Assembly (NCBI GenBank): GCA_019112735.1
Contig: DXIS01000024.1
Location: 1-38,469 of the forward strand
Origin: Candidatus Mediterraneibacter guildfordensis
GTDB lineage: Bacteria > Bacillota > Clostridia > Lachnospirales > Lachnospiraceae
Direction of reading: 5' to 3'
Length of the DNA: 38,469 nucleotides
The notes beneath the pieces are model-generated. The model did no database searches. It was not told where the DNA came from and worked only from the letters and a program-made list of their open reading frames with translations. Shown here one piece after another: positions 1 through 38,469 of this stretch (position 1 is the first letter of the stretch; every line of letters begins with the position of its first letter). The position numbers and the translations under genes were made by a program.

Positions 1-662
1 TCATCAGTTTCACCACAGTAAGATGTTAAAAAGTTAAAATAATCCGCATTATATGGGTTTTTAGAAATTATATCTAATAACACATCCAACACTTTTTCTT
101 TCGGAAAAGCAGGATTTGATAAATTTTTAAAAATATTATCACACTGTTGCTTTACTTCTTGTGAAGGTTCCCATATATTTTCCCCGTTATTGTTCAAAAT
201 GTTTATGAGCAGGGAATATGTATTCCAGTAATCATCATACACCCTTACAAACAGACCATCTGGCATAATTTGACCATAAAGTTCTTCCTGTTGTGCATTA
301 TTCAGGCTGGCAGCTCCGCTTACGACATTGGATTCAACTGCGTCCATTACAGTATTGAAAATTTCCGCTTTTGCAATTCCTTTTACTGCGCCTGCCGTAC
401 CAAATCCACCTCCGACCAGACGTGGGATATTTCCTAAAATTCCTGACATTTGTTTTTGATTTTCCTGCGAAGTAGATTCTATACGCTCAACGACAATATT
501 ATAAATATCAAACGCTGTATGAAATGTATTTATATGATTTTGGAATATAGAATCATTGGTCTCTGTATAAATACCTTTGGATATACAGATTTCCGTAGCT
601 TTTGGAATAATCAGACCTAAATAATAGCCATGTCTCAGATAATGGAATGTGACGAGCCTTCT
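1..662 (-). pseudogene. Unidentified element gene fragment, no start codon
   Basis: The minus strand is open from 662 to the window edge, about 220 codons, with coding-like amino-acid use and no internal stop. The 3' end lies outside the window. A stop codon (TGA, read from 665 to 663) precedes the frame, and no ATG, GTG or TTG occurs before the ATG whose first base is at 449, so the 5' part of the gene seems to be missing. The middle is rich in Gly and Ala (around GGGFGTAGAVKGIAKAE), and the rest is a charged, probably helical segment. I do not recognise the family. It could also be intact from the ATG at 449 (a protein of at least 149 residues). It overlaps the start of the plus-strand small gene, which suggests a rearrangement junction near 630-660. 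Confidence 0.4.
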
Positions 663-863
663 TCAAATAAAGATATGGTAAACGAATTATGTTTGGAGAG
701 TCCTATGGAAGAAACAGAATATAAAAAATTTGAGACAGATTATAATGGTTTTAAGGTCATTGTAGAATTTCCGAATGAATCAAAATGCAAAGACAGTATT
801 AATGGAGAGATAAAACAGCTAATGTCAAGTCTACTCCATGAACAGTTACTGAAAATTGTATAA
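630..863 (+). CDS. Small recombinase-associated protein, unknown function
   Basis: This small acidic protein has up to 77 residues. Its C-terminal half (YNGFKVIVEF, then a helical EIKQLMSSLLHEQLL tail) resembles the short proteins often encoded directly upstream of large serine recombinases in Firmicute elements; that resemblance is from memory, and no function is established. No good ribosome site precedes the ATG at 630, the one at 642 or the one at 675, so the start is uncertain and the N-terminus may be truncated. The first 33 bases overlap the opposite-strand fragment. An intrinsic terminator follows 7 nt after the stop, separating it from the recombinase. Confidence 0.5.
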   Translation: MSQIMECDEPSSNKDMVNELCLESPMEETEYKKFETDYNGFKVIVEFPNESKCKDSINGEIKQLMSSLLHEQLLKIV

Positions 864-870
864 TTGATTT

Positions 871-899
871 GGGGTAAAATTAATTCTTTACCCCTTTTT
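871..899 (+). terminator. Intrinsic terminator between small gene and recombinase
   Basis: A perfect 8-bp stem, GGGGTAAA (871-878) with TTTACCCC (887-894), has an 8-nt loop and is followed by five T. It lies 7 nt past the small gene and about 10 nt before the recombinase ribosome site. It would limit read-through into the recombinase. Confidence 0.75.
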
Positions 900-919
900 A
901 CCAAAAGGAGAACTAAAAT

Positions 920-2626
920 ATGGAAAGTAAAATAAAAAGAGTACGAGTGTTACTTCGAGTAAGTTCAGACCAGCAGTTAGAAGCTGATGGTGATTTAGGA
1001 GTTCAAAGAAAAATTGTGTCGGAGTATATTGCAAAACATCAGGATTGGCAGTTGGATTCTAAGGAATATTTTGAAGGAAGTAACAGTGGATATAAAAATT
1101 CTGTAGCAGACAGAGATGTTTTACAAGAGGCTTTAAAAGATGCAGAGCATGGAGAATATGATATCCTAGCTGCTTACAAAGATGACCGATTAGGAAGAAG
1201 AGTTCTGGAGATACCAGGTTACATCTTATCTTTGAAACAAGCAGGAGTAGATGTGTATACAGTAAGTGACGGTCTACTATCACCAAAAGATATTAATGAT
1301 GTGAACGGAATTATTATGTTGACTATGCGCTACGGTATGGCACAAAAGAGTAGTTCTGATACTGGTATGAGGGTAAAAGATACTGCACAAAAATTGGTTC
1401 AGCAAGGCAAATTTATGGGGGGAAAGGCTCCTTATGGATATACTCTGGAATTTTCTGGTGAATACAGCAAACATCAAAGAGCATTGAAACATCTTGTAGT
1501 TGTTCCTGAGCAGGCAAATATAGTAAAATATATTTACAACTTATCTTTTTATAAAGAATTTGGGTCATACAAAATTGCAACTATCTTAAATTCAGATGAA
1601 AAGTATAGAAAAATGGCACCAAATGATGTTTGGAAAAGTGGAACAATTACCAGTATTTTAACAAATCCGATTTATGCCGGTTATACGGCGTATAAAAGGC
1701 GAGAACACATAGATGGTAAATATATTCGTCTGGAAAGTAAAAACTGGATTCTCGCGGAGAAACCCAATGATGCAATTACTATTATAGACAGGGAACTCTG
1801 GCAAAAGGTACAGAAAAAAAGAAAAGACCGAGGAGAAAAGTATAAGAAGAGTGCGAAAAATGAGAATGCGACTGTGATTTCACGTAATGACGGTATGCTT
1901 GCTTTGATAGACGTGGCTCATTGTGGTTATTGTGGGTGTAAGCTGACAAATGGAACAAAATATGATTATTGGACAATTAAAGCAACTGGTGAACGAAGAA
2001 CATCCAGAAAAGCAATTTATAGATGTCAGAATGTTTGGCAGGGAGTTCCTCATGAAAAAATGAAATTGATTCATGCAAGCAAAATCGAACCGATTGTATT
2101 TGAGGCTCTTGCAGAATACATTGGTAAGCTGCAAGAAAACAAAAACGTATTTGAAGAAATTCTGGATAATCAAAACAAGGAAAAAGAACAACAAAAAAAG
2201 ATATTACAACAGGAAAAAGCAGAGCTTAGTAAAATAAGAAGTAATATTGATGTACTAGAAGATAAGATTCCTCAGGCAATCACTGGCGAATATCCATTGT
2301 CTCTTGAAGAATTGGTACATATTATTGAAAAGCAAAAAAGAAAAGAACAAGAACAAACTGCACAGATAGCTGAATTAGAAAAAGAACTTCAAAACACTTC
2401 GGCATCTATTACCGATTGGGAAACACTGCGTACTAAGATTCCAACATGGCGAGAAGTCTTTTTAAAGGCGGATACACCCGATAAACGTGTACTAGTAAAT
2501 AAATTAATCGAACGGATTGATATTACTGAGAATCAGGTGATTATCCGGTTTAAAATTAACCTAGATGAATTTTTACCGCAACCCCGAATCACCAATAACG
2601 AATTGGTACCGGAACCGGGGGTATGA
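920..2626 (+). CDS. Large serine recombinase (site-specific integrase)
   Basis: This 568-residue protein has the full large-serine-recombinase layout. The N-terminal resolvase domain (about 5-150) has the nucleophile Ser15 in the motif RVS, and DDRLGRR near 95. The recombinase domain begins near GGKAPYGY (about 167). A zinc ribbon has Cys335, Cys338 and Cys369, and a long coiled coil spans about 400-520. These enzymes integrate and excise elements by 2-bp staggered cleavage through a phosphoserine link. The start is fixed by AAAGGAG 10 nt upstream of ATG 920. The last six codons and the TGA lie in sequence that also reads as the interrupted host gene, so the C-terminus is completed by chromosomal DNA; excision would change the tail. 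The catalytic residues look intact, so it is probably active. Confidence 0.93.
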   Translation: MESKIKRVRVLLRVSSDQQLEADGDLGVQRKIVSEYIAKHQDWQLDSKEYFEGSNSGYKNSVADRDVLQEALKDAEHGEYDILAAYKDDRLGRRVLEIPGYILSLKQAGVDVYTVSDGLLSPKDINDVNGIIMLTMRYGMAQKSSSDTGMRVKDTAQKLVQQGKFMGGKAPYGYTLEFSGEYSKHQRALKHLVVVPEQANIVKYIYNLSFYKEFGSYKIATILNSDEKYRKMAPNDVWKSGTITSILTNPIYAGYTAYKRREHIDGKYIRLESKNWILAEKPNDAITIIDRELWQKVQKKRKDRGEKYKKSAKNENATVISRNDGMLALIDVAHCGYCGCKLTNGTKYDYWTIKATGERRTSRKAIYRCQNVWQGVPHEKMKLIHASKIEPIVFEALAEYIGKLQENKNVFEEILDNQNKEKEQQKKILQQEKAELSKIRSNIDVLEDKIPQAITGEYPLSLEELVHIIEKQKRKEQEQTAQIAELEKELQNTSASITDWETLRTKIPTWREVFLKADTPDKRVLVNKLIERIDITENQVIIRFKINLDEFLPQPRITNNELVPEPGV

Positions 2627-3191
2627 CTTTACGATCACATCTTCAACGGCATTTGACCACAAATGGATCCAGGAACGGAACATCTATGATACGATTTCCG
2701 TGATCGTGGACGAACTTTTTGCATCTTATCTGTCGCGGCCCAATGTCCGTCAGCCGATCCTTACCCAGTACTGTGACGGGCGGAAGGTAAGCTGCCCGGA
2801 CTGGATGACCCAGTGGGGGTCGAAGAAACTGGCGGATCAGGGATATTCCGCGGTTGAGATCCTGCGGTATTTCTACGGGGATGACCTGTACATCAATACG
2901 GCGGAGGAGATCTCCGGCATCCCGGCGTCCTGGCCCGGCTATACGCTGGAGAACGGATCATCCGGCGAGAAGGTGCGGCAGATGCAGGAGCAGCTCAATG
3001 TGATCGCGGGCGCCTATCCGGCCCTGCCGAAGATTGATGCGGACGGAATCTACGGACCCGCGACAGCGGATGCGGTGAAGAAATTCCAGTCGGTATTCGG
3101 TCTGCCGGCTACGGGCAAAGTGGATTATCCTACCTGGTATAAGATATCGGAGGTTTATGTCGGCGTGTCGCGGATCGCGGAACTGACTTAA
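2565..3191 (+). pseudogene. 3' part of a SpoIID-like / peptidoglycan-binding protein gene, split by the element
   Basis: Host-derived sequence starts near 2604; the open frame extends upstream to an ATG at 2565 that lies inside the recombinase and has no ribosome site. The remaining part carries the SpoIID-like stretch YCDGRKVSCPDWMTQWGS followed by a linker and a C-terminal PG_binding_1 domain (about GSSGEKVRQMQEQLN to the end, with DGIYGPATADAVKKFQ). Intact relatives are much longer and carry additional SpoIID-like sequence N-terminal to this point, which is missing here and should lie beyond the other end of the element. SpoIID-type proteins degrade or remodel peptidoglycan during sporulation or germination. 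Excision would be expected to restore the gene. It is unlikely to be expressed as it stands. Confidence 0.8.
2604..2626 (+). other. Candidate attachment junction (attR) of the element
   Basis: From TGG at 2604 the plus strand reads in frame as WYRNRGYDFTIT, which fits the conserved interior of SpoIID-like/peptidoglycan-binding spore proteins. Sequence before it is AT-rich element DNA. The exact crossover bases cannot be set without the other end or an empty site. Confidence 0.55.
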
Positions 3192-3212
3192 TAGACAGAA
3201 GAAAGGAAGCTT

Positions 3213-4457
3213 ATGACTGATCGGAGAAGAAGACGGAGAAGAAGAAAGAACGGCTGCGCCTTTGCGCTGGTCGCTGTGGTGATCCTGTGCGCGGGGGCGG
3301 CAGCAGGCATCCCCTGGGCGATGGAGACCTTCGGCGGGGAAGTGACGGAGGCCTTTCATGAAAATGTGGAAAAGGCGGTCCATGTGCTGGAGACAGAGAC
3401 GGCAGCGGAAACGGAAGCGGCCGTTCCGGAGGATGAAGTGTCCGGAGGATTCTACTATCAGCAGCTGGATGAAGAAGAGCGGCTCATCTACCGGGAAATG
3501 CTGTGCGGACTCCGGGAGATGGAGGAGACTATCCGTCTGGATGCGGGCCGGGAGGACCGCCCGGAAGAGATCTATGAGGCAGTCCTTTATGACCGGCCGG
3601 AACTTTTCTGGTGCCTTGGAAGCTGCCAGATGACAGTATACCGTGACCGTACGGAATTCTCTCCGGTCTATGTCTGCTCTGAGGAGGAGCGGCAGAGCCG
3701 CCGGAAGGAGATCGATGCTTCCGTTGAAGCCTGCCTGTCGGCGATCCCTGCTGATGCATCGGAATATGACCGGATAAGGGCTGTATTTGAATACCTGGTA
3801 AATACAGTGGATTATGACGAGGATGCCCCGGATAACCAGAATATCTACAGTGCGCTTGTCGGGAAGCGCTCCGTCTGTGCCGGATATTCCCGGGCGGTCC
3901 AGTATCTGCTGGAACGGCTCGGGATCGAATGCATTTATGTGGTCGGGACTGTGCAGGGTCAGGAAGCCCATGCCTGGAATATCGTAAAATGCGACGGAGA
4001 GTATTATCACGTGGATGCAACGTTCGGGGATCCGGTATTCCTGGGAGCGGAGAGCGGGGAAGACCTGCCGCCGGATATTATTTATTATGATTATCTCTGC
4101 TGCACGGATCAGGAAATATTAAAAGATCATACGCCTGCCGACGGCTTTGCTTATCCTGCATGTGTATTGGATGATCTGAACTATTACCGGATGAACGGGA
4201 TTTATTTCGATGCGTATGACCCGCAGACCATCCTCGGCGCCATGAATGAGAGCATAGCCGCCGGAAATGATACATTTACATGTAAATTTGCATCTGAAGA
4301 GATTTACGCCCAGGCCCGGGAAGGCCTGATCAATGATCTTTTTCCGGAAGCGGCCCGGACGGTGGCGAAGCTGTACGGGATGAACCAGGTGAGATATACT
4401 TACATGGAGGATGCGGCACACAGCAAAATGGTTGTTTTCTGGAATTATCAGCAGTAG
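3213..4457 (+). CDS. Membrane-anchored transglutaminase-like protein
   Basis: This 414-residue protein starts with an Arg-rich tract and one transmembrane helix (about 14-37), so the body lies outside the cytoplasm. An acidic linker leads to a transglutaminase-like core with the triad Cys222 (SVCAGYS), His253 (EAHAW) and Asp268 (YHVDATFGDP). Family members act as cysteine proteases, amidases or cross-linkers on cell-surface material; the substrate here is unknown. The start has GAAAGGAAG 6-8 nt upstream. It lies 21 nt after the split peptidoglycan-binding gene, so the two may once have been co-transcribed, and separation from the original promoter by the insertion may change its expression. 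Confidence 0.85.
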   Translation: MTDRRRRRRRRKNGCAFALVAVVILCAGAAAGIPWAMETFGGEVTEAFHENVEKAVHVLETETAAETEAAVPEDEVSGGFYYQQLDEEERLIYREMLCGLREMEETIRLDAGREDRPEEIYEAVLYDRPELFWCLGSCQMTVYRDRTEFSPVYVCSEEERQSRRKEIDASVEACLSAIPADASEYDRIRAVFEYLVNTVDYDEDAPDNQNIYSALVGKRSVCAGYSRAVQYLLERLGIECIYVVGTVQGQEAHAWNIVKCDGEYYHVDATFGDPVFLGAESGEDLPPDIIYYDYLCCTDQEILKDHTPADGFAYPACVLDDLNYYRMNGIYFDAYDPQTILGAMNESIAAGNDTFTCKFASEEIYAQAREGLINDLFPEAARTVAKLYGMNQVRYTYMEDAAHSKMVVFWNYQQ

Positions 4458-4504
4458 TTGTGACTATTTAGAAGTATTTCTGAATATTTCAAAAGATTTA
4501 TCAG

Positions 4505-4533
4505 TTGAATTATAAGCTCAGTTGTAGTATAAT
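4505..4533 (+). promoter_or_regulatory. SigA-type promoter of carAB
   Basis: TTGAAT (4505-4510), a 17-bp spacer and TATAAT (4528-4533) form a near-consensus housekeeping promoter. The predicted start is near 4540, leaving a leader of about 115 nt before carA. Confidence 0.8.
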
Positions 4534-4539
4534 TTTTAC

Positions 4540-4655
4540 AATTTGAGAACGAGGGCGCTCTGGGATCAAAAGACTCCAAGAGTGCCTTTGCTATGTAACG
4601 ACACAGCGGTTCTCAGATCAGCTGCTAATGAATCATACAAAGGGAAGGTGAACAG
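4540..4655 (+). promoter_or_regulatory. Folded 5' leader of carAB, class unknown
   Basis: Two nested helices can be drawn. The outer is 4544-4550 with 4609-4615 (TGAGAAC/GTTCTCA, perfect). The inner is 4554-4561 with 4579-4586 (GGCGCTCT/AGAGTGCC, one G-U), extended by three more pairs inside a one-base bulge. The inner helix is followed by only three T, so it is a poor intrinsic terminator. A second pairing, CAGC 4604-4607 with GCTG 4621-4624, encloses the 3' strand of the outer helix. I do not see the PyrR-binding loop or a known riboswitch core. The position suggests control of carbamoyl-phosphate synthesis. Confidence 0.5.
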
Positions 4656-5726
4656 ATGAAAGCGTTTCTAATATTGGAAGACGGTACCGTATTCACGGGA
4701 ACAAGCATTGGTTCCACGCGGGACTGTATAAGCGAGATCGTATTTAATACATCTATGACAGGTTATCTCGAGGTGCTCACAGACCCATCCTATGCCGGAC
4801 AGGCGGTCGTTATGACTTATCCCCTGATCGGAAATTACGGCATTACACCGGACATGGAGTCAAAGAAGGCATGGCCGGACGGATATATTGTAAGGGAGTT
4901 GTCGCGGATGCCCAGCAACTTCCGGTGCGAAGGCACGATCCAGGATTTCCTTGAGAAACAGGATATCCCGGGCATCGCGGGGATCGACACCCGCGCGCTT
5001 ACCAAGATCCTCAGGGAAAAGGGTACGATGAACGGCATGATCACGACCAATGAGGACTATGATCTGGATGAGATCCTGCCGAAGCTTAAGACCTATACGG
5101 TAGGCGACGTTGTATCAAAAGTCACATGTTCTGAAAAATATGTTCTTGAAGGCAATGGACCGAAGGTCGCTCTTCTTGACCTCGGTGCCAAGAACAATAT
5201 CGCGAATTCACTGAATCAGCGCGGCTGTGAAGTGACGGTTTATCCGGCGCACACAACTGCGGAGGAGATCATTTCTTCCGATCCCGACGGCATCATGTTG
5301 TCAAACGGCCCCGGAGACCCGGCAGACTGCACATCTATTATCGAAGAAATCAGAAAACTGTACAATACAGAGATCCCGATCTTTGCCATCTGTCTCGGAC
5401 ATCAGCTGATGGCGCTTGCTACGGGTGCGTCCACGCACAAGCTGAAATACGGGCACCGCGGCGGCAACCATCCGGTCAAAGACCTGGATACCGGAAGAGT
5501 GTACATCTCTTCCCAGAACCACGGCTATGTGGTGGATGAGGATTCCGTTGACCCGCAGGTGGCGGTTCCGGCATTCAGAAATGTCAATGACGGGACGAAT
5601 GAAGGTCTTGCCTACATCGGAAAGAATATCTTTACGGTGCAGTTCCACCCGGAGGCATGCCCCGGACCGCAGGATTCCGGTTACCTGTTCGACAGATTCA
5701 TTGAGATGATGGGAGGAGCGAAATAA
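4656..5726 (+). CDS. carA: Carbamoyl-phosphate synthase small subunit (glutaminase)
   Basis: The 356-residue subunit hydrolyses glutamine and channels ammonia to CarB for carbamoyl phosphate, the precursor of pyrimidines and arginine. The N-terminal CPSase small-chain domain (1-150) is followed by a class I amidotransferase domain with Cys246 (FAICLGHQ), His331 and Glu333 (QFHPEACPG). Length and motifs are normal. The ribosome site AAGGGAAGG is well placed before ATG 4656. The stop codon overlaps the carB start (TAATG), so the two subunits are translationally coupled. The gene stands apart from any pyr or arg gene in the window, and its product can feed both pathways. Confidence 0.97.
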   Translation: MKAFLILEDGTVFTGTSIGSTRDCISEIVFNTSMTGYLEVLTDPSYAGQAVVMTYPLIGNYGITPDMESKKAWPDGYIVRELSRMPSNFRCEGTIQDFLEKQDIPGIAGIDTRALTKILREKGTMNGMITTNEDYDLDEILPKLKTYTVGDVVSKVTCSEKYVLEGNGPKVALLDLGAKNNIANSLNQRGCEVTVYPAHTTAEEIISSDPDGIMLSNGPGDPADCTSIIEEIRKLYNTEIPIFAICLGHQLMALATGASTHKLKYGHRGGNHPVKDLDTGRVYISSQNHGYVVDEDSVDPQVAVPAFRNVNDGTNEGLAYIGKNIFTVQFHPEACPGPQDSGYLFDRFIEMMGGAK

Positions 5727-8700
5727 TGCCTAGAGATTTAAGCATCAAGAAAGTACTGGTCATCGGTTCCGGTCCGATCGTCATCGGACAGGCGGCGGAG
5801 TTTGACTACGCGGGCACACAGGCCTGTCGTTCCCTGAAAGAGGAGGGACTGGAAGTCGTCCTTTTAAACTCCAATCCGGCGACCATCATGACAGACAAAG
5901 ATATCGCGGACCGTGTATACATTGAGCCGCTGACTGTAGAAGTGGTTGAGCAGCTCATCCTGAAGGAGAAGCCGGACAGCGTGCTCCCGACCCTGGGCGG
6001 CCAGGCGGGCCTGAACCTTGCCATGGAGCTCGAAGAGGCTGGATTCCTGAAAGAACACGGCGTGCGCCTGATCGGAACCACATCCGAAACGATCAAAAAG
6101 GCCGAGGACCGTCTGGAGTTCAAGGCCACCATGGAGAAGATCGGAGAGCCGGTGGCGGCTTCCCTGGTCGTGGAAAATGTGGACGACGGTCTGGCGTTTG
6201 CCAATAAGATCGGCTATCCGGTGGTGCTCCGTCCGGCTTATACCCTCGGCGGAAGCGGCGGCGGCATCGCCCATGATTCCCATCAGCTGGTAGAGATCCT
6301 GGAGAACGGACTCCGTCTCTCCCGTGTGGGACAGGTGCTCGTAGAGCGCTGCATCGCCGGCTGGAAAGAAATCGAGTACGAGGTGATGCGTGACAGTGCG
6401 GGCAACTGCATCACGGTCTGCAACATGGAAAATATCGACCCGGTGGGCGTTCATACCGGTGACTCTATCGTCGTGGCCCCGTCCCAGACGCTGGGCGACA
6501 AGGAGTATCAGATGCTCCGTACATCCGCCCTCAATATCATCAGCGAGCTGAACATTACCGGCGGATGCAACGTACAGTACGCCCTGAATCCGGATTCTTT
6601 CGAGTACTGTGTCATCGAGGTAAACCCCCGTGTCAGCCGTTCTTCCGCGCTGGCTTCCAAGGCGACCGGATATCCGATCGCAAAGGTGGCGGCGAAGATC
6701 GCCCTCGGCTACACGCTGGATGAGATCAAGAATGCCATCACACAGAAGACGTACGCAAGCTTCGAGCCGATGCTGGACTATGTAGTCGTGAAGCTGCCCC
6801 GTCTGCCTTTTGATAAATTCATCAGCGCAAAAAGGACGCTGACCACGCAGATGAAGGCGACCGGAGAGGTCATGAGCATCTGCAACAACTTTGAGGGTGC
6901 GCTCATGAAGGCCATCCGCTCCCTGGAGCAGCATGTGGACAGCCTGATGTCCTATGACTTTACGGGACTTTCAGAAGACGAGCTTCTGGAGCAGCTGGCG
7001 GTTGTGGACGATATGCGGATGTGGAAGATTGCCGAGGCGGTCCGCAGAGGCATTGATTACGATACGATATACAATATTACAAAAGTGGACCGCTGGTTCA
7101 TTGATAAATTTGCCATCATTGTAGAGATGGAAAACGCGCTGAAGACGCAGGAGCTGACCGTGGATCTCTTAAGAGAGGCGAAGCGGATTGAGTTCCCGGA
7201 CAATGTGATCGCCCGGCTGACCGGAAAGAGCGAGCGCGAGATCCACGATATGCGCCACGCGAACGGCATTGTGGCATCCTACAAGATCGTGGATACATGC
7301 GCGGCTGAGTTCGCAGCGGAGACGCCGTATTACTATTCCGTATACGGAAGCGAGAACGAAGTGGAAGAGACTAAAGGCAAGAAGAAAGTCCTTGTCCTTG
7401 GTTCCGGCCCGATCCGCATCGGACAGGGCATCGAGTTCGACTTCTGTTCCGTACACTGTACATGGGCATTTGCAAAAGAGGGGTACGAGACGATCATCGT
7501 CAATAACAACCCGGAAACCGTAAGTACGGACTTTGATATCGCGGACAAGCTGTATTTCGAGCCTCTCACACCGGAAGATGTGGAGAGCATCGTGGATATT
7601 GAGAAACCGGACGGCGCGGTGGTGCAGTTCGGCGGACAGACAGCCATCAAGCTGACGGAAGCCCTGATGAAGATGGGCGTGCCGATCCTCGGTACATCCG
7701 CGGAGAACGTGGACAAGGCGGAGGACAGGGAGCTCTTCGACGAGATCCTGGAAGAGTGCGAGATCCCGCGTCCGACAGGCGGCACTGTATTCACGGCTGA
7801 GGAAGCCAAAGAAGTGGCGAACCGTCTGGGCTATCCGGTGCTCGTGCGTCCGTCCTACGTGCTGGGCGGCCAGGGCATGCAGATCGCCATCAACGACAAT
7901 GATATCGACCAGTTCATCGGCATTATTAACCGGATCGCGCAGGATCACCCGATCCTGGTAGACAAGTACCTGCAGGGCAAGGAGATCGAGGTCGACGCGG
8001 TATGCGACGGTACAGACATCCTGATCCCGGGCATCATGGAGCATATCGAGCGTGCGGGCATCCACTCCGGAGACAGTATCTCTGTCTATCCGGCGCAGAG
8101 CCTGACGGAAGGGGCAAAAGCGAAGATCGCCGAGTACACGAGAAGACTGGCCAAGTCCCTTCATGTCATCGGTATGATCAACATCCAGTTCATCGTCTGC
8201 GGCGAGGACGACGTATATGTGATCGAGGTAAACCCGAGGTCCAGCCGTACCGTTCCGTATATCAGCAAGGTGACAGGCATCCCGATCGTCCCGCTGGCGA
8301 CCCAGGTGATCATCGGGAAGAAGATCCGGGAGCTGGGCTACACGCCGGGACTGCAGCCGGAGGCGGATTACGTGGCGGTCAAGATGCCGGTATTCTCCTT
8401 CGAGAAGATCCGCGGCGCGGACATCAGCCTTGGACCGGAGATGAAGTCCACAGGCGAGTGCCTGGGCATCGCAAAGACCTTCGACGAGGCGCTTTACAAA
8501 GCATTCCTCGGGGCGGGCATCAAGCTGCCGAAGTTTAAAAATATGATCATGACCATCCGCGACGACGACAAGCCGGAAGCGGTTGAAATCGGATGCCGGT
8601 TCGAAGCCATCGGCTATCACATCTTCGCGACGGCCGGAACGGCGGAGGCCCTCCGCGCGGCGGGCGTAAAGGCAACGCCGGTGCGCAAGATCGAGCAGGA

Positions 8701-8926
8701 GTCCCCGAACCTTCTGGACCTCATCCTGGGACACAAGATCGACCTTGTCATCGATATCCCGGCCCAGGGCGCGGAGCACTCCAGAGACGGATTCGTCATC
8801 CGCAGAAACGCGATCGAGACAGGCGTAAACGTGCTGACAGCCATAGATACGGCGGAAGCGCTCATTACCAGTCTTGAGAATACGGATATCAGGAAGCTTA
8901 CGCTGATCGATATCGCGACGGTATAG
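5726..8926 (+). CDS. carB: Carbamoyl-phosphate synthase large subunit
   Basis: At 1066 residues this is full length. It has two homologous synthetase halves: the first opens with VLVIGSGPIVIGQAAEFDYAG and the second with VLVLGSGPIRIGQGIEFDF near residue 555. Each holds an ATP-grasp domain (for example YTLGGSGGG and YVLGGQGM). The C-terminal MGS-like allosteric domain (about 935-1066, with FATAGTAEALR and LVIDIP) binds effectors such as UMP or ornithine in known members. It makes carbamoyl phosphate from bicarbonate, two ATP and ammonia delivered by CarA. It overlaps carA by one base. No terminator is obvious in the short gap before the next promoter. Confidence 0.98.
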   Translation: MPRDLSIKKVLVIGSGPIVIGQAAEFDYAGTQACRSLKEEGLEVVLLNSNPATIMTDKDIADRVYIEPLTVEVVEQLILKEKPDSVLPTLGGQAGLNLAMELEEAGFLKEHGVRLIGTTSETIKKAEDRLEFKATMEKIGEPVAASLVVENVDDGLAFANKIGYPVVLRPAYTLGGSGGGIAHDSHQLVEILENGLRLSRVGQVLVERCIAGWKEIEYEVMRDSAGNCITVCNMENIDPVGVHTGDSIVVAPSQTLGDKEYQMLRTSALNIISELNITGGCNVQYALNPDSFEYCVIEVNPRVSRSSALASKATGYPIAKVAAKIALGYTLDEIKNAITQKTYASFEPMLDYVVVKLPRLPFDKFISAKRTLTTQMKATGEVMSICNNFEGALMKAIRSLEQHVDSLMSYDFTGLSEDELLEQLAVVDDMRMWKIAEAVRRGIDYDTIYNITKVDRWFIDKFAIIVEMENALKTQELTVDLLREAKRIEFPDNVIARLTGKSEREIHDMRHANGIVASYKIVDTCAAEFAAETPYYYSVYGSENEVEETKGKKKVLVLGSGPIRIGQGIEFDFCSVHCTWAFAKEGYETIIVNNNPETVSTDFDIADKLYFEPLTPEDVESIVDIEKPDGAVVQFGGQTAIKLTEALMKMGVPILGTSAENVDKAEDRELFDEILEECEIPRPTGGTVFTAEEAKEVANRLGYPVLVRPSYVLGGQGMQIAINDNDIDQFIGIINRIAQDHPILVDKYLQGKEIEVDAVCDGTDILIPGIMEHIERAGIHSGDSISVYPAQSLTEGAKAKIAEYTRRLAKSLHVIGMINIQFIVCGEDDVYVIEVNPRSSRTVPYISKVTGIPIVPLATQVIIGKKIRELGYTPGLQPEADYVAVKMPVFSFEKIRGADISLGPEMKSTGECLGIAKTFDEALYKAFLGAGIKLPKFKNMIMTIRDDDKPEAVEIGCRFEAIGYHIFATAGTAEALRAAGVKATPVRKIEQESPNLLDLILGHKIDLVIDIPAQGAEHSRDGFVIRRNAIETGVNVLTAIDTAEALITSLENTDIRKLTLIDIATV

Positions 8927-8961
8927 GCGGGGAAAATTCCCGGAATATATGAATAAAAATC

Positions 8962-8990
8962 TTGAATTTTGCCGTGTCATATGTTAATAT
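8962..8990 (+). promoter_or_regulatory. SigA-type promoter of the polyamine operon
   Basis: TTGAAT (8962-8967), a 17-bp spacer and TAATAT (8985-8990) fit a housekeeping promoter 36 bp after carB. The predicted start is near 8997, about 320 nt before the first gene, so a long leader RNA is made. Confidence 0.75.
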
Positions 8991-9315
8991 GACAGGCGTA
9001 TGGAAAGCAGGTATTCAGAACGTTCTCCATGCAAATATTTTACGCGGCGTATCGCTGCATTATTGATTGAGTTAGAAGCTCAAATTTTATAAGTTGGTTA
9101 CTTTATAACCCTGGTGTGCCTTCCGCATACACAACTTGTGAAACGGTCAATAAGAGTAGTAAAAGTAAAAATATTTGCTATATAGACTCTACGTTCAATA
9201 TCTGTTTTATCTGAAAATCTTCCTCCTGGATACGGGGAGGGGATCACAGCGCGATATTTTCACAGGCCGGATGCGGATGCATCCGGTCTGTTTTTGTATG
9301 ATGGAGGAAATGAAA
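8991..9315 (+). promoter_or_regulatory. Long structured leader RNA of the polyamine operon, candidate riboswitch or attenuator
   Basis: There is no gene in this stretch. Helices visible in order are: 8998-9004 with 9026-9032 (7 bp); 9044-9049 with 9053-9058 (GCGGCG/CGCTGC); 9067-9071 with 9079-9083 (TTGAG/CTCAA); and a compact three-way junction. The junction has P1 9089-9096 with 9132-9139 (8 bp), P2 9097-9100 with 9106-9109 and P3 9114-9119 with 9125-9130, joined by CCTG and a single A. Then comes 9212-9218 with 9256-9262 (TGAAAAT/ATTTTCA), directly abutting the terminator at 9263. Such an aptamer-plus-terminator order is typical of a transcriptional riboswitch. No T-box signature and no known aptamer core was recognised. 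The ligand is unknown; arginine, agmatine, putrescine or spermidine would make biological sense. Confidence 0.6.
9263..9295 (+). terminator. Leader terminator (attenuator) before speA
   Basis: A 12-bp stem, CAGGCCGGATGC (9263-9274) with GCATCCGGTCTG (9279-9290), has a GGAT loop and is followed by TTTTT. It ends 7 nt before the speA ribosome site, with no gene upstream that it could serve except the leader itself. Confidence 0.85.
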
Positions 9316-10770
9316 ATGGATATATCATCGCAGAAGCGGGCGCCCATTTATGAGGCGCTGGAGCGGTTTCGCAGAAACCGCGTGGTACCCTTTGACGTAC
9401 CGGGACACAAACACGGAAGGGGGAATCCGGAACTGGTCCAGCTGCTGGGCGAGCAATGCGTCAGCATTGACGTGAATTCCATGAAGCCGCTGGACAATCT
9501 GTGTCATCCCGTGTCTGTGATCAAAGAAGCGGAGAATCTTGCGGCCGAGGCGTTTGGCGCAAAGCATGCATTTCTTATGGTGGGCGGAACGACTTCCGCC
9601 GTGCAGACCATGATCCTGGCCTGCTGTAAAAAAGGGGATAAGATCATTATGCCCAGGAATGTACACAGAAGTGCGATCAATGCACTTGTACTTTGCGGTG
9701 CGAAGCCAATCTATGTGAATCCGGATGTGGACAAACGGCTCGGCATTTCGCTTGGAATGAGGCGCGCGGACGTGGAGAAAGCGATCCGTGAGAACCCGGA
9801 TGCAGTTGCAGTACTGGTCAATAATCCGACCTACTACGGGGTCTGTTCCGATCTGCGGGCGATCGTTAAAATGGCGCATAAAAACGGAATGAAAGTGCTG
9901 GCCGACGAGGCACACGGGACACATTTTTATTTTGGGAAAAATCTGCCCGTATCCGCCATGGAGGCAGGGGCAGATATTGCATCTGTCAGTATGCACAAAT
10001 CCGGCGGGAGTCTGACTCAGAGCTCGCTTCTTCTCATCGGCGAGGGGATGCAGCCGGGGTATGTGCGTCAGATCATTAACCTGACCCAGACGACCAGCGG
10101 CTCTTATCTGCTCCTGTCCAGTCTGGACATTTCCAGAAGAAATCTGGTCCTGCGGGGCGAGTCCTCGTTTAATATGGTGACAGGGCTGGCTGAATACGCA
10201 AGAGGCGAGATCAACCAGATCGGAGACTATTATGCATTCGGCAGAGAGATGGTCAACGGGGACAGCATTTTCGATTTTGATCCTACAAAGCTTTCGATCC
10301 ATACGCTGGATATCGGACTGGCCGGCATCGAAGTTTATGATATTTTAAGGGACGAATATGATATTCAGATTGAATTCGGCGATCTGGGAAATATTCTTGC
10401 CTATCTGTCCATCGGAGACAGAAAGCGGGAGGTCGAGCGTCTGGTGTCCGCACTGGCTGACCTGAAGCGCCGGTATAAAAAAGACAAGACCGGCATGCTG
10501 TCCCAGGAATATATTCCGCCCAGGGTGGTTATGACGCCCCAGGATTCATTCTATGCGGCGAAAGAATCCCTTCCGCTTGCGGAGACGAAAGGCCGCATCT
10601 GTTCAGAATTTGTTATGTGCTATCCGCCGGGGATTCCGGTACTTGCGCCGGGGGAGGAAATCACCGATGAGATCATCGATTACATACAATATGCCAAGGA
10701 AAAGGGCTGTTCCATGACGGGACCGGAGGATGAACGAATCGAGCGGCTGAATGTTCTGACGGGAAGATAA
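9316..10770 (+). CDS. speA: Arginine decarboxylase, Orn/Lys/Arg decarboxylase family (fold I, PLP)
   Basis: The 484-residue enzyme converts arginine to agmatine, the entry to the polyamine pathway. It is the short Bacillus-SpeA-like form of the aspartate-aminotransferase-fold decarboxylases. The N-terminus has FDVPGHKHGRG, the PLP-binding core has LADEAHGTH (about 195-203), and Lys228 (SMHKSGG) is the Schiff-base lysine. The substrate is assigned as arginine because an agmatinase gene follows in the same operon; lysine or ornithine cannot be excluded from sequence alone. ATG 9316 is chosen because GGAGG (9303-9307) is 8 nt upstream; longer in-frame extensions run through the terminator and are not credible. 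Confidence 0.88.
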   Translation: MDISSQKRAPIYEALERFRRNRVVPFDVPGHKHGRGNPELVQLLGEQCVSIDVNSMKPLDNLCHPVSVIKEAENLAAEAFGAKHAFLMVGGTTSAVQTMILACCKKGDKIIMPRNVHRSAINALVLCGAKPIYVNPDVDKRLGISLGMRRADVEKAIRENPDAVAVLVNNPTYYGVCSDLRAIVKMAHKNGMKVLADEAHGTHFYFGKNLPVSAMEAGADIASVSMHKSGGSLTQSSLLLIGEGMQPGYVRQIINLTQTTSGSYLLLSSLDISRRNLVLRGESSFNMVTGLAEYARGEINQIGDYYAFGREMVNGDSIFDFDPTKLSIHTLDIGLAGIEVYDILRDEYDIQIEFGDLGNILAYLSIGDRKREVERLVSALADLKRRYKKDKTGMLSQEYIPPRVVMTPQDSFYAAKESLPLAETKGRICSEFVMCYPPGIPVLAPGEEITDEIIDYIQYAKEKGCSMTGPEDERIERLNVLTGR

Positions 10771-10827
10771 AGGAAGAATAAGCCGGAGAAATCAGGTGTG
10801 GATCTGAAAGAGAGGAGGAACAGAGAG

Positions 10828-11688
10828 ATGGAAATGTGGTTTTCCGATATACATACAGACGGCGTGAGACTGTCTATCCGCATTGAAGAGCAGCTGTTCA
10901 GCGCCCAGAGCGAGGTGCAGCGTATCGATGTGCTGGAGTCGAAAGACTTTGGAAAGATACTGGTTGTGGACGGGGATCTGATGCTGACAGAGCGGGACGA
11001 ATTTATTTATCATGAAATGATCACCCATGTACCCATGGCGGTGCATCCGGCCATAAAGCAGGTGCTGGTCGTGGGCGGCGGAGACGGCGGCGTGGTGCGT
11101 GAACTGATCAAATACGATGACATCGAAACCATTGATGTAGTGGAGCCGGATCCGCTGCTTGTGGAAGTGTGCAGGAAATACATCCCTGAAATCGCCGGCA
11201 GCCTGACTGATGAACGTGTCACCATTTTTCACGAGGACGGACTGCGGTTCATCAGGTCAAAAGGCGATGCCTATGATCTGATCATCATTGATTCTCCGAA
11301 TCCGTTCGGAGCAGGTGAGGGTCTGTTTACAAAAGAGTTTTACGGAAACTGTTATAATGCACTGCACGAGGACGGCATTATGATCAACCAGAACGAGAGT
11401 CCATTTTATACGGAGGAGGCGTTCCAGTGCCAGCGCATGCACAAGCGGATTCTGGAGACTTTCCCGATCTGCCGTGTGTATCAGGCGCACATTCCGTCCT
11501 ATCCGTCGGGCCACTGGCTTTTCGGTTTCGCATCGAAGAAATATCATCCGCTCAACGACCTTGACAAGGTGGCATGGAAGCTGAAAGGCATACGGACGAA
11601 ATATTATGAGCCGCGGCTCCATGCGGGCGTGTTCGCTCTTCCGGCCTATGTGGAGGCGCTTCTGGAAGATGTGGAAGGAAAGGCGTGA
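10828..11688 (+). CDS. speE: SpeE-like aminopropyltransferase (divergent active site)
   Basis: This 286-residue protein has the spermidine/spermine synthase fold. YHEMITHVP lies near residue 61, the decarboxy-SAM site GGGDGG is at 83-88, VVEPD is near 104, and IPSYPSGHWLFGFASK is near the C-terminus. Typical enzymes carry DS(T/S)DP in the active site, where the second Asp binds the amine. Here residues 155-159 read D-S-P-N-P, so that Asp is Asn158. No speD (SAM decarboxylase), which supplies the donor, is in this cluster, although it could be elsewhere. The start is set by AGGAGG 9 nt before ATG 10828. The role may be spermidine synthesis, agmatine aminopropylation or something else. Confidence 0.8.
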   Translation: MEMWFSDIHTDGVRLSIRIEEQLFSAQSEVQRIDVLESKDFGKILVVDGDLMLTERDEFIYHEMITHVPMAVHPAIKQVLVVGGGDGGVVRELIKYDDIETIDVVEPDPLLVEVCRKYIPEIAGSLTDERVTIFHEDGLRFIRSKGDAYDLIIIDSPNPFGAGEGLFTKEFYGNCYNALHEDGIMINQNESPFYTEEAFQCQRMHKRILETFPICRVYQAHIPSYPSGHWLFGFASKKYHPLNDLDKVAWKLKGIRTKYYEPRLHAGVFALPAYVEALLEDVEGKA

Positions 11689-11690
11689 AT

Positions 11691-12563
11691 ATGAAAATGT
11701 GGAAAAATATTGTAAATTTTATCGGCTGTGACGCGGAATATGAGCAGGCCCGCATTGTTCTGTTCGGAGCGCCCTATGATTCAACGACTTCGTTCCGCCC
11801 GGGCACCAGATTTGCAGGCAGGGAGATCCGAAATGATTCTTTCGGCCTTGAGATCTACAGCCCATATCAGGACCTGGAACTTCCGGAACAAGCCGTGTAT
11901 GACTGCGGGGATCTGGAACTGGCCATCGGAAGCTCGGAACAGGTGCTGGCGCAGATCGGGGATACGGCACGGAGGATCCTTTCGGATAATAAGCTCCCGT
12001 TTATGATCGGCGGCGAGCATCTGGTGACACTGGGAGCTGTCAGGGCGGCGGCGGAGAAATATCCGGACATGCACATCATCCATTTTGACGCCCATACGGA
12101 TCTGAGAGAGGACTATCTGGGCGTAAAGCTGTCCCATGCCTGTGTGATCCGGAGATGCTGGGAAATTCTGGGCGACGGAAGAATCCATCAGTTCGGCATC
12201 CGCTCCGGTGAGAAGGCGGAGTTTGAATGGGCGAAAAGCGGACACACGGATTTCCATCCGTTCAGTCTGGATGGCCTGGAGGATGCGGTCCGGGCAATCG
12301 GTGACGCGCCCGTTTATTTTACGGTGGATCTTGATGTGATGGATCCGTCCTGTTTCCCGGGAACCGGTACGCCGGAGCCGGGCGGCGTTGATTTTCTGAC
12401 AGCTATGAAAGCCGTCACGGAAGTGTGCGGCCGGGTGAATCTGATCGGCTGCGACGTCAATGAGCTGTGTCCGCCCTGCGATCCGACGGGTGCATCCACA
12501 GCGGCAGCGTGCAAAATTATCAGGGAGATGCTCATTGCGGTTTCAAACCGCGGAAATATATGA
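11691..12563 (+). CDS. speB: Agmatinase (ureohydrolase family)
   Basis: The 290-residue binuclear Mn2+ enzyme hydrolyses agmatine to putrescine and urea. The metal-binding motifs are complete: GGEH (His110), DAHTD (Asp133, His135, Asp137) and DLDVMDP (Asp213, Asp215). The ATG at 11691 is preferred; a GTG two codons earlier overlaps the speE stop and is also possible. GGAAAGG upstream lies within the end of speE, so translation is probably coupled. With SpeA it forms the two-step arginine-to-putrescine route. Confidence 0.92.
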   Translation: MKMWKNIVNFIGCDAEYEQARIVLFGAPYDSTTSFRPGTRFAGREIRNDSFGLEIYSPYQDLELPEQAVYDCGDLELAIGSSEQVLAQIGDTARRILSDNKLPFMIGGEHLVTLGAVRAAAEKYPDMHIIHFDAHTDLREDYLGVKLSHACVIRRCWEILGDGRIHQFGIRSGEKAEFEWAKSGHTDFHPFSLDGLEDAVRAIGDAPVYFTVDLDVMDPSCFPGTGTPEPGGVDFLTAMKAVTEVCGRVNLIGCDVNELCPPCDPTGASTAAACKIIREMLIAVSNRGNI

Positions 12564-12590
12564 TATGAGATTGTTGAGAGGAGAAGAAAG

Positions 12591-13793
12591 ATGGGAAAAG
12601 TAATGGTTATCGGCTGCGGAGGAGTGGCCAGTGTGGCGATTCATAAAATCTGCCGGAACAGCGAGGTGTTTTCCGAGCTGTGCATCGCCAGCAGGACGGT
12701 GTCAAAATGCGACGCGCTGAAGGAGAAACTGCAGAATACGACCAGGACCAGGATTACTACCGCGCAGGTGAATGCGGACAATGTGGAGGAGCTGACGGCG
12801 CTGATAAAGAAAGAGCAGCCGGAAGTGGTGCTCAACCTGGCGCTGCCTTATCAGGACCTGACGATCATGGACGCCTGCCTGGCGGCAGGGGTACACTATA
12901 TTGACACGGCCAATTATGAGCCTGAAGACACCGCAAAGTTCGAGTACAAATGGCAGTGGGCGTACAGGGAGCGATTTGAGAAGTCCGGCCTGACCGCACT
13001 TCTGGGAAGCGGTTTCGATCCGGGCGTGACCAGTGTGTTTTCAGCATATGCGCTGAAGCATTATTTTGACGAGATAAATTACATTGACATTCTGGACTGC
13101 AATGCAGGCGACCACGGATATCCGTTCGCGACAAATTTCAATCCGGAGATCAATATCCGGGAAGTATCCGCCAAAGGCTCCTACTGGGAGGACGGCCGCT
13201 GGGTTGAGACCGAGCCCATGGAGATCAAAAGAGTATATAATTTCCCGGAGATCGGGGAAAAGGATATGTACCTGCTTCACCATGAGGAGATTGAGTCCCT
13301 GGCGCTGAATATCCCCGGGATAAAAAGAATCCGTTTCTTTATGACCTTCGGCGAGAGCTATCTGACCCATCTGCGCTGCCTGGAGAACGTGGGCATGACT
13401 TCCATAGAGCCCATCATGTATGAGGGGAAAGAGATTGTTCCGCTTCAGTTCTTAAAAGCGGTCCTTCCGGATCCTTCTTCTCTTGGACCGCGCACAAAGG
13501 GCAAGACCAATATCGGCTGTATCTTTATCGGAAAGAAAGACGGGCAGGAAAAGAAGCTCTACATTTACAATACCTGTGATCATCAGGAGTGCTATAAGGA
13601 AGTGGGCTCCCAGGCAGTGGCCTACACAACGGGCGTTCCGGCTATGATCGGGGCAATGATGGTGATGACCGGCGCCTGGAAGAAACCGGGCGTCTACAAC
13701 ATGGAAGAATTCGATCCGGATCCGTTCATGGATGCGCTGAATAAATGGGGGCTGCCCTGGAAGATCAGTGAGACCCCGGATCTGGTGGATTAG
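12591..13793 (+). CDS. Carboxynorspermidine/carboxyspermidine dehydrogenase (saccharopine dehydrogenase family)
   Basis: The 400-residue protein begins with a Rossmann motif (VMVIGCGGVASVA) and shows the saccharopine-dehydrogenase-like C-terminal domain. In characterised relatives it reductively joins putrescine (or diaminopropane) with aspartate semialdehyde, using NADPH, to give carboxyspermidine (or carboxynorspermidine). The neighbouring agmatinase makes putrescine, so carboxyspermidine is the likely product. The start has GAGAGGAGAAG well placed. The decarboxylase gene begins 4 nt after the stop, which strongly supports the pathway assignment over a lysine-metabolism role. Confidence 0.93.
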   Translation: MGKVMVIGCGGVASVAIHKICRNSEVFSELCIASRTVSKCDALKEKLQNTTRTRITTAQVNADNVEELTALIKKEQPEVVLNLALPYQDLTIMDACLAAGVHYIDTANYEPEDTAKFEYKWQWAYRERFEKSGLTALLGSGFDPGVTSVFSAYALKHYFDEINYIDILDCNAGDHGYPFATNFNPEINIREVSAKGSYWEDGRWVETEPMEIKRVYNFPEIGEKDMYLLHHEEIESLALNIPGIKRIRFFMTFGESYLTHLRCLENVGMTSIEPIMYEGKEIVPLQFLKAVLPDPSSLGPRTKGKTNIGCIFIGKKDGQEKKLYIYNTCDHQECYKEVGSQAVAYTTGVPAMIGAMMVMTGAWKKPGVYNMEEFDPDPFMDALNKWGLPWKISETPDLVD

Positions 13794-13797
13794 GAAA

Positions 13798-14949
13798 ATG
13801 CGGAGGGAAGAATTGAGGACGCCGTGTTTTGTGGTACAGGAGAAGAAGCTCCGGGAGAACCTGGAGATCCTCCGGGAGATTCGTGAAGAAACCGGATGCC
13901 GGATCCTGCTGGCACAGAAAGCCTTCTCCATGTACCGGGTATATCCGATGATCGGAGAATACCTGGATGGAGCGACGGCAAGCGGGCTGTTCGAAGCACG
14001 GCTCGGGTACGAGGAGATGGGAAAGGAGAACCACATATTTTCCCCGGCGTACCGGGAGGAGGAGATGCCGGAGATCCTCCGGATGTGCGGGCATATTGTG
14101 TTTAATTCGCCGGCACAGATGAAGAAATACCGGTCCATGGTCAAGGCGGCGGGCAGGAGTATGGGACTTCGGATCAATCCGGAATGCTCCACACAGGAGG
14201 GACATGCGATCTACGATCCCTGCGCGCCCTGCTCCAGACTGGGGACCACGCTTGAGGCATTCCGGACAGAGCTGTCGGATGAGGATATCGCCTCACTGGA
14301 CGGCCTGCACTTCCACACGCTCTGCGAGCAGAATGCGGATGCCCTGGCGGAAACGCTCCGGGCGGTGGAGAAGAACTTCGGGGAATACCTTTCCGGGATG
14401 AAGTGGGTGAATTTCGGCGGCGGGCACCATATTACCCGTCCGGACTACGACCGGGAGCTGCTGAAAAAGTGTATCCGGCATGTGAAAAGCACCTACGGCG
14501 CAGAAGTGTATCTTGAACCGGGGGAGGCGGTAGCGCTGAATGCGGGCGTCCTGATGACCGAAGTGCTGGAAATCGTGGAAAACGGAATGAAGACGGCTAT
14601 TCTGGACGCATCTGCGGCGTGTCATATGCCGGATGTGCTGGAGATGCCCTACCGGCCGCCGCTTTCGGGCGCCGGTGACCCGGCACAGCGGGGTGCGGGA
14701 GAGGACGGATATATTTATCGGCTGGCGGGGCCCACCTGTCTGGCGGGGGATGTGATCGGAGACTATGTGTTTGACCATGAACTGAGACCCGGAGAACGGC
14801 TTGAATTCGGCGACATGGCCATCTATACCATGGTAAAGACAAACACCTTCAACGGCATGCGTCTGCCGGATATCGTGCTTGAAAAGGAGGACGGAGAATG
14901 TGAGACCGTCCGGACATTCGGATATGAGGATTTTAAAATGCGGCTCTAG
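13798..14949 (+). CDS. nspC: Carboxynorspermidine/carboxyspermidine decarboxylase
   Basis: The enzyme has 383 residues from ATG 13798, in the alanine-racemase-fold (fold III) PLP family. The PLP Lys is Lys41 in LLAQKAFSM. HFHTLCEQ, NFGGGHH and EPGEAVAL are the expected cofactor and substrate motifs, and GPTCLAGD supplies the active-site Cys of the partner subunit. It decarboxylates carboxyspermidine to spermidine, completing the SAM-independent route. The start is not certain: a TTG at 13813 has the better ribosome site (GGAGGG 13802-13807) and would give a protein five residues shorter. The stop codon sits in the loop of a terminator hairpin. Confidence 0.93.
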   Translation: MRREELRTPCFVVQEKKLRENLEILREIREETGCRILLAQKAFSMYRVYPMIGEYLDGATASGLFEARLGYEEMGKENHIFSPAYREEEMPEILRMCGHIVFNSPAQMKKYRSMVKAAGRSMGLRINPECSTQEGHAIYDPCAPCSRLGTTLEAFRTELSDEDIASLDGLHFHTLCEQNADALAETLRAVEKNFGEYLSGMKWVNFGGGHHITRPDYDRELLKKCIRHVKSTYGAEVYLEPGEAVALNAGVLMTEVLEIVENGMKTAILDASAACHMPDVLEMPYRPPLSGAGDPAQRGAGEDGYIYRLAGPTCLAGDVIGDYVFDHELRPGERLEFGDMAIYTMVKTNTFNGMRLPDIVLEKEDGECETVRTFGYEDFKMRL

Positions 14950-14961
14950 GCGAGCCGCATT
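14937..14961. terminator. Convergent terminator shared by nspC and proB
   Basis: A perfect 10-bp stem, AATGCGGCTC (14937-14946) with GAGCCGCATT (14952-14961), has a 5-nt loop that contains the nspC TAG. Read on the minus strand the stem runs into TTTTAAAA, favouring termination of proB. On the plus strand the T-run is poor. Confidence 0.7.
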
Positions 14962-14971
14962 CTGTATGTGT

Positions 14972-15775
14972 CTAAATATTTCCGGTAAACAGGGTGCCGG
15001 CTTTCCCGCCCTTTACAATGTCGTAAAGAGCCTCTGGCCGTTTGCCGTTTGTGACTATGGTGTCGATGCCGTTTGCTGTGGCGAGCTGTGCGGCCTGAAG
15101 CTTTGTGCGCATGCCGCCGGTACCGCGCCTGGAACCTGCGCCGCCCGCCAGCGCATAGACTTTCTCATCGATCGCATCGATTTGTTCGATCAGTTTTGCG
15201 TTCGGGTGGAGCCTCGGGTCGCTGTCATAGAACCCGTCGATGTCAGACAGGATGACCAGCCGTTTTGCACGGCAGAGTACGGCTACGACGGAAGAGAGCA
15301 TATCGTTGTCGCCGAACAGACGGTCCTCGGATTCGATCTCTGTGTAGCTTACGGAGTCATTTTCGTTGACGATGGGGATCACGCCCATTTCCAGAAGGGC
15401 GTCGAACGTATTGGTCAGGTTTTCCTTCTTCTCTTCCTGCTCGATGTCCTCTGCATTGAGAAGGATCTGGGCTACGGTCTTGTCATAATCCCCGAAAAAC
15501 TTGTCATAGAGGTACATGAGGCTGCACTGCCCGACAGCGGCGGCGGCCTGTTTCATACGCATGCTGTTGTAGTCCGGGCGGCCCTTCATGCTCAGTTTAT
15601 TTCTTCCCACGGCAATGGCTCCGGAGGAGACCAAGATCACTTCGTATCCCATGTTCTGGATATCCGCTAGCGTGCAGACCAGGCGGTCCGTGGCGCGAAG
15701 GTCGCTTTTGCCTGAGTCGTTGGTGAGCGTGGAAGTTCCGACTTTTACTACGATTCTGTTATTATAAAGTGCCAT
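14972..15775 (-). CDS. proB: Glutamate 5-kinase, short form without PUA domain
   Basis: The 267-residue amino-acid kinase phosphorylates glutamate, the first step of proline synthesis. VVKVGTSTLT is the ATP site near the start, followed by LVSSGAIAVG, PIVNENDSVS, LFGDNDMLSS and the GTGGMRTKLQAA motif. It ends after the kinase domain, as in the short bacterial forms; the C-terminal PUA domain of the E. coli type (about 100 residues) is absent. ATG at 15775 is preferred since homologues begin here and AAAGGA lies upstream; an in-frame ATG 21 nt earlier has a weaker site. No proA is visible next to it. Confidence 0.93.
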   Translation of the reverse strand: MALYNNRIVVKVGTSTLTNDSGKSDLRATDRLVCTLADIQNMGYEVILVSSGAIAVGRNKLSMKGRPDYNSMRMKQAAAAVGQCSLMYLYDKFFGDYDKTVAQILLNAEDIEQEEKKENLTNTFDALLEMGVIPIVNENDSVSYTEIESEDRLFGDNDMLSSVVAVLCRAKRLVILSDIDGFYDSDPRLHPNAKLIEQIDAIDEKVYALAGGAGSRRGTGGMRTKLQAAQLATANGIDTIVTNGKRPEALYDIVKGGKAGTLFTGNI

Positions 15776-15810
15776 AATGCGATTTATCCTTTCCATATTC
15801 ATTCCATCTG

Positions 15811-15839
15811 ATATCATATCACAGAGTATTAAATTGCAA
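15811..15839 (-). promoter_or_regulatory. Promoter of proB
   Basis: On the minus strand, TTGCAA (15839-15834) and TGATAT (15816-15811) are separated by 17 bp, about 36 nt before the proB start. The -10 box deviates from consensus. Confidence 0.5.
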
Positions 15840-15848
15840 AAGTATATT

Positions 15849-17147
15849 TTATTTTTGTTTTGCATTGGGGTAGATCCGCTGCATTTTCCCGTCGTTAAAG
15901 TTTTCATCTATGATCTGTTCCCAGCCGCTGTCTGCCGCTGCGCCGCCTGCCCGCTGATCGTAGCGAACCAGTGCTGCGGATGAGACGATGATATCCGCGG
16001 CCATAAATACGACCAGGATCCAGGTGGCGACATATCCGGCGATCTTAGGGATGCGTTCGATCCAGCCGGAAAAGCGCGGATAGAGCAGTTTGATCCACAC
16101 GACTGCAGCAATCCCCCAGAAGAAGCAGTAGAGAAGATTGACCCTGCCGCCCAGGTTGAACGGGATCTGGCTGTAATCCCAGAAGACCTGTCCGAATACG
16201 AGTTCGGTAAATACGCTGCACACATATTCGTAGGCGCCGCCGAGAAACGTTCCGACAAGGAAAATGTGCCGGTCCGGCTTGTCCCGGTCTTTGTAGAGGA
16301 GCGTCGTAGCCAGGGTGATGGCCAGACCCCATACAATGCTGAAAGGTCCCCAGACAAGGCTGCTGCGGCTCATCCACACGCCGCCGGTGATCCGGCAGAA
16401 GATGGTTTCGGTAAAGTCTCCAAGAAGCGCGCCGATGAGGAACAGCCAGAACAGTTTGTAGAATCCGCAGCCTTCTGCGAATTTTCCCTCTTTAATTATT
16501 TCTTCAGACGCCTCTTCGATGGCAGGATAGGCCTTTGCCATACGCCGGCCCACATAATCCACGATCCGTCGGGCAGTCCTGTATACTGCGGTGATCAGCT
16601 TCCCGTGACTTTTCTGTTTCCCGGCTTTTGAGCGGTGCAGATGGAGGAGCGCGGCCAGGGAGACCACAGAGTCGATCACGAGAAATGCGGCAAGGATCCA
16701 TACGATGACGGCCGGTACCGGTTCCGGGATGAACTCATAGAGAAACAGGAAAAACGTGTTGCCGTACCGGACGGTGGCGGCGCCGAGGAGTGCCCACAGC
16801 AGAGTGTACTGAAGGCAGATGTATCCGTCGAAATTCCATTTTTTGTGAGAATAATCCCACCATTTATGCCGGTTCAGGCGCTCCAGGATCTTGCCGGTGT
16901 ACCATTCGGTGACGGTCGCCTCGATACCGCATCCGATCAGCAGAAAGACCGGATCATCGGTCAGGTCGGAAAGAGTGATCTGCATAGTAACCGCAGCGAT
17001 TCCGTAGACCGGGCAGAACGGACCGGTGGAAAATCCACGGTTGGTGAAACGCCGGTTTTTGATCGATCCGACCATGGCCTCGATCACCCAGCCAAAGAAG
17101 GAATAAATGAGAAAGAGCCAGAGAAGTTCTGTAAATGTAAGTCTCAT
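15849..17147 (-). CDS. CmpB-like (putative ABC transporter type IV) membrane protein, duplicated
   Basis: The 432-residue integral membrane protein contains two copies of the CmpB-like unit (PF06541 type). The first begins LLWLFLIYSFFGWVIEAM, the second LFWLFLIGALLGDFTETIF near residue 230. Each has about five hydrophobic helices, and a charged cytoplasmic linker rich in Lys and Arg lies between them (about 180-225). Shared motifs such as TGPFCPVYG and VWGPFSIVWG, and WWDYSHKKWNFDGYICL and FWDYSQIPFNLGGRVNL, make the internal duplication visible. The function of the family is not established despite its ABC label, and no ATPase gene is adjacent. The start is ATG 17147 with GGAGG 16 nt upstream, longer than ideal. 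Confidence 0.85.
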   Translation of the reverse strand: MRLTFTELLWLFLIYSFFGWVIEAMVGSIKNRRFTNRGFSTGPFCPVYGIAAVTMQITLSDLTDDPVFLLIGCGIEATVTEWYTGKILERLNRHKWWDYSHKKWNFDGYICLQYTLLWALLGAATVRYGNTFFLFLYEFIPEPVPAVIVWILAAFLVIDSVVSLAALLHLHRSKAGKQKSHGKLITAVYRTARRIVDYVGRRMAKAYPAIEEASEEIIKEGKFAEGCGFYKLFWLFLIGALLGDFTETIFCRITGGVWMSRSSLVWGPFSIVWGLAITLATTLLYKDRDKPDRHIFLVGTFLGGAYEYVCSVFTELVFGQVFWDYSQIPFNLGGRVNLLYCFFWGIAAVVWIKLLYPRFSGWIERIPKIAGYVATWILVVFMAADIIVSSAALVRYDQRAGGAAADSGWEQIIDENFNDGKMQRIYPNAKQK

Positions 17148-17201
17148 AGTTATCTTGTGTAAGCCTCCTGCAACAGTATATTTTCTAAAAAATGCAAAAA
17201 C

Positions 17202-17230
17202 ATAGTATCACAGGGAGCCCGGCATGGCAA
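17202..17230 (-). promoter_or_regulatory. Promoter of the CmpB-like gene
   Basis: On the minus strand, TTGCCA (17230-17225), a 17-bp spacer and TACTAT (17207-17202) lie about 55 nt upstream of the start codon. The same intergenic region carries the divergent promoter of the PhoH operon. Confidence 0.55.
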
Positions 17231-17303
17231 CACGGGAGATAGAAGAAGACTGAAGTAGTTTTACGTACATTTAACATTTTTAACATCCTATCTGCCGGTT
17301 CCA

Positions 17304-17312
17304 TGTTATACA
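17304..17312 (+). promoter_or_regulatory. Extended -10 promoter of the phoH-ppk operon
   Basis: TG (17304-17305) one base before TATACA (17307-17312) fits an extended -10 element. No good -35 box lies 17 bp upstream. It is 51 nt before the PhoH start codon. Confidence 0.4.
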
Positions 17313-17363
17313 ATAGACAGCGTAATATCCGGGAGATATCCCGGCGCAGCGAAAGGAAACTGT

Positions 17364-18737
17364 ATGGTAAAGATTTATGTAGTTGATACGAATGTCCTTC
17401 TCCAGGCGCCTTACGCACTGGAGAGCTTTGAGGACAATCAGGTTGTGCTTCCGATGATCGTTCTGGAAGAACTGGACCAGTTTAAAAAAGCGGAGGGAGA
17501 GATCGGCGCCAATGCCCGCCGGGTGATACGTTGTCTTGAGCAGCTGCGGCTCCGTGGGGACCTGATCCGCGGAGTGCCTCTTGAAAACGGCGGCACTGTC
17601 CGTGTAGAGAAGAATTATGTTAATGTCACCCTTCCGGAAGACCTGTCGGATGTATCGGCAGATAACCGAATCCTGCGTGTCTGCCTGGGGCTGGATAAAG
17701 CACACGGGGAACAGGTCGTTCTGGTGACCAAGGATCTGCTGCTGCGGATCAAGGCACAGATCCTCGGCATCTGTGCACAGGATTTTACCACGGATCAGGT
17801 GCTTGAGCGTGAGAATCAGTACAGCGGCAGATGTGAACTGTATGTGCCGGAAGAACTTTTTAAAGATTTTAAGAAGAAAGGGGTGCCTGCCGATCAGGCA
17901 TATACGACGGATGCGGACGGACGAAGTTATGTGCCGGAACTGGAGGAAAACCAGTTTGTGCTGCTCAGAGCCGATCAGTCTGAGAAAAAGACGCAGCTCG
18001 GGCGGGTGACCGGCGGTATGATCCGTAAACTGGAGTACAGGAAGAGCGCGCCGTATGGCATTACGCCGAGAAACGCCGGTCAGTATTTTCTGCAGGAAGC
18101 GCTGATGCAGCCGGCGGACAAGGCGCCGCTTGTCATCGTCAAGGGGATGGCAGGCACGAGCAAGACGTTCTATTCTCTGGCCGTGGGCCTGGAAAAACTC
18201 CTGAATCATCCCACCGGAGAATACCGGAGGATACTTATATGTCGTCCCAATGCCCAGTTCGACGATGATATCGGGTTCCTGCCCGGCGATGAACAGGAGA
18301 AGATCTCGCCGCTTATGCGCCCTGTTATCGATAATCTGGAGCAGCTTATCGATTCCTGCGAGGAGGAGCGTTATCAGGATGAGGAAGAACTGAGCGGAAA
18401 GATCGAAGAGATATTTGCACGAGGGATCATTCAGACAGAAGCGCTTAATTATATAAGAGGCCGGTCCATCATCAAGACTTACCTGATCATTGACGAGGCG
18501 CAGAATACCACGCCGGATCAGATCAAGGGCATTATTACCAGAGCGGGGAAAGATACGAAGATCGTGCTGCTGGGCGATCCGAACCAGATCGACCGCCCGT
18601 TCCTTGATGAACGGACCAATGGTCTGAGCTATGCATCCGAGCATATGAAGGGAAGTCCTCTGTGCTGGCAGATCACGATGACGGCAGGCGAGTGCGAGCG
18701 GTCTGCGCTGGCCATGGAGGCGGTGAAGAGACTTTGA
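17364..18737 (+). CDS. PIN-PhoH fusion protein (PhoH2/YlaK type)
   Basis: The 457-residue protein joins an N-terminal PIN nuclease domain (1-140; VDTNVLL with Asp8, SADNRI, LVTKD) to a C-terminal PhoH ATPase. The Walker A is GMAGTSKT (261-268), with Ser where most PhoH proteins have Gly, and the Walker B is YLIIDEAQN, followed by LLGDPNQID. Characterised PhoH2 proteins are RNA helicase-nucleases linked to RNA decay; the role here is inferred. The start is supported by GCGAAAGGAAAC. Its stop overlaps the TTG start of the HD protein, so the two are coupled in an operon leading to polyphosphate kinase. Confidence 0.92.
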   Translation: MVKIYVVDTNVLLQAPYALESFEDNQVVLPMIVLEELDQFKKAEGEIGANARRVIRCLEQLRLRGDLIRGVPLENGGTVRVEKNYVNVTLPEDLSDVSADNRILRVCLGLDKAHGEQVVLVTKDLLLRIKAQILGICAQDFTTDQVLERENQYSGRCELYVPEELFKDFKKKGVPADQAYTTDADGRSYVPELEENQFVLLRADQSEKKTQLGRVTGGMIRKLEYRKSAPYGITPRNAGQYFLQEALMQPADKAPLVIVKGMAGTSKTFYSLAVGLEKLLNHPTGEYRRILICRPNAQFDDDIGFLPGDEQEKISPLMRPVIDNLEQLIDSCEEERYQDEEELSGKIEEIFARGIIQTEALNYIRGRSIIKTYLIIDEAQNTTPDQIKGIITRAGKDTKIVLLGDPNQIDRPFLDERTNGLSYASEHMKGSPLCWQITMTAGECERSALAMEAVKRL

Positions 18738-19399
18738 TAAAAACAGATTACAAACAGATACGCGCAAATGAAGAGATCAACCTGCTGATAGAGAAGGGCA
18801 ATGATACACTCAAAGAACTGGGCTACACTGAACATTCGAAAAAGCATGCTGCAAAGACAGCAGAGACGGCGGGGCGGATCCTAAAAGAACTGGGTTACGG
18901 AAAACATAAAATAGAACTTGCAAAGATTGCCGGATACATGCATGATATAGGTAACAGCATTAACCGACAGGATCATGCGCACAGTGGGGCGATCCTGGCC
19001 TACCAGATCCTGAAAGATACGGATCTTCCGCTGAAGGATATCCTGGTGATCACGACGGCTGTCGGTCATCATGATGAAGCTACCGGGACGGCTGTGGACG
19101 GAGTGTCCGCCGCCCTGATCCTGGCAGACAAGACGGATGTGCGGCGCAACCGTGTGCAGAACCGGAACAAGGCGACTTTCGATATCCACGACCGGGTGAA
19201 TTATGCGGCATTATCGTCCAGGTTGATTATCGACAAAGAAAAGCGTATGATACAGATGGAACTTGAACTGGATGATTCCATCTGCACGGTGATGGATTAT
19301 TTTGAGATATTCCTGAAGCGCATGCTTATGTGCAGGAGAGCTGCAGAACGCCTGAACTGCAAATTCAAGCTTGTTGCAAACGGAAATAAACTATGCTGA
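18734..19399 (+). CDS. HD-domain phosphohydrolase
   Basis: This 221-residue protein has an HD metal-binding domain: His34 (EHSKKH), the diagnostic His70-Asp71 (MHDIGN), and HHDE near 118. The TTG at 18734 is selected as start because homologues begin at the equivalent IKTDYKQIR, GGAGG lies 13 nt upstream, and the codon overlaps the PhoH stop. Upstream in-frame ATG codons lie inside PhoH and are not credible. HD proteins hydrolyse phosphomonoesters or nucleotides; the substrate cannot be told. Its place between PhoH and PPK1 suggests nucleotide or polyphosphate turnover, but this is inference. Confidence 0.85.
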   Translation: MIKTDYKQIRANEEINLLIEKGNDTLKELGYTEHSKKHAAKTAETAGRILKELGYGKHKIELAKIAGYMHDIGNSINRQDHAHSGAILAYQILKDTDLPLKDILVITTAVGHHDEATGTAVDGVSAALILADKTDVRRNRVQNRNKATFDIHDRVNYAALSSRLIIDKEKRMIQMELELDDSICTVMDYFEIFLKRMLMCRRAAERLNCKFKLVANGNKLC

Positions 19400-19416
19400 C
19401 TGCAAAGGAGAAGAGT

Positions 19417-21465
19417 ATGGAAAACATTTACATGAACAGGGAACTGTCCTGGCTGAAATTCAATGAGCGCGTGCTCGAGGAGGCGGAGAATAACGAGGTG
19501 CCGCTCTGCGAGCGCATGAATTTCGTGTCGATCTACCAGAGCAATCTGGATGAGTTCTTCCGGGTGAGGGTCGGTTCTCTTCAGGACCAGATGCTGGTCA
19601 ATAAAAAGATCCGGGATAATAAGACGAATATGAATTCAGAGGAGCAGATCAAAGCGATCCTGAAAGAAGTGAAGCGTCTGAATAAGAGAAAGGACGCGGC
19701 CTATGCGGATCTGATGAAGAAGGTCGCAGAGTACGGCATCACACTGGTTGATTTTAAGACGGCGAAGCCGGAGGAGAAGAAATTTCTGGAGCAGTATTTC
19801 AACCATGAGATCGTGCCGCTCAGTTCCCCGACCATCGTGGGCAAGCGGCAGCCCTTCCCATTCCTGCGCAATCAGGAGATCTACGCGGTAGTTGTCCTGG
19901 AGACGAGGAGCGGCAAGGAAAGGATCGGTATTATTCCATGCACCAATAATATGGTGGAGCGCCTGGTCGAGATCCCGGGCGGAGATGGAAGGTATATCCT
20001 GTCCGAGAATATCGTGCTCCATTATATCGGCAAAGTATTTAAGGGGTATAAGGTCATTGGCAAATCGCTGATCCGTGTGGTGAGAAATGCGGACATCGAT
20101 GCGGACGCCCTGTATGATGAGGATCTTGACTACCGCGAGTTCATGGCGGATCTGATGAAACAGAGGAAGAAGCTTACGCCGGTCCGTCTGGATATGTCCA
20201 GAGAGATCGATGTGTCGGTGGTTGAATCCCTGTGCAGATATCTGAAGGTGGAGCCGGAGCGGGTGTTCCGCTCGGATGCGCCGCTGGATCTTTCGTTTAT
20301 CTATAAGCTGCAGGATCTTCTGCGCATGCATCCGGAACTTTTCTATGGGAAGCGGGTGCCGCAGAAATCGGCGTCATTCCGCGACGGTGAGAGCATCATC
20401 CGTCAGATCGAGGAGGGGGACAAGCTTCTGTCCTACCCCTATGAGTCGATCCGCCCGTTCCTCAATATGCTCTATGAGGCGGCGGAGGATGAGAATGTCC
20501 TGTCCATCAAAATGACCCTTTACCGGCTGGCGAAGCAGAGCAAGATCGTGGAGGCGCTGTGCGAGGCGGCTGAGAACGGCAAGGAAGTCGTTGTCCTTGT
20601 GGAGCTGCGGGCGCGGTTTGACGAGGAGAATAACATCCGCTGGTCCCGGATGCTTGAGAAGGCGGGCTGCCAGATCATCTACGGCCTGGAAGGGTTTAAG
20701 GTTCATTCCAAATTGTGCCTGATCACGAAGAAAGGCAGGGACGGGGTCGAATACATTACCCAGATCGGCACCGGAAACTATAACGAGAAGACGGCGCGGC
20801 TTTATACGGACCTGTCCCTGATGACGGCGAATGTGGAGATCGGCCTGGACGCGGCCGCTGTATTCCAGGCGCTGACCAAGGGCGAGACCGTTGAAGAGTC
20901 CGGTCATCTGCTGGTGGCTCCGAAGTGCCTGCAGAACCGCATCCTTGACATGATCCAGGAGGAGATTGACCACAAGAAGAACGGGGAGGAGGCTTACATC
21001 GGCCTGAAGCTCAACTCGCTGACGGATAAGAAGATCATGGATAAGCTGGTTGAAGCGTCCTGCGCGGGCGTGCACATCGACATGATCATCCGCGGCATCA
21101 GCTGCCTGATCCCGGGCGTGGAGGGAAAGACGGAGAATATCCGCATCATCAGCATTGTCGGTCGGTTCCTTGAACATTCCAGGATCTATATCTTCGGCTG
21201 CGGAGAGCGGAGAAAATATTACATCTCCTCCGCGGACTTTATGACAAGAAATACCGTGAAGCGTGTGGAAGTAGCGGCGCCTGTCTATGATCCGGCGATC
21301 AAAGCCCGGATTCAGGGCATTTTCGACCTGATGCTCAGTGACAATCAGAAAGCAAGAGATGAGAGTGCGGAAGGTGTCTATGCGCTTGTTCCGCATGAGG
21401 GAGAACCGGTCAATTCACAGGAGATCCTTTATCAGGAAGCCTATGACAGGGCGGCTTTGAGGTGA
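19417..21465 (+). CDS. ppk1: Polyphosphate kinase 1
   Basis: The 682-residue enzyme polymerises the ATP gamma-phosphate into polyphosphate, reversibly. The N-terminal domain begins YMNRELSWLKFNERVLEEA, as is typical. The autophosphorylated histidine is His430 (KVHSKLCLI) and the second active-site histidine His587 (LEHSRIY); their spacing of 157 matches E. coli PPK1. ATG 19417 is chosen from AAAGGAG 7 nt upstream; an ATG at 19393 overlaps the HD gene and is less likely. It sits 17 nt after the HD gene and 4 nt before the CorA gene, so the operon appears continuous. Confidence 0.96.
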   Translation: MENIYMNRELSWLKFNERVLEEAENNEVPLCERMNFVSIYQSNLDEFFRVRVGSLQDQMLVNKKIRDNKTNMNSEEQIKAILKEVKRLNKRKDAAYADLMKKVAEYGITLVDFKTAKPEEKKFLEQYFNHEIVPLSSPTIVGKRQPFPFLRNQEIYAVVVLETRSGKERIGIIPCTNNMVERLVEIPGGDGRYILSENIVLHYIGKVFKGYKVIGKSLIRVVRNADIDADALYDEDLDYREFMADLMKQRKKLTPVRLDMSREIDVSVVESLCRYLKVEPERVFRSDAPLDLSFIYKLQDLLRMHPELFYGKRVPQKSASFRDGESIIRQIEEGDKLLSYPYESIRPFLNMLYEAAEDENVLSIKMTLYRLAKQSKIVEALCEAAENGKEVVVLVELRARFDEENNIRWSRMLEKAGCQIIYGLEGFKVHSKLCLITKKGRDGVEYITQIGTGNYNEKTARLYTDLSLMTANVEIGLDAAAVFQALTKGETVEESGHLLVAPKCLQNRILDMIQEEIDHKKNGEEAYIGLKLNSLTDKKIMDKLVEASCAGVHIDMIIRGISCLIPGVEGKTENIRIISIVGRFLEHSRIYIFGCGERRKYYISSADFMTRNTVKRVEVAAPVYDPAIKARIQGIFDLMLSDNQKARDESAEGVYALVPHEGEPVNSQEILYQEAYDRAALR

Positions 21466-21469
21466 GCGT

Positions 21470-22381
21470 ATGATTTACAGATTCGGGGACCGGCTCGTCC
21501 CGGTTACAATTGAAGAGTGGGAAGCGGACCGGTCTCCGGCAGTATTTGTTACGGATTCCAGACATGCAGATAAGATCCTCGCGAAAGCGGGGATCATCTA
21601 TGAGAATGAGATCCACGTGTCGAAGATCGGGTTCTGCAGGCTGGAAAACCAGCAGGACTGCATCGTGGGTACGCTGTGCATCCCGAAGCTTCTGGATGTG
21701 CTCGGCAGCAGATACCGGATGTATTTCTTTGTCAACCGGAGCAATGTTGTGATCATAGATGACGAGGATTTTTCTGAACGGCTGATCCGGCGCATCCAGC
21801 AGAAGAAAACCCGTCAGGGAGAGAATAAAGAACGCTTTATCTATAATTATATTTCGGAATTTATCAGCCGGGATCTGGAGATGCTTGTGGCGTATGAACG
21901 CCGGCTTTTGAGAATGGAAGAGGATGTGAGTCAGGAGCACATCAGCGGGTTCCAGGCGAAGCTGATGCCGATCCGCAGGGAACTTCTGAATCTTCGGAGT
22001 TATTATGATGAGATCATGGATCTGACGAAGGAACTGGAAGAGAATGAAAACGGATTTTTCCTGAAAAAGCATTTGAAATATTTTGGAACACTGACAGACC
22101 GTGCGGACCGACTGATGAGCCGGACCAGCCATCTGCTGGAATATGCGCAGCAGGTAAAAGAAGCGTATCAGGCGCAGATCGATGCGCGGCAGAACAGCAA
22201 TATGCAGTTCCTGACGGTGATATCCACGATCTTCTTTCCCCTGACCCTGATCACGGGATGGTACGGCATGAATTTCCGTGATATGCCGGGGCTTGAGGAC
22301 GGGTACCCGTTTGTGGTGATCTTAAGCGTCATTGTGATTGTCGGCTGTATCATCATCTTTAAAAAGAAACATATTTTATAG
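21470..22381 (+). CDS. CorA-family divalent cation transporter
   Basis: The 303-residue protein has the CorA layout: a cytoplasmic N-terminal domain with long helices (about 120-230) and two C-terminal transmembrane helices. The signature YGMNF follows the first helix (about 265-269), and a basic KKKH tail ends the protein. CorA proteins import Mg2+ or other divalent metals. The ribosome site GAGGTGA overlaps the ppk1 end. Mg2+ is the counter-ion and cofactor of polyphosphate, so the linkage to PPK1 makes sense. The last 6 bp overlap the convergent XRE gene. Confidence 0.9.
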   Translation: MIYRFGDRLVPVTIEEWEADRSPAVFVTDSRHADKILAKAGIIYENEIHVSKIGFCRLENQQDCIVGTLCIPKLLDVLGSRYRMYFFVNRSNVVIIDDEDFSERLIRRIQQKKTRQGENKERFIYNYISEFISRDLEMLVAYERRLLRMEEDVSQEHISGFQAKLMPIRRELLNLRSYYDEIMDLTKELEENENGFFLKKHLKYFGTLTDRADRLMSRTSHLLEYAQQVKEAYQAQIDARQNSNMQFLTVISTIFFPLTLITGWYGMNFRDMPGLEDGYPFVVILSVIVIVGCIIIFKKKHIL

Positions 22382-22750
22382 ATCCAGGACTTTCCGGATG
22401 ACCAGCCGTTCGCTTTCTCCGGCGTTCCGGTATTTTGTGAGCAGTGAGACTTCCTCTTCAGTGAGATAGATGCTGCCGTTCCCGTCCTGCAGTTTTCCGG
22501 TGAGATAGGGCCCCGCTGTTTCATTGACCACGCCGCTGCCGGTACAGGTCTGTGTGACGAGCTGTTCCAGCTTCACGCCGTAGATGTCTGCGATGCGGAT
22601 CAGAAGGTCGATATCAGGGATCCGTTTGCCCGTCTCATAATTCGAGTAGGCCTGGCGGGACAGATTGAGCATTTCACCGATCTGTTTCTGCGTATAATCG
22701 TGGTCGAGCCGCAGTCTGCGCAGATTGATCGCCAGCTGGATATTTGACAC
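22376..22750 (-). CDS. XRE-family transcriptional regulator
   Basis: The 124-residue protein has an N-terminal helix-turn-helix (about 5-60; YTQKQIGEMLNLSRQAYSNYE) and a C-terminal segment of unknown role. The GTG at 22750 is chosen as start since GGAGGTG is 6 nt upstream; the ATG at 22765 overlaps that ribosome site. Its own promoter lies between two perfect inverted 12-mers, suggesting autoregulation. The stop overlaps the convergent CorA gene by 6 bp. Targets beyond its own promoter are unknown. Confidence 0.87.
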   Translation of the reverse strand: MSNIQLAINLRRLRLDHDYTQKQIGEMLNLSRQAYSNYETGKRIPDIDLLIRIADIYGVKLEQLVTQTCTGSGVVNETAGPYLTGKLQDGNGSIYLTEEEVSLLTKYRNAGESERLVIRKVLDL

Positions 22751-22764
22751 CGGAAACACCTCCA

Positions 22765-22814
22765 TTTACAGGAAAATTTAAAACTTAAGTCATTATATCA
22801 AGTTTTCCTGTAAA
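22765..22814 (-). promoter_or_regulatory. XRE gene promoter flanked by a perfect 12-bp inverted repeat
   Basis: TTTACAGGAAAA (22765-22776) and TTTTCCTGTAAA (22803-22814) are exact inverted copies separated by 26 bp. Between them the minus strand carries TATAAT (22797-22792) preceded by TG one base away, an extended -10. One copy lies just upstream of the -10 and the other downstream, next to the ribosome site. The layout suggests two operator half-sites bound by the XRE protein itself. Confidence 0.65.
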
Positions 22815-22883
22815 GAAAGTGTTATGCAACAGAACAGAGAATATACAGAATAAAGCAACAAAACGTTGCGCATTTATAGATCT

Positions 22884-23348
22884 TTATTTATCAGGCGGCT
22901 CCATGCGGCTGAGTACGCTGTTGTGATACAGCGGAGAGCAGGTGACGTCTTCGCCCAGCCAGGCCGGAGGCTGATAATTAACCGCCGTGTCTTCGTCCGG
23001 GAATTCAATCTCGGCGATCACAAGCGGTTTCAGGTCTCCCTCAAATATATCAAGTTCCAGAGTCAGGTGGTCCTTAAGCGGGATCACATATCTTTTTTTC
23101 CGGATCACACGCCCGTCGGCCTTGGCGATGAGATGCCGGTACCCTTCTTCTGTGAGCGGGAGATTGTATTCCTCGCGGACCATGAGCCCTTTTGATTTGT
23201 AGGTGAGGATATAACTGTCGTTGTCCTTTCGCACCCGTACGACCGGTGCGGTGCAGAGATATCCCTGTTCGATCTCCCGGACCGGGTAATCCGCCGGATC
23301 AAAAGGCAGGTTTGTCAGATCGGGAAGAAATTTGCGTTCGATTTCCAT
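22884..23348 (-). CDS. CYTH-domain protein (triphosphate tunnel metalloenzyme)
   Basis: The 154-residue protein opens with MEIERKF, the ExExK signature (Glu2, Glu4, Lys6), and continues with alternating charged strands (VRVRKDN, LTYKSKG, IRKKRYVIP, LELDIFEGDL, AEIEFPDE) as in the CYTH tunnel fold. Members hydrolyse inorganic triphosphate, thiamine triphosphate or similar, or act as class IV adenylate cyclases; in bacteria triphosphatase activity is usual. ATG 23348 has AAAGGA 8 nt upstream. The proximity to ppk1 is suggestive but it is a separate transcription unit. Confidence 0.88.
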   Translation of the reverse strand: MEIERKFLPDLTNLPFDPADYPVREIEQGYLCTAPVVRVRKDNDSYILTYKSKGLMVREEYNLPLTEEGYRHLIAKADGRVIRKKRYVIPLKDHLTLELDIFEGDLKPLVIAEIEFPDEDTAVNYQPPAWLGEDVTCSPLYHNSVLSRMEPPDK

Positions 23349-23425
23349 TATAGAATCCTTTCTTTTTTTATTTTTCATTCTGTTTTCCATTATAAGAAAA
23401 AAACGTGCACGATTCCAGTAGGAAA

Positions 23426-23434
23426 TGGTATAAT
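23426..23434 (+). promoter_or_regulatory. Extended -10 promoter of the DJ-1 family gene
   Basis: TG one base before TATAAT (23429-23434) gives a strong extended -10 element 31 nt upstream of the start codon; no clear -35 box. Confidence 0.6.
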
Positions 23435-23465
23435 CAACTGAAAGATAAGTACAGGAGGACAGACT

Positions 23466-24017
23466 ATGAGCAAAGCATATGTATTTCTTGCGGATGGATT
23501 TGAGGAGATCGAGGGGCTGACCGTTGTGGACGTGCTGCGCCGCGCCGGTGTTGATACGGTTACAGTATCCGTAATGGGGAGAAAAGAGATCAGCGGATCA
23601 CACGGGATCCCTGTGGGGGCGGATGACGTGTTTGAGAAACTGGATATGAGTGATGCGGATCTTCTGGTCCTGCCCGGCGGCATGCCCGGGACCCTGCATC
23701 TGAAGGCCCATGAGGGGCTGAGAGAACTGCTTGTTACAGCTGACAGGGAGGAGAAATATCTGGCTGCCATCTGCGCGGCCCCGTCGGTCCTCAGTGAACT
23801 GGGCATGCTGAAAGGAAGAAAGGCATGTGCGTATCCGTCTTTCGAGGAGACGCTTGACTGTGCGGAGGTGCTTAAGGTCCCTGTTGTTACGGACGGGCAT
23901 ATTACAACCGGCAGAGGAATGGGCGCCGCGATCCCGTTTGCCCTCCGGCTGACGGAGATTCTTTGCGGAAAAGAGAAAGCAGAGGAGATCAGGACATCTA
24001 TCGTGTACAATGTGTAA
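23466..24017 (+). CDS. DJ-1/PfpI family protein
   Basis: The 183-residue protein belongs to the DJ-1/ThiJ group. Glu15 in DGFEEIE and the nucleophile-elbow Cys103 in AAICAAPSVL are the conserved catalytic pair; HITTGRGMGAA lies near the C-terminus. Related proteins act as chaperones, glyoxalase-like enzymes or proposed deglycases; the activity here cannot be assigned. The start has AGGAGGA 8 nt upstream and the gene has its own promoter. It sits as a single gene before trigger factor. Confidence 0.92.
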   Translation: MSKAYVFLADGFEEIEGLTVVDVLRRAGVDTVTVSVMGRKEISGSHGIPVGADDVFEKLDMSDADLLVLPGGMPGTLHLKAHEGLRELLVTADREEKYLAAICAAPSVLSELGMLKGRKACAYPSFEETLDCAEVLKVPVVTDGHITTGRGMGAAIPFALRLTEILCGKEKAEEIRTSIVYNV

Positions 24018-24045
24018 AAAACACTGGAAATATGCGGATTTATGT

Positions 24046-24135
24046 GCTATACTGTTTCAATGACTGCAAAGGTGTGTTTCCGCAGGCCAGCGGAGGACAA
24101 TATTTACGGCCTTTGTACATTCAAGGAGGAAGAAA
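24046..24135 (+). promoter_or_regulatory. Promoter and folded leader of tig
   Basis: TATACT (24048-24053) with TG one base upstream is an extended -10. The leader then folds: 24065-24072 pairs with 24110-24117 (TGCAAAGG/CCTTTGTA, one G-U), enclosing CCGC/GCGG around 24080-24092. The helix ends about 10 nt before the ribosome site AAGGAGG. Confidence 0.4.
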
Positions 24136-25425
24136 ATGAGTTTACAGGTAGAAAAATTAGAACATAATATGGCGAAGCTGACCATCGAAGTATCAGCTGA
24201 GGAAGTGGAGAAGGCTCTTCAGGCGGCGTACCTGAAAGAACGTTCAAAGATCAGCCTTCCGGGATTCCGTAAAGGCAAAGTGCCGCGCCAGATGATCGAG
24301 AAGATGTACGGCCCGGAAGTGTTCTATGATGAAGCTGCAAATCATATGATATCAGAGGCCTATGGCAAAGCTTACGATGAGTGCGAACTGGACATCGTTT
24401 CACAGCCGAAGGTTGAGGTTGTTCAGCTGGAGAAGGGCAAACCGTTCATCTTCACAGCGGAAGTTGCAGTGAAGCCGGAAGTAACTCTTGGCGAATATAA
24501 AGGGCTGAAGGTAGACAAGGTCTCCACGAGAGTGACACAGAAAGAAGTGGATGAGGAGATCGAGAAAGAGCGTGAGCGCAATGCCCGCACCGTTGAAGTG
24601 ACAGACAGAGCGGTACAGGACAAGGATCAGATTACACTTGATTTTGAAGGATTCGTTGACGGCGAGGCGTTTGACGGCGGAAAGGCTGAGAAGTATCCGC
24701 TGACGATCGGTTCCGGTTCCTTTATCCCGGGATTCGAAGATCAGCTTGTCGGCGCTGAGATCGGCAAAGAAGTTGAAGTGAAGGTTACATTCCCGGAGGA
24801 TTATCAGGCGGAGAACCTGGCGGGCAAAGACGCTGTGTTCAAATGCACGGTACATGAGATCAAGGCGAAAGAGCTTCCGGAGCTTGACGACGAGTTTGTA
24901 TCCGACGTTTCTGACAAGAGCGAGACTGTTGATGAGTACAAGGCTGAAGTAAAGGCCAAGATCAAAGAGCGCAAGGAGAACGAAGGAAAGCAGAAGAGAG
25001 AGGATCAGTCTGTGGAGCAGGCGGTTGCCAACGCACAGATGGATATCCCGGATCCGATGATCGATCTTCAGGCAAGACAGATGGCGGACGATTTTGCACG
25101 CCGCATCATGCAGCAGGGCATGAGCATGGAGCAGTACTTCCAGTTCACAGGCCTTGATGAAGAGAAGATGATGGAAGAGTTCAAGCCGCAGGCAGAGAAG
25201 CGCATCCGTACGAGACTGGTGCTCGAGGCGGTTGTTGCAGCGGAGAATATCGAGATCTCTGACGAGCGTCTTGACGAGGAACTTCAGAAGATGGCTGATG
25301 CTTACCAGATGGAAGTTGGCAAGCTCAAAGAATTCATGGGCGACAACGAGAAAAAACAGATGAAAGAAGATATTGCAGTTCAGGAGGCAGTGACACTCAT
25401 TGCCGATGCGGCAGTAGAAGGTTAA
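24136..25425 (+). CDS. tig: Trigger factor (ribosome-bound chaperone, prolyl isomerase)
   Basis: At 429 residues this is full length. The N-terminal ribosome-binding domain carries GFRKGKVP (43-50), the middle FKBP-like domain runs about 150-240 ([31 protein letters not shown]), and the C-terminal chaperone domain is helical. It binds ribosomal protein L23 near the exit tunnel and shields nascent chains. AAGGAGGAAG precedes the ATG. A strong terminator follows, so tig is separate from clpP, although the gene order tig-clpP-clpX-lon is widely conserved. Confidence 0.97.
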
Positions 25426-25437
25426 GCAGGACATAAG

Positions 25438-25466
25438 AAAAGGTGTGCCGCAGGGCGCACCTTTTA
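25438..25466 (+). terminator. Terminator after tig
   Basis: AAAAGGTGTGCC (25438-25449) pairs with GGCGCACCTTTT (25454-25465), one G-U, with a GCAG loop. The 3' arm is itself the T-run. Confidence 0.85.
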
Positions 25467-25498
25467 TCAGATTATACCGGAGAAAGGAAGGCATATAT

Positions 25499-26080
25499 AT
25501 GAGTTTAGTACCCTATGTCATCGAACAGACAAGCCGCGGCGAGCGGTCATATGATATTTATTCAAGACTTTTAAAGGAGAGGATCATTTTCCTCGGAGAG
25601 GAAGTAAATGACGTGTCCGCGAGTGTTGTAGTGGCACAGTTGCTCTTCCTTGAAGCGGATGACCCGGAGAAAGACATCCAGCTGTACATCAACAGCCCGG
25701 GCGGATCCGTGACAGCCGGAATGGCGATCTACGACACTATGAAATATATCAAATGCGATGTGTCTACCGTGTGCATCGGCATGGCTGCGAGCATGGGCGC
25801 ATTCCTTCTCGCAGGCGGCACGAAAGGCAAGCGGTTCGCGCTCCCGAATGCGGAGATCATGATCCACCAGCCGTCAGGCGGCGCGCAGGGACAGGCGACG
25901 GAGATCCAGATCGCTGCAGAGCATATCCTGCGCACGAAGCAGAAATTAAATGAGATCCTGGCTGCAAATACCGGACAGGATCTGGAGACGATCAAGGCCG
26001 ATACGGAGCGTGATAATTTTATGTCCGCACAGGAGGCGAAAGACTACGGCCTGATCGATGAAGTGATCGTAAATCACTAA
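25499..26080 (+). CDS. clpP: ATP-dependent Clp protease proteolytic subunit
   Basis: The 193-residue serine protease has the catalytic triad Ser98 (GMAASMGA), His123 (MIHQP) and Asp172. It forms a two-ring 14-mer that degrades proteins unfolded by ClpX. The start [11 protein letters not shown] is the family norm, with GAAAGGAAGG upstream of ATG 25499; an earlier in-frame ATG at 25445 lies inside the tig terminator and is rejected. clpX follows 34 nt later, probably in one transcript. Confidence 0.97.
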
Positions 26081-26114
26081 TCAATCACGAAGCTGATGTA
26101 TGAGGTGAAAGAGT

Positions 26115-27386
26115 ATGGCAGGCAAAATGATGGATGACGTCGTAAGATGTTCTTTCTGCGGCAAGACACAGGCACAGGTGCGGAAACTGATCGCAGGTCC
26201 GAATAACACCTATATCTGCGATGACTGCGTGGCGATCTGCTCGGAGATCATCGAAGAAGAGCTGGATTATAATGACGAAGCTCCGTTTAATGACATAAAT
26301 CTTCTGACGCCCGAAGAGATGAAAGCATTTCTCGACGACTATGTGATCGGGCAGGATGAGGCAAAGAAAGTCCTTTCCGTTGCGGTGTACAATCATTACA
26401 AACGGATCATGGCGGAACAGGATCTCGGCGTGGAACTGCAGAAGAGCAACATCCTGATGCTGGGACCGACCGGCTGCGGCAAGACCCTTCTGGCGCAGAC
26501 GCTGGCGAAGATCCTGAACGTCCCGTTCGCGATCGCGGATGCAACAGCACTGACAGAAGCCGGATATGTAGGCGAGGATGTGGAGAATATCCTTCTGAAA
26601 GTGATTCAGGCGGCGGACGGCGATATCGAGCGTGCGGAGCACGGGATCATCTATATCGATGAGATTGACAAGATCACCAGAAAATCGGAGAATCCGTCCA
26701 TTACCCGCGATGTGTCGGGCGAGGGCGTGCAGCAGGCGCTGCTGAAGATCATAGAAGGAACGGTGGCTTCCGTGCCGCCCCAGGGAGGAAGGAAGCATCC
26801 CCATCAGGAGCTGATCCAGATCGATACGACCAATATCCTCTTTATCTGCGGCGGAGCATTTGAGGGGATCGACAAGATCATCGAGACCCGTCTGGACCGG
26901 AAGTCGATCGGTTTCAATGCGGAGATCGCGGAGAAGCATGAGTATGATATGGATGTGCTGCTCCATGAGGTGCTGCCGCAGGACCTTGTTAAATACGGCC
27001 TGATCCCTGAACTGGTGGGACGTCTTCCGGTTACGGTTTCCCTTGAGCTGCTGGATAAAGAGGCGCTGATCCGGATCCTTACGGAGCCCAAGAGCGCGAT
27101 CGTGAAACAGTATCAGAAGCTGATGGAACTGGACGGCGTGAAGCTGGATTTCGACCGGGATGCACTGACGGCCATTGCGGAGACAACGCTGGCGAGAAAG
27201 ACCGGGGCCCGTGGACTTCGTGCGATCATGGAAAAGATCATGATGGATACGATGTTCCAGGTGCCGTCCGATGAGACGATCAAGGAGTGCCGGATCACAA
27301 GAGATGCCGTGCTCGGGAAAGGAGCGCCGCTCTACATGAGGGACGGGGAGGAACGCAAGTCCTTCCTTACATCCGAGAGCGCATAG
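26115..27386 (+). CDS. clpX: Clp protease ATP-binding subunit ClpX
   Basis: The 423-residue AAA+ unfoldase has an N-terminal zinc-binding domain with Cys12, Cys15, Cys35 and Cys38. The Walker A is GPTGCGKT (117-124) and the Walker B is IIYIDEID (178-185). The C-terminal small domain contains the usual [12 protein letters not shown]. It recognises tagged substrates and threads them into ClpP, encoded just upstream. The ribosome site GAGGTGAAAG suits ATG 26115. Length is normal for the family. Confidence 0.97.
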
Positions 27387-27485
27387 ATCATAAAAGCATA
27401 ATTACGGCCCACAAAGCCGTTACGCGGGTGCAAGCAGGAGTATTTCCGGCCTGTGCCCGCATTGCTGTATTCAGGAGGAAATTGA

Positions 27486-29816
27486 ATGGACAACGAGATA
27501 AAGAGCATGCCGATGGTCCCGCTGCGGGGTATGACGATCCTGCCGGAGATGGTGGTGCATTTTGACGTGAGCAGGCAGCGCTCCATCGCGGCAGTGCAGG
27601 AGGCTATGGCGGAAGGGCAGGAAATCTTTCTGGTCACCCAGCGCTCCATCGATACGGAAGATCCGGATGCAGAGGATGTGTTTGAGATCGGTACGGTGGC
27701 GCAGGTCCGGCAGATCATCCGTCTTCCGAAACAGATCCTGCGGGTCCTGGTTGCGGGAGAACACAGGGGACGCCTGCAGGAGATCGAATATAAAGATCCT
27801 TACATGCGTGCGAAAGTCACGGTGATCGATGAGGGATCCGATGATGCGGAGGAAGACATCAGCACTGAGGCGATGGAGAGAAGCCTCAAAGATATGCTGA
27901 TCGATTTCGCGGCGAGAAACGGGAAGATGTCGAAGGAATCCGTGTCACAGCTTGTCGAGATCAAAGGGCTCCGCAGGCTGGTGGATGAGATCGCGGCGAA
28001 CATCCCGCTGCAGTATACGGACCAGCAGGAGCTTTTAAGCGAGACGGATCTTCAGAAGCGGTATGAGAAGCTGGCTTTCCGGCTTGTCAATGAGATGGAG
28101 ATCATGAATATCAAAGAGGAGATCCGCAAGAAAGTAAAAGAACGGGTGGACCGCCATCAGCGGGAGTACATCCTGCGCGAACAGCTCAAACTGATCCGGG
28201 AGGAGCTGGGGGAGGATTCCACGGTATCAGACGCGGAAGAGTTTGAAAACGAGCTGAAGAAGCTGAAAGCGCCGAAAGAAGTAAAGGAAAAGCTTCAGAA
28301 AGAGATCAACCGGTTTAAGAGTTCGCTGAATTCGCCGGCGGAGAGCGGCGTGATCCGCACCTATATCGAGACGCTTCTGGAGATGCCCTGGAATAAAGCG
28401 GCAAAAGACAATCATGACATCGGTTATGCAAAGCAGATCCTGGACGAGGATCATTACGGGCTGGAACAGGTGAAAGAGCGGATCCTGGAATACCTTGCCG
28501 TCCGGAATCTGACGAAGAAAGGGAACAGCCCGATCCTCTGCCTGGCCGGGCCGCCGGGAACCGGCAAGACATCGATCGCACGGTCCCTTGCAAGGGCGAT
28601 GAAGAAGCCTTATGTCCGCATTTCGCTGGGCGGCGTCCGTGACGAGGCGGAGATCCGCGGCCACCGGAAGACCTATGTGGGCGCCATGCCCGGACGCATT
28701 GCAGCCGGCATCCGGACCGCAGGGGTGAAGAATCCGGTGATGCTGCTGGATGAAATCGATAAAGTGAGTACAGACTATAAAGGGGATACTTTCTCCGCGC
28801 TTCTGGAAGTGCTGGACAGCGAGCAGAACAGCCGGTTCCGGGACCATTATCTGGAGGTGCCGCTGGATCTGTCGGAAGTTATGTTTATCACGACGGCCAA
28901 TACCCTGCAGACGATCCCGAGGCCCCTTCTGGACCGTATGGAAGTGATCGAGATCAGCAGCTATACGGAGAATGAGAAGCTTCATATCGCCATGGAACAT
29001 CTGGTGCCCAAGCAGCTGGAGCGCCACGGCCTGTCCACAGAGCAGCTGTCTTTCAGCAAAAAGGCAATCTGGAAGATGGCGCGCAACTATACGAAGGAAG
29101 CCGGCGTCCGTCAGCTGGAGCGGGAGATCGGCAACGTATGCCGGAAAGCGGCCAAAGAGATCCTGACAGAAGGAAGAGAAAAGATCAGCGTGACAGACCG
29201 CAATATCCACAGATTCCTGGGTCGGGAGAAATATACCTATCAGATGGCCAACCCGGCGCCGGAGACCGGGATCGTCCGGGGACTGGCATGGACGAGCGTG
29301 GGCGGCGATACGCTGCAGATCGAGGTGAATGTGATGCCGGGAAGCGGGGAGCTTCTCCTTACAGGGCAGATGGGCGACGTAATGAAGGAATCCGCCCAGG
29401 CCGGCATCAGCTATATCCGTTCGATCAGCAGAAATTACGGCATTGCCGATGACTTCTTTGAGAAGCATGACGTACACGTACATATTCCGGAGGGCGCGGT
29501 CCCGAAAGACGGACCTTCCGCCGGGATCACCATGGCCACGGCGATCCTGTCCGCAGTCACAGAGACAAAAGTCCGTGCGGATCTGGCCATGACCGGCGAG
29601 ATCACGCTCCGGGGAAGAGTCCTGCCTATCGGCGGGCTCAAAGAGAAACTTCTGGCAGCGAAGAGCGCGGGCATCCGGACCGTGCTTGTGCCAAAGGAAA
29701 ATGTGCCGGATGTGGAAGAACTGTCGTCTGAGATCACAAAGGGGCTGGAGATCATTCCCGTGGAGACGATGACGGAAGTATTAAAAGAAGCACTGGTGTC
29801 AACAGATCCCGAATAA
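27486..29816 (+). CDS. lon: ATP-dependent protease Lon (LonA)
   Basis: The 776-residue protease has the LonA order: an N-terminal substrate-binding domain (about 1-205), a coiled region, an AAA+ module with Walker A GPPGTGKT (355-362) and Walker B MLLDEID, then the protease domain with the Ser678-Lys721 dyad (PKDGPSAG and GGLKEK). It degrades misfolded and regulatory proteins in the cytosol. AGGAGGAAA is 5 nt before the ATG. It lies 99 nt after clpX, a gap that contains a weak imperfect GC-rich hairpin, and 11 nt before engB. Confidence 0.97.
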   Translation: MDNEIKSMPMVPLRGMTILPEMVVHFDVSRQRSIAAVQEAMAEGQEIFLVTQRSIDTEDPDAEDVFEIGTVAQVRQIIRLPKQILRVLVAGEHRGRLQEIEYKDPYMRAKVTVIDEGSDDAEEDISTEAMERSLKDMLIDFAARNGKMSKESVSQLVEIKGLRRLVDEIAANIPLQYTDQQELLSETDLQKRYEKLAFRLVNEMEIMNIKEEIRKKVKERVDRHQREYILREQLKLIREELGEDSTVSDAEEFENELKKLKAPKEVKEKLQKEINRFKSSLNSPAESGVIRTYIETLLEMPWNKAAKDNHDIGYAKQILDEDHYGLEQVKERILEYLAVRNLTKKGNSPILCLAGPPGTGKTSIARSLARAMKKPYVRISLGGVRDEAEIRGHRKTYVGAMPGRIAAGIRTAGVKNPVMLLDEIDKVSTDYKGDTFSALLEVLDSEQNSRFRDHYLEVPLDLSEVMFITTANTLQTIPRPLLDRMEVIEISSYTENEKLHIAMEHLVPKQLERHGLSTEQLSFSKKAIWKMARNYTKEAGVRQLEREIGNVCRKAAKEILTEGREKISVTDRNIHRFLGREKYTYQMANPAPETGIVRGLAWTSVGGDTLQIEVNVMPGSGELLLTGQMGDVMKESAQAGISYIRSISRNYGIADDFFEKHDVHVHIPEGAVPKDGPSAGITMATAILSAVTETKVRADLAMTGEITLRGRVLPIGGLKEKLLAAKSAGIRTVLVPKENVPDVEELSSEITKGLEIIPVETMTEVLKEALVSTDPE

Positions 29817-29827
29817 AGGAGAAGAAG

Positions 29828-30439
29828 ATGGTAATACGAAGTATCAATCTGGAAACCGTTTGCGGCGTCACGAGCACGCTGCCGGAAAATGACAAGCCGG
29901 AGGTGGCTTTTGCCGGAAAATCAAACGTGGGAAAATCATCCCTGATCAATGCGCTGATGAACCGGAAGTCCTATGCGCGGATCTCCGCCACGCCGGGCAA
30001 GACGCAGACGATCAATTTCTATAATATCAATGATGAGATGTATCTGGTCGATCTTCCGGGATACGGCTATGCCAGAGTATCCGAGAAAGAGAAAGAACGC
30101 TGGGGAAAGATGATCGAGCGCTATCTTCACGGTTCGGCGCAGCTTAAAGCTGTGTTCCTGCTCATTGATATCCGGCACGATCCGTCGGCCAATGACCGGA
30201 TGATGTATAAGTGGGTGGTGGAGCAGGGATATAATCCCATTATCATTGCGACAAAACTTGATAAAATAAAACGCTCCCAGGTGCAAAAACATGTTAAAAT
30301 GTTAAAAGAAGGTCTTGATCTTGTCCCGGGGACGAAAGTGATCCCCTTCTCTTCACAGACGAAGCAGGGGCGGGATGAGATCTGGGAACTGATCGAAAAA
30401 GAATGTTTAAGTCTGACTCCGGAGGAAGAGAATGAATAA
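29828..30439 (+). CDS. engB: Ribosome-biogenesis GTPase EngB (YsxC/YihA)
   Basis: The 203-residue TRAFAC GTPase has the P-loop GKSNVGKS (30-37), the switch region TPGKTQT, G3 DLPGYG and G4 TKLDK. It acts in assembly of the large ribosomal subunit and is essential in many bacteria. AAAGGAG precedes ATG 29828. It follows lon as in many Firmicutes, and its end overlaps the next gene by 8 bp, pointing to co-translation. Confidence 0.95.
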   Translation: MVIRSINLETVCGVTSTLPENDKPEVAFAGKSNVGKSSLINALMNRKSYARISATPGKTQTINFYNINDEMYLVDLPGYGYARVSEKEKERWGKMIERYLHGSAQLKAVFLLIDIRHDPSANDRMMYKWVVEQGYNPIIIATKLDKIKRSQVQKHVKMLKEGLDLVPGTKVIPFSSQTKQGRDEIWELIEKECLSLTPEEENE

Positions 30440-31580
30440 TAACCGCCCTTATTGGCAGGTGGCGCTGCGGCTGATGTTCAGCATCGCAGCCACCGTTGCA
30501 TTTGTGATCATCGGATGGAAGCTGCTGGGATTCTTCATCCCCTTTGTAGTGGGATGGATCATTGCGGCGATCGCGGCTCCGCTTGTAAACTGGCTGGAGA
30601 AACGGCTGAAGATCGTTAAAAAACTGGGATCGGCGCTGATCGTTATCGTGGTTCTTGCGGCCATCGTGCTGGCGCTTTACTTCGGGATCAGCCGTCTCGT
30701 GGTGGAAATCAGTTCGTTGATCCAGAATTTCCCGGAGATGTACGCCCAGCTGGAAGCCGGGCTGCGTCAGATCGGAGATACATTGTACGGGATCTTTGAG
30801 CGCCTTCCGAAAGGGGTTCAGAACGGCTGGACAACCATGGTGGAGAATCTGGATCAGTACATGGGGGATCTGGTGTCAAATATCAGCGAGCCGACGGTCA
30901 CGGCTGCCGGCAATATCGCCAGACGGGTGCCCTATTATCTGATCTCTTTCCTGGTGTCTGTGCTCTCGGCGTATTTCTTTATCGTACAGCGGGAAGAAGT
31001 GCTGGGCTGGATGAAGAAAGTGGCGCCGGAGGCGGTGCAGAAGCGGATGACCCTGGTGATGGACAATCTGCGGTATGCAGTGGGCGGATACTTCAAGGCG
31101 CAGTTTAAGATCATGGTGATCGTATTCCTGATCCTCCTGGTGGGACTCGGGATGCTCGGCACCGGGTACTTCGTTCTGGTGGCCTTCCTGATCGCATTCC
31201 TTGATTTCCTTCCGTTCTTCGGAACCGGGACGGCGATGATCCCCTGGGCGGTGTATAAATTCTTTATGGGCGACTATAAAATGACCGTGGCGCTGGTCAT
31301 CATTTACGTGATCACGCAGGCGGTCCATCAGCTGCTGCAGCCCAAACTTGTGGGCGACAGCGTGGGCCTGAACCCGCTGGTGACGCTCATCCTCCTCTAT
31401 ATCGGATACCGGATGGGCGGGATCCTCTGGATGATCCTGGCGGTGCCGATCGGCATGGTGCTCATCAATATGTGCCAGGCCGGGGCCTTTGATTATATCT
31501 TCGATGATATAAAGATTCTGGTCGGCGGGATCCTGGGGCTGCATGAACAAAGCGGCGACGGCGGCGGAAAATCCGATTGA
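30432..31580 (+). CDS. AI-2E family transporter
   Basis: The 382-residue membrane protein has around eight hydrophobic helices: two at the N-terminus, and a cluster in the C-terminal half that includes a LGMLGTGYFVLVAFLIAFLDFLPFFGTG segment characteristic of the family. A longer soluble segment lies at about 80-150. Family members are linked to AI-2 export or to Na+/H+ antiport; the substrate is unknown here. The start overlaps the end of engB and uses its GGAGGAAGAG as ribosome site. The C-terminus is Gly-rich and charged. Confidence 0.87.
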   Translation: MNNNRPYWQVALRLMFSIAATVAFVIIGWKLLGFFIPFVVGWIIAAIAAPLVNWLEKRLKIVKKLGSALIVIVVLAAIVLALYFGISRLVVEISSLIQNFPEMYAQLEAGLRQIGDTLYGIFERLPKGVQNGWTTMVENLDQYMGDLVSNISEPTVTAAGNIARRVPYYLISFLVSVLSAYFFIVQREEVLGWMKKVAPEAVQKRMTLVMDNLRYAVGGYFKAQFKIMVIVFLILLVGLGMLGTGYFVLVAFLIAFLDFLPFFGTGTAMIPWAVYKFFMGDYKMTVALVIIYVITQAVHQLLQPKLVGDSVGLNPLVTLILLYIGYRMGGILWMILAVPIGMVLINMCQAGAFDYIFDDIKILVGGILGLHEQSGDGGGKSD

Positions 31581-31605
31581 AAAAAGCCGGGTGCTGTGGT
31601 ATGAT
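31577..31605 (+). promoter_or_regulatory. Promoter of the rubredoxin gene
   Basis: TTGAAA (31577-31582), a 17-bp spacer and TATGAT (31600-31605). The -35 box overlaps the stop codon of the AI-2E transporter gene. The leader would be about 70 nt. Confidence 0.65.
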
Positions 31606-31679
31606 ATCTGAGGAATGAAAATTCCGGAACAGAACAGAAAGACACTGAATATTTATAACTGTACAGGAGGTAGGTTCAG

Positions 31680-31841
31680 ATGAAGAAATACGTATGTGAC
31701 GTATGCGGTTACATTTATGATGAAGCAGCAGGAGATCCGGATAACGGGATCGAAGCAGGCACAAAATGGGAAGATGTGCCGGAAGATTTTGTATGCCCGC
31801 TGTGCGGCGTAGGCAAGGATCAGTTTTCGGAGACTGAGTAA
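31680..31841 (+). CDS. Rubredoxin
   Basis: This 53-residue protein holds one FeS4 site formed by CxxCG (Cys6, Cys9) and CPLCG (Cys39, Cys42), with the typical aromatic core [17 protein letters not shown] and [14 protein letters not shown]. It is a complete, canonical rubredoxin that passes single electrons, usually in oxygen or peroxide detoxification in anaerobes. GGAGG lies about 9 nt before the ATG. It has its own promoter and is followed by a terminator, so it is a monocistronic unit. Confidence 0.96.
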
Positions 31842-31867
31842 TTTTATATTGTAATGCATGATATTTC

Positions 31868-31905
31868 CCGCTCCACGGCAGTCTGACCTGTGGGGCGGAT
31901 TTTTT
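31868..31905 (+). terminator. Terminator after rubredoxin
   Basis: CCGCTCCAC (31868-31876) pairs with GTGGGGCGG (31890-31898), one G-U, with a 13-nt loop and six T from 31900. Confidence 0.85.
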
Positions 31906-31986
31906 GTGACGGCGGCGCACCGGAGTCCGCAGAAATCCGGATCCCGGGCAGGCGTCCTGTCAAAAAGAAAGGAATGGGGGAAATTT

Positions 31987-32655
31987 ATGGCAAAGAAAGA
32001 GAAATTTGCATCTGACACATCCGGGCGGAACGCGGCGGCCTGGGCGAAGGCGCTGGTCATCCTGCTCATAGGCCTTACGGTCGCGCACCTCGGCGTAACA
32101 CTGTTCCTGTTGTCTGAACTGGGTACGGATACATTTACCGTATTCATCCAGGGCCTGTCCCGGGTGTTCGGGCTGACGGTCGGGACGGTCCATGTGATCG
32201 TGCTGTGCATCCTGATGGTTGTCATGCTGCTTACGACAAAGGGCTATGTGAAGCCCGGCACTGTTGTATGCGCGTTCTGCGGCGGGCCGATCATTGACCT
32301 GTTCACCTGGCTTCTGGGCGATTATATCAACGCGGATTCCGCTATGGCGGTCCGCATCATTAGCATGCTGCTTGGCTGCGTGATCCTTGCGGCGGGGATG
32401 TCCATCGTCATCAACAGCAACGCCGGAACAGGCCCCAATGACCTGGTGGCGGTGATCCTGTCCGACAAGATCGAAAAAGTAGAATTCCGCTGGGTGAGAG
32501 TGGGGTGCGACCTGTTCTTCGTGGTGCTCGGATTCATCCTGGGCGGAACCGTGGGCGCCGGTACGGTCGTGGCGGTATTTTTAACCGGCCCGCTGGTGCA
32601 GTTCTGGCTTCCGAAGACAAAAAAATGCGTGCAGGCCATCCTGCATGAAGAATAA
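31987..32655 (+). CDS. YczE/YitT-like integral membrane protein
   Basis: The 222-residue protein has about five to six transmembrane helices (first at 20-43) and resembles the YczE group (COG2364): LSELGTDTFTVFIQGLS, AFCGGPIIDLF and INSNAGTGPNDLVAV are the kind of repeated, Gly-Asp-rich motifs seen there. Function is unknown. ATG 31987 is chosen because GGGGGAAA is close upstream; an upstream extension would cross the rubredoxin terminator. It is followed by a long perfect palindrome. Confidence 0.82.
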   Translation: MAKKEKFASDTSGRNAAAWAKALVILLIGLTVAHLGVTLFLLSELGTDTFTVFIQGLSRVFGLTVGTVHVIVLCILMVVMLLTTKGYVKPGTVVCAFCGGPIIDLFTWLLGDYINADSAMAVRIISMLLGCVILAAGMSIVINSNAGTGPNDLVAVILSDKIEKVEFRWVRVGCDLFFVVLGFILGGTVGAGTVVAVFLTGPLVQFWLPKTKKCVQAILHEE

Positions 32656-32665
32656 AAACTTCAAT

Positions 32666-32702
32666 CCGGGACGTAGTAAAATTGAATTTTACTACGTCCC
32701 GG
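32666..32702. terminator. Long perfect hairpin, bidirectional terminator between convergent genes
   Basis: A perfect 16-bp stem (32666-32681 with 32687-32702, beginning CCGGGACGTAG) has a 5-nt TTGAA loop. T-runs lie 7-8 nt beyond the stem on both strands (TTTTTT on plus, TTTTT on minus), so it could stop transcription from both sides. Confidence 0.7.
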
Positions 32703-32703
32703 T

Positions 32704-33399
32704 TCACACTTTTTTCACAAATTCCCGGAAGAGCAGACGTGTTTCCGGGGATGTCCGGTACATGCATTCGGGATGCCACTGGACGCCGACGGCAAAAGGG
32801 TATCCTTCAAGTTCAACGGCTTCAACTGTACCGTCCTGTGCCCGGGCGCTGACGTGCACACCGGTTCCGGGAGTGTTTATGGCCTGATGATGAAAACTGT
32901 TGACCTCGAAGAGCGGACCGAAGCACTGTCGGATCAGACTTCCGCGTTCTGTGCGGACGCGGTGGCCCGCTTTACTCCGTGATGAAGTTTCCTGCATATG
33001 GTTGAGGGTTTTTCCGGGTGCCAGCGAGAGATCCTGCCAGATGGTTCCTCCGCAGGCTACATTCAGCACCTGCATGCCGCGGCTGATGGCCAGGACCGGT
33101 TTGCGGGTACGGAGGATCTGTCTCATAAGCCGGATATGGAACAGATCGACCGTGACATCTGTACCGCCATACCAGGGGCGGGGATCTTCTCCGGACAGGA
33201 GCGGGGTAATGTCCTCACCGCCGCAGAAAAGAAAGCCGTCGCAGAGCTGTATATATTCACTGAGAAGCCGGTCGCTGCGCACGACAGGGATGATAAGCGG
33301 CAGCCCTTTCGAGTAGCGGACGGACTGGATATACGGGTTCGGGATGAACTGGCGGTCGCCGTCAAAGCCGCAGACAATGATTCCGATCTTAGGTTCCAT
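32704..33399 (-). CDS. Class I glutamine amidotransferase-like protein (PuuD/peptidase C26 type), Cys replaced by Ser
   Basis: The 231-residue protein has the gamma-glutamyl-GABA hydrolase / C26 layout: DGFLFCGGEDITP (54-66), the nucleophile elbow, SFHHQAI and the C-terminal VGVQWHPECMY that supplies His and Glu. In the elbow, where the family has G-I-C-R-G-x-Q, this protein reads A-I-S-R-G-M-Q, so the nucleophile is Ser106 (codon AGC). It may be inactive, binding only, or a serine variant. ATG 33399 has GGAGG 4 nt upstream. It is divergent from the C39 gene. Confidence 0.85.
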   Translation of the reverse strand: MEPKIGIIVCGFDGDRQFIPNPYIQSVRYSKGLPLIIPVVRSDRLLSEYIQLCDGFLFCGGEDITPLLSGEDPRPWYGGTDVTVDLFHIRLMRQILRTRKPVLAISRGMQVLNVACGGTIWQDLSLAPGKTLNHMQETSSRSKAGHRVRTERGSLIRQCFGPLFEVNSFHHQAINTPGTGVHVSARAQDGTVEAVELEGYPFAVGVQWHPECMYRTSPETRLLFREFVKKV

Positions 33400-33464
33400 G
33401 TTTCCTCCATGCAGATGTTTTTGACAGCATATGTAAAAATCGGGAAATATATACAAAAATTCTT

Positions 33465-33514
33465 AATCTTTCGGAATATAAATCTTAATAAAGCTTTCTC
33501 AGAATCTTTCGGAA
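33465..33514 (+). repeat. 12-bp direct repeat upstream of the C39 peptidase gene
   Basis: AATCTTTCGGAA occurs at 33465-33476 and again at 33503-33514, 38 bp apart. A TATAAT (33523-33528) follows closely with no convincing -35 box, as is usual for promoters that depend on an activator. The repeats could be activator or response-regulator sites for the gene at 33594. Confidence 0.45.
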
Positions 33515-33593
33515 CACATGGTTATAATCTTCTTATGATCTGAAAGCCGGACTTGAATATAAGCCCGGGAGTAGATAAGGAGGCAGATGATCC

Positions 33594-34412
33594 ATGTGGG
33601 AAGAATATGAACCGGAGCGGCCATACCGACGCAAAAGAAGACATAAAAAGGGGCGTTTCCTGAGAAGGTGCTTTGGCCTGTTTCTGATCATCCTGGTGAT
33701 CCTGACAGGGATGCGCGTGAAGGACAGGCTGGCAGGAAGCAGCAGTTTTACTTTGTCAATATTTACGAACGGGAAGGTCAGGGAGATCCTTCTGAACCGG
33801 GAACAGTATCCGGATGATCTGATCGATCTTGTACAGGGAAATGAGGAAGCGGCGGACTTTGTGCTGGACTATCCGGAGAAGAAGGATCTGCCGCCCGCGG
33901 AGACGATCGGTGATATGAGGCCGGGAGAGATCCCCCTTCTCCTGCAGTGGGATGAACGCTGGGGTTATTGCCTGTACGGAGATAAAATGATCGCCGTGAA
34001 CGGCTGCGGACCGACTGCCGTTGCCATGGTGGCGGCGGGGCTGACCGGGGACAATACGATAACGCCGTACAGGGTTGCTCAGTTTGCCGCTGAGAACGGA
34101 TATTATGCCGGGGATGCAGGAACAAGCTGGACCCTTATGACAGACGGAGCGCGTCAATTCGGGATCTGTGGGGAAGAAATGGGGCTGAGTGAGAGTGAAG
34201 TCTTTTCAAAACTGGAAGCCGGACATCCGATCATCTGCAGCATGCGTCCGGGAGATTTTACGACAACGGGACATTTTATTGTACTGACAGGCGTGGAAGA
34301 TGGGAAGATCCGGGTCAATGACCCGAACAGCCGCAAGCGGAGTGAGAAGTTGTGGGATTATGAACGGCTGGAGTATCAGATCAATAATCTTTGGATGTTT
34401 ACATTAAATTAA
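33594..34412 (+). CDS. Anchored or secreted C39-like cysteine peptidase
   Basis: The 272-residue protein starts with a very basic tail and one hydrophobic helix (about 26-40), which is either a signal anchor or a signal peptide; the rest is extracellular. The C-terminal Peptidase_C39_2 domain (about 112-265) has Cys138 (VNGCGPTAVAMV), His227 (TTGHFIVLTG) and the following NDPNS. These papain-like domains cleave peptides or act on the cell wall; the substrate is unknown. AGGAGG is 9 nt upstream of ATG 33594. It is the last chromosomal gene before the second mobile region. Confidence 0.87.
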   Translation: MWEEYEPERPYRRKRRHKKGRFLRRCFGLFLIILVILTGMRVKDRLAGSSSFTLSIFTNGKVREILLNREQYPDDLIDLVQGNEEAADFVLDYPEKKDLPPAETIGDMRPGEIPLLLQWDERWGYCLYGDKMIAVNGCGPTAVAMVAAGLTGDNTITPYRVAQFAAENGYYAGDAGTSWTLMTDGARQFGICGEEMGLSESEVFSKLEAGHPIICSMRPGDFTTTGHFIVLTGVEDGKIRVNDPNSRKRSEKLWDYERLEYQINNLWMFTLN

Positions 34413-34467
34413 AAAAACGAGGACGGCTCGAAAGCCAACGCCAGATAAGGAAGTATTTATGTAAGGG

Positions 34468-34510
34468 GGTACGGTGTAACTCAGAAAAATGGGTTACACC
34501 GTACCTTTTT
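34468..34510 (+). terminator. Intrinsic terminator between C39 peptidase and the second mobile region
   Basis: A perfect 13-bp stem, GGTACGGTGTAAC (34468-34480) with GTTACACCGTACC (34493-34505), is followed by TTTTT on the plus strand. It stops 1 bp before the recombinase stop codon and may belong to the mobile region. Confidence 0.8.
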
Positions 34511-34511
34511 G

Positions 34512-36110
34512 TTATGCTACAAAGCGGAAGTCCTGCGGGTTTTCCCGTATTTCCTGCATCATAGCAAGGATTTCCTGCTCGGTGGGAATGTCTATCATCC
34601 CCGCCGCCGTGAAGTAAATATCCACCTTCACATAGCAGTGACCGCTTGACTTGTCGTTGTTGTGGACTTCAATACGCTCAATCAGCGAGTTTACAAGCGT
34701 TGGGATAAGCTCCGCAATATCCGTCAGCTTACGAAGTGTTCGGAGCAGCAGCCTTAAATCCGTAACCTTCTGCTTTGCTTCCTGCAAGGTCTTTTGACTG
34801 TCGGCAACCTCCTGCGTCAGCGCTTTCTGCTCTTTTTCGTAGCTTTGGAGCATTTTGGAAAAGCGTTCATCAGAGAGTATGCCGCTTGCGTTCTGCTCGA
34901 ACACCTTTTCAATCAGCCTGTCGATTTCGGCAATTCTCTTTGTGCCCTGTTCCACTGTCTGCTCCAGCCTTTTGTGTTCATTCTGCCGCATGGCGTTGGT
35001 TTTCTTCGCCAACATATACAGAAATACTGTTTCGTGGCACTTCACAAACTCTGCTAAACCGCTGATGGCTTCAAACACAATCTTTTCCAGCACAACATCC
35101 CGGATATAGTGGATTTGGCAAGTCCCTCTGCCGTCCTTGTAATTGGAACACCGCCAAAATTCCTGATTGCGTTTCAGGCTTTTTGCGGCGCAGAAATGCA
35201 GCTTTGCGCCGCAGTCGGGGCAGTACACCAATCCAGAAAACAGACTTGTTCTGCCTGTGGCTGTCGGTCTGCGGCGGTGTTTGCGAAGCTCCTGCACCCT
35301 CAGCCATTGTTCCTCCGAGATAATCGGCTCCTGCATATTCGGGATAACCTGATGTTCCTCCGCCGGCTTGTAGATGGTTTTGTGCACCTTGTAGCTGACA
35401 GTGGTGGTCTTGAAATTCACCGCACAGCCAGTGTACTGCCTGTTTTCAAGAATACCGACAATGGTTTTCTGCTCCCATTTGCAGGAGTTCATCTCTACCT
35501 TTTGAGCGTGTGATCTACCGATGCTTTCGTAATAAGCGGAAGGAACAAGGATTTGTTCTTTCTCCAACTGCCTCGCAATCTGCGATGGGCCACGCCCTGC
35601 AAGGCAAAGCGCATAGATTTTGCGTACCACTTCGGCGGCGAGCTCGTCAATCAGCCATTTCTCCTTATCATTCTGGTCTTTCCTGTACCCAAACGGTACA
35701 GAAGAAGATACCCGTTTGCCGTTATCGGCCTTTGACTGCCACACCGCACGGATTTTCTTGGAGGTCTGCGCCGCATACCACTCGTTGAAAATATTGTGGA
35801 ACGGCATCATCTCTACGCCATCGCCGGTCAAGGTATCCACTCGCTCCTGTATGGCGATAAAGCGGATGCCCAGCGACGGATACACCACCTGCGTCAGCCT
35901 ACCCATTTCCACCTGTTCACGCCCGAAGCGGGAAAGGTCTTTCACAATAATGGTGCCGATTTCTCCGTTCTCCGCCATGCGCTCCATACGCATAAAATTC
36001 GGTCTTTGGAAGGTCGTACCCGATACGCCGTCGTCCACGAAGAACATGGTGTTGGTGTATCCCTCTTTTCGGGCGAAGTCCTGTAAAATCTGCTTTTGAG
36101 ACGAGATTTG
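34512..36110 (-). pseudogene. TnpX/TndX-type large serine recombinase, 5' truncated
   Basis: The remaining 532 or so codons cover the back half of the resolvase domain (FFVDDGVSGTTFQRP, VKDLSRFGREQ), the recombinase domain, a zinc ribbon (CPDCGAKLHFC, then RCSNY), the coiled coil and a C-terminal DUF4368-like end. The frame begins at 36110 with Q-I-S-S-Q-K-Q, which fits the family a few dozen residues after the start, and is preceded by a stop. The N-terminal strand with the catalytic Ser (RLS or RVS) is absent. The first ATG (36047) would give a 511-residue protein without the nucleophile. The lost 5' end abuts the tetR promoter region. Confidence 0.88.
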
Positions 36111-36147
36111 TCAAGGAGTGTTTTTGCAAAGCAGTGTGCAATTCGCA

Positions 36148-36176
36148 TTGACAAGCAGCAAAAAGAACGCTATAAT
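36148..36176 (+). promoter_or_regulatory. Consensus SigA promoter of tetR
   Basis: TTGACA (36148-36153), exactly 17 bp, then TATAAT (36171-36176): both hexamers match consensus perfectly. Confidence 0.92.
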
Positions 36177-36205
36177 AATGTCGTTATCGATAATGATGTT
36201 ATTAT
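36172..36205. promoter_or_regulatory. Palindromic operator over the tetR promoter
   Basis: A 34-bp imperfect palindrome is centred on TTATCGATAA (36184-36193), with ATAATAA/TTATTAT at its ends and 9 of 12 matching pairs in each outer arm. It covers the -10 box and the start site, where a TetR dimer would block transcription. Confidence 0.75.
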
Positions 36206-36227
36206 TTAGGCGCAGAGGAGTGAAGAC

Positions 36228-36836
36228 ATGGCCAATAGGGACCATTCCCTGGATGATGGGATCATTCAGGCTGCTTATTCGGAATTTCTTGCTTACGGCT
36301 TTCAGAAAGCCTCTCTGCACAAGATCGCCGAAAAAGCCGGTGTTACTACGGGGGCAATCTACACAAGATACAAGAATAAAGACGCGTTGTTTGCCAGTCT
36401 GCTTCAGGATTTTTTTGAGACGATGCAGGTTCTCTTTGCTCCCATCGCGGAAGAATACGAAAAAGCAAAGTGCAGCGCGCAGCCGGATGATATCCTCCGC
36501 GCCATAAACGCCGAAGAACAGGTATATTTTCAACTGCTGACCGAGCACTGCAATGACTGCACTTTATTTTTCTGCCGCAGCGATGGCAGCTCCATGGAAA
36601 CCGTGCTGCATAAACTAATGGATCAAAAAGCGGAACAAACGGTGGAATTCTTTTCGCATATCTATGGGAAAGCGCCAAATGCCGATGCGATCCGTCTTTT
36701 GATGGGCTCACAGTTCTGGTACTTCCGCCAGCTGCTGGATCAGCATATGGAGGAAGGCAGAATGCTTACCTGCTTACAGGCAGTCCTTGATTTCACCAAC
36801 GCTGGCTGGCGGCAGCTATGCGATACCTTGCAATAA
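36228..36836 (+). CDS. TetR/AcrR family transcriptional regulator
   Basis: The 202-residue protein has the N-terminal TetR DNA-binding domain (about 8-55; FQKASLHKIAEKAGVTTGAIYTRYKNKDALF) and a variable ligand domain rich in Cys, Phe and Gln. GAGGAG 7 nt upstream sets ATG 36228. It very probably represses itself and the following transporter through the palindrome in its promoter. The ligand is unknown and may be the substrate of the transporter. Confidence 0.93.
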   Translation: MANRDHSLDDGIIQAAYSEFLAYGFQKASLHKIAEKAGVTTGAIYTRYKNKDALFASLLQDFFETMQVLFAPIAEEYEKAKCSAQPDDILRAINAEEQVYFQLLTEHCNDCTLFFCRSDGSSMETVLHKLMDQKAEQTVEFFSHIYGKAPNADAIRLLMGSQFWYFRQLLDQHMEEGRMLTCLQAVLDFTNAGWRQLCDTLQ

Positions 36837-36852
36837 ATCCGAAAAGTTAATT

Positions 36853-36877
36853 CGGACGGTCCATCCGTCCGTTTCTT
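36853..36877 (+). terminator. Hairpin between tetR and the ABC gene
   Basis: CGGACGG (36853-36859) pairs perfectly with CCGTCCG (36865-36871), then TTTCTT. The T-run is interrupted, so it is at best a partial terminator that lowers downstream expression. A second small hairpin (GTTAG/CTAAC) follows. Confidence 0.5.
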
Positions 36878-36923
36878 ACGGCCGCTGGTTAGAGACGACT
36901 AACTAATAAGAAAAGAGTTAGCG

Positions 36924-38469
36924 ATGATAGATTTTGAATTTGAATTTCAATATGCAGAAGAAAAGCAGCCCGCCTTGCAAAAAGTCGGCGGCAGCATCCC
37001 AGTCGGACGCTGTGTGGTGCTCTGCGGCGGCAGCGGCTGCGGAAAGTCCACACTGCTACGGTGCATCAACGGATTAATCCCCCGGTTTTACGAGGGAGAG
37101 TTAAAAGGCTTTTGCCGCCTGAATGGGCAGGACACCGCCGGAATACGTATCGGCGAGATCGGCGAGTTGGCCGCCTCGGTCTTTCAGGATCCTCGCAGCC
37201 AGTTTTTCACCGTGAACAGCTCCAATGAAGTGGCCTTCGGTCTTGAAAATCACGGTCTGCCGCAAGATAAAATCCGACGGTGGGTAGATGAGGCCTTCCG
37301 GATCTTTCATCTGGAGCGGCTGAAGGATCGCAATGTCTACGAGTTGTCCAGCGGCGAGCGACAGCTCATCTCCATCTTGTCCGCGTGGGCAATGGACACA
37401 GATATTTTTCTGCTGGATGAGCCCACGGCCAATCTGGACTTTGCAGCCACGCAGCAGTTAAAAGAGATTCTGCTTGCCCTGAAAAAGCAGGGCAAAACGC
37501 TGCTGCTCAGCGAGCACCGACTCTACTATCTTGCCGACATTGCCGACGAATTTTGGGTCATGGCAGACGGCGAGATCAAAGGAAAATATACTGCCGCAGA
37601 GGCAAAGGCGTTCTCAGTGGAGCGGAGACAAATACTTTCTCTGCGCACGCTCGACCTTGCGGAGATCACCGTGCCGGAGAAAGAGCCGCTGCCGAAAACC
37701 GCGCCGACGGCGCTTGCCGTCTCAGATGTCTGCTATACATACGGCAGGAAGGCCGGAGATACCCTCTCTGGTGTCAGCTTTTCCGTCCGTGAGCATGAGA
37801 TCGTCGGCCTTGTGGGCGCAAACGGCTGCGGCAAAACGACCATCGGCAAGCTGATTGCAGGGCTTTACCGCCCCTCCGGCGGCAGGATAATGTTTTTCGG
37901 AAAGTCGCAAAATCCAAAGCAGCTGCAAAAGCAAGTGCTGTTCATCCTTCAGGAGGCGGAGTTCCAGTTCTTCACAGGCTCCGTCCTGCACGAACTGCAA
38001 TACGGCCATGCGGTGACACCGGAGTTTGAAGCAAAAACGGAAGCGCTGCTGAAAAGTATGGATATGTGGGACTGCCGCAACCGGCATCCCTTTTCCCTCT
38101 CCGGCGGGCAGATGCAGCGTCTGACGTTGATGATGGCGTATCTATCCGACAAGCCGATCGTCATACTGGACGAGCCGACAGCAGGACAGGACGCGGAAAG
38201 TCTGGAGCGGTGCGCAGCGCTGATCCGGGAGATGCGGAAAGAAAAGACTGTTCTCATCATCACCCACGACCCTGAGCTAATTGCAGGTGCGTGTGACCGC
38301 TGCATTGGGCTGTCGGATGGGCATGCAGAAATAGAATTTCCCGTTCATTCGGAACGAGATTTGCAAGCGGTACGGCAATATATGGAGCGCTTCCATCCTT
38401 CCGATGCTCCTGCGAAAAAACAGCATAAAGAACGATTCCACCCGGCAACGAAGCTGCTTTACTGGCTGG
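36924..38469 (+). CDS. Tandem EcfA-type ABC ATPase, 3' partial, possibly fused to EcfT
   Basis: The frame is open from ATG 36924 to the window end (515 codons so far). Two ABC ATPase domains lie in one chain. The first has Walker A GGSGCGKS (35-42), FQDP, signature LSSGERQ and IFLLDEPTANLD. The second has Walker A GANGCGKT, signature LSGGQMQR and VILDEPTAGQD. They resemble the energy-coupling-factor vitamin/metal transporters (CbiO/YkoD type). After the second domain the chain reads FHPATKLLYWL, which looks like the N-terminus of EcfT, so a fusion to the transmembrane coupler is possible. ATG 36924 has AAAAGAG weakly upstream. The substrate-specific component is not in the window. TetR is the likely regulator. 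Confidence 0.85.
   Translation, partial: MIDFEFEFQYAEEKQPALQKVGGSIPVGRCVVLCGGSGCGKSTLLRCINGLIPRFYEGELKGFCRLNGQDTAGIRIGEIGELAASVFQDPRSQFFTVNSSNEVAFGLENHGLPQDKIRRWVDEAFRIFHLERLKDRNVYELSSGERQLISILSAWAMDTDIFLLDEPTANLDFAATQQLKEILLALKKQGKTLLLSEHRLYYLADIADEFWVMADGEIKGKYTAAEAKAFSVERRQILSLRTLDLAEITVPEKEPLPKTAPTALAVSDVCYTYGRKAGDTLSGVSFSVREHEIVGLVGANGCGKTTIGKLIAGLYRPSGGRIMFFGKSQNPKQLQKQVLFILQEAEFQFFTGSVLHELQYGHAVTPEFEAKTEALLKSMDMWDCRNRHPFSLSGGQMQRLTLMMAYLSDKPIVILDEPTAGQDAESLERCAALIREMRKEKTVLIITHDPELIAGACDRCIGLSDGHAEIEFPVHSERDLQAVRQYMERFHPSDAPAKKQHKERFHPATKLLYWL

What the first reader, a model, noticed from the sequence alone, without database searches (positions are those of the whole stretch)
8991..9315. 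Long structured leader with terminator: candidate unrecognised riboswitch for polyamine synthesis
A good promoter starts a transcript that runs about 320 nt without a gene, folds into several helices including a compact three-way junction (9089-9139), and ends in a 12-bp intrinsic terminator placed 7 nt before the speA ribosome site. That layout has one obvious use: premature termination controlled by the leader. The T-box bulge sequence and the cores of the common metabolite riboswitches are not visible. The operon makes spermidine from arginine and aspartate semialdehyde, so an arginine, agmatine, putrescine or spermidine sensor would be logical. I cannot identify the antiterminator with confidence.
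Basis: partly seen in the sequence, partly recalled or inferred. Interest (0 to 1): 0.72.

Follow-up and report, generated by a model that had tools for sequence, protein, structure and literature searches.

The report
Widespread RNA switch before polyamine operons
The stretch before this gut bacterium's spermidine-making operon encodes a large, strongly conserved, knotted RNA that sits before polyamine-making or polyamine-import genes across many Bacillota and looks like a switch that stops transcription when polyamine is plentiful; the RNA database searched lists only a 54-base fragment of it, as a small RNA of streptococci.

Summary
In detail: a ~300-nt structured leader ends in a 13-bp terminator just before speA. 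The window has no Rfam hit, but 12 of 14 relatives that I scanned match RF02440 ("SpF59 sRNA, ldcC RNA"), a 54-nt model. It covers one arm, absent here, of a ~190-220-nt RNA whose body (window ~9031-9190) lies beside all 17 RF02440 hits of a 398-genome phylum search. In 178 of 179 distinct leaders that could be judged, speA, speD, carboxyspermidine dehydrogenase (CASDH) or potA follows; 174 of 178 have a terminator. Most helices covary, including a pseudoknot. The missing antiterminator was found: the terminator's 5' arm pairs with the 3' strands of helices P5/P7 (-12.6 kcal/mol; 423 other terminators -6.9; 0 of 5000 permutations reach it in thinned sets). Aptamer and antiterminator exclude each other, so ligand should stop transcription; the gene set points to spermidine. 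No ligand was tested. I judge it a large, barely described riboswitch-class candidate, unlike the published spermidine riboswitch (a SAM-I variant). Against it: folding energies favour the OFF state in the window even without ligand, and one core subtype pairs worse with its own terminator arms than with others.

The parts
8962..8990 (+). probable promoter: -35 TTGAAT, 17-nt spacer, extended -10 TGT-TAATAT
   Evidence: by eye, 8 of 12 consensus positions; not found by the 9-of-12 scan; promoter-like boxes at the same place in relatives (by eye)
9000..9030 (+). PX hairpin (9000-9004 with 9026-9030) near the 5' end of the RNA; its loop also pairs with the segment after P8 (P0)
   Evidence: PX: (27 double-changed cells, shuffles 17.5, 1 of 200 as high; only 67% of cells paired). 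P0: (-18.2 kcal/mol in the window; 98 of 148 loci pair better with their own partner than with swapped ones)
9031..9039 (+). P1 5' strand GCAAATATT, pseudoknot helix with 9170-9178
   Evidence: own -6.96, swapped -4.61 kcal/mol, 89 of 99
9044..9058 (+). P2 hairpin (9044-9048 with 9054-9058); in most relatives the RF02440 arm sits just before it and is absent here
   Evidence: 61 double-changed cells, shuffles 26.3; arm
9060..9153 (+). P3 (9060-9068 with 9145-9153), enclosing P4 and P5-P7
   Evidence: 98% of cells paired in 90 sequences but almost invariant, no double change
9069..9081 (+). P4 hairpin (9069-9073 with 9077-9081)
   Evidence: 4 of 5 pairs with double change; 9 cells, shuffles 0.7
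9085..9143 (+). P5 (9085-9094 with 9134-9143) closing the P5/P6/P7 three-way junction
   Evidence: 94-96% paired, nearly invariant; MFE fold
9096..9110 (+). P6 hairpin
   Evidence: 18 double-changed cells, shuffles 3.6
9114..9130 (+). P7 hairpin
   Evidence: 36 double-changed cells, shuffles 15.4
9154..9189 (+). P8 (9154-9157 with 9186-9189); its loop holds the P1 3' strand 9170-9178
   Evidence: 94-98% paired, mostly invariant
9121..9144 (+). antiterminator 5' partner: 3' strands of P7 and P5
   Evidence: window -13.0 kcal/mol with 9257-9274
9257..9274 (+). antiterminator 3' partner = 5' arm of the terminator and 5 nt before it
9262..9295 (+). intrinsic terminator: 13-bp stem 9262-9291 and T-run 9291-9295
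   Evidence: terminator found in 174 of 178 distinct related leaders with a gene
9303..9307 (+). Shine-Dalgarno GGAGG of speA
   Evidence: sequence
9316..10770 (+). speA, Orn/Lys/Arg decarboxylase (in-frame ATG also at 9310)
   Evidence: PF01276 E 4.8e-70, given as 9313-10770
10798..11688 (+). speE, spermidine synthase
   Evidence: TIGR00417 over cut-off
11685..12563 (+). speB, agmatinase
   Evidence: TIGR01230 over cut-off
12591..13793 (+). carboxy(nor)spermidine synthase / CASDH
   Evidence: NF043000 E 2.5e-125, below its cut-off
13768..14949 (+). nspC, carboxynorspermidine decarboxylase
   Evidence: TIGR01047 over cut-off

Best explanation
A cis-acting transcription-terminating OFF riboswitch that senses a polyamine, most likely spermidine. 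Transcription starts near 8999. The RNA folds into a pseudoknotted aptamer: PX, P1, P2, P3 enclosing P4 and P5-P7, and P8, with the P1 3' strand in the P8 loop. With ligand bound, P5/P7 stay closed, the terminator's 5' arm is free, the terminator at 9262-9291 forms and the operon is off. Without ligand, the terminator's 5' arm invades the 3' strands of P7/P5 to make an antiterminator, and speA-speE-speB-CASDH-nspC is transcribed. Shown by sequence: the conserved RNA, most helices, the pseudoknot, terminator, antiterminator complementarity and gene context. Inferred: the start site, direct ligand binding, the OFF direction, and the ligand's identity.
For: Leader found by blastn in 70 of 299 family genomes at E <= 2e-7 (my count from its table) and, with covariance model R1, in 24 of 398 phylum genomes and 40 of 291 class genomes, the window's own counted each time. 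Gene context: 205 loci were collected, 8 lack the loose core pattern, and the other 197 are 184 distinct leaders. Of the 184, the nearest polyamine reference gene on the same strand within 1.5 kb is speA in 86, speD in 55, CASDH in 30, potA in 7; 6 have none, 5 of them with under 300 nt of contig left (raw 91, 55, 36, 7, 8 of 197). All 23 other R1 hits of the phylum search also precede speA, speD or CASDH. Gene names checked on examples: SpeD, PotA-D, CASDH, NspC. Terminator in 174 of 178 distinct leaders with a gene (raw 184 of 189). Covariation. Antiterminator: own -12.6 kcal/mol, swapped -10.5, shuffled -6.7, 3' arm -6.4, 423 other terminators of the same loci -6.9; a tile scan peaks at the P5/P7 3' strand; 0 of 5000 permutations reach the observed mean in thinned sets of 18, 47, 92 and 138. 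Spermidine: the compound best shared by SpeA/SpeD routes, CASDH-NspC and PotABCD under OFF logic (inference from pathway knowledge).
Against: No ligand or expression data. Nearest-neighbour folding of the window leader puts the antiterminator state 11-13 kcal/mol above the free fold, and partition functions give no antiterminator pairs, so switching would need co-transcriptional kinetics or is not captured by the model. P3, P5 and P8 are too invariant to be proven by covariation. Leaders whose core has GCGTCA before CTTG (5) pair worse with their own arms (-7.7) than with those of other classes (-10.5), and the CATCAT class (13) hardly better (-10.8 against -10.0). The variable 16 nt alone show no clear co-variation in the smaller thinned sets (1480, 491 and 527 of 5000 at n = 18, 47, 92). 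L248 and L250 lack the P3 and P5 5' strands by eye yet keep the rest. One leader (L068) precedes an M28 peptidase gene. Relatedness of the sequences inflates every shuffle test. Polyamines bind RNA unspecifically.
Confidence: 0.7

Rival explanations
1. Same attenuator, but the aptamer binds another pathway metabolite (putrescine, agmatine, arginine, lysine or decarboxylated SAM).
For: speA, the commonest gene (86 of 184 distinct leaders), acts upstream of putrescine; the published spermidine riboswitch also sits before ldcC (PMC10853860, passages).
Against: CASDH-nspC (CASDH first in 30 leaders) consumes putrescine, and potABCD (named on L200) imports polyamines; putrescine, agmatine or arginine feedback would not fit all four contexts under OFF logic (inference).
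Confidence: 0.15
2. A leader bound by a regulatory protein instead of a small molecule; the protein stabilises the terminating fold.
For: Nothing here excludes a protein; very high sequence conservation would fit a protein site too.
Against: An elaborate pseudoknotted RNA with the same core in genera that I recall as Clostridia, Bacilli and Negativicutes (record titles). Genes upstream of the leader were not identified and no search for a partner protein was made.
Confidence: 0.1
3. Ribosome-mediated attenuation through a leader peptide, as at speF or odc1.
For: Such polyamine attenuators exist elsewhere (odc1 uORF motif, PMC8632094, passages; speF mechanism recalled).
Against: Spacing between conserved anchors is nearly even over all three frames (71/59/55, 68/53/53, 59/55/54), and an SD-preceded uORF of 8 or more codons lies in -150..+80 of the core in 10 of 192 leaders.
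Confidence: 0.02
4. An independent trans-acting sRNA that merely lies before the operon, as Rfam and pneumococcal lists have it (SpF59, srn235).
For: RF02440 is typed 'Gene; sRNA'; pneumococcal papers list F59/srn235/Spd_sr49 among sRNAs (PMC3395615, PMC12323649, PMC4387999, table passages).
Against: 178 of 179 distinct leaders that could be judged precede a polyamine gene, in four contexts that share only the pathway; the terminator arm is complementary to the core, as an attenuator needs. A terminated leader would look like a short sRNA in RNA-seq.
Confidence: 0.03

Closest known systems
Rfam RF02440, SpF59_sRNA (ldcC RNA)
   Same: Its 54-nt consensus is the optional 5' arm of this RNA; in all 17 hits of the phylum search the core follows (in L091 chiefly its 3' half).
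   Different: The window lacks that arm; the RF02440 model has 54 positions and no core, pseudoknot, terminator or switch, and is typed as a small RNA.
Spermidine riboswitch (SAM-I variant), PMC10853860
   Same: Before polyamine genes; an OFF switch by transcription termination in the published case (passages and one section).
   Different: No SAM family among the six Rfam matches of the window leader at E<=10; different architecture; its authors call its distribution narrow.
odc1 uORF motif (PMC8632094) and speF motif
   Same: Polyamine-gene leaders.
   Different: odc1 incorporates a uORF; no conserved reading frame here. Neither name is among the Rfam matches of the window leader; whether odc1 is in Rfam was not checked.
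T-box leaders
   Same: Long leader, terminator and antiterminator.
   Different: No T-box match.

Membership tests
RF02440 SpF59_sRNA | match to the 54-nt covariance model over its gathering score | tested here: not met
   window: no match, none at E<=10; 12 of 14 relatives that I chose do match
RF02440 SpF59_sRNA | shared RNA beyond the model (core directly 3' of the arm) | tested here: met
   17 of 17 phylum hits; arm pattern GGACAG in 130 of 178 distinct leaders with 200 nt upstream
RF02440 SpF59_sRNA | sequence of the streptococcal type member contains the core | not tested
   no named streptococcal sequence was fetched; only the family name, the Lactococcus lactis control hit and table coordinates in papers
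riboswitch (general) | conserved structured leader with covariation | tested here: met
riboswitch (general) | expression platform with mutually exclusive structures | tested here: met
   complementarity shown; energetics unfavourable in the window
riboswitch (general) | direct, selective ligand binding that changes expression | not testable with these tools
   needs bench work
spermidine riboswitch (SAM-I variant) | SAM-I four-stem fold | tested here: not met
   no SAM family among matches at E<=10; the variant's own consensus was not available as a model
T-box | T-box covariance model | tested here: not met
leader-peptide attenuator (speF/odc1 type) | conserved translated uORF | tested here: not met

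The most novel reading that the evidence does not exclude
A second, structurally unrelated and much more widespread class of spermidine-sensing riboswitch: a ~190-220-nt pseudoknotted RNA with an optional RF02440 arm that controls spermidine synthesis (SpeA, SpeD, CASDH-NspC) and polyamine import (PotABCD) across Bacillota, and of which the pneumococcal 'small RNA' SpF59/srn235 is the terminated leader.
Probability: 0.5. Interest if true: 0.87.

Novelty: new variant of a known kind. Interest (0 to 1): 0.78.

Why it matters
Polyamine sensing by RNA was long doubted; one narrow class is published and its authors say it seems certain that further classes remain to be discovered (PMC10853860, concluding section). 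This would be a broad one, with both synthesis and import under one RNA, in gut commensals, Paenibacillus, Bacillus and others. It would also turn a catalogued 'sRNA' into a leader, and it gives exact, compensable base pairs to test.

Tried and rejected
Considered and rejected: T-box and other families in Rfam; leader peptide; an extra helix TGCC/GGCA between arm and P2 (no excess over shuffles: 140 and 127 of 200 as high); a duplicate leader in L114 (one of its two pattern hits is spurious). RNAalifold on the first crude alignment gave only two helices.

Corrections to my own steps: the first P1 test used a sentinel energy for 'no duplex', so its means are meaningless; redone. The first forced antiterminator was off by one base; redone. 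The first structure string was unbalanced because P5 and P6 shared a base; mended and used. In alignment A1 P2 and P7 are badly registered (42% and 60% of cells paired), on 90 arm-bearing sequences, gives 80% and 76%. My first terminator finder found 101 of 189; the looser one 184, and a few of its picks (such as L023, L058, L066, L091) look doubtful.

Rows dropped before counts: 8 of 205 loci lacked the loose core pattern. Beyond the 30 loci that one search gave, I fetched 40 regions of its further matches; G025 and G012 were left out. For A1, 62 references passed the length and score filter and I gave 58, leaving out L027, L031, L046 and L092. For one search, 90 of 109 arm-bearing leaders after a crude 93% identity filter, from 142 with the arm pattern. 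For one search, 99 distinct of 112. For one search, 177 distinct of 184; its 423 comparison terminators come only from the named-collection loci and had to pass a stricter energy limit. Shuffled arms there keep only base composition.

Literature: the 10 answered searches were. 'SpF59' gave two papers on other subjects by title (not opened), RF02440 and the ldcC/speA motif terms none, polyamine-riboswitch terms six, of which only PMC10853860 has such terms in its title. Passages by term were seen in PMC10853860 (also one section), PMC8632094, PMC2864571, PMC11477304, PMC5872165 and, in tables, PMC3395615, PMC12323649, PMC4387999; term look-ups in PMC11109978, PMC6429828 and PMC9971707 gave no occurrences. 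Supplements were not read. The 224-motif paper is not held. So 'not described as a leader or riboswitch' is limited to this open library and these terms.

Full report
WHAT IS THERE. Between an upstream ORF that ends at 8926 (carB by its place after carA, which name) and speA (start ATG 9316), the window carries a leader that folds far better than its shuffles (z -6.5) and ends in a 13-bp terminator at 9262-9291 followed by TTTTT, 7 nt before the Shine-Dalgarno sequence. The operon is speA-speE-agmatinase-carboxyspermidine dehydrogenase (CASDH)-nspC. The closest named relatives that I saw are Mediterraneibacter loci (L131, L139, L166; speA 88-93% identical), so the genome is probably of that genus (Lachnospiraceae).

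RFAM. The window has no match at gathering score and only six chance-level ones at E<=10. Of 14 relatives that I chose, mostly for their extra insert, 12 match RF02440, 'Streptococcus sRNA SpF59 (ldcC RNA)'. RF02440 is 54 nt, one hairpin arm. A phylum search with it hit 17 of 398 genomes, and Lactococcus lactis alone of 14 control genomes; in 17 of 17 the core found in the window follows (in L091 chiefly its 3' half). So RF02440 is a fragment of a larger RNA, and the window has a form without it. In the window's genus 13 leaders of other genomes lack the arm and 1 (L226) has it; of 178 distinct leaders with enough sequence, 130 have the arm pattern.

DISTRIBUTION. Blastn with the leader: 70 of 299 family genomes at E<=2e-7, own included (counted by me). 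Covariance model R1, built on 58 sequences: 24 of 398 phylum genomes, 18 of 267 genera; 40 of 291 class genomes, 32 of 181 genera; 14 of 18 genus-mates and 0 of 12 genomes of other families of the order. The window's own genome has one copy. The two large searches used strict filters that lose weak matches.

GENE CONTEXT. 205 loci were collected; 8 lack the loose core pattern; the other 197 are 184 distinct leaders. I searched 1.5 kb downstream, same strand, with seven polyamine proteins. Nearest gene among the 184: speA 86, speD 55, CASDH 30, potA 7, none 6. Five of the six have under 300 nt of contig left; the sixth, L068, is a true exception, before an M28 peptidase. That is 178 of the 179 that could be judged. 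A small gene in between is not excluded by this test, but the median distance from the core to the start is 241 nt (repeats included; longest 835, L066). Names were checked on examples by NCBIfam: SpeD, PotA and NspC over a cut-off; PotB, PotC, PotD and CASDH below theirs. In genus-mate L218 the leader stands before potA. All 23 non-own R1 hits of the phylum search precede speA, speD or CASDH; 17 of these genomes are those.

STRUCTURE. From the alignments I drew PX, P1, the arm (R1-R3), P2, P3, P4, P5, P6, P7, P8. On 90 arm-bearing sequences, double-changed cells against 200 shuffles were: R1 33 against 9.7, R2 104 against 31.6, R3 16 against 3.2, P1 45 against 25.6, P2 61 against 26.3, P4 9 against 0.7, P6 18 against 3.6, P7 36 against 15.4 (none of 200 as high); PX 27 against 17.5 and P8 4 against 0.8 (1 of 200); P3 0 and P5 3 against 1.0 (13 of 200), both nearly invariant. 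Shuffles ignore relatedness, and PX, P1 and P7 are only 67-77% paired there, partly from poor register. On A1, 57 distinct rows and 44 pairs: 85.5% of cells paired (84.5% shuffled), slid controls 30-45%, covariation score 0.095 against 0.080 shuffled, 0 of 500; 16 pairs with a double change against 10.4, 2 of 500. P1 is a pseudoknot: its 3' strand lies in the loop of P8. Own P1 duplex -6.96 kcal/mol, swapped -4.61, 89 of 99 better than swapped. A further long-range pairing, P0, between the PX loop and the stretch after P8 is moderately supported (own -10.07, swapped -7.75, 98 of 148, but only 23 of 42 in leaders without the arm; window -18.2).

SWITCH. A terminator lies between core and gene in 174 of 178 distinct leaders (raw 184 of 189). 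Its 5' arm plus 5 nt pairs with the 3' strands of P7 and P5: mean -12.6 kcal/mol over 177 distinct pairs, against -10.5 with arms of other loci, -6.7 shuffled arms, -6.4 3' arms, and -6.9 for 423 other terminators in the same loci (Mann-Whitney 6e-36); own better than swapped in 128 of 177; a scan along the leader peaks at this strand. Relatedness inflates such numbers, so I thinned the set: with 18, 47, 92 and 138 loci, 0 of 5000 permutations reached the observed mean; the variable 16 nt alone are not significant at 18, 47 and 92 (1480, 491 and 527 of 5000) but are at 138 (14 of 5000). By core class, six of the eight commonest classes pair better with their own arms by 1 kcal/mol or more, CATCAT by 0.8, and GCGTCA (5 loci) worse (-7.7 against -10.5). 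In the window the pairing is CUUGUGAAA with UUUCACAGG plus GCAU with AUGC, -13.0 kcal/mol. Since it opens P5 and P7, aptamer and antiterminator exclude each other, hence OFF with ligand (inference). Against: plain folding gives -63.0 for the antiterminator state and -76.1 free with the RNA ending at 9274.

NOT A LEADER PEPTIDE. Spacers between conserved anchors fall nearly evenly in all three frames, and 10 of 192 leaders have an SD-preceded uORF of 8 or more codons around the core.

KNOWN BEFORE. Pneumococcal lists hold the locus among sRNAs: F59 at TIGR4 869510-869591 between SP0915 and SP0916 (PMC3395615, table); srn235/F59/Spd_sr49 at 869478-869804, matched in 385 genomes of 385 strains (PMC12323649, table); F59 with 'Lung' (PMC4387999, table). 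I did not fetch that sequence, so identity with our RNA rests on Rfam's family name. The published spermidine riboswitch is a SAM-I variant (PMC10853860, passages and one section). My searches of the held library found no report of this RNA as a leader or riboswitch.

VERDICT. An attenuating RNA switch of polyamine genes: very likely. Riboswitch sensing a polyamine: about 0.7. Ligand spermidine: about even odds. Novel as an architecture and a class; partly catalogued as a fragment.

Noticed in passing
L248 and L250 (genomes G517, G492), about 1500-1700: A reduced form by eye: the arm and P2-P6 are gone, but the P1 strands and a stretch like CTTGTGAA..AATAAGAGTAGTAAAAGTAAAATATTTGCTATATAGACTC remain before speD; it may mark the minimal sensing core.
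   Followed up: partly
L066, core at 546 and 936: Two copies of the leader core about 390 nt apart before the same speD gene.
   Followed up: no
L068, leader with an M28-peptidase gene downstream: The only leader with enough sequence that is not followed by a polyamine gene; it also lacks P6 and most of P7.
   Followed up: partly
L031, L046 (5' part of the core): Extra sequence, roughly 35-85 nt by eye, lies between P3 and P4, a natural insertion site.
   Followed up: no
L040, L043, L045, L048, L049 and similar Lachnospiraceae leaders: A subtype with core CATCATCTTGTG instead of CAACTTGTG often has a different 3' part (P8 unclear) and terminator arms such as GCAGATGATG that match the changed core by eye; the class statistic is weak.
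   Followed up: partly
L019, 1598-1774: A Clostridiales-1 RNA (RF01699) between speD and speA, inside the spe operon.
   Followed up: no
window 9310-9316: Two in-frame ATGs; spacing to GGAGG and relatives favour 9316 as the speA start.
   Followed up: partly
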